In this document: piece after piece, positions 1-64,000 of the stretch
Numbering within the stretch: position 1 is the first letter of the stretch
How the letters are laid out: each line of letters starts with the position of its first letter
Origin: a virus
Direction: 5' to 3' (one strand)
IMG/VR virus record: IMGVR_UViG_3300042311_001128
Coordinates: 1 to 64,000 of that record
DNA: 64,000 bases
Program-made: the position numbers and the translations under genes
Notes under the pieces: model-generated
Database searches by the model: none
What the model was told of the DNA's origin: nothing
The model's input: the letters and a program-made list of their open reading frames with translations, nothing else

Positions 1-950
1 CTCCCGAATACGCAGACTACCCGAAAACCGTAAAAGTTGACGCGGTTGTCGCGGCGGTAGTTGAGGTAGCGAATCGCGGAACGGCAGTAATTAGGATTGT
101 TGCCACAGGAACCGCCCCGCATGACAGAATATGGATTATTTCCGTCTTTTTCAGTAGATTCTAAGCTATTTTCAGCATCAAGATTTTCCTCTTGATTATT
201 ATCAAGCCAAGCACTGCCGTCACTAGGCGCATTTTCATAATTGTCATGCCAGTCATCCATACACCATTCCCAGACGTTGCCGTGCATATCGTATAATCCG
301 AAAGCATTCGGGGGAAATTGACCAACGGGGATAGTTTCCTTTTTATTTTCGCCTTTGGGTTCCGAGGCATAAGTTATAGAAGCATTATAGTTAGCTAACT
401 TATCAGTAAGGGTTTCTCCAAAGTAAAAGGGTGGGTAAGATTCACCTTTTGCGAGGTCTAGGGGTTCTGTCATAGCACGACAAGCGTATTCCCATTGTGC
501 CTCCGAAGGCAGTCTATAATCTCTCTCCGTTAGCTTAGACAGTCGCTGGCAAAACTCTACAGCTTCATACCAATTGACTCTTTCAACGGGTCTAAGCCAT
601 CTATCTATTTCTCTGTCTTGATCTTGATAGGGTTTTTTAAAATAAGATGGATCTTCTTCTAAGTCTATTTTTACTTTTAAATCTGTTCTGGTGGCAATCA
701 CTTTCCATTGACCTTGAGTAATGGGATATTTCCCCATGAAGAAAGGAGGAACCTTTACATTATGTTGGGGACGTTCATTATTATGGCTATCTTTTTCATT
801 TTTAGGAGAACCCATTGTAAAAGTACCATCAGGTATAAATACCATGTCGAGGTCAACGTTATTTGGTAGAGTTTCTGTAAAACAGTTAGCAGTGTGGGTG
901 GTAGTTTTAATGATTTCGCCGCGAAGGTTTACTGTAGGGGTTTTAAACAT
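1..950 (-). CDS. FGE-sulfatase (C-type lectin fold) protein, DGR variable-protein-like, partial
   Basis: The frame is open from an ATG at 950 to the left edge (about 316 codons), so the gene is partial. It carries the formylglycine-generating-enzyme family signature: FIPDGTFTMGSP near residue 40, KYPITQGQWKV, YRLPSEAQWEYACRA and YDMHGNVWEWC, then the C-terminal RGGSCGNNPNYCRSA and a GFRVV end. Proteins with this fold serve as ligand-binding variable proteins in cyanobacterial and phage DGRs. The last ~110 bases (about 10-120) are dense in AAC/AAT-derived codons (Asn, Tyr, Asp, Ile, Leu), as expected for an adenine-mutagenised variable region. Downstream on this strand, where the template repeat and reverse transcriptase normally lie, is outside the window. 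Probable role is a tail-tip adhesin or a displayed binding protein; a true sulfatase-activating enzyme is less likely. It shares 30+ near-identical bases with the gene at 48372. Confidence 0.85.
   Translation of the reverse strand, partial: MFKTPTVNLRGEIIKTTTHTANCFTETLPNNVDLDMVFIPDGTFTMGSPKNEKDSHNNERPQHNVKVPPFFMGKYPITQGQWKVIATRTDLKVKIDLEEDPSYFKKPYQDQDREIDRWLRPVERVNWYEAVEFCQRLSKLTERDYRLPSEAQWEYACRAMTEPLDLAKGESYPPFYFGETLTDKLANYNASITYASEPKGENKKETIPVGQFPPNAFGLYDMHGNVWEWCMDDWHDNYENAPSDGSAWLDNNQEENLDAENSLESTEKDGNNPYSVMRGGSCGNNPNYCRSAIRYLNYRRDNRVNFYGFRVVCVFG
10..122 (-). other. candidate DGR variable region (VR)
   Basis: On the minus strand the codons between the invariant RGGS and GFRVV motifs are almost all explained by A-to-N changes in an Asn-rich (AAC/AAT) template: for example TAC, GGC, GTC, CTC, ATT and TTT sit where relatives have Asn, while invariant codons (CGG GGC GGT, TGC CGT, GGT TTT CGG) contain few or no A. 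This is the usual DGR footprint. The template repeat is not in the window. Confidence 0.6.
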
Positions 951-1176
951 AATGTCCTTTCCTTGGTATTAGTATTTTAACAAAATTGATGAGCAGGACT
1001 CACTAAAACTTTAATTTCTTGCTGGGGGATAATCCTCACGTCCCATCATCGCCAATCCGAACCGCTCCCCACCGCACTTAATCAAGCAAAATCGGATTAA
1101 GCCAATTTGACGGGCAGTGCTAACCAGATAAACGAACTAGACAATAAGAGTGTAAAAAAAATAATATTGGGGGATA

Positions 1177-1267
1177 GCATTAACAATATCAACAAAGCCT
1201 AAAACCTATATATATCAAGGATTTCATTGTTAATATCCTTATCTACAATCTATTAACGATAATAACT
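1177..1267 (+). repeat. ~100-bp palindromic module, copy A
   Basis: This contains AACAATATCAACAAAG, a CCTATATATATCAAGG centre and the imperfect palindrome ATTGTTAATA-TC-CTTATCTACAAT followed by a further TATTAAC half site. The same order of boxes occurs in eight other places (around 42.6-43.3 kb and 57.2-58.7 kb). Confidence 0.75.
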
Positions 1268-1325
1268 TAGTTCTTTTGTACTATTATCTTTTTGTAATTT
1301 TTTTGTAAGTTTTTTTTTAAAATAC

Positions 1326-1354
1326 TTGACAATTCTAGCAATTTACTATAAGAT
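1326..1354 (+). promoter_or_regulatory. sigma-70-type promoter
   Basis: TTGACA at 1326-1331 is separated by 17 bases from TAAGAT at 1349-1354. The -35 region TTGACAATTCTAGCA is shared exactly with the promoter at 10545, and both end in TAAGAT, so the two operons probably start from the same promoter type. Confidence 0.8.
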
Positions 1355-1380
1355 TGTATTAATCAAATTTTAGAGGAGAG

Positions 1381-1674
1381 ATGCTTATCACCCATATCTC
1401 GGTAGAATACACTCAGAAAGTCAACCTTGGTAATTTTGAGTCTGTGAGTATCTCCCTAAATATTCACGGAAAACCAGAGGACGGCGAAGATCCTGACGCT
1501 TGCTATGAATTTCTTTTAAATCAAGCACAGCGATTCGTCATAGCAAAACTGCAAGAAATAACAGAGGCTCACAGCGTCGCTTGCCCCAGTGTTACTAAAT
1601 ATCTTGCTGGTAAAGAAATAGATGAGTTTCCTTCCTCTTATAGATTTAGCGATCCTAGCAACCTTCCTTTTTAG
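1381..1674 (+). CDS. conserved hypothetical phage protein (97 aa)
   Basis: The ATG sits directly behind GAGGAGAG, 27 bases after the -10 box, so it is the first gene of the operon. The protein begins with a beta-rich stretch (VEYTQKVNLGNFESVSISL) and continues with an acidic loop and a helix. Small proteins with this N-terminal pattern often sit beside Gp3-like/RDF-like genes in phages, as here (12 bases upstream of the next gene). I assign no function. A role in early replication or recombination is inferred from position only. Confidence 0.75.
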   Translation: MLITHISVEYTQKVNLGNFESVSISLNIHGKPEDGEDPDACYEFLLNQAQRFVIAKLQEITEAHSVACPSVTKYLAGKEIDEFPSSYRFSDPSNLPF

Positions 1675-1685
1675 GAGTAAAAACA

Positions 1686-2693
1686 ATGCCTATAAAATCT
1701 TTGACAACAAGACAAGCCCGGTTCCTTAGACTGGGTATAATTCGCAAAGGGGGAGAAAAAAAAGAAAACCCTAAAAGACCTGGCACTCTAATAAGCGGAG
1801 ATGATTTAGAATATTTTCGCATTGATTCTGATATTCAAGGAATCAACGAAAAATTTACCGCTATTTACGGGAAAGAGCCTAAGCAATTAGATTGCTTGTT
1901 ACCTTTTCCTTATACAGACCAAGTATTTCCTTGTTGGATGGAACAGTGGAATGATAAAGATTTAAAAACCTCTGGGTTAATGATTCGGTGTGATGAGGAA
2001 AAGCAACATATCTACCAACAAGCTGGCAAAATGATTGCCACTAATCCTATCCCGTGCAAACGACAACAAAATCCTGACGGAAGTTATTCAGGGTGTAAAT
2101 GCAAGCAAGTTGGGCGATTGCAGATTGTTTTACCTAAATTAGGTGAACTAGGATACTTTGAAGTCGAAACCCATTCAAAGTGGGATATTATCGGGCTAAC
2201 AGAGCAACTACTAGCTATTGAAACATCGGCTGGTAGTTTGATTGGTATCCCTTTTCTATTAGAACGCGGGTCAAGAGAGCTATCTTATCCCTTACCAGAC
2301 GGAAAAAGGGGACGAAAGACTTTTAGTCTTTTATCAATCCGTGTTCACCCTAATAGTGCTTCTCAAGTATTGCAAATAATCGAAACAAAAGCCTTTCAGC
2401 GATTTACGGGAAATGTAGAACCTGTCAGAACTCTATCTGCTGCGTCAACGGGAAACGTAAAAATGTTCAACCCTTCGCAACCAGTGCCGGATGATCGTAA
2501 ACAAGCTGGGATTACTTGGGCTGTAGGTAAAGGATTACCTCAACCAGAAGCTTTGCAAATCGCCCAACAAGCAACCTCTGAAAAAGAATTGGCCGACCTC
2601 CTAAAAAAAGCTGTAGACGCAAGGCTAAAGCCAGTAATAGAAGTTTGCAGTGAAAATATTGATCCTGGTGAACTTCTCAGTGAAGATTTTTAA
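1686..2693 (+). CDS. Gp3-like recombination directionality factor / metal-binding protein
   Basis: This 335-aa protein resembles the phage Gp3-like (RDF-like, 'hydrolase or metal-binding protein') family: an N-terminal LGIIRKG segment, a DDLEYFRID stretch, a KEPKQLDCLLPFP segment, a Cys cluster (CKRQQ...GCKCKQVG, residues ~123-140) suited to a metal site, and a beta-rich middle. The serine-integrase partner phiC31 Gp3 belongs to this broad family, but most members are unstudied and may be single-strand annealing or replication proteins. No integrase gene is visible, so an RDF role cannot be shown here. It has a good ribosome site (GGAGTAAAAACA) and follows the 97-aa gene by 11 bases. The C-terminal ~90 residues look like a flexible region followed by a UBA-like helical segment. 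Confidence 0.6.
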   Translation: MPIKSLTTRQARFLRLGIIRKGGEKKENPKRPGTLISGDDLEYFRIDSDIQGINEKFTAIYGKEPKQLDCLLPFPYTDQVFPCWMEQWNDKDLKTSGLMIRCDEEKQHIYQQAGKMIATNPIPCKRQQNPDGSYSGCKCKQVGRLQIVLPKLGELGYFEVETHSKWDIIGLTEQLLAIETSAGSLIGIPFLLERGSRELSYPLPDGKRGRKTFSLLSIRVHPNSASQVLQIIETKAFQRFTGNVEPVRTLSAASTGNVKMFNPSQPVPDDRKQAGITWAVGKGLPQPEALQIAQQATSEKELADLLKKAVDARLKPVIEVCSENIDPGELLSEDF

Positions 2694-2696
2694 TAG

Positions 2697-2718
2697 TTAG
2701 TTGTCAGTTATCAGCAAC
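2697..2718. repeat. AGTTATC-type heptamer repeat (STRR-like)
   Basis: TTAGTTGTCAGTTATCAG follows the stop codon. The same iterated heptamer occurs after many genes in this window (for example 5143, 5650, 47972, 48319, 48907, 49281, 50873, 61326, 61597). Short tandem heptamers are typical of cyanobacterial intergenic DNA. Confidence 0.6.
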
Positions 2719-2772
2719 CTATAAAGACCTGAAAAGCTAAAAAATCTAAAAATGGAAATTAAGGAGTATTAA

Positions 2773-3192
2773 ATGAATCGGAATCTCTTAAGTCGCGATT
2801 GGTGGGATGAACTGACTTTCCAGCAAATACAAGAAATCTTAGTTGAAAGCAGCAAAAACCAATGGAAAGTTTTAAGTACAGGGCAAGTCGAAAATATTTG
2901 CTTGCATGGATTGGTAGCTAACCTAGTTTTTAGTGTAGGTATTAATCAAGTACAGCAATTAAGGGCAGATTTTGAGATTACTTGCGATTCTGGCAAGACT
3001 AAAAAAGTAATCAAAATTAATTTAACATCTGTAGAATTGAAATCTACAAACTTGCTATTTGAAACATTAACAAGTTTATCAGAATCAAATAATCCGTATA
3101 TATGGATTAAAGGTAAGGCGATTAATTTTCCAGAAATTACGATTCTTGTTAACGAATGGGGAAAACGCTATAAAGACCTAAAAATGTCTTAA
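2773..3192 (+). CDS. hypothetical protein (139 aa)
   Basis: The ATG has a clear Shine-Dalgarno (AAGGAGTATTAA). The protein starts with a helical SRDWWDELTFQQIQEILVES segment, then alternates predicted strands and helices and has no signal peptide or membrane segment. I do not recognise the family. It lies between the RDF-like gene and a pair of small hydrophobic paralogues in the first operon. Confidence 0.65.
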   Translation: MNRNLLSRDWWDELTFQQIQEILVESSKNQWKVLSTGQVENICLHGLVANLVFSVGINQVQQLRADFEITCDSGKTKKVIKINLTSVELKSTNLLFETLTSLSESNNPYIWIKGKAINFPEITILVNEWGKRYKDLKMS

Positions 3193-3225
3193 AAGTAAAA
3201 ACTAGCACAATTGGGGAGTAAAACA

Positions 3226-3270
3226 GTGAACATCACCCGTATTTCAAAGAGCGGCTGTATAAGCTTATGA
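3226..3270 (+). CDS. possible 14-aa leader peptide
   Basis: A GTG preceded by GGGGAGTAAAACA opens a 14-codon frame (MNITRISKSG...) whose TGA overlaps the ATG of the next gene by ATGA. The next gene lacks its own ribosome site, so this short frame may couple its translation. It could also be the remnant of a truncated gene. Confidence 0.35.
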   Translation: MNITRISKSGCISL

Positions 3271-3626
3271 TTAGAAATAAATATCTCGAATTATCTCTTG
3301 ACTCAAAAAATTGGATTGATGATTTATTAAAAAAATCTCAAACTAGCCAAATAACTAACGAGATATTAATCTGGTGGTGGGAAGGGGATATACAAAAAGG
3401 ATACATCTATCCGTACTTATCCGATGATAAATGGAATCTTTCTTTTATTAATCGGTTTAAATTTTGGGTTATAACTATTCTTATACCTATATGTACAGGA
3501 GTTAGTATTCCTTCTCCTCTTAAAAAAGATTTTGATCTTTTCAAAAAAGCTTTAACACTAGCGTCGATTTTTCTAGCAGAAAAAAGCTGGTATAAAGAAA
3601 TAACCGACAATACAACTAAGGAGTAA
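3267..3626 (+). CDS. hypothetical protein, paralogue of the next gene (119 aa)
   Basis: The central segment FWVITILIPICTGVSIPSPL is hydrophobic and is followed by KKDFDLFKKALTLAS. The next gene has the matching layout (FQFIFSILTGVAIPNLLKKN...LFLQSLVIAS), so the two are tandem paralogues. The hydrophobic stretch with TGV(S/A)IP could be a membrane-associated hairpin. The start overlaps the 14-codon leader. Function unknown. Confidence 0.6.
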   Translation: MIRNKYLELSLDSKNWIDDLLKKSQTSQITNEILIWWWEGDIQKGYIYPYLSDDKWNLSFINRFKFWVITILIPICTGVSIPSPLKKDFDLFKKALTLASIFLAEKSWYKEITDNTTKE

Positions 3627-3630
3627 AAAA

Positions 3631-4065
3631 ATGAAAAGCCTGACCTATCAAGTGCTAATCAACTTAAGCTACGCTGAGTTGCCAACAGAAGCCAAGCAAT
3701 ATGTTAATCGCTTAGTTCTTAAAACATCAAAAAAACCCTTTGCATCGAAAATACTAGAAGGAGTTTATGAAAACGTAATCAAAGCAGATGACAATGATAT
3801 AGAATGTCTTCTTTTAAGCGGTGCATTTATTGACGCTGATTCAAATAGGAAAGTAGGATGTTTTTGGCGTTTTAAAACTGCTATATTCCAGTTTATCTTT
3901 TCGATTTTAACAGGTGTAGCAATACCTAATCTTCTCAAGAAAAACTATTGTCTTTTTCTACAATCTCTTGTTATAGCTAGTTACCTTGTAAAGGAGGGTT
4001 ATGTCATTCTCCCATTGATGGGACTACGAATAAAGCAAGAAACAACTAAAAATAATCACAACTGA
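3631..4065 (+). CDS. hypothetical protein, paralogue of the previous gene (144 aa)
   Basis: It shares the ILTGVAIPNLLKK motif and the following LFLQSLVIAS helix with the upstream gene and has its own ribosome site (AAGGAGTAAAAAA). An N-terminal helical domain (YAELPTEAKQYVNRLVLK) precedes the hydrophobic segment. It is probably the product of a local duplication. Function unknown. Confidence 0.65.
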   Translation: MKSLTYQVLINLSYAELPTEAKQYVNRLVLKTSKKPFASKILEGVYENVIKADDNDIECLLLSGAFIDADSNRKVGCFWRFKTAIFQFIFSILTGVAIPNLLKKNYCLFLQSLVIASYLVKEGYVILPLMGLRIKQETTKNNHN

Positions 4066-4076
4066 GGAGTAACAAA

Positions 4077-5138
4077 ATGAGCGCAAAATCAAGAGACAAA
4101 ATCAGAACTTATGGGTCTGCAAGAGGAGAGTTAATCGTAGTCGATCCCCAGCTAATTTCTTTCAGATTAGCCAATGGTCACTTTGTCGGACCAAGAATAG
4201 GGCTTCGTGACAACGGCAAAATGCACATCTTGCCTGATGAAACTCTTTTAACCTTTAGCCTCGATTTAATCGAAACTATCGCAGGGGAAAACGGATGGAA
4301 TACCCGCGTTACCTACGACTTGGAGTTGATTAAAGAACTAGCCGATAAGATACTGGCATCGGGCGTAATCTATCAACCTTTACACTTGATTGCAGACGGT
4401 GATCGACTGTTTCCTATGGACGGGCATCGAAGGGTATTAGCTTGGTTGCTTTTAGCCTCTCAAGGAATAATAATTCCTAACGTTCTAGCAATTATTAAGC
4501 CTTTGTCAGGCGGGCTAACCGTCCGGGACTTAGAGTATCAAATGCTCTCTTACGGCACTGATAGCGAAAAACTATCGGTGTACGACAAAGCGAAACTGAT
4601 CAGACGGCATTTACACGAGGATAGATTAGCTGGTTTAACTGAAGAACAGTCCTACCAACAGTTTTGCGAAAAAACTGGATGGAAAAAATCAGAATATGAT
4701 CGGACTCTAGAAATTTCTTCGATGTCTAGTCCGACATTAAAAGCAATCGAAGGTAAAGTATCGGAGACGACTTTACACAATCTTGTAAGGAAAAATGAAC
4801 TAACACTCTCGGAGAAAGAAAATGTTCTTTTAGAGACTGTAGCTATAGCGGAAGAAAAAGGGATAAAAGCCACTGGAGAATTAGTTCAATCTGTAGCAGC
4901 TAACCTTATAGAGTCTAAAAATCCAACTTTTTTGGACTCTGATGGAAACGTAAAACCCAGTGACGAATTAGAGCCAAAACCCATTAAACTTACTCCGAAA
5001 GCTAAAGAAGTTAAATATCTATTAATATCTTTAGCAACCGAAGGAAATGCAAAGCAAACAGACGATGATACAATGACCGTAGATTTTCCTGTAACTCTTT
5101 GGGAAAAACTTATTGATTTTGTAGAGAGATTAAGTTAG
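4077..5138 (+). CDS. ParB/Srx-like N-terminal domain protein
   Basis: This 353-aa protein has an N-terminal ParB/sulfiredoxin-like fold: LHLIADGDRLFPMDGHRRVLAWL carries the diagnostic DGHRR (residues 115-119). A helix-turn-helix-rich middle follows (EEQSYQQFCEKTGWKKSEYDRTLEISS, then SETTLHNLVRKNELTLSEKEN), and then an acidic linker and C-terminal domain. Proteins of this build act as plasmid or phage partition/regulatory DNA-binding proteins or CTP switches; some are nucleases. With the plasmid-like replicase at 7212 and no integrase, a partition or copy-control role is plausible but is inference. Ribosome site TGAGGAGTAACAAA. Confidence 0.7.
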   Translation: MSAKSRDKIRTYGSARGELIVVDPQLISFRLANGHFVGPRIGLRDNGKMHILPDETLLTFSLDLIETIAGENGWNTRVTYDLELIKELADKILASGVIYQPLHLIADGDRLFPMDGHRRVLAWLLLASQGIIIPNVLAIIKPLSGGLTVRDLEYQMLSYGTDSEKLSVYDKAKLIRRHLHEDRLAGLTEEQSYQQFCEKTGWKKSEYDRTLEISSMSSPTLKAIEGKVSETTLHNLVRKNELTLSEKENVLLETVAIAEEKGIKATGELVQSVAANLIESKNPTFLDSDGNVKPSDELEPKPIKLTPKAKEVKYLLISLATEGNAKQTDDDTMTVDFPVTLWEKLIDFVERLS

Positions 5139-5190
5139 GATTAGTTGTCAGTTATCAGTAAAAAATTGCTAAATAAATTAAAAGAACCCG

Positions 5191-5487
5191 ATGATCCAAT
5201 ATCACGAACGCACACAAACTCAAATTAGACTGCTATCCCAAAAATTAGCAGATACAGTTGGTAGAGAAATATTTGCTTCTTTAGAAAGAGGAGATCAAGA
5301 AGATATTTTTGAGCAAATGCTTACAAGCCTCTACTATTCCTATAAATTTAATAGGCACATGACAAGCTGGTGTGGAACTGCATTCCAAGCGATTGAAACC
5401 CTGCTATCTAAACTGGAAAAAAACAATGAACCAAAAAAATGCACTCAACCCCAAAATTCTACTGATGGCCACAAAACTAGCAGATAA
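5191..5487 (+). CDS. hypothetical protein, tandem paralogue 1 (98 aa)
   Basis: The core LSQKLADTVGREIFASLERG ... AFQAIETLLSKLE is repeated in the overlapping next gene, so this is a duplicated small helical protein. The ribosome site is weak (AAAGAACCCG). Heptamer repeats precede it. Function unknown. Confidence 0.55.
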   Translation: MIQYHERTQTQIRLLSQKLADTVGREIFASLERGDQEDIFEQMLTSLYYSYKFNRHMTSWCGTAFQAIETLLSKLEKNNEPKKCTQPQNSTDGHKTSR

Positions 5488-5644
5488 AGTCCACGATATT
5501 TTTCCCTTTTCTAGCAAAGAAGAAAAAACAGTCTTTTTTGAACTAATGCTTTTAGATTTGTCGCTTTTAGCTTCTAAAGACGGATGTGTAGCGGCGGGGA
5601 ATAGGCTAAAGACAATTGAAGCTTTACTATCTAAGTTAGATTAG
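5426..5644 (+). CDS. hypothetical protein, tandem paralogue 2 (72 aa)
   Basis: I chose the ATG at 5426 because from there the protein aligns with its upstream paralogue (MATKLADKVHDIF ... NRLKTIEALLSKLD). It overlaps that gene's 3' end by 62 bases in another frame. Small all-helical protein of unknown function. Confidence 0.55.
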   Translation: MNQKNALNPKILLMATKLADKVHDIFPFSSKEEKTVFFELMLLDLSLLASKDGCVAAGNRLKTIEALLSKLD

Positions 5645-5696
5645 TTTAAAATTAGCTATCAGTTATCAACTAAAAATCAAAACAATTAGGAGTATT

Positions 5697-6056
5697 ATGT
5701 CTTTTTTCGTCTCTTCAGATTGTCCTGCTCGTGAAACAGAGTGGCCTTGTCCTGACCCTGTACAACTGAGTCCAGAAAAAATAGAACAAGAAAAAAAACA
5801 GGCAGAAAAAAAGATTTTTAGAAGTGTTCATTCAAAAAGAATACTTGGGAGTCTAGAAAAAATTGAAATAGTTTACGGATATACAGTTTATGTATTTTCT
5901 GACGGCAGCCGATGGAACTTAAAGGATTATTATAGACATTTAGAAAGTATTCCCCTTTACGGTCCGTACTTAAGTGACTATGGAATTAACCGAAAAGATA
6001 AAGAAGGATTTACTCCAGTTAGAACATATCAAGCAACAAATGATATGTTTCAATAA
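5697..6056 (+). CDS. hypothetical protein (119 aa)
   Basis: This is the last gene of the first operon, with a good ribosome site (TTAGGAGTATT). A Glu/Lys-rich helix (EKIEQEKKQAEKK) is followed by a small beta domain (YTVYVFSDGSRWNLKDYYRHL). It is bounded downstream by a shared hairpin terminator. Function unknown. Confidence 0.6.
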   Translation: MSFFVSSDCPARETEWPCPDPVQLSPEKIEQEKKQAEKKIFRSVHSKRILGSLEKIEIVYGYTVYVFSDGSRWNLKDYYRHLESIPLYGPYLSDYGINRKDKEGFTPVRTYQATNDMFQ

Positions 6057-6068
6057 ATCTCAAATAAA

Positions 6069-6092
6069 GAACAGAGGGTTAACCCTCTGTTC
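6069..6092. terminator. bidirectional hairpin terminator
   Basis: GAACAGAGGG-TTAA-CCCTCTGTTC followed by T-rich sequence lies between two convergent genes (6056 + and 6100 -). Confidence 0.8.
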
Positions 6093-6099
6093 TTTCTTG

Positions 6100-6705
6100 T
6101 TATGCTCCGATCAGTTTCTCCTGTAAATATTGGTAAACTTCTTTCTGTAAATCTTTTGGGGCAGAACACAAAAAAGCTTTCACATCTTCTAGATCGATCT
6201 CTTTAATCATCTTCTGTAACTCATCTAGCTTTAAGTAAAGAGATTCAACTTCTTTAATTACAAGCTTTGCTTTAACTTGAGTATCAGCTTCCTGAAAAAG
6301 TTCGGGAACTAAATTAGGATTTTCAACACAATTCTTTTTTTGATTGATTGGATCTTTTAGAAAATCCTGAATTGTTGGCCAGTCGCCATTAAGATAATTC
6401 ACAAAAGAATCTGTATCAAGACCAAATACAGCAGCTAGTAATCGCATATTCCCTAGATCAGGGCAACTAGCGATATTTTTTAGCTCCCAGTTTTGAACCG
6501 CTCCCCCAGAAAATTCTGTGCCAGGTAATCCCAATCGCCGACCTTCTTTTAGTATCCACTCAGTAAATTCGGCTTGGGTCATACTTAGCCCCATCCTTTT
6601 TGCCTTAATAGTATCAGACATTTTGCTTATCCCTTTTTCTGTCAAAGCCGAAGCTTTTACTCGTTTGCGGGGTGTTCCGTCGCTATTGAATCGTGGTGTA
6701 GCCAT
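6100..6705 (-). CDS. XRE-type phage repressor
   Basis: This 201-aa protein is read divergently from a small DNA-binding gene. Residues ~35-110 form a helix-turn-helix domain (MGLSMTQAEFTEWILKEGRR ... FSGGAVQNWELK ... MRLLAAVFGL) like phage CI-type/XRE regulators, followed by a coiled-coil-prone C-terminus (ESLYLKLDELQKMIKEIDLED) that could dimerise. No LexA-type protease motif is visible. Position opposite a Cro-like gene and next to an operator marks it as the probable lysogeny repressor. The basic N-terminus (TPRKRVKASAL) may add DNA contacts. Confidence 0.7.
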   Translation of the reverse strand: MATPRFNSDGTPRKRVKASALTEKGISKMSDTIKAKRMGLSMTQAEFTEWILKEGRRLGLPGTEFSGGAVQNWELKNIASCPDLGNMRLLAAVFGLDTDSFVNYLNGDWPTIQDFLKDPINQKKNCVENPNLVPELFQEADTQVKAKLVIKEVESLYLKLDELQKMIKEIDLEDVKAFLCSAPKDLQKEVYQYLQEKLIGA

Positions 6706-6822
6706 AAAAGTGTATTTTGATAAGATACCCTTATCTTACACTACCTTGCAAAAAACTTACAAAAAACTTACAGGAAATCTCGACTTTTATGATACAATAT
6801 AGAAAATTCTGTAAATTAAGCT
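6706..6822. promoter_or_regulatory. repressor/Cro-like divergent control region with operator
   Basis: GATAAG-ATACC-CTTATC (about 6719-6735) is a perfect 6-bp inverted repeat next to the repressor start, and two direct copies of AAAACTTACA follow. GATACAAT near 6791 is a -10-like box for the rightward gene. This is the layout of a lysis-lysogeny switch. Confidence 0.55.
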
Positions 6823-7047
6823 ATGTCTGCCAATCAAGATGCTCTAATAAAAGTTGTGTCAATCCGGGTTAAAAAAGAGCTATGGGCTGAGATGTGTAAA
6901 AGATCAGAGGTTTTAGGCTTAAAAACCCAAGAGGCATTTGAAATTGCACTAAAGTCCTATCTTTTTATTCCCATTGAGTCCGAACTCACTGCCAGAAAAG
7001 AGGGCGAAAATGCTTTTTACAACTCTTTGCATCAATCTAAAACCTAA
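6823..7047 (+). CDS. small DNA-binding protein, Cro-position (74 aa)
   Basis: An N-terminal beta strand (LIKVVSIRVKKELW) and two helices (WAEMCKRSEVLGLKTQEAFEIALKSYL) suggest a ribbon-helix-helix fold. It is transcribed divergently from the repressor, the place of Cro or an excision regulator. No ribosome site is obvious, so the gene may be nearly leaderless. Function inferred from position and fold only. Confidence 0.55.
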   Translation: MSANQDALIKVVSIRVKKELWAEMCKRSEVLGLKTQEAFEIALKSYLFIPIESELTARKEGENAFYNSLHQSKT

Positions 7048-7156
7048 GCGTAGCGAGGATTTACAGGTGTAGTGTAAGTGTAGTATTTACCGATCAAGAA
7101 AATTCTGCTAGGATAGTAGATACCTTGATTTGTTCTAGTCCACCTTATCTACCCAA

Positions 7157-7182
7157 CAAAAAACCCGCTCGCAGGCGGGTCG
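7157..7182 (-). terminator. hairpin terminator (minus strand)
   Basis: ACCCGC-TCGCAG-GCGGGT has a run of A on its left side, so read leftward it is a hairpin followed by U residues. It may shield the repressor region from leftward transcription. Confidence 0.6.
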
Positions 7183-7211
7183 TGTAAACAAACACTTTTC
7201 ATATAGAAATT

Positions 7212-10103
7212 ATGGTAACACAATCCTCGAACCGTGTCAAGATCGATAAAAACAATCCTTGCCCCCACTGTGGTAAGCCTGATTGGTGCTATATGTACAC
7301 ATCTGAAGACGGCAATTTACTCTCGGTCTGCAACCGAGATCACGAACCCGCACCGGGATGGGAAAAATCTTCTAAATTAGATAATCAGGGCAAGCCAATC
7401 TACTATTTTAAGAAAGAAGTCAAGTTTTCTGGCTATAAAAAAGAAAAAACCCAATATTTTCTTTATCCTCCCCTTGTCAGTGGGGCGAGAATCTGCGTGT
7501 ACCGCAAAGACTATCAAGAAGATGGTGTTTGGAAAAAGGATATTAGACAGAAGCACTCTACAGACGATGGTAAAACTTGGGAGTGGGGCATAGGTGATAT
7601 TGAGTACAAAGATATACCTCTTTACCGTCAAGACCGCCTAGAAAAGGCTATTAAAGAAGGGATCCAGATATTTGTAGTAGAAGGCGAGACTAAGGTAGAG
7701 AAACTAGAATCTCTAGGATTAGTTGCCACTTGTAATATAGGCGGATCAAAAAAATGGCAACCGTCCCACACAGAAGCTTTAAAGGGAGCAAATCTGATTT
7801 TATGCCCTGATCGTGACAAAGGGGGAGTGTCTCACTGCCAGAAAATTTATCAAGATTTCCCCGATGCAAAATGGCTTTATGCCTATCCAGATTCTCCTTT
7901 GTGGAATCATTTACCAGATTCTCAAGGGGTAGATATTCTTAATTGGATTGAAGAAAAGAAGGTAACTCTCGATACATTGTTAACTTCGATAGTTGATAAA
8001 CCAAAAGAAATAAAAGAGAGCAAAGAAAAAGAAACCATAGCAAAAGAAACGATGACTTTCCAAGACCTAATAACAGCTATTGACGGCTGTATTGGTCAAG
8101 ACGAAATTACCCGAACTCAGTGGCAAGAAAAAGTCGATCTGTGGGCAAAAGCCACTGGTAGGAAACCAGCAGAAATACGGAATTTAATCGACATCCGCAA
8201 AACGGAAATAGCGGAAGGTGACGCTATTAAAATAGGATTAGAGGGATTTTTAAAGGGCAAGCATTATCAGCAGAAAGAGATTGATCTTTTTGAGATACTT
8301 CCGAAACCTTTAGCCGAAGCGATTATAAGCCGTGCCAGGACATTAAATCAACCCCCAATTAGATTACTGCATTCTTTATGGCCAATACTAGGAGCTATTT
8401 TAGGAAGTCGGTTTGCAATTAACCTCCGAACTACTGTAAGAGAAAGGGAATGCTGGAAGGAATACCCGATATTCTATTGTGCAGATTTGGGCGGGGTTTC
8501 TACTGGTAAAACTCTCACTCAAAACGAAGTTTGTCGGGTTTTGAAAAGAAAAGATTTAGCCGAGCAGAAAAGAGTTACTAAGGAACAATCCACACTAGAC
8601 GATCTAAAAGCTGCGTGGCAAGAAATGTCAGCATCAGATCGCAAGGCAAACAAAACAAACGCTGAAATCAACCCTCGTCTTTATGAGAAAGAACACTGTC
8701 AGGCGCGTCGGTGGTTTTATGATGAAGGTACTCTTGATGGCATCTTAAAAACGATGTCCTTGCAACCTTCTTGGCAAGGTGGGGTAGTCGTATATGACGA
8801 ATTATCGGGATTTTTTGAAGGATTAAATCAGTACCGATCAGGTGGTAAAGGTAACGACCGGCAACGAGACTTAAGCAACTGGAATGGCCCTATCCGAAAT
8901 ACTTTTGACCGCGTAAACAAAGACAATCGATACTATTTAGATGGGCAAACACTTAATAAATTAGGTGGGATACAAGTCGAGAAACTCAGGAAATATCTTG
9001 ATTTATCTAATGATGTCGATGGGGCAGTTTCTCGGTATCTTTTCTTGCTACACGAACCCCTTGATCCTCGTCCTGGTAAGCCGCCAGAAGACCCTAATTC
9101 TATCGATGAGTGTATCGAAACACTGGTCAATCAAATCAGTGGAATTAGCCTAGAAGCTGATGAAAATGGGATTATCGATCCTTATAATTGCTGGTTTAGC
9201 GAAATCGGAGAAAGTTATGCCTGGGGCATTAAGTATCACTACGAGATACTTATTAAGAAGTATCGAGCGATTAATCCATCATTTGCTTCCTATCTAGGAA
9301 AACAAATGAAGACTTTTTTAAGGCTTACATTAAGCATCCATCTTCTCAATTGGATATTTGATCCAGATAATACTAATCTTTACAGTATTCCTGTACAAAC
9401 AGCCATTAAAGCTGCTAAGATGACCGACTTCTATATCAGTCAATTCTTGACAATTCAAGGAGTTACATCTCAGGATGAGAATCCAGTACAAGGCATTTTA
9501 TCTGAGATATGGGAGATTGTCAAAAGCGCAGGTCAAATCAAACCTCGGGACGTTGCCCAAAAATTCGGCGGGCGTAAAATTAATGGGGAAAAAGTAAATA
9601 CATCTATCGCCCGTACCCTACTTACTCAGCTAGAGCAAGCTGGCTATGGACGATTAGAGGTCAAATCAAGGGGTATGATACTGCACTATCAAGAGCCAAA
9701 AGAATTAGAAACTTTTGAGATAGAAGATTCTCTGGAATATCAATCAGAGATAAAAGAAGAAATTGTTCAAGTTGCCAGTCCCACTTTCACACACCCAAAA
9801 AATGAATCGATCTCTAATTCTGACATAGTAGAAGTTGAATCGGAGCCAGTAATCGATGAGTTATCGGCTGATGGTGTACACATTGATAGCCTTCCTGATC
9901 TTGAGAAAGAAAAGGTGCTAGTGCGGACGGCTGCATCTATAGAGATAGGGGGGCGAATTATCCCACCGAGAGCGGTCGGAAAAGTTACAGAAGTAACTTT
10001 TGATAATCAATGGCTTTTGAGGGTAGAAACTGTTTTAAATGGGTCTGTGATCATTTTTACAATTCCGTTTTCTGATTGCTATTTACAGAATATAAGCACC
10101 TGA
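7212..10103 (+). CDS. replication protein: zinc finger + TOPRIM-like (DUF3854) + DUF3987 ATPase
   Basis: This 963-aa multidomain protein has an N-terminal zinc ribbon (CPHCGKPDWC ... CNRDHEP), a TOPRIM-like part (IFVVEGETKVEKLESLG, then ANLILCPDRDKGG), and a DUF3987-type helicase/ATPase with Walker A GGVSTGKT (near residue 430) and Walker B VVVYDELSGFF. The last ~70 residues form a small beta domain (GRIIPPRAVGKVTEV) resembling an SH3 fold. Such primase-helicase fusions replicate plasmids, satellites and some phages. It is probably the main replication initiator/primase here. A hairpin lies just before it; the start ATG has only a weak ribosome site. The C-terminal charged linker (~830-890) looks disordered. 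Confidence 0.8.
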   Translation: MVTQSSNRVKIDKNNPCPHCGKPDWCYMYTSEDGNLLSVCNRDHEPAPGWEKSSKLDNQGKPIYYFKKEVKFSGYKKEKTQYFLYPPLVSGARICVYRKDYQEDGVWKKDIRQKHSTDDGKTWEWGIGDIEYKDIPLYRQDRLEKAIKEGIQIFVVEGETKVEKLESLGLVATCNIGGSKKWQPSHTEALKGANLILCPDRDKGGVSHCQKIYQDFPDAKWLYAYPDSPLWNHLPDSQGVDILNWIEEKKVTLDTLLTSIVDKPKEIKESKEKETIAKETMTFQDLITAIDGCIGQDEITRTQWQEKVDLWAKATGRKPAEIRNLIDIRKTEIAEGDAIKIGLEGFLKGKHYQQKEIDLFEILPKPLAEAIISRARTLNQPPIRLLHSLWPILGAILGSRFAINLRTTVRERECWKEYPIFYCADLGGVSTGKTLTQNEVCRVLKRKDLAEQKRVTKEQSTLDDLKAAWQEMSASDRKANKTNAEINPRLYEKEHCQARRWFYDEGTLDGILKTMSLQPSWQGGVVVYDELSGFFEGLNQYRSGGKGNDRQRDLSNWNGPIRNTFDRVNKDNRYYLDGQTLNKLGGIQVEKLRKYLDLSNDVDGAVSRYLFLLHEPLDPRPGKPPEDPNSIDECIETLVNQISGISLEADENGIIDPYNCWFSEIGESYAWGIKYHYEILIKKYRAINPSFASYLGKQMKTFLRLTLSIHLLNWIFDPDNTNLYSIPVQTAIKAAKMTDFYISQFLTIQGVTSQDENPVQGILSEIWEIVKSAGQIKPRDVAQKFGGRKINGEKVNTSIARTLLTQLEQAGYGRLEVKSRGMILHYQEPKELETFEIEDSLEYQSEIKEEIVQVASPTFTHPKNESISNSDIVEVESEPVIDELSADGVHIDSLPDLEKEKVLVRTAASIEIGGRIIPPRAVGKVTEVTFDNQWLLRVETVLNGSVIIFTIPFSDCYLQNIST

Positions 10104-10344
10104 TAGGATTGACAATTTTAGGAGTCCCTGATAGGATTGAAGTGCTAGAGTAGCTTGGTAGCTAAAGGCTAAAACGAAGCCTTCAACCGAAAAGGGACTT
10201 AATGCAAAAAATAAAGTTATTTTTTGTTTCAAAACTGAAATTTGCGAATCCACCGAACTTGGCAAAGATTGAGTGAGGGAAGGGCGTTTTGTCAGGAGTA
10301 GATTTAATTAAGTTTTGCGGGTTCAATTCCCGTCTTTAGTACTT
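10104..10344 (+). ncRNA. structured intergenic region ending in a tRNA T-arm-like sequence
   Basis: CCTGATAGGATTGA is directly repeated at 10099 and 10127. AGTCCCT (10123) can pair with AGGGACT (10193), enclosing AGCT-TGGT-AGCT and AAGGCT-AAAACGA-AGCCTT hairpins. At 10315-10340 GCGGG-TTCAATT-CCCGT is a textbook T-arm with a 7-base loop, followed by CTTTAGTA; GCTAAAG at ~10160 could supply the matching acceptor strand. No anticodon arm with a normal loop can be found, so this is a tRNA fragment, a tRNA-like RNA or an attachment-site relic rather than a working tRNA. Confidence 0.35.
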
Positions 10345-10548
10345 ATGATCGGACAATATATTCCCTCCCGATACCCTGAAAAAGTTTATCGTGTTAATTC
10401 CTATGGACAAATCTTTCCTCGGTGCAAACCATTGGGGATTATTAAGACTGCCATAGGAATCTACTACCACTTTGAATCAATTGATCGCCTCACAAAAGGA
10501 GAACATTTTTACTGTTTTCGCAAAGAAGATTTTCAAGAAATCTCTTGA
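10345..10548 (+). CDS. hypothetical protein (67 aa)
   Basis: I use the ATG at 10345, not the upstream one, because the upstream extension (RVQFPSLV) is the translation of a tRNA T-arm. The short protein is beta-rich (YIPSRYPEKVYRVNSYGQIFP) and could be a small SH3/KOW-like domain. Function unknown. Confidence 0.5.
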   Translation: MIGQYIPSRYPEKVYRVNSYGQIFPRCKPLGIIKTAIGIYYHFESIDRLTKGEHFYCFRKEDFQEIS

Positions 10549-10573
10549 CAATTCTAGCAGAATGATATAAGAT
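10545..10573 (+). promoter_or_regulatory. sigma-70-type promoter
   Basis: TTGACA at 10545-10550, 17-base spacer, TAAGAT at 10568-10573. The -35 and next nine bases are identical to those of the promoter at 1326. Confidence 0.75.
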
Positions 10574-10599
10574 TTAAGTAATAGATTGAAGAGGAAATC

Positions 10600-10788
10600 A
10601 TGAAGCTTATCGTAAACATGAGCACTACTGAAATTAGTTATTACGCTAATTTCTATGCCAGACAATATCGAAATTCTAAGCAAGAATCTGGGAAAAATGT
10701 CCAAAAAAAACGTGCCATTTTAGAGTATAAAATTCAGGAGTATAATAAAGTTTTGGAACAACGAGGTTTTAAAAAAGTAAAGGTGTAA
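10600..10788 (+). CDS. hypothetical small basic protein (62 aa)
   Basis: This is the first gene after the 10545 promoter, with ribosome site GAGGAAATC. It is a Lys/Arg- and Tyr-rich helical protein (YANFYARQYRNSKQESGKNVQKK) and may bind nucleic acid. It is not recognised. Confidence 0.55.
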   Translation: MKLIVNMSTTEISYYANFYARQYRNSKQESGKNVQKKRAILEYKIQEYNKVLEQRGFKKVKV

Positions 10789-10790
10789 TT

Positions 10791-10951
10791 ATGGAAAAAA
10801 AGCTAAAGAGGCGTGGAAAAAGTTGGTAGATCAAGATAATATTGATAAAGAAAGAGGAATTATAAGAGGGACAGATGAGCGAGAGTCTGCCAAAAGACTT
10901 AAAGCGCATTTAGATCACTGCAAAAGACACTTAAAGGATTGGAGACAATGA
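10791..10951 (+). pseudogene. small gene frameshifted in an A7 run
   Basis: The ATG at 10791 leads after 12 codons to a stop, but one added A in the run at 10795-10801 would open a 53-codon frame (MEKKAKEAWKKL ... HCKRHLKDWRQ) ending at 10951, where it overlaps the next ATG as ATGA. The downstream frame is clearly coding-like (Lys/Glu helices). Either a real indel, a sequencing error in a homopolymer, or slippage. Confidence 0.55.
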
Positions 10952-11100
10952 GATACACGATCAGGACAATAGATAGAAAAAATAAGCCTTGCAAGATTAA
11001 AGCTTCTATGCACGAAAGCCGATTAATGGCTTATTTAGACGCTTTAAGCCGCAACGGTCATCATGGTATCGTAGTAGAGGAATCAGTAGGTATTTCTTAG
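10948..11100 (+). CDS. small hypothetical protein (50 aa)
   Basis: The frame runs MRYTIRTIDRKNKPCKIKAS ... GIVVEESVGIS. Its ATG overlaps the stop of the preceding frame (ATGA), indicating translational coupling. The beta-helix-beta pattern resembles small phage regulators, but no family is recognised. Confidence 0.5.
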   Translation: MRYTIRTIDRKNKPCKIKASMHESRLMAYLDALSRNGHHGIVVEESVGIS

Positions 11101-11125
11101 TAAATTTACCCAACAGGAGTAACAC

Positions 11126-11488
11126 ATGAACACATGGCAAATAGCGGAAAAGTTATTTAATTTCTGTAAAGAAAAATACCCAGATTTAGACTGGAATTTT
11201 GACTCTGAAAATAATATAATTCAGTGTCCACTTTTTCCTGATGAATTAATAATAGAGGTTTTTCTGGATAGTCCGCTTAAGCGTATTTCATGCGAAGCGT
11301 ATCATGTAGGCACGTTTGAATTGTGGATAAACCCTGACGATAGAGACAATAACTATTCTTATGAGAATCAAATAGCATTTGATTATATTAGAAAGTCAAA
11401 ATCTGATTATTTTGATAACAAATACAGAGAAACTCGAAAAGTAATGCTAGACATTTTTAATTTCATCCTTGATGAGATTCAAGAGTAA
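11126..11488 (+). CDS. hypothetical protein, paralogue family 'TWQIA' member 1 (120 aa)
   Basis: It starts MNTWQIAEKLFNFCKEKYP, and the next gene starts MDTWQIAWKILKFCREQHP; both end in MLxIFNFILDEIQE. They share identical upstream DNA around the ribosome site (GGAGTAACACATG), so they arose by duplication. The layout is an N-terminal helix, central beta sheet with an HVGTFELWIN segment, and C-terminal helix. Function unknown. Confidence 0.65.
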   Translation: MNTWQIAEKLFNFCKEKYPDLDWNFDSENNIIQCPLFPDELIIEVFLDSPLKRISCEAYHVGTFELWINPDDRDNNYSYENQIAFDYIRKSKSDYFDNKYRETRKVMLDIFNFILDEIQE

Positions 11489-11501
11489 ATAGGAGTAACA
11501 C

Positions 11502-11876
11502 ATGGACACATGGCAAATAGCTTGGAAAATATTAAAATTTTGCAGGGAACAACACCCAAATCTAAGATGGGACATCAAATCTGTAAGAAAAGACTCAACA
11601 TATATTTATGGATCAGATTCTTTTATTGAATTAACATTAAGGGTTCACAAAGAATGCGAATTTGAATATATTTTAGGTTCTTCTAAAATATCACCTCCTA
11701 TGCTCTGGCTAGGCACGTTTCACGTTTGGATGAATTTTGAAAAAGATAGTGACATAGATTTTACTCTTTATGAGACAGACAAAACATGGAACGAAAAAGA
11801 TTGGGTATTATCCAAACAATCTCGAAAAATAATGTTAAATATTTTTAACTTTATTCTCGATGAAATCCAAGAGTAA
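11502..11876 (+). CDS. hypothetical protein, paralogue family 'TWQIA' member 2 (124 aa)
   Basis: This is a tandem paralogue of the previous gene with the same start (TWQIA), centre (LGTFHVWMN) and C-terminus (NIFNFILDEIQE). Two more distant relatives follow at 12243 and 12724, making a four-gene family expansion typical of fast-evolving phage accessory proteins. Function unknown. Confidence 0.65.
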   Translation: MDTWQIAWKILKFCREQHPNLRWDIKSVRKDSTYIYGSDSFIELTLRVHKECEFEYILGSSKISPPMLWLGTFHVWMNFEKDSDIDFTLYETDKTWNEKDWVLSKQSRKIMLNIFNFILDEIQE

Positions 11877-11899
11877 AAACATTACTAAGAGTTAAAATA

Positions 11900-12232
11900 A
11901 TGGCGACAAACAAAGAGTTAGGACTTCCGCCTAAAGGAACGTATCCAGCTAAGGTAATTGAAGTTATCGATAATTTTAAAGTAGTAATAAACCGTGGTAA
12001 ATTAAATTGTATCCGAATAGATACTTCTCATTTAGTTTATTCGATTACAAACAAGCCAATATACGACCCGATAACTAGCGACTTCATTGGTCATCGTATT
12101 CTTTATAAAGGGTCAGGAATGATTATTTCTGTTGAAGAAAATACCTCTATTATTCAAGCTTGCAATAATTCTCGATACGACTGCAAGGAATTTGTCAATG
12201 TTTGTGTCGGCGATTTAGTTATTTGTATTTGA
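11900..12232 (+). CDS. hypothetical beta-rich protein (110 aa)
   Basis: The sequence KGTYPAKVIEVIDNFKVVINRGKLNCI suggests an OB- or KOW-like beta barrel. It ends with CVGDLVICI. The ribosome site is weak. It sits inside the TWQIA family cluster but is unrelated to it. Function unknown. Confidence 0.6.
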   Translation: MATNKELGLPPKGTYPAKVIEVIDNFKVVINRGKLNCIRIDTSHLVYSITNKPIYDPITSDFIGHRILYKGSGMIISVEENTSIIQACNNSRYDCKEFVNVCVGDLVICI

Positions 12233-12242
12233 GGTAATAACA

Positions 12243-12718
12243 ATGAAACTATTAAAAAAGCGTCACTTAAAGAAATCTCTGATTTCTTTAAAAAAACTTT
12301 TGAGCAGATGAGTATCTCCAAATACGATGCAGTGAACATCTCAGAGTGGGATACAGTCGCAGACGACAAATGTATTCGTTTAATAGGAACTTTGGTAATT
12401 AAAGAAGATTATCTCTACAAAACTTATGGTAAGTTAATAAAAAACAAAAAGTATGAAGTTTTGATTGAATGTCGAGAAATTTCGACTGAATATCAATTGA
12501 TAAACAAATGCTTTGAAAAAATCACAATAGAAGGTACGTTAGGCGGGTCTTTGGTTGTCCTGCATTGGAACTACAGTCTTGACAGAAACAATGAAACCTC
12601 AAGATATAATCTTTATCCAAGCGGAAACAAAGAAGAGTTCAATATTTTGATTCCAGAAGCAACAAAGATAATGGAAACTATTTTAGGTTTTATCAAAACA
12701 ATTAAAGCTGAGGATTAA
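12243..12718 (+). pseudogene. TWQIA-family member 3, apparently frameshifted at its start
   Basis: An intact 136-codon frame runs from an internal ATG at 12308, but the same frame is open back to 12233 and encodes LKEISDFFKKTF, matching LKQIEVFCRETF of the next gene. The only upstream ATG with the right position (12243) is one base out of frame; adding one A to the A6 run near 12255 would join them (MKLLKKASLKEI...). So either the gene starts at 12308 without its first helix, or a homopolymer indel interrupts it. The C-terminus (IPEATKIMETILGFIKTI) is like its neighbours. Confidence 0.55.
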
Positions 12719-12723
12719 CGCTA

Positions 12724-13194
12724 ATGAACAAAACAGAAGCATTAAAACAAATTGAGGTTTTTTGTAGAGAAACTTTTAGCCATTCTAATTACTCAGAATG
12801 GCAAATAAAGACAGAAGACGGATTTTTCTATCTACAGGGAACACTGGAAATTTTTTATCAAAGTCTAACTCAATGTCAATACAAGGTGTGGATTGAATAT
12901 CAAAATAAATATTCTAAAAAATTAATAGTTACAGTAGAAGCTTGTTCAGCTTTAGAGTATAATTCTGTACCTTATCTTAGTTGGGTTGAAATAAAATCAA
13001 ACAGAAAAAAAATACAGGGAGATGGTAAACACTTGGATATTTTACTACCAGAAACAAAACAAATAATAAAACCTATTTTAGACTTTATCAAAAATGAAAT
13101 ACAAATCTATTTTGATTTGTCTAAAAAGGTTACAAAAAATAGTTGCTTACAATTGATTATAGATTTTATTAAAACCAAAATAAATCTGAAATAA
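12724..13194 (+). CDS. hypothetical protein, TWQIA-family member 4 (156 aa)
   Basis: N-terminal helix (EALKQIEVFCRETF), central beta segment (YKVWIEYQNKY) and C-terminal helix (LPETKQIIKPILDFIK) match the preceding gene; a 35-residue Lys-rich tail is extra. It ends four bases before the helicase gene. Function unknown. Confidence 0.6.
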   Translation: MNKTEALKQIEVFCRETFSHSNYSEWQIKTEDGFFYLQGTLEIFYQSLTQCQYKVWIEYQNKYSKKLIVTVEACSALEYNSVPYLSWVEIKSNRKKIQGDGKHLDILLPETKQIIKPILDFIKNEIQIYFDLSKKVTKNSCLQLIIDFIKTKINLK

Positions 13195-13198
13195 AAAC

Positions 13199-15040
13199 AT
13201 GACACTAGCAACACAAACACAAACACTTTTTGCACCGACTAAACTACAAATTCAATTAAGAGATGACCAAAAAGCTCTTAAAAGAGAACTGTATGACGCT
13301 CTAAAAATCTACAAAAGAGCCTTAGTCGTTGCTCCTTGCGGATGGGGTAAAACAGTATTTTTGTGTCAAATAATCTACGACGCTACTGTAAAAAGGCAGC
13401 GACGGACTTTAATCGTAGTGCCTTTTACGGTACTTATTGAGCAAACCCTAGAAACTCTAGGAAAATTTGGACTATCTGCTGGGGTAATTGCTGGTAACTA
13501 CAAAGAAGATAGAAACCAATTAGTACAAATTGCGACAACTCAAACCTTATCTAGAGGACGAGATATTACTTGGTTTAATCCCGAAGTAATACTAGCCGAT
13601 GAAGTTCATCTATCAGCTTACTGCCAATGGTTTAAAGATAGCTTTCCCAATCTTAAAAACGGTAAGCAAACAACCTCAATCAAAGACATTCGTGACGAAT
13701 TAGCAGTATTAGGTATCGCTGTAGAAAGAGAAGACATAGAGCCTTACAAAATTACTTTTGAGGAAGCTAAAGAAAAATGCAAGCACCTTAGCCTGGTTCA
13801 CGCTGAATCAAAAGAAATCTTACAAGAAATAAACTCGGCATGGGAAGTAATTCGTAAGCAACAGCACCTTTTTTCGGGGAAAACCCTACCAGTAGATAAT
13901 CGTCTCGTAATTGGTCTAACAGCAACCCCGTGGCGGTTATCGAAACGTGAAGAGCTAGGAGATATTTTTGAGGTTCAGGTAACTGGACCCACTCCAAAAG
14001 AAATGATCGAACGTGGCGCGCTTGTCGGTTGTGTTTACTTTGGAACTAAAAATAAAATTAATACTAAAGGAGTAAAAATTAATGGCGGTGACTTTGATGC
14101 TAGTCAGTTAGAGATTCGTTGTCTTGAGGCGGTAAAATCAACAGTTTCCGAGTATCGCAGGCTCGGTCAAGGGAGACAATTTGTTTGTTTTGCTGCGGGT
14201 GTGGAACACGCTAAAAGCCTCTGTACAGAATTTAATGAGAGGGGTGTTCCCACGGCTGTTATTACAGCCGAAACACCAGAGCAGGAAAGAAGAGAAATAT
14301 TTAGAAAGGTAGCTGAATTGAGATTGCGGGGGATTGTAAATATTAATACCTGCGGGATAGGATTTAACTTACCCGCAATTTCTTGCATAATTCATGCCAG
14401 ACCGACAAAAAGCAAAACTCTTTATATTCAAATGACCGGTCGCGGTCAACGGCTTTGTAGCTGGTTAGATAAAGTTGATTGTCTTGTTTTAGATCAGGCG
14501 GGGAATGTTGAAATCAATACTGATAAAACTGGACACGGATTTATCGAGGATGTAAAGTATCCTCAACTTTCTACGTCTTCTGATACCCAAAAAGGGCAAG
14601 CTCCGACTAAAGAGTGCGAAAATTGCAATAAAATAACCTACGCTTCCGCTCGTATTTGTCCCCATTGTGGACATGAATTTCCAACAAAAGAAAAAAAACA
14701 AATCGCCAACGAAAGACTAGAGATCATGATTCACGACAAAGATAGGGAATTATACCTAGCCTACAAGTACGCTCTCAGACAAGCTTACAAAAAAGGTGAG
14801 CATATTGAAAGTGTCCGGGGATGGATGATAAAAACATTTAAAAATCCTAGACTAAGCAAAGACTGGATGCCCCCTAAATCTTGGAAGTTACACGCAATCT
14901 TCAAAAAAGACTATAATGAAAATGACTTGAATAATTACGAGGCTTACTTGAAAAGTCTTTGCAAAATTGAAAACAATAACTGGGTAAAAGCTAAGATGGC
15001 AGAGGAATTTGGAGATGGCTGGGACAATATTCGGCTCTAA
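13199..15040 (+). CDS. superfamily 2 DEAD/DEAH-type helicase with zinc ribbon
   Basis: This 613-aa protein has helicase motif I APCGWGKT (residues ~45-52), motif II ADEVH, GLTATPWR as motif III, and motif VI QMTGRGQRL, in the right order, followed by a Cys4 zinc ribbon (CENC ... CPHCGHEF) near residue 475 and a basic C-terminal domain. This is the layout of phage and plasmid UvsW/RecQ-like repair or replication helicases. It lies at the end of the replication block; its 3' end overlaps the start of the first tail gene by 26 bases. Confidence 0.85.
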   Translation: MTLATQTQTLFAPTKLQIQLRDDQKALKRELYDALKIYKRALVVAPCGWGKTVFLCQIIYDATVKRQRRTLIVVPFTVLIEQTLETLGKFGLSAGVIAGNYKEDRNQLVQIATTQTLSRGRDITWFNPEVILADEVHLSAYCQWFKDSFPNLKNGKQTTSIKDIRDELAVLGIAVEREDIEPYKITFEEAKEKCKHLSLVHAESKEILQEINSAWEVIRKQQHLFSGKTLPVDNRLVIGLTATPWRLSKREELGDIFEVQVTGPTPKEMIERGALVGCVYFGTKNKINTKGVKINGGDFDASQLEIRCLEAVKSTVSEYRRLGQGRQFVCFAAGVEHAKSLCTEFNERGVPTAVITAETPEQERREIFRKVAELRLRGIVNINTCGIGFNLPAISCIIHARPTKSKTLYIQMTGRGQRLCSWLDKVDCLVLDQAGNVEINTDKTGHGFIEDVKYPQLSTSSDTQKGQAPTKECENCNKITYASARICPHCGHEFPTKEKKQIANERLEIMIHDKDRELYLAYKYALRQAYKKGEHIESVRGWMIKTFKNPRLSKDWMPPKSWKLHAIFKKDYNENDLNNYEAYLKSLCKIENNNWVKAKMAEEFGDGWDNIRL

Positions 15041-15941
15041 TGGATTATTACTGGCATCTTCCCAGGAATACAAAGAACAAATAGCGAACGAGCTATTTAG
15101 ACTTATTTCTATAGGCTCCGCGCCTATTCTTTCCCGTACCCTTACCACACCCCCAATTCCTCAAAATATAGATAGCTACTATATTGTCCCCGCAGGAGCT
15201 ACTGGGGCATGGGTGGGAAAGACTAATCAGATAGCTTATCCCGTAATTGGCTTGAATGGATTGCCTACAGGAACTTGGAAATTCTGGCAGCCTTTTATCG
15301 GACTAACAGTTTTTCTTGTTTCTGGAGGAGCAGTAGTTTTTAATGGCTCAGATTGGCAAGCAACATTCACGGGGGATATGCTTATCGCTGATTACGGGGG
15401 ATCATCGTTCGGGACAGTGGCTAGATCTGATGAAATTGTAGGGAATCCTAGTAATGATACTTTCTACGGGAAAGAATCAGGAAATAAAGGATTCTTCGGT
15501 TTCTTCTCAAAAGTTTTATCGACTTCATTGCCGGCTTTAAATATAACTACTGGTGGCGCAATAACTGCTACTGATAATATTTTACAGGCTTTTGGCAAAC
15601 TCCAAAATCAAATTAATAGTATTAACGATAATACCGAACAATATTCTGGGGACATAGAATCTCCTATTGTTCAAACTTATCCTCTTGATTTCGCTTTATT
15701 AAGAGGGTATAATATCCTAAGCTTTAGTGCCGTAACTGAATCTGGTACAGCTACTATATTGGTTAGGATTAATGGAATAAATATTCCTGGATTGAATAAT
15801 TTATCTATTACTTCTACTCGATTAACCGTTTCTGTGACAACAGAAAATTTTGTTAACATAGGAAACAGGTTAGAACTTGTTGTTTCTGCTGTTAATAACC
15901 CTAAGCATTTATTTTTTACTATAGGGAGAAAATATGTCTAG
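15015..15941 (+). CDS. DUF2793-containing tail/whisker protein
   Basis: The DUF2793 signature PQNIDSYYIVPAGATGAW followed by W.FWQPF.G occupies residues ~45-95. In phages this domain is found in tail-tip or fibre proteins that bind host surfaces. The C-terminal half is beta-rich and may form a trimeric or jelly-roll module. I chose ATG 15015, with GAGG ten bases upstream, over the TTG two codons earlier. It opens the tail-tip module. Confidence 0.65.
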   Translation: MAGTIFGSNGLLLASSQEYKEQIANELFRLISIGSAPILSRTLTTPPIPQNIDSYYIVPAGATGAWVGKTNQIAYPVIGLNGLPTGTWKFWQPFIGLTVFLVSGGAVVFNGSDWQATFTGDMLIADYGGSSFGTVARSDEIVGNPSNDTFYGKESGNKGFFGFFSKVLSTSLPALNITTGGAITATDNILQAFGKLQNQINSINDNTEQYSGDIESPIVQTYPLDFALLRGYNILSFSAVTESGTATILVRINGINIPGLNNLSITSTRLTVSVTTENFVNIGNRLELVVSAVNNPKHLFFTIGRKYV

Positions 15942-16110
15942 ATGGTTATTTTTTCCTTTTCTTAATCCTTTTATTCCTGACGGCAAATTTACTTATTGCA
16001 AACTAAGCAATGCTACAATTAGTAATATGCGCCCATTAGGCAACGTAAATGGTACTTTTCTTTATTGCGCTTTTGACCTTAATAACTCAGGATTCGACCG
16101 AACACCATGA
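15934..16110 (+). CDS. small tail-module protein carrying the NGxFxYC repeat (58 aa)
   Basis: The protein holds two copies of a peptide unit, DGKFTYCKLSN and NGTFLYCAFDLNNSGFDRTP. The last 46 bases are identical to the 3' end of the gene at 16981, and a third relative of the unit opens the gene at 17775. It overlaps its neighbours at both ends (start inside the DUF2793 gene, ATGA with the next). It may be a spread of a duplicated segment rather than an independent protein. Confidence 0.55.
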   Translation: MSRWLFFPFLNPFIPDGKFTYCKLSNATISNMRPLGNVNGTFLYCAFDLNNSGFDRTP

Positions 16111-16979
16111 CTAATTTAACTAATCAAGACAACAAAAATAACTTCTATTTTGGTTATAGGACTAATAATTTTGCTTACGCTCCTGGTTCCGAAGGAGTTA
16201 CCAGCCAGCAGCTTACCGACTGGATTAATGATGCCTTTGGGCAAACCTGCGCCATTCGGTTAAATGATGATCAAATTAATTTGATCTTGCCAGTGGCTTT
16301 TGAAAGCCTATCTTTGCCAGTAACTGTTAGCAAAACCAGATTTCAAAAGAATGGAGACACTATATGCTCTGCAAACACTGACAGCGATCTTGCTACTTTC
16401 AATAGAGTTAATCGCAATTTTGGCTTCTCATTCAGTGATTCACTTGCCTTAAATGTGACTTATGCTGTTCTGAATAATAAAAGCTTAAATGTTTTTCAAA
16501 TAAGGAGAACAGGCGCAAATTTAGATAGTAGTACTTATCAGTTTTTAAGCGTCGGCTGGCTTAGTGATTCTCTTTACTCTGGAGGTGCTTTTCCTCGAAG
16601 TGCTTATTCTTTAGTCCTTTCTTCTGTAAGTGGAAATGATGCTTTTAGGGCTTCACTAGAAAATACTAATGTGATACAAAGTTTTGCAATTCCCGCATCG
16701 TTATCTGCAGATTCTATTGCCAATTACTCTCTAAGTTGCCAAATAGCCACCCCAGGAGCCAATGCCACGGAATTTTATTTAAGAGATTTTGATGCTCCCA
16801 ATAAAGCAATCGGATATATACCTAATGTCCTAAAAACTTCTCTTGATATTCCAATAGGGCAAATCTATAGAAATAGCGGAATAGACCCAGATGGTTCCGA
16901 TAATCTGCATTGGATAAGTGTAGGGAGCATAGGAAATGAGTATCTTTTAATGCGAGTGTGGGCTACAGGGTTAGTTTAG
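16107..16979 (+). CDS. putative tail/host-recognition protein (290 aa)
   Basis: Beta-rich, Ser/Asn-rich protein without signal peptide, starting by ATGA overlap. It begins MTNLTNQDNKNNFYFGYRTN and ends in a GSDNLHWISVGSIGNEYLLMRVW segment like terminal fibre modules. It lies between the DUF2793 protein and the DUF2460 genes, so a tail-tip decoration or receptor-binding role is likely from context. No family is recognised. Confidence 0.6.
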   Translation: MTNLTNQDNKNNFYFGYRTNNFAYAPGSEGVTSQQLTDWINDAFGQTCAIRLNDDQINLILPVAFESLSLPVTVSKTRFQKNGDTICSANTDSDLATFNRVNRNFGFSFSDSLALNVTYAVLNNKSLNVFQIRRTGANLDSSTYQFLSVGWLSDSLYSGGAFPRSAYSLVLSSVSGNDAFRASLENTNVIQSFAIPASLSADSIANYSLSCQIATPGANATEFYLRDFDAPNKAIGYIPNVLKTSLDIPIGQIYRNSGIDPDGSDNLHWISVGSIGNEYLLMRVWATGLV

Positions 16980-16980
16980 T

Positions 16981-17760
16981 ATGATCTATTGTCACGTTTT
17001 TGGAACTGCTAGAGAAAAAAGCTTAAATGGAAGTCAAGATAATCCTATATTTTGGCGTACTGACATACCGATTTCATGGGACAAAGAACCGACATTAAAG
17101 ACTGTTGGCGGAATTAATCTATTTGGTCAATTTTGGAAAATAGTTAGCAAATACGGTCAACAAGTAAGTATTTTCTCTATTCCTTCTGATCAGTATAACT
17201 CTCGCTATACTGGTTCAGTCGCTGACACAATCCCCTTAGAGAGAACCAGTAAAAACTACACTTACTCTGGTACTGTAAACGAGCCCAAGAAACTTGCTTA
17301 CAATGTTATAATAATTGACATCATTCGTGTCACTGATCCATTTGATTTTCCTGATGATCCTTACCCAGTAAATATTCCTGAATTTCCTATTATTCCAGAC
17401 AAAGACTATCAAACAGAAATTCAGTTTTCTAATTCTTTACTAGAAAACACAAATGGGGCAGAACAACGAATAGTGCAATGGTCTAGTCCTGTTAGAGTTT
17501 TCAATCTTGCTCGAACTGCATTACAATCTGATGATTTAAATGCTATTCTTGACTTTCATGAAGAAATGAAAGGATCAAAAAAAGATTTTCTTTATCGTGA
17601 CCTTTCTGATTATCAAGTAAAAGGAACTTATAAATGGCTAATTTATTGTCGATTAAGCAATGATATTGTTAATAGTATGCGTCCACCAGATACCGTAAAT
17701 GGACAGTTTACTTATTGCGCTTTTGACCTTAATAACTCAGGATTCGACCGAACACCATAA
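16981..17760 (+). CDS. tail-tip protein ending in the N-terminal half of DUF2460
   Basis: Residues ~140-210 (ENTNGAEQRIVQWSSPVRVF ... LNAILDFHEEMKGSKKDFLYRDLSDY) match the first half of DUF2460, the phage and gene-transfer-agent baseplate family. The second half is in the next gene. Between the halves lie a duplicated NGxFxYCxFD peptide and a stop, so the family is split across two ORFs here. The N-terminal part (SWDKEPTLKTVGGINLFGQF) is of unknown type. Confidence 0.65.
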   Translation: MIYCHVFGTAREKSLNGSQDNPIFWRTDIPISWDKEPTLKTVGGINLFGQFWKIVSKYGQQVSIFSIPSDQYNSRYTGSVADTIPLERTSKNYTYSGTVNEPKKLAYNVIIIDIIRVTDPFDFPDDPYPVNIPEFPIIPDKDYQTEIQFSNSLLENTNGAEQRIVQWSSPVRVFNLARTALQSDDLNAILDFHEEMKGSKKDFLYRDLSDYQVKGTYKWLIYCRLSNDIVNSMRPPDTVNGQFTYCAFDLNNSGFDRTP

Positions 17761-17774
17761 ACAGCGATTTTAAC

Positions 17775-19511
17775 ATGACTTCTTTTATCCCAAATGGCAA
17801 TTTTGTTTATTGTCGTTTCGATATAGATAATTCAGAGTTTAGTAGAAATGCTACCAAGCTTGTTACCGAATTCTACACAGAAGGAATATTTTCTCCAGAA
17901 CACGATGGGGTAAAAACAGAATTTATTTTGATTAAAAAATATTCCTGCGGCAATAACGTTCATCACAGACCTATTTTTTATCCAGATATTGATAGTCTAA
18001 AAATCTATCAAGGAACTACAGAAATACCACCGTCAGAATATATAGTAGCTTCTGGTAAAATAGTTTTTAATAATCCGCCTCTTAGTATCCCCAAATTAAC
18101 TTGGGAAGGCACTTTTAAAGTATTATGTCATTTTGAAGAAGATAAATTAGATTATCAGCCTATCACAAAAAATAGAAATAACACTATTTTTACTATCCCT
18201 AAATTAATTTTACGAGAATCAAGAATTGAACCTGAAATTGCATTGCTACCCGGTGATGTTTTTTATCCAAATTTAAATCACGATTTTAATTTAAATTTGA
18301 CTAAAAGGTGTACAATTTCTCCTAAATTTGAGACAAATATTGTTAGCTTATCTAGTGGAGAAACGAAAAGATTTTCTCGGAGAAATATTCCCTCTGACAT
18401 TAGCTCTTTACAACAAAGAAAAACTTTATCTCAAAAAGATATTGATTATTTGATTGCCTTATGGTTGTGTGCTAAGGGCTCAGGATCCACATTTCGTTAT
18501 CCTGATTTAGTTAACGGTTTATCAATCTTATCCCGATTTAACTCTGTTTCTTTGAGCTACCAAAACCAAACCTCTTTACAAATTTATTCACTTGGAGAAT
18601 TACAGATTAGGAGATTTACCGAAGGAATACAACAAGATTCGGGATTAGAAGATTCTTTTGCAAATTCTGTTTTAACGCTTTGTTATTGCGTTTTAATTGA
18701 ACTTACAAACGGAGAAAAGCTCGGTTATACAAATTTTTCTCAAGACTTAAAAATTGGTGGGGTAGTATTTCGGGCAAAGCAAGCTTTTGATCCGACTGCA
18801 ATAGAAAAGCAATTAGGAATACAATCGGATAATCAAGAATATAGAGGTGCTTTTAGTGATAATATTGACGAAAATTTACTTTTTTCTGATAGATTTAGAG
18901 AAGCTCGAATTATCACAGCAATTGTTGATTGGCAATATCCTCCTAATTCACTTTTGGATCTTCCAGACGAGCAAATACAAATAGGTTATGTGGGAGAAAT
19001 TAAATCACTTGGTGGCGAAAGCTATACGCTTGAAAATCTTACTGCCTCTAGTATTAATTTAAGGCAAAGTAGAGATGAAAAAACATCACCTTTTTGCCAA
19101 TGGGCTTTTGGACAGGATAACGGTGATAACTCAGGATGCCGTAAACAAGTACCATTTTACGAGACTCAGGTTGCTGGTGTTAATAGTCGGAGAGATTTTG
19201 AGGTGTGGGGAGAATATCAAAATCTTGCTTGGGGAAAATGCACATTTACAGACGGAGCAAATAAATCAGCTACTTACGCAATTTACCGAACTGTTCCAAT
19301 ATTTGGAGGTAAAACTAATATTCAGTTATTTACTGAAGCATCTGGCCCCGTAGCTACCCACGATGGCGTAATCCTTACTGCTGGTTGTGACAAAACTTAC
19401 AATACTTGTAAAAACACTTGGAATAATGCTATAAATTTTGGCAATATCCCCAGTTTTGGTAATTTCATGCCTGGGAATGACTTTTTGTTAAGCTCTCCAA
19501 AGCAAAGCTAA
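17775..19511 (+). CDS. DUF2460 (second half) - DUF2163 fusion, tail-tip/baseplate hub
   Basis: This 578-aa protein opens with an NGNFVYCRFDIDNSEF repeat unit. Residues ~30-130 then resemble the rear of DUF2460 (HDGVKTEFILIKKY ... LKIYQGTTEI ... CHFEEDKLDY) and residues ~300-570 resemble DUF2163 (GRFREARIITAIVDW-like segment and GCDKTYNTCKNTWNNAINFG at the C-terminus with conserved Cys). In GTA-like siphoviruses DUF2460 and DUF2163 proteins build the tail tip and lie side by side; here they are joined. The Cys-rich end is similar to lambda gpL-type proteins that hold Fe-S clusters. Confidence 0.75.
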   Translation: MTSFIPNGNFVYCRFDIDNSEFSRNATKLVTEFYTEGIFSPEHDGVKTEFILIKKYSCGNNVHHRPIFYPDIDSLKIYQGTTEIPPSEYIVASGKIVFNNPPLSIPKLTWEGTFKVLCHFEEDKLDYQPITKNRNNTIFTIPKLILRESRIEPEIALLPGDVFYPNLNHDFNLNLTKRCTISPKFETNIVSLSSGETKRFSRRNIPSDISSLQQRKTLSQKDIDYLIALWLCAKGSGSTFRYPDLVNGLSILSRFNSVSLSYQNQTSLQIYSLGELQIRRFTEGIQQDSGLEDSFANSVLTLCYCVLIELTNGEKLGYTNFSQDLKIGGVVFRAKQAFDPTAIEKQLGIQSDNQEYRGAFSDNIDENLLFSDRFREARIITAIVDWQYPPNSLLDLPDEQIQIGYVGEIKSLGGESYTLENLTASSINLRQSRDEKTSPFCQWAFGQDNGDNSGCRKQVPFYETQVAGVNSRRDFEVWGEYQNLAWGKCTFTDGANKSATYAIYRTVPIFGGKTNIQLFTEASGPVATHDGVILTAGCDKTYNTCKNTWNNAINFGNIPSFGNFMPGNDFLLSSPKQS

Positions 19512-19590
19512 GTTTTTCTAAAGAATTAATTTGAATTCATAAATGACAGTAAAAACTGTAGAATAGTTTTATTGATGTTTCCCTTTTGCC

Positions 19591-19995
19591 ATGTATTATA
19601 TTTCTATTGCCAACCAAAGCCATTCCCCCTATGTCGAGAATCACGATTTAAAAATAAATTTTAACGATCTTGGGACTGTTGTGGCTATCGCAATAGCATT
19701 ACTTAGTATGTTTTCAAGAAATACTAAATCACAGGCTAAAGAACTTGACCACGAAACCTTTGAGAAAACATCAAAGAAGATGGAGTCTCTTGAGCAAAAG
19801 CTAGAGAAAATGGTCGAAAGACTATCAACAGGAATAGAAAAACTGACTACATTAACAGCGCAACTTGACAAAGAGATAAGTCTTATTAAAGCCAAACAAG
19901 AAACTTTTTCTTCTATTTCTGATCAAATAGAAGCAATTCGCAAGAAACAGGAAGAACTTGATATACGAATCGGAATACTTGAACATAAATCTTAA
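19591..19995 (+). CDS. membrane-anchored coiled-coil protein, putative holin/lysis accessory
   Basis: The 134-aa protein has one membrane segment (VVAIAIALLSMFS, residues ~30-45) and a long C-terminal coiled coil (KKMESLEQKLEKMVERLSTG...). It lies directly before the GH19 endolysin, the usual place of a holin or XhlA-like accessory. Topology and position support a lysis role; no holin family is recognised. Confidence 0.5.
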   Translation: MYYISIANQSHSPYVENHDLKINFNDLGTVVAIAIALLSMFSRNTKSQAKELDHETFEKTSKKMESLEQKLEKMVERLSTGIEKLTTLTAQLDKEISLIKAKQETFSSISDQIEAIRKKQEELDIRIGILEHKS

Positions 19996-20026
19996 CAGAA
20001 TTGTCAATTTTACTAACTAAATTACC

Positions 20027-20815
20027 ATGAAATTTCTAGAAGCGAATCGCAACACTATTTTAAAATCGCACCTAACAGACTCCAGTTCCGAAAGTCTTCC
20101 CCAAGACTTTAGAACAATCCAAATTAAAGCTGGACAAAAAGTGATTTATAATCAGATTATCAAAAGAGAAAAAAATCACTATTTGCTAGAAATAAAGCCC
20201 CCGATTGAGGGTAAATTTAATTGGTACGCTTTTGTTGGTCACTTTAACGACCCTTATCCTCCTGTAGTCCGCAAGGATCAAGTTGAAGGTGTATTTAATA
20301 GGCTTAACGATAAAATTACTGATTTTCAGTTCCAAAAATTAAATGAGTGCCTTAAGAGATTTGACATTACCACAGTACAAAGAGTTCGACATTTTTTAAG
20401 CCAAATAGCCCATGAATCAGCAGGATTACGGTACATGGTAGAAATCCACGACGGCTCAAATTATGAGGGACGAAAAGACTTGGGGAATACCAGACCTGGT
20501 GACGGCAAAAAGTTTAGAGGTGTAGATGCTCTTCAAATGACTGGCAAAGCCCATTATCAGGCATTTGCTAACTATATAGGCGATCAGCGTGTTATGGAAG
20601 GGTGGTCGTATGTCAGCGAAAGATATTTATTTTTACCATCTGGGTTTTGGTGGATGAACAATAAAATGAACGAGTTGTGTGACCGTGGGGCAACCGTTGA
20701 ACAAATTACCCGTCGTGTCAACGGTGGTACAAATGGACTAGCCGAAAGAAAACGATATTATGAAAGGGCTTTAAAGTTTATCCAAGATATTGACAATTCA
20801 AAAAGTAACCTGTAA
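20027..20815 (+). CDS. GH19-type endolysin with N-terminal SH3-like domain
   Basis: Residues ~1-70 form a bacterial SH3-like domain (FLEANRNTILKS ... GKFNWYAFVGHF) of a type common in cyanobacterial peptidoglycan hydrolases. Residues ~85-255 form a glycoside hydrolase 19 (chitinase/lysozyme-like) domain with catalytic Glu130 in AHESAGL, YEGRKDLGNT, GVDALQMTG, and GFWWMNNKMN. It should cleave murein glycan strands for host lysis. It follows the membrane coiled-coil protein; together they form the lysis cassette. Confidence 0.85.
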   Translation: MKFLEANRNTILKSHLTDSSSESLPQDFRTIQIKAGQKVIYNQIIKREKNHYLLEIKPPIEGKFNWYAFVGHFNDPYPPVVRKDQVEGVFNRLNDKITDFQFQKLNECLKRFDITTVQRVRHFLSQIAHESAGLRYMVEIHDGSNYEGRKDLGNTRPGDGKKFRGVDALQMTGKAHYQAFANYIGDQRVMEGWSYVSERYLFLPSGFWWMNNKMNELCDRGATVEQITRRVNGGTNGLAERKRYYERALKFIQDIDNSKSNL

Positions 20816-20840
20816 TATTTAGTTAAGACTAGAGGTTATC

Positions 20841-21107
20841 ATGAAAAAGGAATTTCGTCCGCTAATTCTACAGACAGTAGAAGGTTATCTGGCATTTATT
20901 AACTGTTACGAAATTATTACAATCACCTATTTATCTACTGAAGATAATTACATAGTCGATACGACTTCACAAGTGGGAATCACAATATCCAAGTATGCAG
21001 CTAAAGCTTTAATGGAAGCGGTAACTACTGATTTATTTTTTTCCAATGATGACATTGACGAAAGAAAAGTTTTGCAGAGCGATGGATATTATTCTAGATT
21101 TTTTTAA
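20841..21107 (+). CDS. hypothetical protein (88 aa)
   Basis: Small alpha/beta protein, GAGGTTATC ribosome site, last gene before a terminator. It contains a YLAFINCYEIITITYLST strand-rich segment and KYAAKALMEAV helix. It is not recognised. Its place beside the endolysin may be incidental. Confidence 0.55.
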   Translation: MKKEFRPLILQTVEGYLAFINCYEIITITYLSTEDNYIVDTTSQVGITISKYAAKALMEAVTTDLFFSNDDIDERKVLQSDGYYSRFF

Positions 21108-21134
21108 TATTTAGATTTCTCCCTGGGTGATTTA

Positions 21135-21163
21135 AAACAGACCATCAACAAAATGGTCTGTTT
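21135..21163 (+). terminator. hairpin terminator
   Basis: AACAGACCAT-CAACAAA-ATGGTCTGTT followed by TTCTTAT closes the tail-tip/lysis operon before the head genes. Confidence 0.8.
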
Positions 21164-21185
21164 TCTTATATCATAGAAATAGTAC

Positions 21186-22469
21186 ATGGCAGTTCTAATG
21201 GCAAAAAAGAAGAAAAAGGATGACAAATTAAGAGGCTCTCAGCGATCCCTTACTTCACCTAGTATCGTGTCGGTATCACGTCGCTACGATTTGGAGATTA
21301 CGGAAAATCCTATCCGTGATCCGAGAATATCAAGAGAATTAATCGAACTTAATCAATGGTGCTATGAAGTGATCCACGCCCTTGACATGGCCGCTTCTGA
21401 TACCTTCGCATCTGACGATGGAGACGATCAGGGATGGGTAGTAGCCAAAACCCTTGATGATGAAGAAACTCCTATTAACCCAGAAGTATTTGCCATTGCA
21501 GAAGACATTAGGTTAAGAAAACAGGATTTTTCAACCTACATGATTGGTGGGGATAGACTCAAGAAAGCCCTAAGATGGGCATTAGGGAAAGGAGAATGTT
21601 TTCTAGAGTTGGGCATTGAACGAGAAGGGTTATCTGCCAACAAGTCTAAAGATTTTGGTGTAGCAAAGACTCTTTATTTACCTACCTTTGAGATGTTTAG
21701 AAAAGAAACAGATCAAGGGGAACTAATTGGTTTCGAGCAAAGAAAATATGTCTCGGAGTCTGACCCTGATTATTTTTTTGAACCCTATAAAATCTGCCAT
21801 ATTCGCCATGAACCTGATTTTCTTTATGGTCGCTCTCTTTGGCTGGCTTCATTAGATGCTTGGGCTGACGTTAAACAGGCTTTTGATAATTTGATTAGGG
21901 CATCTAATGACTTAGGAGTTTCTCCGACTCTGCATATTATGCCAGGTATTTCTACCGAGCAAGAAAGAATTTATGAGCGAGAATTAGAAATCCGTAGAAA
22001 AAGTGGCATTATAACCGATCATATTCTCAGCTATCCTGGACAAGATATTCGCAAAATGACTAATTTTAACTCTGATTTAACAGGGTTAATTGATACTCTT
22101 TTACAATGCCGGTACAAGCTAATTATCCCTGGATTCCCGACCTATTTCTTCCCGGGATTAGAATCAAAAGGGGGAACTAAAGAGTTATCCCGGTCGCCTG
22201 ATCGTCGCTATTCTAGGATGAGATACGGATGGTGTCAGCTTCTTAGCGGTGCTATCAAACAGGTAATTGATACAGAAATCATTCTCAGAAAAGGATTAGA
22301 TTTTTATGCGGAAAATGCCAGAAATAAATATCGGATACTGTGGCCAGAATGGAGTGAATCTATAGATGGTCTATCAGGAGGGGAGGTTGAAGACACTGAC
22401 TCTGATTTAACCGATGAAGAAACTAATAAACAACCTATCAAGAAACTAAATATAAATCAAAATGATTAA
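21186..22469 (+). CDS. portal protein
   Basis: This 427-aa protein has the layout of phage portal proteins: a basic N-terminus (AKKKKKDDK), an N-terminal alpha/beta part (RELIELNQWCYEVIHALDMA), a central KICHIRHEPDFLYGRSLW segment typical of portal wing/stem entry (the 'yG.S.l' motif), then DVKQAFDNLIRAS and an acidic C-terminal tail. It starts the head-assembly module. Its last codons overlap the start of the inserted haloperoxidase gene by 8 bases, and a similar stretch of DNA reappears beyond that gene (see findings). Confidence 0.8.
   Translation: MAVLMAKKKKKDDKLRGSQRSLTSPSIVSVSRRYDLEITENPIRDPRISRELIELNQWCYEVIHALDMAASDTFASDDGDDQGWVVAKTLDDEETPINPEVFAIAEDIRLRKQDFSTYMIGGDRLKKALRWALGKGECFLELGIEREGLSANKSKDFGVAKTLYLPTFEMFRKETDQGELIGFEQRKYVSESDPDYFFEPYKICHIRHEPDFLYGRSLWLASLDAWADVKQAFDNLIRASNDLGVSPTLHIMPGISTEQERIYERELEIRRKSGIITDHILSYPGQDIRKMTNFNSDLTGLIDTLLQCRYKLIIPGFPTYFFPGLESKGGTKELSRSPDRRYSRMRYGWCQLLSGAIKQVIDTEIILRKGLDFYAENARNKYRILWPEWSESIDGLSGGEVEDTDSDLTDEETNKQPIKKLNINQND
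22434..22466 (+). repeat. left flank similarity of the haloperoxidase insert
   Basis: TATCAAGAAACTAAA followed by AAATCA at the portal 3' end resembles TATCAAAAAGCTAAA followed by AAATCA at 24173-24202, right after the haloperoxidase stop. Most bases match, with a short gap. Confidence 0.4.
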
Positions 22470-24171
22470 TATTTATCCTACGGTAAAACCACTGACATTC
22501 CCAAGTCCTACCTTAAGTTCTACCTTAAGTGTCTCACTACCAGATTTAGTAGGCAGTTTTGGCACGATTAATTTACCAACTACGGTTGACTTCGGCACTC
22601 AGGGAAGTGCACAGGTAATTGTCACCAATCAAGGACAGGGGATCGCCAGTGGTCCCATTACTGTCAAGCTGTACATTTCCACTGACGGTCAGATTGACAG
22701 TAACGATGCCTTACTCACCAGTGTCAGCACAAACTTGAACCTAAATGCCGGGCAGTCAGTCACCCTAAACTTAACGTATAACAACAATACTTCAGTCATC
22801 GCTCCGGGGGCTTACTTTCTCATCGCTCAAGTTGATGCAAATAACCAAATTGCCGAACAACTGGAAACCAATAATGTCACCAGTAAATTAGTATCGGGAC
22901 TCAATACTAACGCCGTCATCGACTGGAATGCGATCGCCTTAAATGCAGTTCAAGCTGAGGGAAAAGCGGGTAGGGGAGTCGGACCGACAGTAGGTTCTCG
23001 CTTAATGGCGCTGGTTTCTACTGCCGTCTATGATACGGTCAGTGCCTTCAACACTTTATATCCCTCCTACGCTGTAGATGTGAACGCACCAGCAAATACC
23101 TCGTTGCAGGCGGCGGTAGTTGGTGCTGCTTATCGAGTTCTTTCTACTCAATTACCTGGACAAAGTAGTTTGTTCTTACAGCAATTATCCAATTCTCTAG
23201 CAGAGATTCAGGACAGTGCCACCGCGGAAAGCCGGGGGTTTAATTTGGGCGTTTTAGTGGCCAATCAGAGCCTTAATTTACGCGCTAATGATGGTTCCAA
23301 CGACAATACACCTTTCACTGCGCCACCGGGAGACTACGTTTGGCGACCAGAAACCTCGGTCCCCACTGCTGGGGTAGCACTTGGTGCGAACTGGGGGGGA
23401 GTAGATACTTGGACAATTGGCGACATTGACCAGTTTGTTGCGGACAATGAACTTGATGTGACTCTTGATGGCCGTCCTGACACAAATCCTACATTGTATG
23501 CCGAAGAAATTGAAGAAGTCCGGCTCTACGGTGGCTTGCAAAACACTGCTCTCACTACCACTTTACGCAATGCAGACCAGGCAGAAATGGCTGTTTTCTT
23601 TGCTTATGACCGCGCTGATACCTTCCGTCCCTACGGGCATTTAAACCAAATTGCTCAAAAAATTGCGGTGAGTGAGGGCAATACCTTGCAAGAAGATGCC
23701 AGCCTATTTGCCGCGTTAAATACCGCGCTGGCAGATTCGGTAATCGTTGCTTGGAAAGAGAAATACACTGAACTCCAACCTCGCCCCGATGACGTAATTG
23801 CTGGAGGATTTGCGGCTAATGACGGGATAGCTGCTACGGTGGGCGATCCCAATTGGAAGCCCTTGCTGTCACCATTAATGGAGGTTAATTCCCCACCTTT
23901 CCCGGATTATATGTCAGGGCATTCTGCCATGGGGGGAGCATTTGCGGGAGTGATGACCGAATATTTTGGTGAGGACTATGTATTTAGTGCTGTCTCCCAA
24001 GAGCTTCCAGGTGTCGTTCGTAATTTCGATAGCTTCTATGAAGCGGGAATGGAAAATGCCCTCAGCCGTATTTATGGCGGGGTTCACGTCCGGGAGGCTT
24101 GTATTGATTCTTTTGACATGGGGTTAGCTGTGGGCGAGTTTGTCGCACAAAACTTCTTTCGGCCTATCTAG
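22462..24171 (+). CDS. CARDB + vanadium-dependent haloperoxidase-like (PAP2 superfamily) protein
   Basis: The 569-aa protein has a CARDB-type beta domain at residues ~27-145 and a vanadium haloperoxidase/acid phosphatase domain after ~150. Vanadate-binding motifs are present: K434-x6-R441P442, SGHS at 485-488, and SRIYGGVH at 535-542. Such enzymes oxidise halides with hydrogen peroxide and are widespread in cyanobacteria; some family members are phosphatases. There is no signal peptide. Base composition is visibly richer in G+C than the flanks, and a GCGATCGC (HIP1) site lies inside, so it looks acquired from a cyanobacterial chromosome. It stands alone between portal and minor head genes with no structural logic: a cargo (moron) gene. 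Confidence 0.85.
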   Translation: MINIYPTVKPLTFPSPTLSSTLSVSLPDLVGSFGTINLPTTVDFGTQGSAQVIVTNQGQGIASGPITVKLYISTDGQIDSNDALLTSVSTNLNLNAGQSVTLNLTYNNNTSVIAPGAYFLIAQVDANNQIAEQLETNNVTSKLVSGLNTNAVIDWNAIALNAVQAEGKAGRGVGPTVGSRLMALVSTAVYDTVSAFNTLYPSYAVDVNAPANTSLQAAVVGAAYRVLSTQLPGQSSLFLQQLSNSLAEIQDSATAESRGFNLGVLVANQSLNLRANDGSNDNTPFTAPPGDYVWRPETSVPTAGVALGANWGGVDTWTIGDIDQFVADNELDVTLDGRPDTNPTLYAEEIEEVRLYGGLQNTALTTTLRNADQAEMAVFFAYDRADTFRPYGHLNQIAQKIAVSEGNTLQEDASLFAALNTALADSVIVAWKEKYTELQPRPDDVIAGGFAANDGIAATVGDPNWKPLLSPLMEVNSPPFPDYMSGHSAMGGAFAGVMTEYFGEDYVFSAVSQELPGVVRNFDSFYEAGMENALSRIYGGVHVREACIDSFDMGLAVGEFVAQNFFRPI

Positions 24172-24172
24172 T

Positions 24173-24224
24173 ATCAAAAAGCTAAACTTGATAAATCAGA
24201 AAAAATCCAAGAATTATTATGACG
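24173..24224 (+). pseudogene. possible orphan portal C-terminal tail
   Basis: Beyond the haloperoxidase stop the frame YQKAKLDKSEKIQELL ends in a TGA, looks like a protein C-terminus and has no start. It could be the original end of the portal gene displaced by the insertion. Confidence 0.35.
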
Positions 24225-24242
24225 GATTAGGAGACAAATAAT

Positions 24243-24413
24243 ATGACAGATAAATTCAACCCAGAAGATAAAAACCTACAGCCAATTAGTCAGTTGCTAG
24301 AGAGAGCCAAAGTAACAGCCAATGACATCCAAAAAGCTATCGATGACTGGAAAAAAAAACCCCCAGATGATGAATTTAAAAACCTATTAGAACCTGAAAT
24401 AAGTTATGAGTGA
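24243..24413 (+). CDS. small helical protein (56 aa)
   Basis: The frame runs MTDKFNPEDKNLQPISQLLE ... LLEPEISYE behind a TTAGGAGACAAATAAT ribosome site; its stop overlaps the next ATG (ATGAGTGA). Charged, helical and short, in the place of a small head or scaffold accessory. It is not recognised. Confidence 0.55.
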   Translation: MTDKFNPEDKNLQPISQLLERAKVTANDIQKAIDDWKKKPPDDEFKNLLEPEISYE

Positions 24414-25050
24414 TTTTTCTTTTAACCCTGCAACTCGACGCTATCGAGACAATCGAACGGGGAGATTTGTCTCTACTGAAAAAGTTAGACAAATCTCCCA
24501 ACAAACTATTAATGCCCGTACTCAAAAAACAGATAAACTTACCCGTGACCTTTTACAGAAAAAAATAACTGTCAGCGAGTGGGAAGAAAAAATGTCTTTT
24601 GAGATTAAAAACCTAACTATTCAGCTTTATCAAGTTGGTAAGCCCGATATGAACGCTTCTGACTATGGCAGAATTGGTCAGATGCTTAGAACACAATACG
24701 CACGATTAAGAAAGTTTTCCCGTGATATTATTTTTGGTACTCAATCAGAGGCTCAAATAATCAATCGCTCTAAACAGTACATTGCCAAGTCTAGGGAAGC
24801 TTTTGAAGAGGGAAACAGGAGAGGACACGCTCTAGTCAACAAGTGGGAAAAGAGAATAATTACCAAAAAAGAATCTTGCCAAGAGTGTCTTTTTTATGAA
24901 AGTGCTGGTTGGCAGCCTATTGGAACACTCCCCCGACCGACTGAAAGATGTACTTGTCGGGCTAATTGCGGTTGTTACTTTATTTTTTCTAACTCTAGGA
25001 CACGACCTACCCAGAATATGCTTTCGTTAAACTTTGGCTGGACGAAATAA
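24406..25050 (+). CDS. minor head / head morphogenesis protein (SPP1 gp7-like)
   Basis: The 214-aa protein is mostly helical and ends in a Cys-rich zinc-like part (CQECLFYESAGW ... RCTCRANCGCYF), a pattern of gp7/MuF-type head morphogenesis proteins, which are injected or joined to the portal. It lies three ORFs after the portal and is followed by a terminator. Family assignment is from layout, so moderate. Confidence 0.6.
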   Translation: MSDFSFNPATRRYRDNRTGRFVSTEKVRQISQQTINARTQKTDKLTRDLLQKKITVSEWEEKMSFEIKNLTIQLYQVGKPDMNASDYGRIGQMLRTQYARLRKFSRDIIFGTQSEAQIINRSKQYIAKSREAFEEGNRRGHALVNKWEKRIITKKESCQECLFYESAGWQPIGTLPRPTERCTCRANCGCYFIFSNSRTRPTQNMLSLNFGWTK

Positions 25051-25052
25051 AA

Positions 25053-25076
25053 AACGCAGGGTATTAATCCTGCGTT
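25053..25076 (+). terminator. hairpin terminator
   Basis: AACGCAGG-GTATTAAT-CCTGCGTT followed by GTTT ends the portal/minor-head operon. Confidence 0.75.
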
Positions 25077-25232
25077 GTTTCCTCAGATATACACTTTCTA
25101 TGGAGACAAATATTTTGTATTGAAATTTTATATTTATAGGTTGGGCTGGAGACGACACTATTAATATACATCAACCAACCATAAACGTCAAGTCTTTAGA
25201 TAGAATTATTTATATAAGTATTTTTTATTGAC

Positions 25233-25952
25233 ATGGAACTAGAACTAACCCGCGCTAAATTAGAGATATTGCTACAGACCCGTCATCCTACCGACGAGGA
25301 GATGTCGCTAATCAATCAATTCAAACCCTACGGACTTGATCCGTGGGAACCATCGGAACTGATGCGATTTGCTTTAATTGCTTCAAATAACTTAATTCAC
25401 AGTTCTGGCCAGGTATGGGATAAAAATGTTTTAGAAACCATGGTAGCTAGTTACCCTGGATGCGCTTTGATGATCGATCATGAATGGGAAGATCAGACCA
25501 AAACTTTTGGGATGATCTATGATTCTTTTATTTATTCCTTGCCTCGTGTAAGCAAGGAAGGGATAGCACGAATCCTCGAAAAATCTCCTAATCCAGGCGA
25601 AGATTATCGAATAATCCAAAAAGACGGCTATCATCAGGTCTTAGTCTTTGGATTTATAGAAACGACTCACCCGATTGTTTCGGAGATTTCCTATGGCAGA
25701 AAAGCCGATGTTTCAATGGGGGGAATTTTTTATGGCGAGTCGATTTGTCCTATCTGCGATATTCCTTACAGTGATCCTAAATGTCCCCACTACCCCCCGT
25801 ATATGGCAGGGCTAGTAGATGAAGAAACGCTAACCCCTTACTATCGCCGTTCCGGAAAAATGGATTCTATCGAATGCAGTTTTGTTGCCAGTGGCAATTG
25901 TCGCCAAGCAAGATTAATAGATTCCCGTCCCAATACTTTTGTTTTTACCTAA
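25233..25952 (+). CDS. putative capsid maturation protease / head protein (XkdF-like)
   Basis: The 239-aa protein lies directly before the capsid gene. It has HEWEDQTKTFGMIYDSF early, a SYGRKADVSMGGIFYGE strand, a zinc-type cluster (CPICDIPYSDPKCPHYP), and ends in SIECSFVASGNCRQ. Phage prohead proteases of the XkdF type often have a similar 'DVSMG' strand followed by a Cys cluster. Catalytic residues cannot be fixed by eye, so the protease call rests largely on position. Confidence 0.5.
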   Translation: MELELTRAKLEILLQTRHPTDEEMSLINQFKPYGLDPWEPSELMRFALIASNNLIHSSGQVWDKNVLETMVASYPGCALMIDHEWEDQTKTFGMIYDSFIYSLPRVSKEGIARILEKSPNPGEDYRIIQKDGYHQVLVFGFIETTHPIVSEISYGRKADVSMGGIFYGESICPICDIPYSDPKCPHYPPYMAGLVDEETLTPYYRRSGKMDSIECSFVASGNCRQARLIDSRPNTFVFT

Positions 25953-26007
25953 AACAGAAAGTTCTGTAGTACAATTATATCTAATAGTTAGTGATCAGCA
26001 ATCAGTA

Positions 26008-27894
26008 ATGAATACCCTAAAAGAAATTAAACGGGTTACTCCCGTAGTTATTAAAGATTCAGCAGAAGGAAGTGATGCTCCTTCTCAAGAAGAAATCTAC
26101 GCCCTGACTCAAAAAGCCACTTTTCGAGGTGATTTAAAGTCTTCTGAGGGTGGTGTACCAGTTAAAAATTCTGACCCCAAACCCGCTACTGCTACTGCTC
26201 CTGCGCCAGCTTTTGACCCCAAAATGCTTGAAGAGCTTGTACAAAATACCGTGGTGGCATCCGTAGCCTCAGTAAAGCAAGCGATGGAATTGGAAAAACA
26301 ATCTGCATTAGAAGCCCAAAAGCAACAGTTTGAGACTGCAAAAGCTACTCTAGAAGCTTCTCTCAGTCTTGCTACAGAAACTATCCAAAAATCTAATGAA
26401 AAAATTGCTCAATTAGAAGCTAAAGTCACTGAGTCAGAAAAAACGATTAATAATTTTGCTGACTTAGGAAAGCTTTACGGTAGCCAAACACCAGCAAAAA
26501 TGCAGTTGCCTAACTTCAATAAAACCGTCGCCCATGATGCCGATAAAATCACTGGTGCGCTTCAAGAAACCTTTGACTTGATTGAAGACATCCAGAAAAA
26601 TTCTGGCATGATCCGTCAGGCGGTTATGGGTGGCAATCAAACGATGGACTTGTACAACAAAGCTCCCCTAGATCGCCATATTCGTAATAACCGAGAAGCA
26701 GTTATTAATTCCTTAGAAGATTTTGGACGTAAACGCGGATGGTTCCGCGGCAATAGTGCGGCTCCAGTACTAGGTGAAAGCTCGAAAAATAGCCCAACGA
26801 CTGCGGATAATCTTCCCCCATTTTTTCTCGACACTTTGTCAGCAATCGTCCGCACAACACACATTTCAGGACTGACCTTTTGGCAGATTCCTACTTATGC
26901 CTTAGATTTTACGGCTCGCAGTGGAACTGTTATTCGGATTCCTAGACTAAATTATTTGACCAGTTCTCCGGCGGTAAACGATTACTTACTATCAGGAAAA
27001 GGTGAGTATGCTGACCTGACTTCTGAATCTGACAACAGTAGTGCGTCCAGTGTATCGGCAGAAATCTTTGAATATGGACGCGGTAAAGTAGGAGCTTCTA
27101 CTCCAATTCGACCCGTGGCCATCCCATCATTCACAGAATTTTTCAGTGCAATGCCTATGATTGATTGGATGCAAAAAAGTCTTTTCCGAGATTATGCCGC
27201 ATGGGATAATAACATGATCAAGACGATGCTCGATAGTACGTCATTGCATCTTTACAATAAAAACGGCACTCTTGTCACTTCCCCCACTGGATTATCAGCA
27301 GCAGGAGACAATGGAACTTTTACCAAGAAGTTCATGCGAAAACTGTATCAATACGCCCACGATAACCAGTTTCAAATGAATGACGATGAGACATTTTTCT
27401 TGTTTCTTAACTCGACTCAAATTCTACAACTTAAAGAGTCATATGAAAACGAACGCGACTGGCAAGCAAATACAAAACGTGACCTAGATGACTTGTTAAA
27501 TATTCTTAATCCTTCCTATATTCCCCCCGGAGATACAGGTCGGGTAACTGGATATCTAGGATTGGTAGAGAAATTCCATATCTTTGAAACTGGGCAAAGC
27601 GTCGGAACCGGTGCAGCTGGTCAACCTGGTGTTCAAAACGAGACTTTAGGTGGTTCTTTGGGTTCTAGAATTACCCGTACTGGGTATTTAATCGGAGCCG
27701 GCGCTCTAGGTATTGGTGAAGCGATGCCTTTTGAAATTCGTCAAGATGAGGTAACCCAGTTTGATCGTAGAACGCGCATGACTTGGTTGGCGTGGCGGGG
27801 TTACAAAACCTTAGACGTTGATCCCGTAGGTACTGGTGAGCCTTCTCAACAGTTACGAGTAGCTGAATTACGCACCCTAGATGTAGCGGCATAA
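26008..27894 (+). CDS. major capsid protein with N-terminal scaffold-like region
   Basis: I start the gene at 26008 because the upstream extension is translated heptamer-repeat DNA. From there 628 residues follow: an Ala/Gln/Glu-rich coiled-coil region (KQAMELEKQSALEAQKQQFE, residues ~80-155) like an internal scaffold, then a capsid fold with PPFFLDTLSAIVRTTHISGL, FARSGTVIRIP, and C-terminal FEIRQDEVTQFDRRTRMTWL. Length, position and the scaffold/capsid fusion fit the major capsid protein. There is no clear ribosome site before ATG 26008. Confidence 0.8.
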   Translation: MNTLKEIKRVTPVVIKDSAEGSDAPSQEEIYALTQKATFRGDLKSSEGGVPVKNSDPKPATATAPAPAFDPKMLEELVQNTVVASVASVKQAMELEKQSALEAQKQQFETAKATLEASLSLATETIQKSNEKIAQLEAKVTESEKTINNFADLGKLYGSQTPAKMQLPNFNKTVAHDADKITGALQETFDLIEDIQKNSGMIRQAVMGGNQTMDLYNKAPLDRHIRNNREAVINSLEDFGRKRGWFRGNSAAPVLGESSKNSPTTADNLPPFFLDTLSAIVRTTHISGLTFWQIPTYALDFTARSGTVIRIPRLNYLTSSPAVNDYLLSGKGEYADLTSESDNSSASSVSAEIFEYGRGKVGASTPIRPVAIPSFTEFFSAMPMIDWMQKSLFRDYAAWDNNMIKTMLDSTSLHLYNKNGTLVTSPTGLSAAGDNGTFTKKFMRKLYQYAHDNQFQMNDDETFFLFLNSTQILQLKESYENERDWQANTKRDLDDLLNILNPSYIPPGDTGRVTGYLGLVEKFHIFETGQSVGTGAAGQPGVQNETLGGSLGSRITRTGYLIGAGALGIGEAMPFEIRQDEVTQFDRRTRMTWLAWRGYKTLDVDPVGTGEPSQQLRVAELRTLDVAA

Positions 27895-27913
27895 CCTTAT
27901 CTTTTTAAAAATT

Positions 27914-28138
27914 ATGGCAAACAAAGAAACCCTCGAAGAAACTTTACCCACTGCGACAGGTGGAACTAAAAACCTTCCCCCGACAAATGGAACCAATAAA
28001 GTTACTTATGACAATCTGAAAGCACTGGGTTATCCAGTCTGTAACCGGTGTAAAGGTAAACTCAGTACCGATCTTGATCGTCGCCCATTTTGTCCAGTTA
28101 ACGACACCAGTTGTCCTCTATTGAGCAAAATTTCCTAA
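27914..28138 (+). CDS. small zinc-ribbon protein (74 aa)
   Basis: The C-terminal half has four spaced Cys (CNRCKGKL ... FCPVNDTSCP), a likely zinc ribbon. It follows the capsid gene and overlaps the next start (TAATG). Possibly a head-associated or regulatory protein; function unknown. Confidence 0.6.
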   Translation: MANKETLEETLPTATGGTKNLPPTNGTNKVTYDNLKALGYPVCNRCKGKLSTDLDRRPFCPVNDTSCPLLSKIS

Positions 28139-28809
28139 TGATTTTTAGCATTGATGACCTCTCTATTTTCGCACCATCAGTATCTTTACCAGAAGATGCC
28201 GTCACTGGTGCGATTTACTTTGTTCAATCAATCATTGAAGGCGATAGAGGAGCAGATCGACCCCTAGAAATTACCCGTCACCGGGAAAGACTAAGAGTTA
28301 ATCTAAAATTCCAAAATTTTAGATTAACTTATGTCAGTATAAATACTCCAATTATTAGTGAACCTGCTCTGATAATTAAAGCTAGACTAGGCAATATTAC
28401 CGATGGATTTAATCGGGCTATCGCTCCTGATAATTGGCAAATTTTAGGTTCTAACGACTACATAATCGATATAGACGGGCAAATTCACTTATCTACAGCA
28501 ATTGGTAGATCGTGGGGATATGGCGGCTATCACGGCTATGGTCGTGAACCATATCCTGAGTTTTCCGAGGCTGATGTGGAATATTCCAGTGGCATTGATT
28601 TCTCTCAAGATACCCGACAAACAAGAGAGATAAAAGCGGCTTTTGGTCGTGTTTTAGATTGGGTATGCAATACAGGTTCTTTTAGAGGTGTTTCGTCAGT
28701 TGAATTACCTTTTGAAGAGGCAAAAATCAATTATGGGACTGGTCAACTTGGTACAATTCCTGATGATTTGCTAATGATATTTAAAAAGTATCGCCCAATA
28801 AGATTATGA
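28138..28809 (+). CDS. head-tail connector-like protein (223 aa)
   Basis: I start at 28138, where TAATG overlaps the preceding stop. The beta-rich protein contains YGGYHGYGREPYPEF and ends TIPDDLLMIFKKYRPIRL, like head-completion/adaptor proteins that carry a C-terminal 'yrr' tail. Location between capsid and RusA supports it. No family is recognised. Confidence 0.5.
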   Translation: MIFSIDDLSIFAPSVSLPEDAVTGAIYFVQSIIEGDRGADRPLEITRHRERLRVNLKFQNFRLTYVSINTPIISEPALIIKARLGNITDGFNRAIAPDNWQILGSNDYIIDIDGQIHLSTAIGRSWGYGGYHGYGREPYPEFSEADVEYSSGIDFSQDTRQTREIKAAFGRVLDWVCNTGSFRGVSSVELPFEEAKINYGTGQLGTIPDDLLMIFKKYRPIRL

Positions 28810-29216
28810 GAGCAATTTTTATCTGTCCACTTCCGCCGACTCTTAATGATCAAATAAGATTAGCTCGTGCAAATAAATTTAAAAGCGCAACTACTAAAAA
28901 AGAATGGGACTTTAATATACAAAAACTTATTATAGAACAAAAAATTCCATGTTTTCCTGACAAAGTATGGATGTTTTACGAATGGCGAATTAAAAACTTT
29001 GGACGTGACCCTGATAATGTTTGTGGTAGCGCAAAATACGTTAATGACGGACTGAAAAAAGCGGGAGTTATTGCCAATGATAATTTAAAATATATCTATG
29101 GATACGATTCAATATTCACAAAATGGACGAAAGACGAATTAAAGTTAACAATTAGTGATAAACCAATTCTAAAAAAAATTTTTATAGAGGATGGTGATAG
29201 CAATGCCACATCTTAA
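28806..29216 (+). CDS. rusA: RusA-type Holliday junction resolvase
   Basis: The 136-aa protein has the RusA pattern: PLPPTLNDQIRLAR at the N-terminus, FGRDPDNVCGSAKYVNDGLKKAGVI with the two catalytic Asp (DPDN and DGL), and NDNLKYIYGYD. It should resolve four-way junctions during phage replication and packaging. It overlaps the previous gene by ATGA. It lies among head genes, away from the replication block. Confidence 0.8.
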   Translation: MRAIFICPLPPTLNDQIRLARANKFKSATTKKEWDFNIQKLIIEQKIPCFPDKVWMFYEWRIKNFGRDPDNVCGSAKYVNDGLKKAGVIANDNLKYIYGYDSIFTKWTKDELKLTISDKPILKKIFIEDGDSNATS

Positions 29217-29364
29217 ATTAGACCCGTCTATTGTCTGTGTTTCAATTGTTTTCGCCTGCTTGATTCATTCTTTCTTTACTCCTGAAACTACTGACACCTA
29301 CGGCAATGTTATCGTAGCAGTTGTTTCAGGATACCTCGGCTACTTAAAAGGTTCCGATACTTAA
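29203..29364 (+). CDS. small membrane protein, holin-like (53 aa)
   Basis: The frame MPHLKLDPSIVC ... GYLKGSDT has two hydrophobic segments (IVCVSIVFACLIHSFF and VIVAVVSGYLGYL) with a short loop, a holin-like topology. It overlaps the end of rusA and converges with the next minus-strand gene. Function is inferred from topology only. Confidence 0.5.
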   Translation: MPHLKLDPSIVCVSIVFACLIHSFFTPETTDTYGNVIVAVVSGYLGYLKGSDT

Positions 29365-29795
29365 CTACCCTGATCAAATCTTGCATAAAGTTTAATTCTC
29401 CGCCCTAGTTTTGCGGCAATTCCTAGCTGTTGACTTGTCGGGGACTCAAATACATTTAACTGCCTGACAAGACCGATTCTGCCATTAATTGTTACCTGTA
29501 ATTCTCCTGTACTCATGATCGGGAGCGGGTAATCTTTAGGCTTTACCAATCTTCCCTCAAAATATTCACAATCGAGATAACTACCTTCTTGTACTTCTGC
29601 CACAGGCGGTTTTGACTGTTGCAACCAACAGGTAATTACTACAGACTCTATAGAAGATGCTCGCATAACAGGATTACCAACGGCATCGGTAATCATGGTA
29701 GAGCCTGTAGCCACAGAAAAGGATAGAGAAGCATTAGCCTTAATTGTGGGATTTTCTAAAAATTTCCCCGCAACTCCAATAGCACTGTCGAACAT
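29361..29795 (-). CDS. putative structural protein (144 aa)
   Basis: I use ATG 29795; the longer frame starts only from a TTG inside the divergent promoter region. Beta-rich (ANASLSFSVATGS ... SIESVVITCWLQQ ... LPIMSTGELQVTING) with the look of a tail or head-closure component. It is alone on the minus strand among plus-strand head genes. Function unknown. Confidence 0.5.
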   Translation of the reverse strand: MFDSAIGVAGKFLENPTIKANASLSFSVATGSTMITDAVGNPVMRASSIESVVITCWLQQSKPPVAEVQEGSYLDCEYFEGRLVKPKDYPLPIMSTGELQVTINGRIGLVRQLNVFESPTSQQLGIAAKLGRRIKLYARFDQGS

Positions 29796-29840
29796 TTGTA
29801 TTAATATAAATTTTTCTAATCTTAGTGTATCAAAATTATC

Positions 29841-29869
29841 TTGACAATTCAAGTAAGAAGGCGTATAGT
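29841..29869 (+). promoter_or_regulatory. sigma-70-type promoter
   Basis: TTGACA, 17 bases, TATAGT. It drives the plus-strand small-gene/nucleotide operon beginning at 29906. Confidence 0.75.
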
Positions 29870-29905
29870 TTAATTATGGTAAATTTGTAAAAACAAGATA
29901 AAATT

Positions 29906-30001
29906 ATGTCAAAACAATTACTGATAGATTTAACATTTTTCATGTTAAATATTGCGATAGTAGTTCTATGGGTTTCTTGGCTTTTCTTAGAAAGAAGTTA
30001 A
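29906..30001 (+). CDS. 31-aa single-pass membrane peptide
   Basis: The frame MSKQLLIDLTFF ... WLFLERS is almost wholly a hydrophobic helix with a charged end. It is the first frame after the promoter at 29841. No clear ribosome site. Could be a small membrane effector. Confidence 0.4.
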   Translation: MSKQLLIDLTFFMLNIAIVVLWVSWLFLERS

Positions 30002-30038
30002 CTTATAAAGCCAAATAGTTATCTAAAGGAGGTACATC

Positions 30039-30677
30039 ATGGACAAATCCAAGCTTCATAAAACCTCGTTATCTCTTGGAGTAAAAATAGGAACCACATT
30101 AAGTTATGTAGTTTTTTGTAACTACTGTGGTTTTGAAATTCAAGAATGTCCAGACATTAAAAGCATTGAACTGCTAAAAAATGTTATACAGGAAATTGTC
30201 GAGGTTAATCTGATAAAAAAGTACACGCAAGTAAACTGGAAAAATTGGATAAAAACCAGTCAATTAATTATTCCAAATTTTAATGACGCATGGAAGAAAT
30301 TAAAGAAAATTAGGCAAAATTATTTCAGAAAAACAATACAAAAAATGTGGCAAAAAATGAACGACTTTGACTACAGTCAATACGAATATGATATATACGA
30401 AAAACGATGGGACGAGAAAGCGTGGGATGAATTTCAGAAATCATGGGAAGAAGATTGCAGAAAAAGACAAAGAAAACTGGCTAGAGAACTAGCCTACACT
30501 AACGACCTGTGGGAAGTTTTAGTAAAGACAAAGCAAAAAATCACCTACTCTCATTCCCTAACAGATGATTTAAGCGATCTTGATTCTTGGACAAGAAACT
30601 TAGTGGGGGTTGTTGATTTAGGCTCAGAAGACCCCAAAGAATCGTATATTGATTATTTAGTGGAGAAGTATCGGTAA
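30039..30677 (+). CDS. hypothetical Trp-rich charged helical protein (212 aa)
   Basis: Strong ribosome site (AAAGGAGGTACATC). The middle is a long amphipathic run rich in Trp, Lys, Glu (KRWDEKAWDEFQKSWEEDC). The N-terminus contains CNYCGFEIQEC, a possible metal knuckle. No family recognised. Confidence 0.6.
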   Translation: MDKSKLHKTSLSLGVKIGTTLSYVVFCNYCGFEIQECPDIKSIELLKNVIQEIVEVNLIKKYTQVNWKNWIKTSQLIIPNFNDAWKKLKKIRQNYFRKTIQKMWQKMNDFDYSQYEYDIYEKRWDEKAWDEFQKSWEEDCRKRQRKLARELAYTNDLWEVLVKTKQKITYSHSLTDDLSDLDSWTRNLVGVVDLGSEDPKESYIDYLVEKYR

Positions 30678-30687
30678 GAGCTAAAAC

Positions 30688-30891
30688 ATGAGTATCAAAC
30701 AATTTCAAATAGAGTTTAGTGGGAAAAGCTCAGAACATCTCGAAGAAATATCTCAGCAGTTGAATTTATCGAAGACTGAAATTATTCGCAAAGGATTAAA
30801 GTTTATGGCTTTATATGCTAAATCTCAGGCAGAAAAAGATACTCGGTTAATACTCGAAAAAAATGGCGATCAAAAAGAGATAATTATCTAA
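30688..30891 (+). CDS. ribbon-helix-helix-like regulator (67 aa)
   Basis: FQIEFSGKSSEHLEEISQQLNLSKTEIIRKGLKFM has the beta strand-helix-helix spacing of CopG/Arc-type DNA-binding proteins. It lies 10 bases after the preceding gene, so it may regulate this small operon. Confidence 0.6.
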   Translation: MSIKQFQIEFSGKSSEHLEEISQQLNLSKTEIIRKGLKFMALYAKSQAEKDTRLILEKNGDQKEIII

Positions 30892-30906
30892 AAGAGGTGT
30901 TATGGT

Positions 30907-31185
30907 ATGGATGCGAATCTAATAAAAAACCTTAAAAAAGACTTAATAGAATTAAGAAGTCAAATTTGGGATAAAATGTCGGATGCTCAAAAAGAACAAT
31001 ATTATCAAGATGAAGCTAACAATGCTATCAGCCTTGAAAACATTATTTCTTTTGTACATGAATACTCTGATAGAATAAAAAAAGAAATTGATAATCCTAA
31101 TTTTCAAGATTTATTTGACAGAAGATTAGAGATGAAAATCACTTGTTTTGACAATTTTTGGGAGGAATTAGGCAGTGGAAGATAA
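30907..31185 (+). CDS. hypothetical helical protein (92 aa)
   Basis: Lys/Asp/Glu-rich, all-helical (LIKNLKKDLIELRSQIWDKM). It overlaps the next, interrupted, gene by 11 bases. Function unknown. Confidence 0.55.
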   Translation: MDANLIKNLKKDLIELRSQIWDKMSDAQKEQYYQDEANNAISLENIISFVHEYSDRIKKEIDNPNFQDLFDRRLEMKITCFDNFWEELGSGR

Positions 31186-31369
31186 ATTCACGCTAGAAGA
31201 TTATATCTATGTTCCCATTGAACCAGAAATGGTAAGAAAGCTACTCAAACATCACGGAAAAGACTGAGAACCTTCTGACGAATTTAATGGCTTTTATCAT
31301 TGCTTAAAACAAACATTACAAGACTTTGATAATAGATTTGAACCTCAAAAAGAAGAGTCTGAATTTTAA
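31175..31369 (+). pseudogene. small gene with an in-frame TGA
   Basis: A GTG behind GGAGGAATTAG opens VEDKFTLEDYIYVPIEPEM...HHGKD, then TGA at 31265-31267, then the same frame continues 33 more codons (EPSDEFNGFYHCLKQTLQDF...) to TAA at 31369. The continuation has normal codon use, so a TGG-to-TGA change is likely. As it stands it makes a 30-aa peptide. Confidence 0.55.
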
Positions 31370-31384
31370 TTTAGGAGTAATGCT

Positions 31385-31588
31385 ATGCTTCAACCTAACG
31401 AACTTTCCTTAGAACAGCAGTTCAATATTCGTTCTTTTCAGGCTCAGGTAGAAAAAATGAGTCAGGAGCAAGCGCAGGATTTCTTGATCAAGCTCTACGA
31501 ACAAATGATGGTCAGAGAAAATATGTACAAAGCTTTTCTTAAGCATCGATGGGGATTAGATGATAATCCCTTTCTAAAGCCAGAGTAA
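31385..31588 (+). CDS. hypothetical helical protein (67 aa)
   Basis: Ribosome site TTAGGAGTAATGCT. All-helical, Gln/Glu-rich (EQQFNIRSFQAQVEKMSQEQAQDF). Function unknown. Confidence 0.6.
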   Translation: MLQPNELSLEQQFNIRSFQAQVEKMSQEQAQDFLIKLYEQMMVRENMYKAFLKHRWGLDDNPFLKPE

Positions 31589-31643
31589 TACTACAGTGCC
31601 AGTTATCGGTTATCGGATCAATGTACACTAACCCAAAAAACCA

Positions 31644-32012
31644 ATGAAAACCATCTGGAAGTACCCTATTAGAACTTCTTGTCATGAGATTGAAATGCCT
31701 TTAAACGCAGAGATATTATGCGTTCAGTTGCAGAATCATATTCCTACACTTTGGGCATTAGTAGAAACAGAAGAACCTAAGAGGATTTTTGATATTTTGA
31801 CTTACTATACTGGTGACGATACTGGTGACGATTTGATAGATAAAAAAGGACGATACATTGGAACTTATCAACTAGCTGGATTGGTACATCATGTATTTGT
31901 TAGACCTCATCCTGCATCTCCTCAGATAGACCAGGAGCATCTCACCTTTGCAACCCCTAAATCAGGTTTTATGTCAAGCTATTTTGAAAGCCTTGCTAGA
32001 AACCAGTTTTAG
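31644..32012 (+). CDS. DUF7352-like protein (122 aa)
   Basis: The start MKTIWKYPIRTSCHEIEMPL and LCVQLQNHIPTLWALVE match the small family DUF7352, found in many phages and of unknown role. A TGDDTGDD stretch comes from a 12-base tandem duplication. GTYQLAGLVHHVFVRP closes the domain. Confidence 0.6.
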   Translation: MKTIWKYPIRTSCHEIEMPLNAEILCVQLQNHIPTLWALVETEEPKRIFDILTYYTGDDTGDDLIDKKGRYIGTYQLAGLVHHVFVRPHPASPQIDQEHLTFATPKSGFMSSYFESLARNQF

Positions 32013-32071
32013 GGACAAGTATAATTACTTACTTGCATAAATGAGATGCTCCCGATAGACCTTTCGTATAT

Positions 32072-32290
32072 TTGTTAAAGTTTCTGATCGCATCCCTAAT
32101 ATTTGCCTTTTGTAAAAAATTCTCAAATAAAGAGGGACTTATAACTATCACAGAAATTGACAAAAGAATATTGATTCTTTTTCAAAAAGTAAGAAAATTG
32201 CTTGCCAATAAAAAAGAATCAATCAAAAAAACATTAGCAGAAATAAAATCTCTTGAACAAAGTAGAGGTAAAATCAATTATGACTCTTGA
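32072..32290 (+). CDS. hypothetical membrane-anchored coiled-coil protein (72 aa)
   Basis: An N-terminal hydrophobic helix (LLKFLIASLIFAF) is followed by a basic coiled coil. The frame opens after 32044 but has no ATG; TTG at 32072 is the only candidate start and has no ribosome site, so the 5' end may be damaged. Confidence 0.4.
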   Translation: MLKFLIASLIFAFCKKFSNKEGLITITEIDKRILILFQKVRKLLANKKESIKKTLAEIKSLEQSRGKINYDS

Positions 32291-32423
32291 AGAAATCAAC
32301 GCAAAATTAGACTCACTTCTTGAAGAAATAGAAAACTGGAAACCTAGATCTAATTTATATCTTAAAGAAATAAAAGACTGGAAGCAACCAAATCTTAAAG
32401 AAAAAGGAAAACCTAATGTTTAA
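32280..32423 (+). CDS. small helical protein (47 aa)
   Basis: MTLEEINAKLDSLLEEIENW ... KGKPNV overlaps both neighbours (preceding stop TGA; next ATG at 32416). Charged and helical. Probably translated by coupling. Function unknown. Confidence 0.5.
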   Translation: MTLEEINAKLDSLLEEIENWKPRSNLYLKEIKDWKQPNLKEKGKPNV

Positions 32424-33981
32424 TTCAATCTACAAGCCCAATCAATTAATTGTCGGGACAGGTTGTACTGCTGTCTGTACAGGATGGACTCCTGCTAAGT
32501 CAGTAGCGTCAAAACTCGATTCTTCTGATTATGCCGTGATTGGCAATCTTTATAGCGCGTCAAGGGGAATTAACTTTTTAGTCCGTAATCTTTTAGCTAA
32601 TCCCCACGTTCGTTATCTTGTCGTAATGGATTCAACCCGTGAAGACAAAAATTCTGGTAGCGTTCAATGTCTAAAAGACTTCTTTAAAAATGGAGTTTAT
32701 AGAGAAAAAAATGATGTAGGAAAAATGTGCTGGGTAATTGATTCTTTGGTGAAAGGGTATATCGATATAGATATTCCTTTAGAAGTTTTAAATCAATTAC
32801 GGTTTCAGGGAGTTGACTTATTTTCAATTTCTAGCCAAGCAAATTTTATAGACTTGATATCAGAGATAAAAAACTTAGCTCTTTACTCTAATTTAGCTAG
32901 TCCGTGGGCAAAACCGATGGTTTTTCCTTACAATGAACCTACATCAGAGGTAAAACCCGGTCCACGATATGGTTATCGGATTGAAAGTAAAACCATTGCT
33001 GAAACTTGGATAAAAATACTACAAAGAATCAAAACTACTGGCACTATCAGACCTACTGGCTATGACGGTAAATGGCAAGAATTAATCGATTTAATGGCGA
33101 TAGTTACCGATGAACCAGAAGACTTTTATTTTCCAGAACCTAATTACTTACCTTTAGATAGAGAATATCTAAAGAACTATATCCCACAAATACTTGATGA
33201 TGCCGATTATCGGGAAGGAGTTAAATATACCTACGGTCAAAGATTACGCTCTTGGTTTGGTCAGGATCAGATTAAAGCAGTTACCACAAAATTAATCAAA
33301 GAAATCGACTCTGCCAGTGCAGTTATGTCCCTCTGGGATAGTGGGAGTGGCAACGCTCAAATACTTGCCGAACATAATAGTTGGCGTGGACACGATTATC
33401 ATACAATCGTGCGAGGAGAAAGAAAAAGTGGAGATTCAGATCATAATCACGGCGGATCTCCCTGCCTCAATCATATTTGGGTAAGAGTAGTAGATAATGA
33501 ACTGTCTTTAACAGCTACCTTTAGAAGTAATGATATGTTTTCCGCTTGGCCGGCTAATGCAATGGGATTACGGGCTTTACAGCGTCATATCAGAGATGAA
33601 ATTGCTAGTCAATCTGAGTACAATTTAACAATAGGTCCACTGATTACTATTAGTCAATCAGCCCATATTTACGATGACTGCTGGGAAACCGTAGAACAGT
33701 TAATTAACAATCAGTACCAATTAATTATTAGTCAAGAACTTCGAGAGTACAGTGATCCTGCTGGTAACTTTTTAGTGGAAACAGATGGTAATAATATCAC
33801 AGTCAGCCAGCTAACTCTCAGTGGTGAATTTGTAGGAAAATGGGAAGGTAAGAATCCTTTGAAGCTAATCCGTCAAATAATTGCCGATTGTCCCAGTATT
33901 CAATCTTTTCATATCGGCTACCTAGCTAGAGAAATTGAACGGGCATCTCAACTAAAAACAAATTACACTCAGGATAAATAA
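32416..33981 (+). CDS. thymidylate synthase (ThyA superfamily, archaeal/cyanobacterial type)
   Basis: The 521-aa protein has the catalytic Cys350 in GGSPCL followed by NHIWVRVV, then FRSNDMFSAWPANAMGL and ISQSAHIYDDCW, the ordered motifs of the ThyA superfamily. The long N-terminal domain (VIGNLYSASRGINFLVRNLL, LVVMDSTREDKNSG) is typical of the long forms in archaea and cyanobacteria. It makes dTMP from dUMP with methylene-tetrahydrofolate. It lies just before both ribonucleotide reductase subunits, so the three supply dNTPs for phage replication. A dUMP/dCMP hydroxymethylase is a possible alternative. Confidence 0.8.
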   Translation: MFNSIYKPNQLIVGTGCTAVCTGWTPAKSVASKLDSSDYAVIGNLYSASRGINFLVRNLLANPHVRYLVVMDSTREDKNSGSVQCLKDFFKNGVYREKNDVGKMCWVIDSLVKGYIDIDIPLEVLNQLRFQGVDLFSISSQANFIDLISEIKNLALYSNLASPWAKPMVFPYNEPTSEVKPGPRYGYRIESKTIAETWIKILQRIKTTGTIRPTGYDGKWQELIDLMAIVTDEPEDFYFPEPNYLPLDREYLKNYIPQILDDADYREGVKYTYGQRLRSWFGQDQIKAVTTKLIKEIDSASAVMSLWDSGSGNAQILAEHNSWRGHDYHTIVRGERKSGDSDHNHGGSPCLNHIWVRVVDNELSLTATFRSNDMFSAWPANAMGLRALQRHIRDEIASQSEYNLTIGPLITISQSAHIYDDCWETVEQLINNQYQLIISQELREYSDPAGNFLVETDGNNITVSQLTLSGEFVGKWEGKNPLKLIRQIIADCPSIQSFHIGYLAREIERASQLKTNYTQDK

Positions 33982-34155
33982 ATGTCAACACAAATCATCC
34001 CAAAAGGACAATCCTTTCCCGACGGCACTTATCTGTATAAATGCCCTTGCTATGTTAATCCTTGCAACCTGTGTTTTAACGGCAATGAGACTGCTATAAT
34101 TAACTCTTTAAAGACAGCAAATAGAAAACAAATTGATAGAAAAATGCAAAGTTGA
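33982..34155 (+). CDS. small Cys-rich protein, possibly the front half of a frameshifted gene
   Basis: Fifty-seven codons (MSTQIIPKGQSFPDGTYLYK then CPCYVNPCNLC). A second frame (+1) opens near 34106 and runs RQQIENKLIEKCKVEDVKDC ... GYHNFKNL to 34254, coding-like but without its own ATG. Together they look like one ~95-aa protein broken by one base change. The CPC/CNLC cluster could bind metal or be a redox site; its place beside the reductase is suggestive only. Confidence 0.5.
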   Translation: MSTQIIPKGQSFPDGTYLYKCPCYVNPCNLCFNGNETAIINSLKTANRKQIDRKMQS

Positions 34156-34265
34156 GGACGTAAAAGATTGCCAAGCCGCAATGCTTGCAAAATTTGGTGA
34201 GGCGATCACGTTACAGAAAATTCCACAAGGCTATCACAATTTTAAAAATCTGTAGGAGTAAATAA

Positions 34266-36530
34266 ATGATTAACGTAATTCAAAGAAGTGGAGAAACTCG
34301 TTCTTTAGACATCACTAAAATTCGACGAGTAGTTGAATGGGCGTGTGAAAGGTTAGAAGTAAATCCCCTCGCTTTAGAATCAGGATTAACTTCTCGATTA
34401 CGAGATGGCATTACTACGCGAGAAATTCAAGAAAATTTAATCAATGTTGCCACACAATTGTTTTGTGTAGAAGAAACCGATTGGAAGTATGTAGCCGGAA
34501 GACTTCACATCTGGGGATTATGGAAAGATACAAGGATTAAAAGAGAATTTGGCGGCTATTTATCTCGCACGGTTTTCAGAAGATTGGAAGGAACCGACTA
34601 CGCTAAATATGTCCAGTGGCAAGTGGGTAGAGGTATTTATGATCCGAAAATCACAGAAATCTATGACGAAAACGATTTAAAGATTGCGGGGGATTGGATA
34701 TACCCAGAATACGATAAAGATTTTGACTACGCTGGTGCAATCATGCTGTCAGAAAGGTATTTGCTTGATTGTGAATTACCTCAAGAGGCTTTCCTGGCTT
34801 GCGCTTTATTGCTTGCGAGTGTAGAGGAAAACCCAGAGAATAGATTAAAAATTGCGTTTCAAATTTACTTAGCTATAGCTCAAAGAAAAATCTCTTTAGC
34901 TACTCCAATTTTAGGCAATCTAAGAACCCCTAATGGTTCCTTGAGTAGTTGCTTCATCGTAGCAATGGAAGACAATCTAGAGAGTATTTTTAGCGAGATT
35001 ACCAATACTGCTCGCATCTCAAAAAATGGCGGCGGTGTTGGGGTAAATGTAAGTAGAATCCGTGCCACTGGTAGCTGGGTAATGGGGAAAGCTAATGCTT
35101 CCGGTGGGATTATTCCTTGGATTAAATTACTCAACGATACAGCTATTGCAGTAAATCAGGGGGGAAGACGCGCCGGGGCAGTAACTGTTGGGGTTGATAT
35201 TTGGCATCTAGACGTGCCAGAATTTCTGGAAATGCAGACAGAAAACGGCGATCAAAGACGCAAAGCCTATGATGTTTTTCCTCAATTAGTTATCTCCGAT
35301 GAATTTATGCGTCGGGTAATAAATAAAGCCGAGTGGACATTAGTTGATCCTTATGAGGTTCGGGCAAAACTAGGGATAGAATTAGCAGAATTATGGGGCA
35401 AAAAATTTGAAGATGCTTACAAATTAATTGAAGATAATCTAGGGACAGAAATTACTCTCTACAAAAAAGTTAACGCTAGGGAGTTATTTAAAGATGTTAT
35501 GCGATCTCAGATTGAGACGGGTATGCCCTATCTTGCCTTTAAAGATACTATCAATCGCGCTAATCCTAATAAACATGATGGCTATATCCCAGGTGTAAAT
35601 TTGTGCTGCGAATCTTTTAGTAACGTTACGCCAAGTAAAACAGCCCATTGCTGTAATTTAGTTAGTCTTAATCTTGCTAACATTGACACTCCTACTAATT
35701 TATCAGAAATGTGTCATCTTGCTGTCAGGATGCTTGACAATACCATCGACCTCACTTGTCCCCCAATTGGCGAGGCTAAAGAACATAATGATAAATATCG
35801 AACGATTGGAGTTGGGGTTATGGGATTAGCTGATTGGTTGGCTAAACGTAAATTATCGTATAAATCTTTTGCATTTATCAACATTTTGTTTGAAAATATT
35901 AGCTATTTTTGTACTCACGCTTCAATAGAATTAGCTAAAGAACGCGGACATTATCAAGCCTTTTCTAGCAGTGAATGGGATCAAGGTAAATTATTAGGGA
36001 CTAAACCATTAGATTGGTTTAAGTCAAATTCTCCCCATAAATCTCACCATTTTTATAGATGGCAACGACTAGCTTCCGATGTACAACGCTACGGGATTAG
36101 AAACTCCCATATTACCGCTATAGCCCCCAATACCACATCATCTTTAATTCAGGGTTGTACTGCTAGTGTTTTGCCCGTCTTTAAGCGGGTATTCACAGAA
36201 AAAAATTCAAAAGGTGCTATTCCTAATTGTCCTCCTTTTATCAAAGATTCTTTTTGGTATTATCAAGAGAATCAAAATCTTGACCAAAAGATTGTCGTTC
36301 AGGCAATTGCTGAAATGCAAAAATGGATTGATACAGGGATTTCTATGGAATTGCTGTTTAACCTTAATCAAGGAGTTTATTTTCCTGACGAACCTAACCG
36401 CACACTAACAGTTAAAGAAATTTATGAAACTTTAATCTTAGCGTGGGAATCAGGATGTAAAGCAGTCTATTATGTACGAACTGTTCAAAAGGATAACTTT
36501 AAAGATAGCTGTTCTAGTTGTGCTAATTAA
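34266..36530 (+). CDS. nrdA: ribonucleotide reductase class I, alpha subunit
   Basis: The 754-aa protein has an N-terminal ATP-cone (MINVIQRSGETRSLDITKIR), active-site segment SLSSCFIVAMEDNLESIFSE, NGGGVGVNVSRIRATG, CCNLVSLNLANI, PNTTSSLIQGCTASVLPVF and C-terminal redox Cys pair (CSSC). These are the class I alpha features, including the catalytic cysteine and the tail dithiol. It reduces ribonucleotides to deoxyribonucleotides with the beta subunit at 36985. Ribosome site TAGGAGTAAATAA. Confidence 0.9.
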   Translation: MINVIQRSGETRSLDITKIRRVVEWACERLEVNPLALESGLTSRLRDGITTREIQENLINVATQLFCVEETDWKYVAGRLHIWGLWKDTRIKREFGGYLSRTVFRRLEGTDYAKYVQWQVGRGIYDPKITEIYDENDLKIAGDWIYPEYDKDFDYAGAIMLSERYLLDCELPQEAFLACALLLASVEENPENRLKIAFQIYLAIAQRKISLATPILGNLRTPNGSLSSCFIVAMEDNLESIFSEITNTARISKNGGGVGVNVSRIRATGSWVMGKANASGGIIPWIKLLNDTAIAVNQGGRRAGAVTVGVDIWHLDVPEFLEMQTENGDQRRKAYDVFPQLVISDEFMRRVINKAEWTLVDPYEVRAKLGIELAELWGKKFEDAYKLIEDNLGTEITLYKKVNARELFKDVMRSQIETGMPYLAFKDTINRANPNKHDGYIPGVNLCCESFSNVTPSKTAHCCNLVSLNLANIDTPTNLSEMCHLAVRMLDNTIDLTCPPIGEAKEHNDKYRTIGVGVMGLADWLAKRKLSYKSFAFINILFENISYFCTHASIELAKERGHYQAFSSSEWDQGKLLGTKPLDWFKSNSPHKSHHFYRWQRLASDVQRYGIRNSHITAIAPNTTSSLIQGCTASVLPVFKRVFTEKNSKGAIPNCPPFIKDSFWYYQENQNLDQKIVVQAIAEMQKWIDTGISMELLFNLNQGVYFPDEPNRTLTVKEIYETLILAWESGCKAVYYVRTVQKDNFKDSCSSCAN

Positions 36531-36574
36531 CTATAAATATTACTTCTAATGTCATTAATGTCATTTTATGTATT

Positions 36575-36682
36575 ATGAATATTGTAGTATTTACAATACT
36601 TGTACTAATTTTTGTATGATTTATTGTAGCTATTATTGTTGAAGCTCTTAAAGATTTTATCAATACTCGAAAAAATAAATAA
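36575..36682 (+). pseudogene. small membrane protein frame with in-frame TGA
   Basis: ATG AAT ATT GTA ... opens MNIVVFTILVLIFV, TGA at 36617-36619, then FIVAIIVEALKDFINTRKNK in the same frame to TAA at 36682. A Trp (TGG) in place of the stop gives one membrane helix with a basic end. It starts MNIV like the next gene and may be its decayed duplicate. Confidence 0.45.
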
Positions 36683-36687
36683 TCATT

Positions 36688-36975
36688 ATGAATATTGTAT
36701 TAGTAATTATTAACTTTTTAGCAACTATTATATTAAGTATATTTTTACTTTATACTGCTTTAATTGTCGCTGTTGTCTTGTATAGAGTGTTTTTTAGATT
36801 TAAGACTAATTTAATCTGCACAGTTAAACAATTCAAATACTATTTAACAGATGAATATAATCGGATTAGTTCTTGTAAATATTATAATCCTGAAACCCAT
36901 AAAGACTTTAATCTAAAATGTAGCGTAAATCCTTCTATTTCTTGTGTACAATGTAAAGAGTGGAAACCAAAGTAA
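36688..36975 (+). CDS. DUF6464-like protein with membrane anchor (95 aa)
   Basis: An N-terminal membrane helix (VIINFLATIILSIFLLYTAL) is followed by a Cys-containing domain (CKYYNPETHKDFNLKC then CVQCKEW) resembling the cyanobacterial DUF6464 family. It sits between the two reductase subunit genes. Function unknown. Confidence 0.5.
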   Translation: MNIVLVIINFLATIILSIFLLYTALIVAVVLYRVFFRFKTNLICTVKQFKYYLTDEYNRISSCKYYNPETHKDFNLKCSVNPSISCVQCKEWKPK

Positions 36976-36984
36976 AGTAAAACT

Positions 36985-38052
36985 ATGTCATTGATCAGTC
37001 TTAGCAATAAAATGCCCATTTCCCCGATCTTCAATCTGTCGGGAGATGATGCAATCGAAACCCGTTCGATCTGGTTTGGTAACACCACCAACTTGATGCA
37101 ATTAAATGATGTTCGCTATACTTGGGCTGTAAGTTTGTATCAACAGATGCGTGAGAATTTTTGGATTCCGCAAAAAATAGATATTACTCAAGATATAACT
37201 GACTATAATAATTTAACCCTTGACGAAAGACGTGCCTATAATGGTATTTTGTCTTATCTAACTTTTCTTGATTCTGTACAAACCTGTAATATTCCTCACT
37301 TAAAATCTTGCGTCACAGCCCCAGAGATCAGCCTTTGTATGGCAGAACAAATTTCTCAAGAAGCTATGCACAATCAAAGTTATCAATACTTGATTGAGAC
37401 TATTATTCCCTCAAACAAAAGGGCTGAAATTTATGATTTATGGCGCACCGATAAAGTTCTCAAGGATCGCTGTGAATTTATTGCTAGTTCTTATCAAAAA
37501 TATATTGACAGCCCAACACAGAGTAATTATTTTGGTTCTCTTGTCGCTAATTATATTCTAGAAGGGCTGTATTTCTATAATGGGTTCCAGTATTTTTATA
37601 ATTTAGCTTCTAGACATCTAATGGCCGGTAGTGCTGATATTTTTAGGATGATTAATCGAGATGAATTGAGTCATGTTCGTTTGTATCAAAAATTAATTGT
37701 GGAAGCATTGCAATTATTCCCAAAAGAGTCAATTAAAAAAGATATAGCAAGTTCATTTTTAGAGGCTGTCAATCAAGAAATTAATTGGTCTAACCATATT
37801 ATCGGCAATCAAATATTAGGAATTACAGAAGATAGCACTGATCAATATACAAAATATTTGGCCAATATTCGACTAAGAGCGATTGGCTTAAATCCAATTT
37901 TTACTGAGGATAAATACAAAAAGTCTCCCTATTCTCATTTAGAAAAATTCTCTGATACTCAAGGGGAAGGTCATACCAAATCAAACTTTTTTGAAGCTAC
38001 TGTTACCAGCTATGTCATGTCTTCTGGATTAAGTGGATGGGATGATATTTAA
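36985..38052 (+). CDS. nrdB: ribonucleotide reductase class I, beta subunit
   Basis: The 355-aa protein has the ferritin-like diiron layout: first ligands in FLDSVQ (Asp), QISQEAMHNQSYQYL (Glu, His and the radical Tyr position), and later NRDELSHVRLYQ (Glu, His). It generates the tyrosyl radical for NrdA. The C-terminus ends in SGLSGWDDI. It closes the plus-strand nucleotide operon. Confidence 0.9.
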   Translation: MSLISLSNKMPISPIFNLSGDDAIETRSIWFGNTTNLMQLNDVRYTWAVSLYQQMRENFWIPQKIDITQDITDYNNLTLDERRAYNGILSYLTFLDSVQTCNIPHLKSCVTAPEISLCMAEQISQEAMHNQSYQYLIETIIPSNKRAEIYDLWRTDKVLKDRCEFIASSYQKYIDSPTQSNYFGSLVANYILEGLYFYNGFQYFYNLASRHLMAGSADIFRMINRDELSHVRLYQKLIVEALQLFPKESIKKDIASSFLEAVNQEINWSNHIIGNQILGITEDSTDQYTKYLANIRLRAIGLNPIFTEDKYKKSPYSHLEKFSDTQGEGHTKSNFFEATVTSYVMSSGLSGWDDI

Positions 38053-38170
38053 GCATCAGAGACAAGCGGCGATCGATTTTTAAAAGGGTGGTTTGTTGGC
38101 AAAAGAGACTGCAAATCACGTAGATGCTTCCAAGCAAGATAGCCTTTAATGGCATCAAGTGCGTTGTAGG
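38049..38170 (-). pseudogene. decayed coding remnant, possibly transposase C-terminus
   Basis: On the minus strand a short frame reads AYNALDAIKGYLAWKHLRDL...PTNHPFKNRSPLVSDA and stops at nrdB's own stop. Upstream on that strand coding-like peptide (MPKISKIDG) continues only after a frame change. The end resembles insertion-sequence transposase tails. The whole 38053-38307 interval holds no intact gene. Confidence 0.3.
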
Positions 38171-38307
38171 CAATCCATCAATCTTTGAAATTTTTGGCAT
38201 CCGATTACCTGACTTGATTTCCTTGATGGTGAGGGATAGAGTCGGGAAATCAGTGGCAAAATGCGGCACGCAACCCTGTCAATCAATCTTGCAAAAGCTT
38301 AAATAAT

Positions 38308-38520
38308 TTAGCTGTATTGATAAATTCCATTATTTTTTATTGCCGGATTCGACTGCTGATAAATTCCATTGATTTTAATGAAAGGTACTGCAAGTTGATA
38401 AGCTCCATTGACCTTAACGTAACTTTGAGTAAATTGAATTAAATCAATAATGGGAATTTGTCCAATTTCTATTGTTGCGGAATCAAATAAACGCCGTGAA
38501 GCCATACGATTACTCCCCAA
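38308..38520 (-). CDS. small protein with repeated NGIYQ motif (70 aa)
   Basis: The C-terminal half repeats the unit VNGAYQLAVPFIK, INGIYQQSNPAIK, NNGIYQYS, a short beta repeat suited to a fibre tip. It overlaps the preceding fibre gene and is last in the minus-strand tail cluster. Function unknown. Confidence 0.5.
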   Translation of the reverse strand: MGSNRMASRRLFDSATIEIGQIPIIDLIQFTQSYVKVNGAYQLAVPFIKINGIYQQSNPAIKNNGIYQYS

Positions 38521-39313
38521 AAAAAAGAGAACCTGAAACAGACTGAGTGCCTGTCCCTGGACATAAAAAAACAGACAAACAAGCGTCTGGAAAGATTTTG
38601 CAAAGGCTTCCAGTAAATCCCCCAGTACTTACAGCGTCAATCGGCTGACTGAATGACACCGACATCATAGCCAAAGGCTTAAATAATGCCACCCCAAAAT
38701 TACCAGCCGTGCCAGTGCTGGCTGATAAAGTTACCGACTTCACTTCCCGCACACCAGTATCTCCAGGAGCAAGAGGTATCAAATGTATTCTACCCGGGCT
38801 TCGATCAGATCCCCCAGTAGAGGAAGGGAAAGATATCGGAGGGCTAATTCGCTCTGATATATTATTTTGATTGATATAATTAATCGAAGATGTAGAAACT
38901 ATGCCTCCTGTAATTGCCCAAATAATTAAACCAGCAAATACCCCTTCCCCATTTGCATATCTTGTTAGGGGTGCTGATGGCAAATTTGTAGTTTGCTCTG
39001 TGGTCAAAACCGCATTTAGCCCGCCAGAAATATTAAGCAAATCTACCAGGATCAAAGTGTGTGTTCCTGGAGAATTAAATTGGCCTCCCAGCAACAACAA
39101 CTCACTTGTGCCTAATAAATTATTATTTATCCCATGCAGGCTGGTATTATCTAGCGCAATACTTGAAGAAGGGATAGAAGCCGCAGTAGGAAAAAATCTG
39201 GAAATTAATATTAATCTAGCAGGTGTGAACTGCGTTGTTATATTAGCTTGAAAATTTTCTGCATTTTGCAGAGAGATTTGGCTAAGATAATCTTGATAAT
39301 TATTAATAGGCAT
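38510..39313 (-). CDS. phage tail/structural protein, paralogue of the next (267 aa)
   Basis: ATG 39313 is chosen because the longer frame overlaps the neighbouring gene. It shares with the adjacent gene the C-terminal segment LSASTGTAGNFGVALFKPL and a following ACLSVFLCPG, and 35+ identical bases around 38697/39507. Beta-rich, Ser/Thr-rich. Likely a decoration or fibre protein expanded by duplication. Confidence 0.55.
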   Translation of the reverse strand: MPINNYQDYLSQISLQNAENFQANITTQFTPARLILISRFFPTAASIPSSSIALDNTSLHGINNNLLGTSELLLLGGQFNSPGTHTLILVDLLNISGGLNAVLTTEQTTNLPSAPLTRYANGEGVFAGLIIWAITGGIVSTSSINYINQNNISERISPPISFPSSTGGSDRSPGRIHLIPLAPGDTGVREVKSVTLSASTGTAGNFGVALFKPLAMMSVSFSQPIDAVSTGGFTGSLCKIFPDACLSVFLCPGTGTQSVSGSLFFGE

Positions 39314-39315
39314 TT

Positions 39316-40155
39316 TTATTTCTCCACAAAAGCCAAGCATCCAAAAATTTCTGGGGCAGTTGCCCCTCCCGATCGAAGCATATAAGAAAGACAGGCATTC
39401 GGGTGGATCGCCGGGATACCTGGCAACCCCGTCGTGTAATCGCGCCAACCCATCACCCCTGCTAAAGGTATAGACTGCCAAGATATCGGCATCGCAAGGG
39501 TGATGCCAAAATTACCAGCCGTGCCAGTGCTGGCTGATAAAGCAATTTTTTCAATTGCTCTGATTCCGGTATCCCCTGAAGCTAAAGGAATTCTTTGTGC
39601 GCGAGTCGCTTCTCGAAATCCAGTTCCTCCGATATTAATGGATGATACTTTTCCTGGTACACCTGCTTGATTGGTGTAGGTCATAGTCAAGTTGGCGCTG
39701 GTTGCGCCAACTTGACTATAGATTTCGTAAAAAGCAATATTTCCAAGTCCATTCGTATTTCGCGTCAGAGCGGTAGAACCTTGAATCGGCTGATCCGTGG
39801 TTATTGCAGCGCTCAATCCTCCTATATGAAACAAGCGATCATACAGAAGATAAATTCCAGGAACAGTAGAGGTAATTCCATCCTGAATTAAAAATTTTTC
39901 CTGCGAGTTGCTAGGAGCAAGAAAAGGCATCGACCCAATCATCGATCGGACTGGAATTTCGGCAATTGTAGGAATAGCCCCACCACTCGGAAGTCCGTCG
40001 TATTGCCACAAAGAATGATCCCTCCCGACGACCAGTGCCGCAGCACTAGCTCCCCCGATTCGTGGAACTTTATGGAAAAAAAGATTATCGGGATTGCCAT
40101 TGTTGCCCCCCGATTGCCTATTAATTAAATCTGATAACCCACTTAAAGCGGCCAT
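39316..40155 (-). CDS. phage tail/structural protein (279 aa)
   Basis: Paralogue of the gene after it, with LSASTGTAGNFGITLAMPI and ACLSYMLRSGG at the C-terminus. N-terminal helix (LSGLSDLINRQSGG) then a beta-rich body with TRNTNGLGNIAFYEI. It belongs to the minus-strand tail-fibre cluster. Function inferred from context. Confidence 0.55.
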   Translation of the reverse strand: MAALSGLSDLINRQSGGNNGNPDNLFFHKVPRIGGASAAALVVGRDHSLWQYDGLPSGGAIPTIAEIPVRSMIGSMPFLAPSNSQEKFLIQDGITSTVPGIYLLYDRLFHIGGLSAAITTDQPIQGSTALTRNTNGLGNIAFYEIYSQVGATSANLTMTYTNQAGVPGKVSSINIGGTGFREATRAQRIPLASGDTGIRAIEKIALSASTGTAGNFGITLAMPISWQSIPLAGVMGWRDYTTGLPGIPAIHPNACLSYMLRSGGATAPEIFGCLAFVEK

Positions 40156-40358
40156 AATTCTCTCGCAGATACAAACTCGTGAACTTCGACTATAAAAGTT
40201 GATAAATTCAAGAAATTAACTGGACTGGCTACGATTAGCCTTGAATCTAGTAAAAATTGAGGCAAAATCTCAACACCTTCATCTTTATACCATTTGCAAT
40301 GCCAGTCGCCCGCATCGGACTGAAAAGTGTAAGATTCTATTGTTTCTATGATTTTCAT
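40143..40358 (-). CDS. hypothetical protein (71 aa)
   Basis: It overlaps its downstream neighbour by 13 bases. Sequence IIETIESYTFQSDAGDWHCKW ... LSTFIVEVHEF is alpha/beta. No family recognised. Possibly a small chaperone of the fibre genes. Confidence 0.5.
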   Translation of the reverse strand: MKIIETIESYTFQSDAGDWHCKWYKDEGVEILPQFLLDSRLIVASPVNFLNLSTFIVEVHEFVSARELWPL

Positions 40359-40379
40359 AATTTTATCGAAGGGATTAAG

Positions 40380-40568
40380 TTAGGTGGAAATTTGAAAATA
40401 CAGGGATCCGTCCGGATATCCATCGCTATTATTAGGAGCCGCAGTTCCGTAGGTAATAATTGGAATGGTTGGTTTCCCGGAAATATTAGCCCAAGTCATG
40501 TAATTTGATACCCATCGGGATGTGGCAATGCTATCTAAGGTGTCAATTGGTCCGAGATACTCTTTCAT
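40380..40568 (-). CDS. small fibre-tip-like protein (62 aa)
   Basis: It contains TWANISGKPTIP and ends GTAAPNNSDGYPDGSLYFQ, sequences typical of phage fibre ends ('W..i..KP' and 'pdGslyf'). It may be a separate chain or the C-terminal module of a split fibre. Confidence 0.5.
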   Translation of the reverse strand: MKEYLGPIDTLDSIATSRWVSNYMTWANISGKPTIPIITYGTAAPNNSDGYPDGSLYFQIST

Positions 40569-40571
40569 GCA

Positions 40572-41381
40572 CTAAGCTAATAATTTGGCTACAAAACCAT
40601 TTACGGGGGGTACTGCTGTAGAAGCAAAGGTTAAGCGAATCGAAGTATTACTCAATCGCTCCGTAAAAACTCCTACAGTATCTCTATTACCGCTATTGCG
40701 AATTATTTCTACGCTGGGATTAGTATCAGTCAGGATATGTGTGATCACAAAGACTGTATTAGTTCCATCTCCAAAAGGATTAGTAGTTACTGATCGCCGT
40801 CTGCCAGACCAACTAGCAAGCAAAGAAGGGGTGACATATTTGGCTGTATCTGCCCCCGCTTCTAGTTCGGCTAAAGTAGCCCTCTGTACTTTACCTGCTG
40901 TAGTTTCACTTGCGTCGGGAACACCCGACCCGTGAACTTGCCAGATTACAGGGGACGTTCCGAGTGTTACAGATTGAGTAATCTGCCTGTAAGTCACGCC
41001 CTCATCATTATTCCCGCTACCAGAGGCAACAGTTACAATCGCGTTTCTGAGTTCGGCTCCTGTACTAGCGTCAGCAGTGCGGGTAGCTGGAACAGAAGCT
41101 CCGTTCCAGTTGTATAGTCCATTCTCTGTATTATTAGTTTGATTTGCGGCAATAAAGCGAGAGTTGGCTAGAGTCATTGTGACCCCACCAATTACCGACC
41201 CAGGGGCATTTAAATTGATATTTGATGGGGCAGAAGCGAATACGGCATCTTTGTAGTCAAATCCTTCTAGAAGGGCATTTACAGTACCAAAATTAACCAA
41301 ATCGCTAGGATTTTCTGGAGCAACAGAAGCTCGAATTTTTCCTTTAAATTCAGCGTCAGACCAAAATTCGATGAATGTCAT
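40572..41381 (-). CDS. tail fibre protein (269 aa)
   Basis: VKGKIRASVAPENP-like N-terminal (residues 12-25 KFKGKIRASVAPENPSDLVN), then ASAPSNINLNAPG...TMTLANSRFIAANQT with NGLYNWNGAS, as in phage fibres, ETTAGKVQRATLAELEAG ... YVTPSLL (the widespread 'a.eaeaG.....yvTP..l' fibre signature), and a beta-rich end. A host-recognition fibre. Confidence 0.7.
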   Translation of the reverse strand: MTFIEFWSDAEFKGKIRASVAPENPSDLVNFGTVNALLEGFDYKDAVFASAPSNINLNAPGSVIGGVTMTLANSRFIAANQTNNTENGLYNWNGASVPATRTADASTGAELRNAIVTVASGSGNNDEGVTYRQITQSVTLGTSPVIWQVHGSGVPDASETTAGKVQRATLAELEAGADTAKYVTPSLLASWSGRRRSVTTNPFGDGTNTVFVITHILTDTNPSVEIIRNSGNRDTVGVFTERLSNTSIRLTFASTAVPPVNGFVAKLLA

Positions 41382-41386
41382 GGTTT

Positions 41387-41830
41387 TTACCTCGATAAAA
41401 TTGCATAACCACTAAAGGGACTACTAAAAATAATTTGAGTAGTATTTAAAGAAAGGTTTTGTACAAAAGCTTCTATTTTTACTCCTCCTGAACTAAAAAC
41501 TTGAGTTTGTGGCTCAAAGCCTAAATTATGAATAATTGTCCAGATTGCAGACGCAGGCGATTGAGTATGCTTGTAAAAAGCACCCCCCTCTCCCGGTAGT
41601 CCAGGAGAACCCCGAACATCAACAGCAGAGCTAATTGAAGAAACTGGTCCAGACGGTCCAATATAACCACCCGTTGCTGGAGGAGTACCCGAACCTCCTA
41701 CCCAATTAACTATTTGAAAAACCCGTCGATTACCATCAGCAACTAAGGATAAAACAGGCGACCATCCAGCACCTCCAAGAGTAGCCGAAACAATTACTTG
41801 CCTAGAACTTCCAGTTATCTCAATTGGCAT
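41387..41830 (-). CDS. tail fibre/receptor-binding-like protein (147 aa)
   Basis: It has a short collagen-like Gly/Pro stretch (GSPGLPGEGG) and a C-terminal module ASAIWTIIHNLGFEPQTQVF, a well-known fibre-tip fold ('hnLgf.p...v.ss.G..i.a'). It starts at the stop of the upstream gene. Probably a fibre attachment or tip subunit. Confidence 0.6.
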   Translation of the reverse strand: MPIEITGSSRQVIVSATLGGAGWSPVLSLVADGNRRVFQIVNWVGGSGTPPATGGYIGPSGPVSSISSAVDVRGSPGLPGEGGAFYKHTQSPASAIWTIIHNLGFEPQTQVFSSGGVKIEAFVQNLSLNTTQIIFSSPFSGYAILSR

Positions 41831-42309
41831 CAGACTTGCCCCCTAACAACTACGGGAATTAAATCTAGTCCTAAAGGTTCAATGACGAGCCGATTAGCAA
41901 TAGTTTTGGAGGCTTCCAAGTCAGCTTGCCAGTAATCTCTTCCTGCTTTTGGTTGTGCGATTTCTTTAAAAGCAATAGGAGTAACTTCCATTTCATCCGT
42001 AACATTGCTGTCAACGATTAGACGAAAATAAGTATAATCTTGATATTCAATTAGATCTTCTCCATCTTCATTAGAAGGTAAAATAAAATCCCCAAACTGC
42101 AATTCATCAACTCGCCCGACTGCCATGCGATCTTCACCGAATTGCTTTGCTACATAAAAGTTAATATCCCATGTAGTAAAATCCCCTTGAACAAAAAACT
42201 CTTCATCCCAAGTCGATCCTTTTTTAATCTCAATAACAATTTCACTGGCAATCGTAGGATACGACTGCCCTTTAAGAAAATAGTTACCAGTAAGGACTTT
42301 TTGAGCCAT
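41830..42309 (-). CDS. baseplate/fibre-associated protein (159 aa)
   Basis: First gene of the minus-strand fibre cluster. Beta-rich (EIVIEIKKGSTWDEEFFVQG then TWDINFYVAKQFG), reminiscent of BppU-type baseplate proteins. Family call is tentative. Confidence 0.5.
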   Translation of the reverse strand: MAQKVLTGNYFLKGQSYPTIASEIVIEIKKGSTWDEEFFVQGDFTTWDINFYVAKQFGEDRMAVGRVDELQFGDFILPSNEDGEDLIEYQDYTYFRLIVDSNVTDEMEVTPIAFKEIAQPKAGRDYWQADLEASKTIANRLVIEPLGLDLIPVVVRGQV

Positions 42310-42395
42310 CGATGAGGTGCATACTGTTTCTTGTACTATTATATCTTGAATTTTCTTTTTTGAGATATAATTAAAAGGAAAACATATTTACACCG

Positions 42396-42436
42396 CCGCG
42401 CTCTTTTATACCACCCGGGAGTGCGGTTATTTTTTT
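42396..42436 (+). terminator. hairpin + T-run (plus strand)
   Basis: CCGCGCTC pairs with GAGTGCGG across 15 bases, then TTATTTTTTT. A TATAAT at ~42365 precedes it by 30 bases, so a short transcript could start and end here. Confidence 0.55.
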
Positions 42437-42439
42437 GTC

Positions 42440-42523
42440 TTGACAATTTTGTTAAGACTGTGATAGATTTTTTTTAAAAGATTGACATGGGTAGCCGCTC
42501 TCTCGTAGGGCGGTATTTTTTTA
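42440..42523 (+). ncRNA. candidate short RNA: promoter plus terminator within 85 bp
   Basis: TTGACA (42440-42445) and TAGATT (42464) are followed after ~25 bases by CCGCTC-TCTCGTA-GGGCGG and TATTTTTTT. There is no ORF. It would encode a ~45-base RNA antisense to nothing known. A similar hairpin ends the preceding 60 bases. Confidence 0.4.
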
Positions 42524-42587
42524 TTTATTTGTACTATATATACTATATATACTACAGATACTACAGAGCGATTGTTCTTTTGTAATT

Positions 42588-42666
42588 GATTGTAGATAAG
42601 GTTATTAACAATCAGAACCTATACAGGGTATAGGCTTTAGACTTTGTAGATATTGTCGATGCTTTA
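42588..42666 (-). repeat. palindromic module, copy B
   Basis: Palindromic box at 42588-42613 (GATTGTAGATAAGG / TTATTAACAATC), a CCTATAC...GTATAGG centre and the AGACTTTGTAGATATTGT box, in reverse orientation to copy A. Confidence 0.75.
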
Positions 42667-42826
42667 TAGAGAAAAAAGAAAGAGAAAAAAAGATGCACAG
42701 CAAAGTCAGCAATAAAAAGTCATTAAATGCAAAACCGACTCTATTGACAAAATGCCGTATTTTCGGTTAATCAGAGAATTTTAAAAGCGAGAAGTGCTTT
42801 ATCTCTAATTTGTTCTTTTTGTGTTT

Positions 42827-42908
42827 GATTGTAAATAACCTTATTTACAATCAAAACTTTTGCGCTGCCTAGGTTTCAGACTTTGTAGATATTGTTGATG
42901 CTCTATAG
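42827..42908 (-). repeat. palindromic module, copy C
   Basis: Box 2 is a perfect palindrome here (GATTGTAAATAA-CC-TTATTTACAATC, 42827-42852 with central CC/GG), followed by CAGACTTTGTAGATATTGTTGATG and TCTATAGAGAG. Confidence 0.75.
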
Positions 42909-42997
42909 AGAGAAAAAAGATAAAGAAACCAAACAAGGTCAGCAATAAGAAAACACCAGGCTCAACAGTAAAACAAAAAAAATACACACGGGGTAAT

Positions 42998-43114
42998 TAT
43001 TAACAATATCTACAAAGAAGTAAAAAAAAGATGAAAGCTATATATATCAACACTTTCATCTTTTCTATCTTTGTAAATACCCTTATTTACAATCTATTTA
43101 CAAACTAACAATCT
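42998..43114 (+). repeat. palindromic module, copy D
   Basis: TTAACAATATCTACAAAG, a GATGAAAG...CTTTCATC stem around TATATATATC, and box 2 (TTGTAAATA-CCC-TTATTTACAATC at 43071-43094), then GTCAGCAATAAAA. Confidence 0.75.
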
Positions 43115-43167
43115 AATTAATCGGGGTCAGCAATAAAAACATAAAAAATCCTGACACGGGAATAAGG

Positions 43168-43255
43168 CTAACAATATAAACAAAGTCTGAAATCTATATA
43201 TATCAAGGGTTCCATTGTTAATAAGAGTATCTACAATCTATCAACAATCTAACAA
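43168..43255 (+). repeat. palindromic module, copy E
   Basis: CTAACAATATAAACAAAGTC, TATATATATCAAGG, then box 2 ATTGTTAATA-AGAG-TATCTACAATC (43213-43238) and TATCAACAATCTAACAA. Confidence 0.75.
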
Positions 43256-43309
43256 CCAGCCAATCTCCGAACATTACCCACTAATCTCCGAGCATTAGAC
43301 AACAAAAAA

Positions 43310-43332
43310 CCCCTGTAGAGACTACAGGGGTT
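43310..43332 (-). terminator. hairpin terminator (minus strand)
   Basis: CCCCTGTAG-AGA-CTACAGGGG with an A-run on the left: read leftward it terminates the FDHDGIEL gene at 43416. Confidence 0.8.
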
Positions 43333-43415
43333 AGCTTTATCAGTTATGTACCAGTTATGGTGTCAATTTCTGTTTTTTATTTTAGCAGTAAACAAGGTTG
43401 TTTACTGATTTTCCC

Positions 43416-43940
43416 CTAATATCCCCCCATTAACTCGATTTGTTCCTCTAGAGTAGAGTTCTCGCTCTCAAGCTTTTTAATTTGGTCTTTTAAGCCGAGG
43501 ACTTCATCGATATAGTCAACTTCTCGATAATCCAATTCGTCGATTTTGGCAGTCAATTCAGCGACTTGGCTCTCAAGTTGCTTGTTAGTCTCAATTGCCT
43601 CACTTTTGACCTGAAAACCGGCTAAGGTGTGAAGGAATAAGCGAACGCCCAACTGCATTACTTTTAGGGCTAGTTCGTGATTGTCTTTAATTAGCCACTG
43701 GCAGATTAAATTTTCTGGGATTAATGCAACGGTTCGTAACCCACTTGCCGTCTCAATTTGAGCCTGTTCAAGACCCTTTTCACGCAAACCACTCATGGTC
43801 AAACGGCGAGAAATAGTCGAAGGTATTTTCCCTGACATCCGGGCATATCCACTAATTGAGGCAAAGCTCTCACCGGTCTCGATATTAATAATTAATTCAA
43901 TACCATCGTGATCAAAACGCTGTAAACTAGAATTAGTCAT
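43416..43940 (-). CDS. FDHDGIEL-family coiled-coil protein 1 (174 aa)
   Basis: It begins with LQRFDHDGIELIINIETGES then FASISGYARMSGKIPSTISR, nearly identical to the protein at 57471. Residues ~30-60 look like a winged or KilA-N-like DNA-binding segment (GYARMSGK...IxxRL). After ENLICQWLIKDNHELALKVMQLGVRLFLHTLAGF comes a long C-terminal coiled coil that probably oligomerises it. Both family members sit next to clusters of the palindromic modules and share a hairpin leader. I infer a module-binding protein (partition, replication or repression); no named family is recognised. Confidence 0.65.
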   Translation of the reverse strand: MTNSSLQRFDHDGIELIINIETGESFASISGYARMSGKIPSTISRRLTMSGLREKGLEQAQIETASGLRTVALIPENLICQWLIKDNHELALKVMQLGVRLFLHTLAGFQVKSEAIETNKQLESQVAELTAKIDELDYREVDYIDEVLGLKDQIKKLESENSTLEEQIELMGGY

Positions 43941-43971
43941 GATTTACTCTGTAGTAGTAATTGTGATGAGT

Positions 43972-43989
43972 CCCCCGTTAACGCGGGGG
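43972..43989 (-). promoter_or_regulatory. 5' leader hairpin of FDHDGIEL gene 1
   Basis: On the gene's strand CCCCCG-CGTTAA-CGGGGG lies between the promoter and the ATG. The paralogous gene at 57471 has CCCTCG-TTGACG-CGAGGG at the same place: the fourth pair changes from C-G to T-A, keeping the stem. Confidence 0.6.
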
Positions 43990-43997
43990 CATACCAA

Positions 43998-44029
43998 TAT
44001 TATACCGTATTTAAAATATGTCTGACAAA
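43998..44029 (-). promoter_or_regulatory. promoter of FDHDGIEL gene 1
   Basis: On the minus strand TTGTCA, 18 bases, TATAAT, close to consensus, 20 bases before the leader hairpin. It overlaps the start of the divergent gene at 44018. Confidence 0.6.
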
Positions 44030-44257
44030 TTTGACCGATGTGGTGGGTATTCAGCAAAAATTGACCGATTACCGGGGATTCCTCCTGATTTCAAGTCGAA
44101 TGTCGTCAAACCACCACAATCTAGGGTTATTGTTTTACTGAAAACCAGAGAGATCAGAGAAATCCCCGATGATCAGCTAGAGTCTTTCCTTGAGGAAAAC
44201 CAAGATTTAATTCAAGATCGACAATCACCCAGAAAAAGACCGATTAGAAAACTTTAA
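44018..44257 (+). CDS. hypothetical protein (79 aa)
   Basis: Small protein with LPGIPPDFKSNVVKPPQSRV and a SRVIVLLKTREIREIPDDQLESFLEENQ strand-helix core and a basic tail. Divergent from the FDHDGIEL gene and four bases before PadR, probably one operon with it. Function unknown. Confidence 0.55.
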   Translation: MSDKFDRCGGYSAKIDRLPGIPPDFKSNVVKPPQSRVIVLLKTREIREIPDDQLESFLEENQDLIQDRQSPRKRPIRKL

Positions 44258-44261
44258 AACG

Positions 44262-44555
44262 ATGACACCTAAAGAAATTCTTGTCTTGCAGACTCTTTAC
44301 AATAAAGAATTGTCGGGATTACAGATAATTGAATCTATAGCCAATACTAAAGGTCAAAGCCTTGATATTGGCTCGTTTTACCCTGTATTTCAGAAATTAG
44401 AGGAAAAAGGACTCATTAAATCTCGATGGGGAACCGAGCGATCTAACGATAGAGCCGGTGCTAGAAAAAGATACTATCGACTTACCCAATCAGGAGAAAA
44501 ATCCCTTGCTGATATTCAAGGATTTGATAATTCTCTTAATTGGAATTTTACTTGA
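44262..44555 (+). CDS. PadR-family transcriptional regulator
   Basis: The 97-aa winged-helix protein has the PadR pattern: TPKEILVLQTLYNKELSGLQI, DIGSFYPVFQKLEEKGLIKS and the wing RAGARKRYYRLTQSGEKSL. It binds DNA as a dimer. A decayed copy of its 3' end lies at 46300, so the locus has been duplicated or rearranged. The gene ends next to a GAGAGTCTTCA motif like that at 58199. Confidence 0.8.
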   Translation: MTPKEILVLQTLYNKELSGLQIIESIANTKGQSLDIGSFYPVFQKLEEKGLIKSRWGTERSNDRAGARKRYYRLTQSGEKSLADIQGFDNSLNWNFT

Positions 44556-44573
44556 AATGTCGGTTTTCATCTC

Positions 44574-44606
44574 ATCGGTAAAACTGAGAGTCTTCAAACC
44601 GAATTT
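44574..44606 (+). other. TC..TAAAA..GAG.GTCTTCA motif 1 (possible IS200/IS605-type end)
   Basis: CATCGGTAAAACTGAGAGTC then TTCAAACCGA directly follows PadR. The same arrangement, CATCGCTAAAAGCGAGGGTC then TTCACCCCGA, follows the second FDHDGIEL gene at ~58202. Similar sequences border cyanobacterial IS200/IS605 elements; no transposase is nearby. Confidence 0.35.
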
Positions 44607-44632
44607 TAGATAATTTAGTTTAGAGGATTGCA

Positions 44633-44655
44633 CCCGACCGTCGCGATCGGTCGGG
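44633..44655. terminator. GC-rich hairpin between convergent genes
   Basis: CCCGACCG-TCGCGAT-CGGTCGGG, with a GCGATCG (HIP1-like) core, between PadR and the SAP-domain gene. There is no T-run, so termination is uncertain. Confidence 0.5.
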
Positions 44656-44667
44656 GTGATTATCGCT

Positions 44668-45249
44668 TTAACTTGCCACTAGATCAGCTTCTGAGATGCC
44701 AGACTCGATTAATCGGTGAATCAGGATGAATTTCGCACCCTTACTATCTAATCGGTGTTTTTTGGCTAGTTTTCGCAGTTCATTGATTCCTAACTTGTTT
44801 AGGAAAGCTGTGAGGTCACTGACCCCTATCTCTAACGCTTCTATGTCAATGGCGTGACCGTTCCCATTGCCATTGTGACCATTGTGACCGTTCTCATTGG
44901 GGGAAGTCTTGATCGCATCCTCAATCGCATCATCCGACGGTTCGGGATCGGGATCGGGTTCGGCGCTTGCCAGTAAGGGAATGTCAGCGTCATCAAAAAG
45001 GCTAATTAGGGCATCCTTGAAGGTAGCTTTTTCATCCGGGCTAATGGCTTTAATCATAGCCAATGCAGTTTTGACCTGTTCGATCGCACTCTCGGAAGCA
45101 TTTTCAGCCGATCCGAGTTGCTGTTGATACTGTTCCAGTTCAAGCTTTTCGATCCTTAAAGCTTCAATCCGTGCCTGTAAATCCTCGATTTCATGGGAAA
45201 TCTGAGAAATAGTTGCATTAACTTCATTGATCTTGGAAGCGAATAACAT
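44668..45249 (-). CDS. coiled-coil SAP-domain protein (193 aa)
   Basis: N-terminal coiled coil (residues 1-55), acidic and Gly/Asn/His-rich linkers (NGHNGHNGNGNGH), and a C-terminal SAP motif (LGINELRKLAKKHRLDSKGA followed by LIHRLI, residues ~155-187), a short DNA/RNA-binding helix pair. It diverges from the RHH gene at 45472 across a control region with four repeated sites. Probable role in chromosome organisation or partition of the element. Confidence 0.65.
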   Translation of the reverse strand: MLFASKINEVNATISQISHEIEDLQARIEALRIEKLELEQYQQQLGSAENASESAIEQVKTALAMIKAISPDEKATFKDALISLFDDADIPLLASAEPDPDPEPSDDAIEDAIKTSPNENGHNGHNGNGNGHAIDIEALEIGVSDLTAFLNKLGINELRKLAKKHRLDSKGAKFILIHRLIESGISEADLVAS

Positions 45250-45330
45250 ATCTTTAATCCTCTTTAGTTTTCTAGGTTCTGCGGGGTTTTCTGTGGTGTT
45301 CTCTCAACCCCTTATATCTCTATAATACCC

Positions 45331-45471
45331 TAGTCACTTACCTAAGTCAACTACCCATTAATCAGACTTTACTAGGTAATTGACCACAAAACATTACTAT
45401 ATCTTATAGGTCACTTACTAGGGTACGGTAAGGTATTAGACTAAAGAAGTAACCGACTAGGTAACTTACCC
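45331..45471. promoter_or_regulatory. four alternating GTCA-TTACCTAG sites (operator/iteron array)
   Basis: AGTCACTTACCTAAGT (45332), ACTAGGTAATTGACC (45371, reverse), GGTCACTTACTAGGG (45409), GACTAGGTAACTTACCC (45455, reverse) alternate in orientation at ~40-bp steps between divergent genes; the last touches the start codon at 45472. Likely binding sites for the RHH protein or a replication/partition factor. Confidence 0.65.
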
Positions 45472-46053
45472 ATGACCACAAACAACAAGGCTGTAACTTG
45501 CTATTTACCAAAGGATATAGAAGATTTCATTACTGGATACTGCAATAAATACGGTATCACCCGGAAGGATAAGGAAGGGAATATTTACCCTTCTCTTGGC
45601 ACTGGAATCGTCGAATTATTAAAGCTTTTAGCCTATAATCCTGAGTTAGTAGGTAGTCCGTTACTCGATACCGTACCTAGTAAATTTAGTGAGGATGCGA
45701 TCAAGAAAAAGATTGATGAGATTCTCGAAAAAAAGCTATCTAATCACTTACCCGATAATGTACCGAGTATAGAGGTTGTAGAGGTTGTAAAGGATCGGCT
45801 TGGCAACTGGGTTCTGGCTGTTGACGGCGACATCAAGGATGTTAATCAAAAAATCAGAGATAGGTCGCTTCAAGTCGATCATCAAATAGCGTCAATTAAA
45901 TCACGGCTAGACAATATGGAAAGACTGCTAAGGTTACAGCAATCGGCTTTGATCGCTTCCCCAATTTCCACCGGGGAACCTTCCCCCCTTCCCCCTCCGT
46001 CCCGACTGGCGATCGAAACCGTGACACCGGAAGTTTCACCCTCACCGCCGTAA
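45472..46053 (+). CDS. RHH-like plasmid partition/copy-control-type protein (193 aa)
   Basis: N-terminal AVTCYLPKDIEDFITGYCNK resembles a ribbon-helix-helix strand and helix; a long helical middle (LEKKLSNHL ... NQKIRDRSLQVDHQIASIKS) may form a coiled coil; the C-terminus is Pro/Ser-rich and disordered. The start codon abuts the array of four repeated sites, suggesting autoregulation. No ribosome site except AACTTACC. Function is inferred from fold and context. Confidence 0.55.
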   Translation: MTTNNKAVTCYLPKDIEDFITGYCNKYGITRKDKEGNIYPSLGTGIVELLKLLAYNPELVGSPLLDTVPSKFSEDAIKKKIDEILEKKLSNHLPDNVPSIEVVEVVKDRLGNWVLAVDGDIKDVNQKIRDRSLQVDHQIASIKSRLDNMERLLRLQQSALIASPISTGEPSPLPPPSRLAIETVTPEVSPSPP

Positions 46054-46355
46054 ACGGACGGTGATTCCCAAACCTCACGATTTAGGTTTCTGTTTCTTTC
46101 CCTTGCGGGGTTCTGCACCTGATTTAAAGAACTAGCGATTCTAAGCAAAAAGCTAACGAAAGAATTAGGGACAGGAGCAAGCTTACTAAAAATTATTATT
46201 AATAAGCGAGATATGGTGCGGCGAATTTTTTCGAGCTAAAACCATGAAAAGCTTATGATATATGGATTCAGCCTTCTTGTCCCCCTGTCAGTCAAAAACC
46301 CCTTACTGACATTCAAAAATTCGATAATTCTCTTAATTAAGATTTTGTTCCTTAG
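46054..46355. other. non-coding interval with a PadR remnant
   Basis: About 300 bases without a gene. It has an ACGGACGGTGA-type hairpin after the 45472 stop and, at 46300-46345, a degraded copy of the PadR 3' end. Confidence 0.6.
46300..46345 (+). pseudogene. PadR 3'-end fragment
   Basis: CTTACTGACATTCAAAAATT then CGATAATTCTCTTAATTAAG matches the last ~45 bases of the gene at 44262 (LADIQGFDNSLNW) with a few changes and a premature stop. A leftover of a second PadR copy, ten bases before the tRNA. Confidence 0.6.
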
Positions 46356-46428
46356 TGTGGGGTCTAGGAGTCGAACCTAGTGTTTTAGGCTTATGAGGCC
46401 TATGTGTAAACCATTTCACTCACCCCGC
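46356..46428 (-). tRNA. tRNA with anticodon CAU (Met or Ile2)
   Basis: A 73-base cloverleaf without encoded CCA: acceptor GCGGGGT/ACCCCAC (one mismatch), D-arm GTG...CAC, anticodon arm TAGGC-CTCATAA-GCCTA, variable loop of 5, T-arm CTAGG-TTCGACT-CCTAG. Anticodon CAU means elongator Met or, with lysidine, Ile for AUA codons, which would suit an AT-rich phage. Confidence 0.9.
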
Positions 46429-46458
46429 TTTTATATTAGCGCATCAAAAAACAGAATG

Positions 46459-47127
46459 TCAAGTGTATTGTACTAATAAGTTTACTGTTTTTTGTTCCCG
46501 ACTTAAACCAGTCAAATAGTTAACTATTTGGTTGTTAAAAATTTGACTATTTCTAACTACAATACAGCCCGCGCTTCCAGGCACATTAGCGTCTCGATGT
46601 AATCCAAGTTCTGATCGAGAAAACCCTGATCCTTTGTAAGGATCAGGCGTAATATGAAAAAACATCCCCTCAACACCTTTTGTATCCAACCAATACCCCC
46701 TAGTATTGATTTGCCAATGATTTCCTTCTGGTATTTGTCCCTTGCCTACAATTTTTTCGGCACTTCGGTATTGATACCCAATTGAGCCACTGGTAGCCAC
46801 TACTTCAATTGCTTTATCATTTCCTCGATAAAATTGCAAAATTCCTTCAATCAACTTAGGAGATCGACTTACAGGAAACTTAAAAACGGCTGTCACAGGT
46901 AAGGTATTAGGTAAATCAGATAAATCCCAATGCGGCTTGAATATCCACCAATCACCTGCGCTGTAGCTAAGTTTTACCTGAATGTGCAATCCATATTCAG
47001 ATAAAACTTTATCTACAGGATAATTTCGATTTTTTTCTACAAAAATTAACTGATCTTCTTTCAAATCAGACGCTGAGTCTGGAGTTTTTTTCAGATAAGT
47101 GTTAAATATTGCTGTAATTTGCTTCAT
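46459..47127 (-). CDS. bacterial-SH3 + L,D-transpeptidase-like protein, putative cell-wall enzyme
   Basis: Residues ~1-70 (TAIFNTYLKKTPDSASDL ... WWIFKPHWDL) are a bacterial SH3-like domain of the same kind as in the endolysin at 20027. The rest carries GLHRDANVPGSAGCIVVRN, a His ... Gly-Cys motif like the YkuD L,D-transpeptidase active site. It may cleave or modify peptidoglycan in infection or lysis. It could also be a phage-specific hydrolase of the DUF5675-like kind. It stands alone on the minus strand after the tRNA. Confidence 0.55.
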   Translation of the reverse strand: MKQITAIFNTYLKKTPDSASDLKEDQLIFVEKNRNYPVDKVLSEYGLHIQVKLSYSAGDWWIFKPHWDLSDLPNTLPVTAVFKFPVSRSPKLIEGILQFYRGNDKAIEVVATSGSIGYQYRSAEKIVGKGQIPEGNHWQINTRGYWLDTKGVEGMFFHITPDPYKGSGFSRSELGLHRDANVPGSAGCIVVRNSQIFNNQIVNYLTGLSREQKTVNLLVQYT

Positions 47128-47162
47128 TTGTCCTAGCCTACATTTTCCTTAATTCTAGCTTT

Positions 47163-47366
47163 TCAATCAATCCAATAGACAATTTCGTTAGGCTGTATCT
47201 CGTACCTATCACAGATTACCTGCAAAACTGTGATAGACGGCAAGTGATTAGGATTCTGAGATAGCTTGTATCCCGTGGACATCGCAATCCCTGTTTGCTG
47301 AATGAATTTATAGATTGTGATGCCTCTAGATTCTGTAAATTCCTTGACTCTGTTTTTTAGTACCAT
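47163..47366 (-). CDS. XRE/Cro-type helix-turn-helix regulator (67 aa)
   Basis: VKEFTESRGITIYKFIQQTG then MSTGYKLSQNPNHLPSITVLQVICDRYEI is a compact XRE domain. It is divergent from the gene at 47528, with the promoter at 47419 between them, so it probably represses that promoter. Confidence 0.75.
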   Translation of the reverse strand: MVLKNRVKEFTESRGITIYKFIQQTGIAMSTGYKLSQNPNHLPSITVLQVICDRYEIQPNEIVYWID

Positions 47367-47418
47367 TGTATTAGTTTTGTGTCTCTATAATTTATTATAA
47401 CTTTTTTTGGAATAATGC

Positions 47419-47448
47419 TTGACAATATTACTGACTTTACGGTAATAT
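47419..47448 (+). promoter_or_regulatory. sigma-70-type promoter
   Basis: TTGACA, 18 bases, TAATAT, between the divergent XRE gene and the 47528 operon. Confidence 0.7.
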
Positions 47449-47527
47449 ACAGATATAGAGAAAGACGACCACTCCCAATTCCACTTAGTGTGATCGCCTT
47501 TCCGTTAACCCTTATTAGGTCTAAGTC

Positions 47528-47965
47528 ATGTTAGCATCCAATCGCGTATCTGTCAAATCTAACTCCGTCCCCGTCGTATCTGGCAATTTCACTATGATCG
47601 CCAAAGGTCAAAAGCACCGTGTCGCTCTTGAAGTATGGGGAGAGGGACAAATAACGACCCTCCGAGTCACTTGTCAGCAAACTGGTAAAGAATGGTTTTT
47701 CGATACCTTTAATGGCAAGTTAAGTCGTGGGTTTAGTCCCGATGGGAAACTTCCCAACCGCGAATTACCTGAGATTAAATTTCAACCCGTCAAAAAATCT
47801 TTTGTTATTTCCTCTACGATGGGATTCGTGGATTGCGGAGGGCGTTGCTACGAGATTCCTTCTAATGAACGTACAGACGATTTTATTTATGATGATACTG
47901 AGCCGTCGGATTTAAGTCGATACAGCGAACCAATGACCGACCCAATGACATGGCAAGAGTTTTAA
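47528..47965 (+). CDS. hypothetical protein (145 aa)
   Basis: Beta-rich N-terminal half (GNFTMIAKGQKHRVALEVWG, TTLRVTCQQTGKEWFFDTF) and acidic C-terminus. First gene after the 47419 promoter; ribosome site weak. Function unknown. Confidence 0.6.
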   Translation: MLASNRVSVKSNSVPVVSGNFTMIAKGQKHRVALEVWGEGQITTLRVTCQQTGKEWFFDTFNGKLSRGFSPDGKLPNRELPEIKFQPVKKSFVISSTMGFVDCGGRCYEIPSNERTDDFIYDDTEPSDLSRYSEPMTDPMTWQEF

Positions 47966-47971
47966 TATACT

Positions 47972-48003
47972 AGTTATCAGTTGTCAGTCATCAGTTGTCA
48001 GCT
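47972..48003. repeat. AGTTATC/AGTTGTC heptamer repeat
   Basis: Four tandem units (TAGTTATCAGTTGTCAGTCA and on) between two genes; similar runs precede the ribosome sites of the next several genes to 50.9 kb. Confidence 0.65.
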
Positions 48004-48027
48004 AACAATTATTTAGGGGTCAAAAAA

Positions 48028-48315
48028 ATGAAAAGTATTCGCATCGAAGGTGTTTCTTTGAGGTCAGGCGGCAGAATTGCTGTTATTGTCAGTACGAAAT
48101 ACATACTATGTGTTTTAGATACTTACGAGAATTTATTACCTTGTTCGCAAATTGAAAACACTGAACAATATTATGTAGTGTTCGACGATCCAATTGCATC
48201 ATATTCAGTCATTACAACACTTGAATTATCGCCGGGTCTAAAAGAATGGATTGATGAGCAAATCGTTGGTCGAGTTTGGACTGGGTACGGTAATGAGTAT
48301 GATATTCCTGACTAA
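48028..48315 (+). CDS. hypothetical protein (95 aa)
   Basis: ATG 48028 is used because the upstream codons are heptamer-repeat DNA. MKSIRIEGVSLRSGGRIAV then YYVVFDDPIASYSVIT is alpha/beta. Function unknown. Confidence 0.55.
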   Translation: MKSIRIEGVSLRSGGRIAVIVSTKYILCVLDTYENLLPCSQIENTEQYYVVFDDPIASYSVITTLELSPGLKEWIDEQIVGRVWTGYGNEYDIPD

Positions 48316-48371
48316 ATATTAGTTATCAGTTGTCAGTTATCAGCAAAAACAAATTATTTAGGAGTAAAACA

Positions 48372-48902
48372 ATGATTGAGATTGAAATGATAGAGATTCC
48401 GAATGTAACCTTTAAAATTGGAAAATATCCAATAACTCAAGAACAATATCAAGAGGTAATGGAAACTAATCCTTCTTATTTTATGAACAACCCCCAACAT
48501 CCAGTAGAGCAGGTTAGTTATAATAATGCCGTAGCTTTTTGCCAAAAATTAAGTGAAATAACAGGGAAAAACTATCGCCTACCTACAAATTCAGAATGGG
48601 AATATGCTTGTCGAGCAGGTACAACTACTACATATTATTTTGGTAATGATGTCAATCAGTTAGGAGATTATGCTTGGTATAGCGAAAATTCTGGATTTAT
48701 AACTCATCCTGTGGGGCAGAAAAAGCCCAATGGTTGGGGATTGTACGATATGCACGGCAACGTCTGGGAATGGTGTCAAAACGTTCCCCGTGGGGGCGGA
48801 TTCGACACCTGTGATCATGGATGTCGTGCGGCACGACTTAGTTACCGCTATTTTGAAGAATATTGCCCCAGCAATATTGGTTTTCGGGTAGTTTGTGATT
48901 AA
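48372..48902 (+). CDS. FGE-sulfatase-fold protein 2, DGR-target-like (176 aa)
   Basis: ATG 48372 with AGGAGTAAAACA upstream; the longer frame begins in repeat DNA. It has KYPITQEQYQEVMETNPSYF, YRLPTNSEWEYACRAGTTTT, GLYDMHGNVWEWC and ends RGGGFDTCDHGCRAARLSYR...NIGFRVVCD. Compared with the gene at 1-950 the core is shorter but the C-terminal variable segment lies at the same place. It may be a second DGR target or a decayed one. Confidence 0.75.
   Translation: MIEIEMIEIPNVTFKIGKYPITQEQYQEVMETNPSYFMNNPQHPVEQVSYNNAVAFCQKLSEITGKNYRLPTNSEWEYACRAGTTTTYYFGNDVNQLGDYAWYSENSGFITHPVGQKKPNGWGLYDMHGNVWEWCQNVPRGGGFDTCDHGCRAARLSYRYFEEYCPSNIGFRVVCD
48790..48899 (+). other. candidate DGR variable region 2
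   Basis: Between RGGG and GFRVV the codons GAC ACC TGT GAT CAT GGA, then CTT AGT TAC, TAT TTT GAA GAA TAT fit A-derived variation at template Asn codons, with TGT CGT and GGT TTT CGG as constants. No template in the window. Confidence 0.45.
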
Positions 48903-48959
48903 TGAATTAGTCATCAGTTATCAGTTATCATTCATTAGTAATCATTTAGGAGCAAACAA

Positions 48960-49271
48960 ATGGATTTTGATAAATTATTTGAAGAACTAGACCTGTGGAA
49001 AAGATTTCACCCAGAAGAAATAGGGCATAAAAACAAATACCAAGAGTTATTCTCAGAAAAAAAACCTCTTTTATTTTCTTCGCTAAGAAAAATAATATCT
49101 GGATACTATCCAGTAATTATTAAATATGTATATTGTGACTATATTTATTATAGGCTTGAGTGGGTTAGGCAGTATGAAGTTATTAACAGAAAAGAATGTA
49201 CTGGAATTATTACCGACATGGTTTCTCCACTAAGATTATTAATCCCATCTATTTTTTTAGTAATTTGGTGA
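48960..49271 (+). CDS. hypothetical protein (103 aa)
   Basis: Ribosome site TTAGGAGCAAACAA. Lys/Glu-rich N-terminal helix and a hydrophobic C-terminus (LRLLIPSIFLVIW) that could anchor it to membrane. Function unknown. Confidence 0.5.
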   Translation: MDFDKLFEELDLWKRFHPEEIGHKNKYQELFSEKKPLLFSSLRKIISGYYPVIIKYVYCDYIYYRLEWVRQYEVINRKECTGIITDMVSPLRLLIPSIFLVIW

Positions 49272-49331
49272 ATCATTAATTAGTTTCCAGTTATTAGTTA
49301 TCAGTTATCAGCAACCTATTAGGAGTAAACA

Positions 49332-49709
49332 ATGACTATTCTCAACGCCACGCCTCACGAAATAACCCTTGTTTCCAAACAAAGGGTAGAACAGGATAGC
49401 AAAAAACAGTTTCTTGCTGAAACTGTTGAAATTATCAGAAGTATTCCTCCGAGTGGGATACTTCCCCGTGTGTCAATTGCCAATTCTTCTGCGGGGGAAA
49501 TTGACGGTATTCCTGTTGAATCCGTCACTTATGGGCAGATCGAAGGGCTTCCTGACTATCAAGAAGGGGTTTACTACATCGTGTCAGGCTTAGTGGCCTC
49601 TGCGGCCGCTAAGATAGGACGCACGGACTGTCTTGCACCCGGAGGATTAGTCCGAGACAAGAATAACCCCGGACTAATTCTAGGGTGCTTGTTCTTACAA
49701 AAGCCTTAG
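49332..49709 (+). CDS. conserved phage hypothetical protein (125 aa)
   Basis: LNATPHEITL ... EIIRSIPPSGILPRVSI ... IDGIPVESVTYGQIEGLPDY ... GVYYIVSGLVASAA and GRTDCLAPGGLVRD belong to a small, widely scattered phage/bacterial family that I know only as uncharacterised. The region GIPV...GLPD is its most conserved part. Ribosome site TAGGAGTAAACA. Confidence 0.65.
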   Translation: MTILNATPHEITLVSKQRVEQDSKKQFLAETVEIIRSIPPSGILPRVSIANSSAGEIDGIPVESVTYGQIEGLPDYQEGVYYIVSGLVASAAAKIGRTDCLAPGGLVRDKNNPGLILGCLFLQKP

Positions 49710-49723
49710 ATTAGCTATCAAGT

Positions 49724-49786
49724 AGTACAAACGTTCAGAAATTATTCTCCCAGATAGTTAATTTTACTGGGAGAATAATGCAAGAT
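49724..49786 (+). promoter_or_regulatory. operator-promoter, copy 1
   Basis: ATTCTCCCA (49744-49752) and TGGGAGAAT (49768-49776) flank a -35 TTAATT; -10 CAAGAT (49781) is 17 bases on. Upstream AGTACAAACGTTCAGAA matches the other copies. It precedes the gene at 49822. Confidence 0.75.
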
Positions 49787-49821
49787 AAAATCAAGTAAAC
49801 AAAAGCACAAAGTAACAAGCT

Positions 49822-50067
49822 ATGACTTCTATTAATTTTCACGAAAGAGATGCAGTTTTTTCCTATACAGGGACTCAAACCATAACATTCAAATTGAGGA
49901 TAGAGGCTAAAAGCCGAGAAAAAGCAGAAGAAAAATTTAAGAAAATTTGGCTAAATTCCCACATTGATCAAGATTGCTGGTGGGATATAGAGCAGGAAGG
50001 CATCAAAATTATTTACGACAATTTTGATGATGTTGTAGCAAATGCAGATTGGCGCATAGAAGATTAA
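49822..50067 (+). CDS. hypothetical protein, MTSINFxERD family (81 aa)
   Basis: N-terminus MTSINFHERDAVFSYTG matches that of the 60142 gene (MTSINFYERDTIIRF), both behind the same operator-promoter. KLRIEAKSREKAEEKFKKIW and a WWDIEQEGIKIIYDNFDDV end suggest a small alpha/beta fold. Function unknown. Confidence 0.6.
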   Translation: MTSINFHERDAVFSYTGTQTITFKLRIEAKSREKAEEKFKKIWLNSHIDQDCWWDIEQEGIKIIYDNFDDVVANADWRIED

Positions 50068-50413
50068 GGTTATCAGTAATCAGTTGCACAAAAACAGAAA
50101 AAAACATCAAAGAAAAAATTGCTGTTTAAAAAAAATAGAAAAATTGATTAGGAGATAAGTGTCATAAGGCAAAAACAAGGCAATCAAAACAATTCTGACT
50201 AGACAGGCGAAGCCCAAATGTAGGCATGGAATCAATGACTCAATTCCGAGATAATTCATGCAATATGGTATAAAACAAGCAGTAAAGCTGAATTTTACGA
50301 ACATTGCAAAAAATGGTTAAACTTATACAGACCAATCGACTACTCTGTTCAATTTTTGATTAATTTTAGCTAGGTATCAGTTATCAGTAAACAAATTATT
50401 TAGGAGTAAAAAA
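50068..50413. other. 346-bp interval holding a decayed gene
   Basis: Apart from heptamer repeats at both ends the only content is a frame with three internal stops (50152-50373). Confidence 0.6.
50152..50373 (+). pseudogene. decayed gene with three in-frame stops
   Basis: One frame reads SVIRQKQGNQNNSD, TAG (50200), TGEAQM, TAG (50221), AWNQ, TGA (50236), LNSEIIHAIWYKTSSKAEFY, EHCKKWLNLYRPIDY... to TAG 50371-50373. The C-terminal 45 codons are coding-like. Other genes here use TAG as a true stop, so recoding is unlikely; C-to-T changes from CAG/CGA would explain the stops. Confidence 0.55.
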
Positions 50414-50869
50414 ATGGCAACGATAAACATAGGGCAATTCCCTAAAATTGACTCAGAGCCACAAGACTTTAAGTTAAAGTGGTACGAAACAAAGTTATTC
50501 CCGTTTCGATATTCGGAAGGCATTCACTATTTTATTCAAAAGGGTCAAAGACAAATAATAGATGAAATTGATAAATGGATAAAGGAAAATTATTTTAAAG
50601 AAGATTTTCCTTTGATTATTGACTGGAAACTAAAAATAAATTTAGATCATTCTGCTACACTAACCTGCGAAAATCGCCAAAATGCCGACTTTAAGTTTGG
50701 CTTTATGACAAGATTCCCATATACTGATATTGAGTTATTCTACGATGGTAATCCTATAAACAAAGTTAACTTTTGTTTGTTTAATATAGCCGATTCTTCT
50801 AAAACGGAATTAATGCTTGAAGAAGAATGGATATATTTACTTAGTATTGCATCAAGACTGTTTACTTAG
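50414..50869 (+). CDS. hypothetical protein (151 aa)
   Basis: Good ribosome site (TAGGAGTAAAAAA). MATINIGQFPKIDSEPQDFK start, LIIDWKLKINLDHSATLTC strand region and an acidic C-terminus (MLEEEWIYLLSIASRL). No family recognised. Confidence 0.6.
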   Translation: MATINIGQFPKIDSEPQDFKLKWYETKLFPFRYSEGIHYFIQKGQRQIIDEIDKWIKENYFKEDFPLIIDWKLKINLDHSATLTCENRQNADFKFGFMTRFPYTDIELFYDGNPINKVNFCLFNIADSSKTELMLEEEWIYLLSIASRLFT

Positions 50870-50920
50870 TTTATCGATCAGTTATTAGTTATCAGTCAAT
50901 AACCATCAACCAAATAAAAA

Positions 50921-51457
50921 ATGAAACCTCTGCATAAATTAGGCAAATATCGCAATTTAGACAAGCTAAACAAGATAGTAGAATTGGTTTGCAGTTCTAC
51001 TACCTTTTCTACAAGAGCAAAACACAATTGGGTTAACAATCCTTTAGAGTTGTTTGATCCTTATTCTCTATGGTGGACATTGGGAGTAGAATGGCACGTT
51101 GACGACATTGATGAAGATAAAAAATATTCAATTATTTTAGTTGTTCAGAGTGACAACTATAAATTATACGCTTCTACAGTAAACAATAATACTTTAGAAA
51201 AACTCCTGAAAGATTATAATCCCTTTAAAAGTATGGATGATCAAATAAACTCTTTATTAGTCCAAAGAAAAGATACTCAAAAATTAGTCTTAAAAGCAGG
51301 AGATATTTTACTGCTGGACATATCCTGCTGCCATAAGCTGGAAAACACAAAAAAAACAGAAGACCCTTTTATGTTTATTACCTTAGATATTGATTTTATT
51401 CCAAGAGGCAAGGAAGCAGTCAAGGTTGTCAATTATTTTGTTCACGATTTTTTGTAA
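50921..51457 (+). CDS. 2OG-Fe(II)-dioxygenase-like/cupin-like protein (178 aa)
   Basis: The arrangement WHVDD (His59, Asp61) ... SIILVVQSD ... LKAGDILLLDISCCHKLE (His138) is the HxD...H facial triad of double-stranded beta-helix dioxygenases. A basic residue for the 2-oxoglutarate carboxylate cannot be fixed by eye. Phages use such enzymes in base or nucleotide modification or unknown ways. No ribosome site is clear. Moderate call from motif spacing. Confidence 0.45.
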   Translation: MKPLHKLGKYRNLDKLNKIVELVCSSTTFSTRAKHNWVNNPLELFDPYSLWWTLGVEWHVDDIDEDKKYSIILVVQSDNYKLYASTVNNNTLEKLLKDYNPFKSMDDQINSLLVQRKDTQKLVLKAGDILLLDISCCHKLENTKKTEDPFMFITLDIDFIPRGKEAVKVVNYFVHDFL

Positions 51458-51475
51458 TCAATGAGGAGTAAAACA

Positions 51476-51826
51476 ATGGAAGAAGAAATTGAAGAATGTA
51501 TGTCTCCAAGCCAGCGTCATTTTTGGCTTTGCTGGTATCAATTATCTCTTTTAGAGAAAAAAATCTGTTTTTATTTTCTTTGTAGGTTTGATAATAAAGA
51601 AATTGCTAAAAAACTTTTACTAAAAACTGAAATAGTAAATGATTATACGACGGCAATTTTAAAAAAATTTAATATTTCGACTCAACCTAAGTTTATGTTC
51701 TTTTTCTATCAGCATACAGGATGGGATATAGCCAAAGACATGATTGACGATGACGAAAAAAAACAATGCGCTTTATGGGGTGTTCAAAAATGTCTAATTC
51801 CGCCTGGAATATGGAAAAATATGTAG
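51476..51826 (+). CDS. LuxR-type HTH-containing protein (116 aa)
   Basis: ATG 51476 has AGGAGTAAAACA; the longer frame lacks a site. LSLLEKKICFYFLCRFDNKE then IAKKLLLKTEIVNDYTTAIL matches the GerE/LuxR helix-turn-helix (L..E..I......NKEIA..L......V..y). The C-terminal part is unknown. A small transcription factor. Confidence 0.55.
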   Translation: MEEEIEECMSPSQRHFWLCWYQLSLLEKKICFYFLCRFDNKEIAKKLLLKTEIVNDYTTAILKKFNISTQPKFMFFFYQHTGWDIAKDMIDDDEKKQCALWGVQKCLIPPGIWKNM

Positions 51827-51840
51827 TTTAACGAAAATCT

Positions 51841-52119
51841 ATGACTAATACTACCGAGAACACATACACCCCAAATTTTGTGTCTCCGCCGGGAGAAACC
51901 CTTGCTAAAATCCTAAAAGAAAGAAAAATAACTAGAACTGAATTTGCTAGTCGCATGGAGTTGCCGAAAAAGACTATTAATCAACTCATAAAAGGTAAGG
52001 CAGAAATTACTGTTTGCATTGCTTATAAAATGGAATTAGCTTTAGGCGTACCTTCTGCTCGTTTCTGGATAGAGCGTGAAAGACTTTATCGGGAGTCTCT
52101 AGTAAATCAAATTGATTAG
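51841..52119 (+). CDS. HigA-type antitoxin/XRE regulator (92 aa)
   Basis: VSPPGETLAKILKERKITRT then EFASRMELPKKTINQLIKGK and AYKMELALGVPSARFW is the HigA (VapI) signature. No HigB toxin is next to it, so it is an orphan antitoxin or a plain regulator; phages carry such genes to block host toxins. Confidence 0.75.
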   Translation: MTNTTENTYTPNFVSPPGETLAKILKERKITRTEFASRMELPKKTINQLIKGKAEITVCIAYKMELALGVPSARFWIERERLYRESLVNQID

Positions 52120-52148
52120 AATATTTTTACAACTATTAACGAGGATTT

Positions 52149-52325
52149 ATGAATCTGTATTTAATTAAAGATTCAGTTACATCATTTAGTCTTCTTATTG
52201 CAGCAAAATCAGAACCAGAGGCTATCTGGCATTGGTGCAGCTATTTTGATAGCAATAACGACAATCCAATCGAAATAGAGCGTATTAACATTAATACTTC
52301 TGGTATCGTTTGGGAATGTGGATGA
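52149..52325 (+). CDS. small protein (58 aa)
   Basis: MNLYLIKDSVTSFSLLIAAK then SEPEAIWHWCSYFDSN ... GIVWECG with ribosome site GAGGATTT. The LIAAKSEPEAIW pattern is common to a class of small phage proteins of unknown role. It converges with the terminase gene. Confidence 0.6.
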   Translation: MNLYLIKDSVTSFSLLIAAKSEPEAIWHWCSYFDSNNDNPIEIERININTSGIVWECG

Positions 52326-52335
52326 ACTACTAATA

Positions 52336-53991
52336 CTAACCCCTAAAACCGCTCCTAAACCGATTAACAGGAGCAGAAGTAACAATCGTGCTAATAACCT
52401 TTTCATGTCCCTGAAACTCATTTTCAAGAGAATAAAATGCCCCTGATAGACTATCTACGATGTCATTAGTCGGGGGTGTTTTTTTGCTGCCATCAAAACC
52501 TTGACAGGCATTTAAAAACCGAGTGTTCCACGTCCCATCTCTTAAGATAAAGATTTGTCCCCGACTAGCTGCCGTGGCTACTGGCAAAGCCCGCGTTAGT
52601 TTATCCCCTTGAGGTACGATCGCTTTAATGTCATGGTTCGGATGATTTTCTCTAATTACATTAGTAATGGTATTTTCAACAAATTTACCGCTCGACCCCC
52701 CTTCCTGTTCCCATCTTACAGCTACAGTTTTCCCATCCAATTCAGCAGTATTTTTAAGCATTAACTCAACTTCCCCTACCTTTTTCTGCTCACAGATATT
52801 ATCGGCAATCACATAAGCAAATTCCTTGATTTCAGTTGAATCTGGCAATGTGCTTTTAATTCTTTGGTATTTATAGACAAGAGTGCCACTGGTATAGCAA
52901 TGATAGTTCTCAGCATTCTCTTTAGCAGTTGCCGCTAAATCCCAGAATCTTACTTTACCTATTAACTTCCAATCATCGGGTATTTTGTCGAGAATCTCAA
53001 ACCAAGTCCGATCAAATACTGTACCAGCTTCGTATTTAATCTTCCAGTTACCCCTAAGAAGTCTTTCTCGTTCAACTTGATGAAGTGAATAAAGGTTAGC
53101 TAAGTAGGTAGGGTTAACTTTTATCAGTTCTCTATTATCAAAAATCGTGGCAGGAATAAAAGTAAAACTCTTGATTAAGTCTTCTGGTTTAATGCTTATT
53201 TCTTCATTTAATAAAAACTTTTTTTGAATATTATTAGGAATCATTTCAAAAAGCTTATCTTTAAGGCTAAATTTATCAATTAATTCTTGTTTATTATCAG
53301 CCCAATAAACCGTATCTCCCTGCCTAATAAAGTATCGAACTATTCCCGACCTTTCTTCAATAGCATAGCCGTCTTTTGGGTTGATCCACCAAGAGATAAA
53401 CCTAGCTACCCATGAATCAGCGTCGGGGTTACAGGTTGCTCTAACAGCGGGTTTAATTCCTGATACAGACCGGTTTCTAGAGAGAAGATAGAAAAACTGT
53501 TCCTGCGTAAAATGGGTTAGTTCGTCAAAACCGATCCTAGTAATCTGAGAGCCTTGATAAATATGCACGGTTTTTTCATGCTGTAAATGCCTAAAAGATA
53601 CCCTAGCACCACTAGGAAACCGCCATTCAAGACTAGGCTTTTCTATAAAAGTACCCTTGATAGGATAATAGATTTTACGACTTTCATCTACTAATCCCCC
53701 AGCTTGAGTAAATTCAGGATAAGTCCGGCGAAACATGACAGCCCGGTAATCAGGATTGTCAATATATTCTTGACGAACAAAATCAGTTAATAAGGCTCTG
53801 GTCTTTCCTGCTCCTGCGGCTCCACCGAATATAATTACATCAGCGTCAATTTTCCCAAATAAAGCTTGTTTTCCCTCTTGTAATTGAGGAAAAACAATTT
53901 CTTCTTTGGTGTTAACAAGTCGATATTTTTCGGTCGCTGTTTTTATCTTTGAGAGATTTTTTAATGATAATTTACTCGCTTTCATCGTCAT
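52336..53991 (-). CDS. terL: terminase large subunit
   Basis: The 551-aa packaging motor has Walker A GGAAGAGKT (residues 56-64), Walker B RIGFDEL (~153-158), a coupling segment (SRNRSVSGIKPAVRATCNPD), and a C-terminal nuclease domain (VRFWDLAATAKEN, VRWEQEGGSSGKFV, NDIVDSLSGAF with the metal-binding Asp). It cuts and translocates DNA into proheads. It is on the minus strand, 30 kb from portal, an unusual arrangement. Confidence 0.9.
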   Translation of the reverse strand: MTMKASKLSLKNLSKIKTATEKYRLVNTKEEIVFPQLQEGKQALFGKIDADVIIFGGAAGAGKTRALLTDFVRQEYIDNPDYRAVMFRRTYPEFTQAGGLVDESRKIYYPIKGTFIEKPSLEWRFPSGARVSFRHLQHEKTVHIYQGSQITRIGFDELTHFTQEQFFYLLSRNRSVSGIKPAVRATCNPDADSWVARFISWWINPKDGYAIEERSGIVRYFIRQGDTVYWADNKQELIDKFSLKDKLFEMIPNNIQKKFLLNEEISIKPEDLIKSFTFIPATIFDNRELIKVNPTYLANLYSLHQVERERLLRGNWKIKYEAGTVFDRTWFEILDKIPDDWKLIGKVRFWDLAATAKENAENYHCYTSGTLVYKYQRIKSTLPDSTEIKEFAYVIADNICEQKKVGEVELMLKNTAELDGKTVAVRWEQEGGSSGKFVENTITNVIRENHPNHDIKAIVPQGDKLTRALPVATAASRGQIFILRDGTWNTRFLNACQGFDGSKKTPPTNDIVDSLSGAFYSLENEFQGHEKVISTIVTSAPVNRFRSGFRG

Positions 53992-54736
53992 CGCTTATCC
54001 TAGTGGGAACCATTACATCATCATCAAATTCTGCACTATCACGAATAATCGAGGTCAGTCCGTCATCGAGTTTCTCTATGCCAGGATGTCCTATAAGTTT
54101 TCCGTCAGGGTCAATAACAGCTAATCCGTGCTTTTGAACAATATTAATTGCGTACTCGATGGTGTCAAAACCTAAAACTTTTTCAAAGGTATCAGTCAAC
54201 GTTTTAGCCATAGTCACTGCGTCTCTATGATTCCAATTTCCGTTAGGTTCAATTGTTATGGCAATCGGTCGGCCCGATTCATCTACAGAATCTATCCGAC
54301 GGCGAGAAATCGGATAATTAGTCATCTGTTCAATCTTTTCGAGGTTTTTTAGAGTAATCTTTAGAGTCTTCTCTCGGATTTCTCGTAAAATGCTATCGGT
54401 GTAAGCTTGTTGCTCTTGAATTTTTAAAAGCCAATAGGCTTTTGCTCTTTCTTCCCACCGATAATTTTTGTGTGCTAACTGCCAGTCATCGGGGACAGTT
54501 TTAGCTCGTTTAAATTTAGTTTTTTCTATTTGTTCCCCAGAAGCTTCCCCACAGTTACTGTAAGCTCGGTTTAAAGTGCGATAGCCTGATGGAATAGGAA
54601 GGTAAAAAATCTGAAATCTTTCAAACCAATCAGGGGTTTCTAGTTCTTGCTGTTCCCAGATAGGATATTTGGTAAACTCGATTACCTCTTCATGAATAGA
54701 GTATGTACGCTTTCTGCCTCGATTAGTGACAACCAT
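53972..54736 (-). CDS. terminase small subunit-like protein (254 aa)
   Basis: It overlaps terL by 20 bases and precedes it in the operon. It contains a WQLAHKNYRWEERAKAYWL segment, an HTH-like middle, a long helix (IREKTLKITLKNLEKIEQM) and an acidic C-terminus. Similar proteins lie before terL in cyanobacterial prophages. It should recognise the packaging site. Confidence 0.65.
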   Translation of the reverse strand: MVVTNRGRKRTYSIHEEVIEFTKYPIWEQQELETPDWFERFQIFYLPIPSGYRTLNRAYSNCGEASGEQIEKTKFKRAKTVPDDWQLAHKNYRWEERAKAYWLLKIQEQQAYTDSILREIREKTLKITLKNLEKIEQMTNYPISRRRIDSVDESGRPIAITIEPNGNWNHRDAVTMAKTLTDTFEKVLGFDTIEYAINIVQKHGLAVIDPDGKLIGHPGIEKLDDGLTSIIRDSAEFDDDVMVPTRISDDDESE

Positions 54737-54777
54737 TGGTTATTATAGTAGTAGAGTTACTTAATCTTACATCAATC

Positions 54778-55482
54778 ATGAGAGATAAATTAGAAATCGA
54801 GTATCGACGGCTTTGCGACCTAAAACAACTAAAGGGTAATTCCAAAAAACACGCCACTGAAAACACCATAGCTTCAATATTGGAGTTGGGATTTAAAGAC
54901 CCAATTGGCTACGATCCGAGCTTAAACGGCGGAAAAGGGGGGATTACTGAGGGTCATGATCGGTGTGCCGCACTATTAGCAATTAACAAGCGCAAAATAG
55001 ATCGACCTAGAGGTATAGATATTGACAATGATGGGGAGTGGATGGTTCCTATTTTAGTAGGAGTTCACGCTAAAAATGAGGCTCAAGCTATAAAATACTC
55101 GATTATTCACAACCATTCTACGATTCACGGGGCGGGGCTTGACCTTGCTACGGAATTAAAGCTTTTTGATACTGACTTACTAATTAGCCAAGCTGAATAC
55201 CTTGATGAAGAGGGGGAGAATTTAGGAGTAATCGGCGATTTAAATTCAATCCTAGAAGCTTTAAATACTTCAGATAATTTAGATAATTCTGATAATTTTG
55301 AATCGAATATAACAAATAATTTTTCGGGAAAAAACAAAGAAATTGACATCGAGGGTATGGATGGGCAAATGATAATTAAATTAAGTTATACCGAAAATGA
55401 ATACTGGCAAGTAAAAGAACAATTAAGTAAAATAGCATCGACACCCGAACAAGCAGTATGGAAGCTTTTAGGTAATGACTAA
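54778..55482 (+). CDS. ParB-like nuclease-domain protein partner of the methyltransferase
   Basis: The ATG at 54778 is used; the longer frame lies in the divergent spacer. GITEGHDRCAALLAINK has the ParB GxxR-like motif, IILVGVHAKNEAQAIKYSII follows as in ParB-fold proteins coupled to phage DNA methyltransferases. It overlaps the methyltransferase gene by 8 bases. The C-terminal Asn-rich linker (SDNLDNSDNFESN) precedes a small domain. Confidence 0.7.
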   Translation: MRDKLEIEYRRLCDLKQLKGNSKKHATENTIASILELGFKDPIGYDPSLNGGKGGITEGHDRCAALLAINKRKIDRPRGIDIDNDGEWMVPILVGVHAKNEAQAIKYSIIHNHSTIHGAGLDLATELKLFDTDLLISQAEYLDEEGENLGVIGDLNSILEALNTSDNLDNSDNFESNITNNFSGKNKEIDIEGMDGQMIIKLSYTENEYWQVKEQLSKIASTPEQAVWKLLGND

Positions 55483-56521
55483 ACATAAATTTGCATATAA
55501 GTGGAATTTGTCAGATGGATACCCAGCACCCGGAATTGAAAAACATGGGTTAAAAGTATTTGGTACTTTTATCTGTGGCGGTGGTTCGACTATGGGTTAC
55601 AAGTTAGCAGGTTTTGACCATTTAGGAGGTGTTGAAATAGACTCGCAGGTAGCTGATGTATATAAAGTTAACCACAATCCTAAATATTTATTTATTGAAG
55701 ATATAAGAGATTTTGCTGATCGTACAATCTTTCCTAATGAACTTTATAACCTAGATATTTTAGACGGCTCACCTCCCTGCTCTTCATTTAGCATGGCAGG
55801 AAATAGAGAAAAAGACTGGGGGAAAGAAAAGGTATTTAGGGAAGGTCAGGCTAAACAGCGACTTGATGACCTTTTCTTTGATTACATACGATTAGCAAAA
55901 AAACTACAGCCAAAGGTCGTTATCGCTGAAAATGTTAAAGGAATTATTCAAGGTAATGCCAAAGCGTATGTAAAGCGAATAAAAGATGAATTTGAAAAAG
56001 CAGGATATAAAGTACAGTTATTTCTTTTGAACGCTGCGAGCATGGGAGTGCCTCAAAAACGTGAGCGAGTATTTTTTATTTGCCAAAGGAATGATTTAAA
56101 CTTTAAAAATCTAGAGTTAAGTTTTGATGAAAAATCAATTATTTATAGTGAATTTAAGTCAAAAAAATTAGGAAAAGAATTAACCAATGAAACAAAAGCT
56201 GTATGGGATAAAAGAATAAAAACAGATCAAGATTTAGCGAGTATTCACGAAAGAATTGGAAATAAAAGAAAAAGATTTCAAGCTAAATTTATTCACGATA
56301 ACCAGATTTCTCCTACTACAGTAGCAAGTGAAGATTCTGTCCCAATAAGATTTGATCATCCAAATAGAATAACAATGGATGAAGTTAAAATGATTGGTAG
56401 CTATCCGCTTGATTACAACTTTAAAAATATTAAACCAAATTATTTAATAGGAATGAGTGTACCGCCTGTAATGACTGCACAGATAGCGCATCAGATTTAT
56501 TTACAGTGGTTTACAGAATAA
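55475..56521 (+). CDS. DNA (cytosine-5) methyltransferase
   Basis: The 348-aa protein has motif I FICGGGSTMGYKLAGF, motif IV GSPPCSSFS with catalytic Cys102, motif VI ENV (152-154), and QKRERVFFI (motif VIII). It should methylate a short cytosine-containing site, most likely to protect phage DNA from host restriction. No cognate endonuclease is seen. Confidence 0.9.
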   Translation: MTKHKFAYKWNLSDGYPAPGIEKHGLKVFGTFICGGGSTMGYKLAGFDHLGGVEIDSQVADVYKVNHNPKYLFIEDIRDFADRTIFPNELYNLDILDGSPPCSSFSMAGNREKDWGKEKVFREGQAKQRLDDLFFDYIRLAKKLQPKVVIAENVKGIIQGNAKAYVKRIKDEFEKAGYKVQLFLLNAASMGVPQKRERVFFICQRNDLNFKNLELSFDEKSIIYSEFKSKKLGKELTNETKAVWDKRIKTDQDLASIHERIGNKRKRFQAKFIHDNQISPTTVASEDSVPIRFDHPNRITMDEVKMIGSYPLDYNFKNIKPNYLIGMSVPPVMTAQIAHQIYLQWFTE

Positions 56522-56620
56522 TCAGTACAAAAGTATCCACAGTGACACTTGATAAACTGTCACACTTCGCCAACTACCTGAAAATTATCATGATATATTT
56601 AGAATATAAGCACTAAACCA

Positions 56621-56710
56621 AGTGCATCCATTAATTAGAGCCTCCATAAGCTACTGGGCGGATCAGTAACCGACTTGAAATAGTAGTCGGCTGGTGAGAC
56701 TGGTTAATGA
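56621..56710 (+). repeat. 90-bp tandem repeat, copy 1
   Basis: Identical to copy 2 except one base in the first hairpin loop (G at 56660 versus A at 56750). It begins AGTGCATCCATTAATTAG and ends CTGGTTAATGA. Confidence 0.95.
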
Positions 56711-56800
56711 AGTGCATCCATTAATTAGAGCCTCCATAAGCTACTGGGCAGATCAGTAACCGACTTGAAATAGTAGTCGGCTGGTGAGACTGGTTAATGA
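56711..56800 (+). repeat. 90-bp tandem repeat, copy 2
   Basis: Directly adjoins copy 1; 89 of 90 bases match. The single change lies in an unpaired loop. Confidence 0.95.
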
Positions 56801-56949
56801 ATCATCCTAAGCTTGCTGGTGTAAGCCCAGTAACCGATTTGAAATAGTAGTCGGCTGACGCACGCACTTGGTTTAGTGCTTATTATTTTAAATAGATTCT
56901 TAGTTATTCCAGTGATTTACTGCCACTGGAATAACTGCTTTGGGCAAAA

Positions 56950-57195
56950 GTGATAACACCTAGACAAGCCTACATCTATCTAGTGTGGGCAAAAAACAAC
57001 AATCTTGACCCAGTGCCTGTTACTTCCCGGCATCGGAACTATCGCTTTAGAGTGGCATCAACTACAGCAGAATTAGGAATAGGTAAAGAACGAGTTAGGC
57101 AAGTTTTGGCTAAAGTCCTTGAACTGCTATCAAAAGGAAACCAAATTGAGGAGGCAACCGACCTAATACTACAAGAGTACAAAAAATTTAATTAA
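56950..57195 (+). CDS. HTH protein (81 aa)
   Basis: GTG start. STTAELGIGKERVRQVLAKV resembles a region 4-like or LuxR-like helix-turn-helix. It lies 15 bases after the 11-bp inverted repeat, which may be its operator, and before a terminator. It could regulate or bind the neighbouring structured repeats. Family not fixed. Confidence 0.55.
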   Translation: MITPRQAYIYLVWAKNNNLDPVPVTSRHRNYRFRVASTTAELGIGKERVRQVLAKVLELLSKGNQIEEATDLILQEYKKFN

Positions 57196-57201
57196 TCAAA
57201 A

Positions 57202-57226
57202 CCCGTCAATCAATTGACGGGTTTTT
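57202..57226 (+). terminator. hairpin terminator
   Basis: CCCGTCAAT-CA-ATTGACGGG then TTTTT, directly after the HTH gene. Confidence 0.85.
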
Positions 57227-57227
57227 A

Positions 57228-57320
57228 GTTAATACACTGCTAACAATCTGTTAGAAGTGTATTAACAGTGAAAAGTATTGATATATATACGTTTTATTAG
57301 TTTGTTGCTACTGTTAATAG
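57228..57320 (-). repeat. palindromic module, copy F (diverged)
   Basis: In reverse orientation: AACAAACTAATAAAACGTATATATATCAATA and an ACTGTTAATACACTTCTAACAG box; same order as the other modules but box 2 is degenerate. Written here in parts; homology is weaker. Confidence 0.5.
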
Positions 57321-57420
57321 GTTTCCCGATTCTCGTTTTTTTTTGTGTTCAGATTCCCTAATATAGAAAATTCTATATTAGGGAATAATTGATTATTTAA
57401 TGTAGTACAATATTAATATG

Positions 57421-57438
57421 CCCTCGTTGACGCGAGGG
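57421..57438 (+). promoter_or_regulatory. 5' leader hairpin of FDHDGIEL gene 2
   Basis: CCCTCG-TTGACG-CGAGGG between promoter and ATG, at the same place as CCCCCG-CGTTAA-CGGGGG before the paralogue; followed by GGGAC and a CTACTGTAGAG motif also shared. Confidence 0.6.
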
Positions 57439-57470
57439 ACTAACCAAGTCAACCTACTGTAGAGGCTAAC

Positions 57471-58175
57471 ATGGCTGATCTAATTTTACAACGTTTTGAT
57501 CACGACGGCATTGAGCTAATTATCGACACTCAGACCGGTGAAAGCTTTGCCTCAATCAAAGGATATGCTCGTATGTCCGGGAAAAGCCACAACGCTATCA
57601 CTATGCGATTAAACCGGCTATCTAAAGAAGATAGCAAGGGGGTAACTTCTGAATCTCCAAATCACCCTCAAATTCAAACAGGGAGCGGGTTACAAGGGGG
57701 TAACACAATGGGGTTAGGATTAGGATTGCTAAAACAGGCTCAAATTCAAACAGAGGGCGGGTTGCAAGGGGTTTATCTAATCCCAGAAGACCTAATCTGT
57801 AAGTGGTTGCCAAAGGATAATCCTGAGTTAGCCTCTCAAGTGCTTAAGCTAGGAGTCCGATTATTCCTTCACACATTAGCTGGTTTTCGCGTCAAGAGCG
57901 AGGCAATTAAAGAGGTAAGGCAACTTGAGAGCCAAATCGTCAAACTAAGCGAAGAGAAGCAAATACTAGAGGAGTTGATCAAAACTCAAAAGACTATGAT
58001 CGCTGACTTTAGCAGTAAAAACTCGATGCTTGACTATAAGCGGCTAGTGATCGAAGAATTACACGCTGAAAAAGAGCGCGACATAGCTAAATTTAACCTA
58101 CTTGAAACCGAACGAGAAAAAGCACGGGGATGGCGAGGCGGTCGAATGCTTATGAGAAACGATAAAAAACGGTAA
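57471..58175 (+). CDS. FDHDGIEL-family coiled-coil protein 2 (234 aa)
   Basis: Starts LQRFDHDGIELIIDTQTGES then FASIKGYARMSGKSHNAITM, as in the paralogue at 43416. It has an insertion (residues ~50-95) containing two copies of a QAQIQT-like peptide (HPQIQTGSGLQGG and KQAQIQTEGGLQG), seen as tandem DNA duplication. Then EDLICKWLPKDNPELASQVL then KLGVRLFLHTLAGF and a coiled coil with an Arg-rich tail (ARGWRGGRMLMRN). Flanked by modules F before and G, H, I after. Presumed DNA-binding. Confidence 0.65.
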   Translation: MADLILQRFDHDGIELIIDTQTGESFASIKGYARMSGKSHNAITMRLNRLSKEDSKGVTSESPNHPQIQTGSGLQGGNTMGLGLGLLKQAQIQTEGGLQGVYLIPEDLICKWLPKDNPELASQVLKLGVRLFLHTLAGFRVKSEAIKEVRQLESQIVKLSEEKQILEELIKTQKTMIADFSSKNSMLDYKRLVIEELHAEKERDIAKFNLLETEREKARGWRGGRMLMRNDKKR

Positions 58176-58241
58176 AAATACCTAAACCCATTTGACACTC
58201 CCATCGCTAAAAGCGAGGGTCTTCACCCCGACATTCAAGAT

Positions 58242-58269
58242 AAACCCCCTATGGACTCATAGGGGGTTT
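58242..58269. terminator. hairpin terminator
   Basis: AAACCCCCTATG-GACT-CATAGGGGGTTT, after FDHDGIEL gene 2. Confidence 0.8.
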
Positions 58270-58274
58270 ATAGT

Positions 58275-58365
58275 TTGTTAGTTTGTAAATAGATTGTAGA
58301 TAAGGTTATTAACAATAAAAAGCATTGATATATATAGGTTTCAGACTTTGTTAGTATTGTTACTC
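58275..58365 (-). repeat. palindromic module, copy G
   Basis: GATTGTAGATAAGGTTATTAACAATA (in parts; 58292-58317), GATATATATAGG and the CAGACTTTGTTAGTATTGT box. Confidence 0.75.
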
Positions 58366-58445
58366 TATTTCTCTGTGTCAGGATTTTTTATCCTTTTCTT
58401 ATTGTCCAGTTCGTTTATCTCTCCCTATTTTTTCTCTCCCCTGTA

Positions 58446-58540
58446 TAGAGTGTCAACAAGATAAACAAACTTTGAAACCTATACCCTGCAAGGCTTTCGA
58501 TTGTAGATAAGGTTATCTACAATCGAATCACAATCCAACA
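58446..58540 (+). repeat. palindromic module, copy H
   Basis: AACAAGATAAACAAACTTTG, CCTATACCCTGCAAGG and a perfect palindrome GATTGTAGATAA/TTATCTACAATC (58499-58524). Confidence 0.75.
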
Positions 58541-58630
58541 GCCTTGCTGTTGACTTTGTTTGCTTTTTTTACTCTACAGTTTTTTATTGTCCAGTCTAGT
58601 TTATTCTTTTATCTTTTTCCTTTATAAGAC

Positions 58631-58720
58631 ATCGACATTATCAACAAAGTCTAGAACCTTTACATGGTAACGGTTTCGGTTGTCGATCACCCTATCTACA
58701 ATCTATCTACAATGATAACA
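58631..58720 (+). repeat. palindromic module, copy I
   Basis: ATTATCAACAAAGTCTAGAA, an AACC...GGTT centre and GGTTGTCGATCACC-CTATCTACAATC (in parts), with two further TCTACAAT half sites. Confidence 0.7.
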
Positions 58721-58733
58721 AGTAAATATACTT

Positions 58734-58796
58734 AGTACATCTGCTCAAAAATAATTCTCCCATCTACTTGACTTTATTGGGAGAATGATCCATAAT
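58734..58796 (+). promoter_or_regulatory. operator-promoter, copy 2
   Basis: ATTCTCCCA (58754) and TGGGAGAAT (58778) flank TTGACT (58768); CATAAT (58791) follows at 17 bases. Upstream TACATCTGCTCAAAAATA. Confidence 0.8.
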
Positions 58797-58826
58797 AGAA
58801 AAGTAAACAAAACACACAACAACGAC

Positions 58827-59495
58827 ATGAACACTTTACAAACTAAATTAGCTCGATTGGAATCTCAACTTAAAATTACAAAAGGCAATCGTGCCAAAGC
58901 TAAGATTGTTATAGAAATTCTAAAAGTAGAATCAGCTATTGAATGGATCGAAAAAAAACAAGCATTTAAAGACGAGTTTTATCGAAAACCAGAAAAGACA
59001 ATTAATAAATTCAAGGATACTCAAATCAATATAACCGAAACTCAAGCAATTGAACTCAGAACCAAACAGTTAGAATTAAATCTTTTTTGTGAGATGCCAT
59101 GCGTAAATAAGTTTCAAGAAGTCGATAACACAAAATTTACCAAACAGACCATATCTATTCTAAACAAAGAAGGTAAAACTAGAAAAGTAAAAGGAGAAGC
59201 TTTGGGCGATTATCTGATTTCTGCGGGAGGAAATGACGCTTACTGCATTTATCACATCCCAACAGGATTAAAAATAATGTCTAGTGTAGGATTTAAAACT
59301 AGAAACCCAGTTAAGTATGAAAATCTAAGCGAAAAAGAAGCGGCTAGGTTAGCTGTCAAAAAGTTGGTCGCCGCTAACATTGACATTCCAGGTTCTTACT
59401 TAGAATGGAATAAGTCTAGCGCAATTGAAAAAGCAAAAATAGGGCAAAACATCATAGATGCTTTTGATGACAAGATTAAGGCTAAAGCTTCATGA
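58827..59495 (+). CDS. hypothetical protein of the operator regulon (222 aa)
   Basis: The ATG at 58827 is chosen because the upstream in-frame ATG lies inside the promoter. Residues 1-60 are a coiled coil (LQTKLARLESQLKITKGNRAK); a later FKTRNPVKYENLSEKEAARLAVKKL domain follows YLISAGGNDAYCIYHIPTGL. The middle has a NKEGKTRKVKGEALGDYLIS segment. Function unknown; probably an early gene. Confidence 0.65.
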   Translation: MNTLQTKLARLESQLKITKGNRAKAKIVIEILKVESAIEWIEKKQAFKDEFYRKPEKTINKFKDTQINITETQAIELRTKQLELNLFCEMPCVNKFQEVDNTKFTKQTISILNKEGKTRKVKGEALGDYLISAGGNDAYCIYHIPTGLKIMSSVGFKTRNPVKYENLSEKEAARLAVKKLVAANIDIPGSYLEWNKSSAIEKAKIGQNIIDAFDDKIKAKAS

Positions 59496-59520
59496 GTACA
59501 TTTATCGCTTAGTCAGCAAT

Positions 59521-59552
59521 AAAAAACGCTTAACTAAGCTAAGTGTTTTTTA
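59521..59552 (+). terminator. hairpin terminator
   Basis: CGCTTA-ACTAAGC-TAAGTG between A6 and T6 runs. Confidence 0.75.
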
Positions 59553-59554
59553 TT

Positions 59555-59617
59555 AGTACATCTGCTCAAAAATAATTCTCCTATATACTTGTATTTTATG
59601 GGAGAATAATATGGGAT
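59555..59617 (+). promoter_or_regulatory. operator-promoter, copy 3
   Basis: ATTCTCCTA (59575) and TGGGAGAAT (59599); -35 TTGTAT, -10 TGGGAT. Weakest match of the five. Confidence 0.65.
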
Positions 59618-59684
59618 AAAAACAATCGGCCAAATCAAAACGGGGAATTATCTCAGTTTCATATTAACACTAACAAAAACCACT

Positions 59685-60065
59685 ATGATTTTAATCTTGT
59701 CTCTTAAATTAGAAGATTTTGAGGTTTTAAAATCTTCTATTCAAAAAATCGACAATACTGACACTAACTTAAGTCTTGTTAAGCTACAAAATTACTCTTT
59801 ATCAGGCATAGCCTTGGCAAGAGTAACCTTGGTCTGTGATAAGCCTCCTCAGATAATCGCAAAAAAAGAAATCAACTTTTCTACAGAAGCAATTATCCCT
59901 GAAACTAAATACTGTGCTGCCTGCTTAGTTTTGGGTGAATTTACAGCACTCAATACCCGTAACAATTCTGGATACTGCTTGGAACACCGAGAACTCGATC
60001 CTAAACGAAAACAGGATCAACACCAACGTTACAAACAAAGACGTAGTACAAATGCTCAGAAATAA
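59685..60065 (+). CDS. zinc-finger-like protein (126 aa)
   Basis: CAACLVLGEF ... GYCLEHRELDPKRKQDQ has a Cys...Cys-His arrangement at the C-terminus; the N-terminal 80 residues are beta-rich. Basic tail. Second gene of the operator regulon. Possibly a DNA-binding or host-takeover protein. Confidence 0.55.
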   Translation: MILILSLKLEDFEVLKSSIQKIDNTDTNLSLVKLQNYSLSGIALARVTLVCDKPPQIIAKKEINFSTEAIIPETKYCAACLVLGEFTALNTRNNSGYCLEHRELDPKRKQDQHQRYKQRRSTNAQK

Positions 60066-60107
60066 TTCTCCCATATACTTGACTTTATTGGGAGAATTTT
60101 GTAAGAT
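60044..60107 (+). promoter_or_regulatory. operator-promoter, copy 4
   Basis: ATTCTCCCA (60065) and TGGGAGAAT (60089) flank TTGACT (60079); TAAGAT (60102) at 17 bases. It overlaps the end of the previous gene. Confidence 0.8.
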
Positions 60108-60141
60108 AAGACTAAGCAAACAAACACAAGAGGACAAAAAA

Positions 60142-61062
60142 ATGACTTCTATTAATTTTTACGAAAGAGATACAATTATCAGGTTTTTCCAAAACACCCT
60201 CAATCAAATTAACCAAGAGTGTTTCGGAGAAAAATTGTCAGTCACTGATAACGGTGATTATGTTACGGTCAAAACGCAAGGGTTATTTGTTGCAAATTAT
60301 AACATCCAAAAGCTTTGGGACGCACTAGAAAACTATGATCAAGATGACTGTGTTAAATTTGATAATTTGTGGGATTATCTTGATAATTGCAAATACATCC
60401 CACGAGAGGATCAAGAAACTGACAACGGGTTAAAAACCAATGATGAGTTATCTTTTTCTGAAAAACGACAAGTTGCGCTTGTTGATATTATGTTGTTAAG
60501 TGAACCTGACGAAGAATACCAAGAGTTCAATAAAGCATGGATTGAAAAAGAAAACTTAAAGCAACAAATATATGATCTTGAATGTACAGTTTCTCTACTG
60601 CAAAGAAAAACAAATCAAATAACAGTTCTAAACGAATCTGTTACTCAATTACATACTCGTATTTATCAACTGGAACAGGAAAATGAGCAACTAAAAACCA
60701 ATCAACCAGAAACCAAAGCAGAACCTAAATCAGATAAAAAACCGACGGCTAAAAAATCTAAGTTTAAACTACCAGAGAACTTTGTTAGCTACCAACAAGA
60801 GTGTGACGACTTAATTGATGCCTTATCCTGTTTTTACAGCATCAAAAAAGGTAAGTGGGGGAAAGACATTCTCCAGTTTATTCTTACTCCCAACGATACC
60901 GAAAAAGCAAAGCATCCATATCCTGACAAGTGGAAAGCAGGGCTATATTTACATGGACAGTGGACAGTCGATAAAGTCAATCTATCCGACCCTGATGAAT
61001 GGGAAGATTGGTTCATGGATGTCAATGACTTTGCTGACGCTAACGACATAGAGATTAGTTAG
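60142..61062 (+). CDS. hypothetical coiled-coil protein, MTSINFxERD family (306 aa)
   Basis: ATG 60142 behind AAGAGGACAAAAA; upstream codons lie in the promoter and previous gene. The N-terminus matches the 49822 protein. A coiled coil (LKQQIYDLECTVSLLQRKTN ... QLEQENEQLKTNQ) is followed by a Lys-rich linker and an acidic C-terminal domain ending DPDEWEDWFMDVNDFADAND. The tail (FYSIKKGKWGKDILQFILTP) is unlike known families. An early-type protein under the shared operator. Confidence 0.65.
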   Translation: MTSINFYERDTIIRFFQNTLNQINQECFGEKLSVTDNGDYVTVKTQGLFVANYNIQKLWDALENYDQDDCVKFDNLWDYLDNCKYIPREDQETDNGLKTNDELSFSEKRQVALVDIMLLSEPDEEYQEFNKAWIEKENLKQQIYDLECTVSLLQRKTNQITVLNESVTQLHTRIYQLEQENEQLKTNQPETKAEPKSDKKPTAKKSKFKLPENFVSYQQECDDLIDALSCFYSIKKGKWGKDILQFILTPNDTEKAKHPYPDKWKAGLYLHGQWTVDKVNLSDPDEWEDWFMDVNDFADANDIEIS

Positions 61063-61083
61063 TTTCTAGTTATCAGTTATCAG

Positions 61084-61147
61084 TAGTACATCTGCTCAAA
61101 AATAATTCTCCCACATACTTGACTTTATTGGGAGAATGATCTACTAT
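61084..61147 (+). promoter_or_regulatory. operator-promoter, copy 5
   Basis: ATTCTCCCA (61105) and TGGGAGAAT (61129) flank TTGACT (61119); TACTAT (61142) at 17 bases. Upstream box AGTACATCTGCTCAAAAATA. Confidence 0.8.
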
Positions 61148-61181
61148 AGAAATGTAAACAAAACACACGAGGTACTAAGTC

Positions 61182-61325
61182 ATGTCTAACGATAAACAAC
61201 CAATCGAAACAACACAAATTCCTGAAATTAAAAAGGCTCAAATTTTCTACGAAGAGATTGAGCAAATAACTCAATCTTTAAATCAGAAAGCACAAACAGT
61301 GCTAGACAAATATCCGATGCTGTAA
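61182..61325 (+). CDS. small helical protein (47 aa)
   Basis: MSNDKQPIETTQIPEIKKAQ ... LDKYPML with GAGGTACTAAGTC ribosome site, directly controlled by operator copy 5. Single amphipathic helix. Function unknown. Confidence 0.6.
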   Translation: MSNDKQPIETTQIPEIKKAQIFYEEIEQITQSLNQKAQTVLDKYPML

Positions 61326-61371
61326 TCAGTTATCAGTTATCAGTTATCAGCAAATTAATAGGAGTAAAAAT

Positions 61372-61557
61372 ATGCTACAAAATATAGCAAGTTATCGACT
61401 AAATTTTCTAAAAATGTCCGAATTAAGAAAATTGGCATCTAAGTATGGACTTCCAAAGCAACGATGGAACCGCTCAATTTTAATCGTTAAACTCAGTAAA
61501 ATTGTTGACTGGACGACACTACCAAAGCCTAACATAGTTATTGACTATTTTAGCTGA
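61372..61557 (+). CDS. SAP-like small protein (61 aa)
   Basis: MSELRKLASKYGLPKQRWNR followed by SILIVKLSKI is a SAP-like motif similar to the end of the 44668 protein (LRKLAKKHRLDSKG). Ribosome site ATAGGAGTAAAAAT. Possible DNA- or RNA-binding. Confidence 0.55.
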   Translation: MLQNIASYRLNFLKMSELRKLASKYGLPKQRWNRSILIVKLSKIVDWTTLPKPNIVIDYFS

Positions 61558-61643
61558 TAAAATTCAGTTATGCCCTATAGAAATGAGTTATTAAATTAGT
61601 TTATCAGTTATCGGTTATTAACCACAAATCAACAAAGGTAATT

Positions 61644-61736
61644 ATGTTTCACTTAAACTTTGCAGAAGAAGATAAAAATGGCAATCCTAAAAACCAGACT
61701 TTTACTGCTGGGGCTATTATATACGACAAAGAGTGA
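61644..61736 (+). CDS. 30-aa peptide
   Basis: MFHLNFAEEDKNGNPKNQTF ... YDKE with ribosome site AAAGGTAATT, just before the next gene. Could be a real small peptide or a broken gene. Confidence 0.35.
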   Translation: MFHLNFAEEDKNGNPKNQTFTAGAIIYDKE

Positions 61737-61752
61737 ATCAACGGGAGTAATT

Positions 61753-62025
61753 ATGCTATCATTTCAAGAGTTTCAATCTACAATCAAAGAAAATATTCCC
61801 TATTATCTTTGGGAATTTGAGCAAAATCAATCTTCTGACAATAATGGCGAATATCGAGCAAAAATAAAAAATTCCCAGATAGGAGTACGTTATCTTTGTC
61901 GATTAAATAAGTTTATCGTTATTTTGCAAAATAATGATAAAGACTATGGCGATCAAACAACTATAGCTACAGACTTAAGGTTTGTTCACGATGCCGTCGT
62001 GAGCTATATTCAATTAGAGTTTTAG
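61753..62025 (+). CDS. hypothetical protein (90 aa)
   Basis: ATG 61753 behind CGGGAGTAATT. MLSFQEFQSTIKENIPYYLW, RAKIKNSQIGVRYLCRL beta region and FVHDAVVSYIQLEF end. Function unknown. Confidence 0.6.
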   Translation: MLSFQEFQSTIKENIPYYLWEFEQNQSSDNNGEYRAKIKNSQIGVRYLCRLNKFIVILQNNDKDYGDQTTIATDLRFVHDAVVSYIQLEF

Positions 62026-62029
62026 TGTA

Positions 62030-62524
62030 ATGATTAGATTTTACTGGAATGATAAATTAGTGTCTTATCACGAGACACAAGAGGAAGCTTTTGAACAAGG
62101 ATTTAAGTATTTACATCAGCATCCTGCGTCGCCTGATTTTAAGCGTATGCCTCATAGACAGTGTTCATTCGTAGACACAACAGAAATCGATTGGTGGAAA
62201 CATTCAAAAATTCTTTTTGAACGGTTTACTGATTGGATTTGCCATAAGCGGTATTCTGATAATGGAGGCGTACTTATGGACATGAAGCGTATCCTTTCAG
62301 AAATAAAAAGAAAAGGGTATTTATCTTTAGACGATATAAATCAACTAATAGAGATTAACCCATACTTCTTAAATAACTTTGCAAGGTGCTATAAATTAAC
62401 TCCAGAAGAGGTAAAAGTGTTAGCATCTGAAAGAAAAGTAACGTTTAACATGGTTTTTGAGTACATAGAAATTGATTATTCGGCATTAGCGCATTGGTTA
62501 CGCAAATCAAAAATCACTCCCTAA
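62030..62524 (+). CDS. hypothetical protein (164 aa)
   Basis: N-terminal half (FYWNDKLVSYHETQEEAFEQGFKYLHQHPASPDF) is like phage DUF-type beta/helix units that pair with DUF7352-type proteins (compare RPHPASPQ at 31900); C-terminal half is helical (DDINQLIEINPYFLNNFARC). Function unknown. Confidence 0.55.
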   Translation: MIRFYWNDKLVSYHETQEEAFEQGFKYLHQHPASPDFKRMPHRQCSFVDTTEIDWWKHSKILFERFTDWICHKRYSDNGGVLMDMKRILSEIKRKGYLSLDDINQLIEINPYFLNNFARCYKLTPEEVKVLASERKVTFNMVFEYIEIDYSALAHWLRKSKITP

Positions 62525-62547
62525 AACCAATAAAAATAAATTGTTAT

Positions 62548-62580
62548 AATAGCTGTAAGGATAACTTACAGCTATTTTTT
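62548..62580 (+). terminator. hairpin terminator abutting a start codon
   Basis: AATAGCTGTAAG-GATAA-CTTACAGCTATT then TTTT ends one base before the ATG at 62582. A TATAAT (62545) overlaps its left arm. Confidence 0.75.
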
Positions 62581-62581
62581 A

Positions 62582-62980
62582 ATGATTAACTGGAATCTAG
62601 GAAAAGACTTAGCTACTGAAGCTTTTGGGGAAATGGTGTCCGAGTTTGCCCAAGAAATTAATTTTCAGGTAGAAGATAGTAAATGGAACTGGCCACGGGA
62701 AACCGTACGAAAAAATGGCAGTGTAGTTGGCTCACCCCGGGACATTGTGGATACAGGTGAGCTAAAAAATAGCCAATTTATTGAAGATGTATCCGATGTC
62801 TATAAAGTAATCGGTTACACGGCTGATCATGCCGCTCTTGTCCATGAAGGGTATCAAATAGAGCGTAACGATGGGACGGTGACAGATGTTCCCGCCCGCC
62901 CATTTATCGACACGGCTATAGAAGACTATAATCCAATTGAGGCTTATAGTGAAATCTTAAAGGAAAAATTAAATGAGTGA
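62582..62980 (+). CDS. HK97 gp10-like tail component
   Basis: The 132-aa protein has VDTGELKNSQFIEDV, DHAALVHEGYQIERNDG and VPARPFIDTAIEDY, as in gp10-type tail-completion proteins. Lacks a ribosome site (only the terminator precedes it), so translation may be low or leaderless. First of the right-hand tail genes. Confidence 0.7.
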   Translation: MINWNLGKDLATEAFGEMVSEFAQEINFQVEDSKWNWPRETVRKNGSVVGSPRDIVDTGELKNSQFIEDVSDVYKVIGYTADHAALVHEGYQIERNDGTVTDVPARPFIDTAIEDYNPIEAYSEILKEKLNE

Positions 62981-63422
62981 ATCAGAATTAAGAAATATTT
63001 TATTAGGTATTAGAAACAATTTAAAGATACTTATCGGTACTGACTTAGGTAAATACGAAATAACAAGCCCTACAGGGCAAAATTTAAAAGAAATTGATGC
63101 TATTTGGGTAGAGCCTCCTGAATTACCCCCTAACTATAAAGTAAAACCTAATAGCGGCATCGAAGCAATTATTCAAAGAGAGCCTAATCCTTATCACGAA
63201 AATTTACTAGGATATACCGTAGGTATAAATAACTATTGCATTACCCTAAAACAGTACAATCTAGAGAAAAGCCTAACACCAGTGATTGAAACACTTAAAT
63301 CTTCTCGCTACTGGAATTTTCTAGATCAGCCTCGCCTAACCCCCTATACCAAAACTTCTGAGGGGATTATCAGACCAAAAGCGACCTTTAAAATCACTAC
63401 TGCTAGGCTTTTAGACTTCTAG
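62973..63422 (+). CDS. tail completion/terminator protein (149 aa)
   Basis: It overlaps the gp10-like gene by 8 bases and precedes the tail tube gene, the usual place for the tail terminator. Contains GIRNNLKILIGTDLGKYE, then PNYKVKPNSGIEAIIQREPN and CITLKQYNLEKSL. Position is the main support. Confidence 0.6.
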   Translation: MSESELRNILLGIRNNLKILIGTDLGKYEITSPTGQNLKEIDAIWVEPPELPPNYKVKPNSGIEAIIQREPNPYHENLLGYTVGINNYCITLKQYNLEKSLTPVIETLKSSRYWNFLDQPRLTPYTKTSEGIIRPKATFKITTARLLDF

Positions 63423-63484
63423 AGTACACATTTACTAATCTTTTATAGTACAATATAACTAGAAAAGTTTAGTCAGTGATTAGA

Positions 63485-64000
63485 ATGTCGAATCAAATTC
63501 TAGAATTAAATCGGAGTGACAACCTCACCCCTAGCCGTGATACGCAATTTTTTATTTCTGGTGCTTACGGATTTGGACAAGAACCTTCCACACGAGTAGC
63601 CGATTTAGGTGGTGCAATCGTCTTAGGTGATTCCACTCTTACCGTGGCGACTGGGGGTTTTGGCCGAATTTTATATGCTGGCACTTTAATTTATGTGGGG
63701 ACTGCCGGTGATTATGTGGTCGTCCGAACAAAAACGACGACAGCAACCCAGACAGCAATCCAGATCGAACCTTCCAAAATTGCTGCTACCCTTGCTACTC
63801 CCGCTCAAAAATGCACAATTAAATCTTGGGTTCCTTTTTTGAGCGCCAAGACCTTTAACGTTGACACCTCCTCTACTGAGGTTACTGATTCTGTCTTTGG
63901 TGAAATGGCGGTGGAGAAATTTATCTCTGAGATCATGAGTACTGGGTCGGTATCGGGTCCGCTTGTATTTGGTGATCCTGGATATGAAATCGTAAAGGCC
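63485..64000 (+). CDS. major tail protein, partial
   Basis: The frame is open from ATG 63485 to the right edge (172 codons). MSNQILELNRSDNLTPSRD, then AYGFGQEPSTRVADLGGAIVLG, GFGRILYAGTLIYVGTAGDY and KTFNVDTSSTEVTDSVFGEM with a beta-rich body typical of siphovirus tail tube subunits. G+C content rises here, as is common for highly expressed structural genes. Tape-measure genes should follow beyond the window. Confidence 0.65.
   Translation, partial: MSNQILELNRSDNLTPSRDTQFFISGAYGFGQEPSTRVADLGGAIVLGDSTLTVATGGFGRILYAGTLIYVGTAGDYVVVRTKTTTATQTAIQIEPSKIAATLATPAQKCTIKSWVPFLSAKTFNVDTSSTEVTDSVFGEMAVEKFISEIMSTGSVSGPLVFGDPGYEIVKA

Follow-up and report, generated by a model that had tools for sequence, protein, structure and literature searches.

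A DGR target gene on a likely Microcystis phage, probably rewritten in trans by the retroelement of its host

What diversifies the gene at the left edge of the window, the stretch of 64,000 nucleotides analysed here (G000:C1:1-64000, in a virus record of 87,616 bp), which also encodes a terminase, a primase/helicase and a tape-measure protein, among other genes of phage type? The gene (VP; 3..950, minus strand) encodes a stand-alone domain of the FGE/C-type-lectin fold (PF03781, FGE-sulfatase, E=1.9e-55), and the DGR variable protein of Treponema (2y3c) is among its matches in the PDB. The ORF (950..3) is open at the contig edge, with 316 codons seen and the stop lying beyond the edge, and the C-terminus reads RGGSCGNNPNYCRSAIRYLNYRRDNRVNFYGFRVVCVFG. 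The 99-bp variable region (VR; 21..119, minus strand; RGGS...GFR) falls in this domain at the 3' end of the gene, as is the case for DGR targets. A constant segment downstream of the VR, at the contig edge (1..20, minus strand; GTAGTCTGCGTATTCGGGAG), matches over all of its 20 bp the flank of a template (TR) in the Microcystis genome G036, and may represent the homing-site side of the target (IMH-like). An earlier note on this DNA had proposed a DGR variable region of the FGE fold with A-directed changes. This proposal is borne out by a real template: the VR differs from the TR of G036 at 11 positions, 10 of which are at template A and one elsewhere (hypergeometric p=7.6e-6).

The same note had placed a reverse transcriptase (RT) and the template just left of the window, and here it was mistaken. 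Immediately left of the window, at the right end of the circular record, we found instead a tail gene, together with another VR allele of the same phage. The right end of G000 runs back into the same FGE-fold gene as the left edge, and a separate IMG/VR record, L005, which has the right-end allele, is continuous over the junction (100% identity across 2,666 bp). The G000 genome is thus circular and holds two alleles of one VR. The two ends overlap by 265 bp, of which 126 bp are exact (window 141..266, corresponding to record 87,491-87,616; unstranded) and lie just upstream of the polymorphic VR, while the rest differs in the VR and its edges only. A de Bruijn assembler run at k=127 could have left precisely such a 126-bp overlap where the sequence branches. 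We ruled out a reading in which each contig end has its own VP copy and an RT lies between them, since L005 spans the junction. Leftward extension, the check proposed in the note, thus yields a second VR allele, and neither a template nor an RT was found anywhere in the 87.6-kb record.

The second allele (record 87,355-87,479) shows 33 mismatches to the left one, all of them within window positions 1-140 and none in 141-1315. It is 96 bp long and differs also at non-A sites. Its departure from the left allele continues beyond the TR-homologous part, for as much as 21 bp on the upstream side (window 120-140), and these upstream differences look like the product of recombination. Its template was found neither in 12 Microcystis genomes nor in 391 genomes of the order (one genome per species), in which the closest sequences were other templates, at 82-87% identity. 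The right-end allele may have originated in another host strain, or may have arisen via recombination.

Searches with the RVT_1 profile and with a Microcystis DGR RT as the query were both empty for G000 and for 21 related viral records, and a phage-encoded RT was therefore rejected. The host RT query also found no RT in Ma-LMM01, MaMV-DC, MaMV-DH01, MaMV-DL02 and Mic1. This query is not blind, as it recovered RTs in host genomes and in 169 public phage records. Among the viral contigs, relatives of the host RT occurred in two loci only, at 47% identity. A BLAST search of G000 with the VR returned the two VR alleles only, and no template repeat. Accordingly, there is no complete DGR cassette on G000, as neither an RT nor a TR is present in this replicon.

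Microcystis, a bloom-forming cyanobacterium, is likely to be the host of the G000 phage, because Microcystis genomes match short repeats and gene fragments of the window at 88-100% identity, and because the nearest public phage homologues of the FGE gene belong to Microcystis phages. Shared sequence appears to tie G000 to G036-like Microcystis strains. In the Microcystis genome G022, an operon (L026) is composed of TIR-CHAT, VMAP-C, MoxR, a 1,250-aa GUN4-FGE protein (VP1), a 352-aa RT, the TR and a second FGE gene (VP2). VMAP-C, MoxR, GUN4-FGE and TIR-CHAT are thus present in the host locus, and the vWA part gave no Pfam match; the layout is that of a VMAP ternary conflict system, as set out in PMC7159879 and PMC10907252. 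At the phage gene the FGE domain alone is present, and not the VMAP/MoxR-vWA system. In L026, which comes from a Microcystis MAG, both VRs (8030-8100 and 11660-11730) are collapsed or truncated; an assembly effect of the variable region is the probable cause. Among the 12 Microcystis genomes, RTs related to that of G022 were found in G036 (99%), G024 (75%) and G032 (66%), and an RT together with a matching TR in G036, G022 and G024, the match being to the left allele only. In G036, the two in-genome VRs show 16 and 14 differences from the template, and every one of these is at A. Each Microcystis genome contains 6-19 matches to the template region, many of which are VP genes, and other cyanobacteria also hold homologous complete DGRs.

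The VRs of other phages were compared with the G036 template in the same manner. The numbers of differences at A and at non-A sites were 12/0 for L011, 13/0 for L014, 15/1 for L024 and 17/2 for L025, and the VR of the isolate Ma-LMM01 showed 18 differences at A and 3 at non-A sites. All 28 template-A sites lie at codon positions 1 and 2, and the non-A comparison was limited to those positions, which removes the simplest explanation by selection. Over ten phage VRs, template-A sites were changed in 149 of 280 cells (28 sites, 28/28 polymorphic), as compared with 7 of 380 cells for the non-A sites at codon positions 1/2 (38 sites). The difference gave p=5.6e-59 in Fisher's test, in which the cells are not independent, and p<=5e-5 by permutation of the site labels. 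Template A was changed to T in 87 cases, to G in 44 and to C in 18. Some phage VRs differ at 2-10 non-A positions from every template compared. Within a partial sample of host VRs, the template itself was the nearest host sequence for five of the ten phage VRs (the left allele, L006, L011, L014 and L024), and none of the ten copies any host VR compared.

Change in place was seen in Fukuivirus-like contigs. L011, L014 and L025 are mutually collinear around the VP gene, and L011 and L025 are collinear with Ma-LMM01 as well, which indicates that the gene stands at its ancestral place in these contigs. Between L011 and L014, which have the gene at this same genomic place, the upstream flank shows 8 differences in 691 positions and the VR 11 in 99, and all 11 VR differences are at template A (p=1.7e-7). 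The phage-specific sequence is unchanged on either side of the TR-homologous segment. This pattern speaks for replacement templated by cDNA rather than for recombination with a gene of the host, although it does not prove it. The VP of these contigs (L014:8640-8937; also L011, L013 and L025) extends about 60 residues beyond the VR; this tail is hydrophobic, rich in glycine and alanine, and perhaps anchors the protein in a membrane. In Ma-LMM01 and MaMV-DC (Fukuivirus), the FGE gene is annotated as a kinase or as hypothetical; these phages resemble G000 in having a homologous VP (57-60% identity) with a VR that matches a Microcystis template, and differ from it in that the gene has its own Fukuivirus place, outside the G000-type cassette described below.

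The phage VP DNA is 92.6% identical to the FGE domain of the Microcystis GUN4-FGE protein VP1 (L026:7169-7970). Joined directly to this domain is a 5' leader (948..1031, minus strand) that is 94% identical to L026:3358-3443, the leader of the host MoxR gene, immediately before the start of that gene (3441). Given these two identities, the phage VP seems to be a copy of the operon that has collapsed to leader and FGE domain. A 20-bp direct repeat (GGGGGATAATCCTCACGTCC; 1024..1043, plus strand) has its second copy at record 87,289-87,308, and the pair flanks VP; a single copy is found at the VP-less sites of four sibling phages (L164, L165, L198 and L221). The repeat is followed by the right part of a mobile cassette (1044..1127, unstranded), the limits of which are at about record 87,264 and window 1,127, and many sibling phages are without the entire segment 87,265..1,127. 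Nearly the same limits recur in the Mu-like phages L006, L008 and L009, so that unrelated phages share one cassette; in L006 it lies next to genes for a Mu-type transposase and a MuB-like AAA protein. Of 68 viral loci that contain the neighbouring tail gene, many of which are short contigs, two have VP, namely L005 (L211) and L007 (L203), and in L007 it lies at a different genomic place. The site beside the tail gene holds another insert of about 1.1 kb in L181, L184, L192, L203 and more siblings (protein MLRRVQQFLDSGD...), suggesting that it is an insertion hotspot. The possibility that the cassette is a common Microcystis MITE was discarded, as it had no match in 12 genomes in a search run without a positive control.

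For the G000-type VP, then, the target is an orphan, the template and RT lie in the host, the pattern is A-only, the origin is in the host and the gene sits in a cassette. We consider that this VP is probably a phage-borne, RT-less DGR target that is rewritten in trans by the host DGR. Rewriting on the phage DNA itself we infer from the alleles, the presence of two VR alleles with identical surroundings in one record being among the support for it. The main rival, which we regard as unlikely, is that VRs are diversified on the host chromosome and that phages gain them ready-made, through gene capture or homologous recombination with host VPs. The host derivation of the VP gene, the abundance of VP genes among the template-region matches of each Microcystis genome, the identity of the 42 bp upstream of the VR of the left allele to a host VP in G036, and the differences of the right-end allele outside the TR-homologous part are all in line with such capture. 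However, exchange in the Fukuivirus-like contigs is limited to the TR-homologous segment, with phage-specific flanks kept on both sides, and no phage VR equals a host VR in the partial host sample compared.

It is very improbable that the phage has an RT and a template of its own that were missed by the assembly. The record does break inside the VR, its ends are non-identical and its closure relies on a second contig, but L005 joins the ends without a gap, and the 21 further viral records and the five named Microcystis phages are likewise without an RT. Fast evolution of a binding surface by positive selection, without any retroelement, is hardly tenable: most changes do fall at codon positions 1 and 2, yet at these very positions the change rate of template-A sites was about 30-fold that of non-A sites (0.532 vs 0.018), and the actual template sits beside an RT.

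The sensor-like FGE domain of VP derives from the VMAP/MoxR-vWA conflict operon of the host and moves among Microcystis phages in a short cassette. If the host DGR does rewrite VP in trans, the host DGR RT would copy the host TR with errors at A, during infection or during residence in the cell, and the mutagenised cDNA would presumably be substituted, in trans, for the VR on the phage. The phage progeny would then carry many versions of the protein, and the VP product may serve as a decoy that binds the target of the host sensor. From the origin of the gene alone, we tentatively hypothesise that phages exploit the host mutator in this way; such an RT-less conflict-sensor domain, diversified in trans, could possibly furnish a swarm of decoys against the DGR-diversified sensors of the host. 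That phages keep a sensor domain suggests that the sensor matters in the conflict between phage and host.

Among known systems, the Bordetella phage BPP-1 carries both RT and TR itself and diversifies a receptor binder at its tail tip (mtd). Mtd and VP are alike in being mutagenised phage proteins of the CLec fold, whereas the G000 phage is without RT and TR and its VP is derived from a host sensor. Cyanobacterial DGRs diversify FGE/CLec domains of VMAP/MoxR-vWA ternary conflict systems, according to PMC7159879, PMC7517822 and PMC10907252. G000 shares with them the VP domain and the style of the template; unlike theirs, its target is on a phage, as an FGE domain alone, with no adjoining RT or template. 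Two of these papers also describe remote DGR targets, in cyanobacteria (PMC7517822) and in one Thiohalocapsa genome, where DGR 4 and 5 match the TR of DGR 2 (PMC10907252). In Thiohalocapsa, as in G000, the VR and a remote template agree at the non-A sites and activity in trans is deduced, whereas in G000 the template and the target are in separate replicators, host and virus. In the open-access literature found, trans DGR targets lie within one genome only, and no phage gene for which a host DGR supplies the template is described in it. If true, the writing of a phage gene by a host DGR would tie two replicators to a single mutator. It would also provide a natural readout of whether the targets of cyanobacterial DGRs act as antigen sensors, as an untested proposal has it. 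Since phages of the Ma-LMM01 type have already been isolated, a direct test is possible.

Several other elements of the record were observed. Outside the window, at G000 78,954-81,200 (L265:155-2400), a 567-aa Cas12u2/Cas12f-like protein is encoded (PADLOC Cas12u2, E=6.9e-123), followed by a CRISPR array of eight 36-bp repeats with spacers of 35-39 bp, for which no convincing spacer target was found among the loci compared. Within the window, a second small FGE-like ORF (48330-48902; 190 aa) corresponds to PHROG 18508, 'kinase'. A 569-aa protein (22462-24171) has CARDB and PAP2/vanadium-chloroperoxidase-like domains, with DNA 89-93% identical to three Microcystis genomes, and is possibly a phage-borne vanadium haloperoxidase. 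Two MITE-like repeats of about 120-130 bp (30545-30675 and 31934-32053) have many near-identical copies in Microcystis. A 67-aa ORF (31385-31588), the DNA of which matches 12 of 12 Microcystis genomes at 88-89%, encodes a protein that we take to resemble NblA (phycobilisome degradation).
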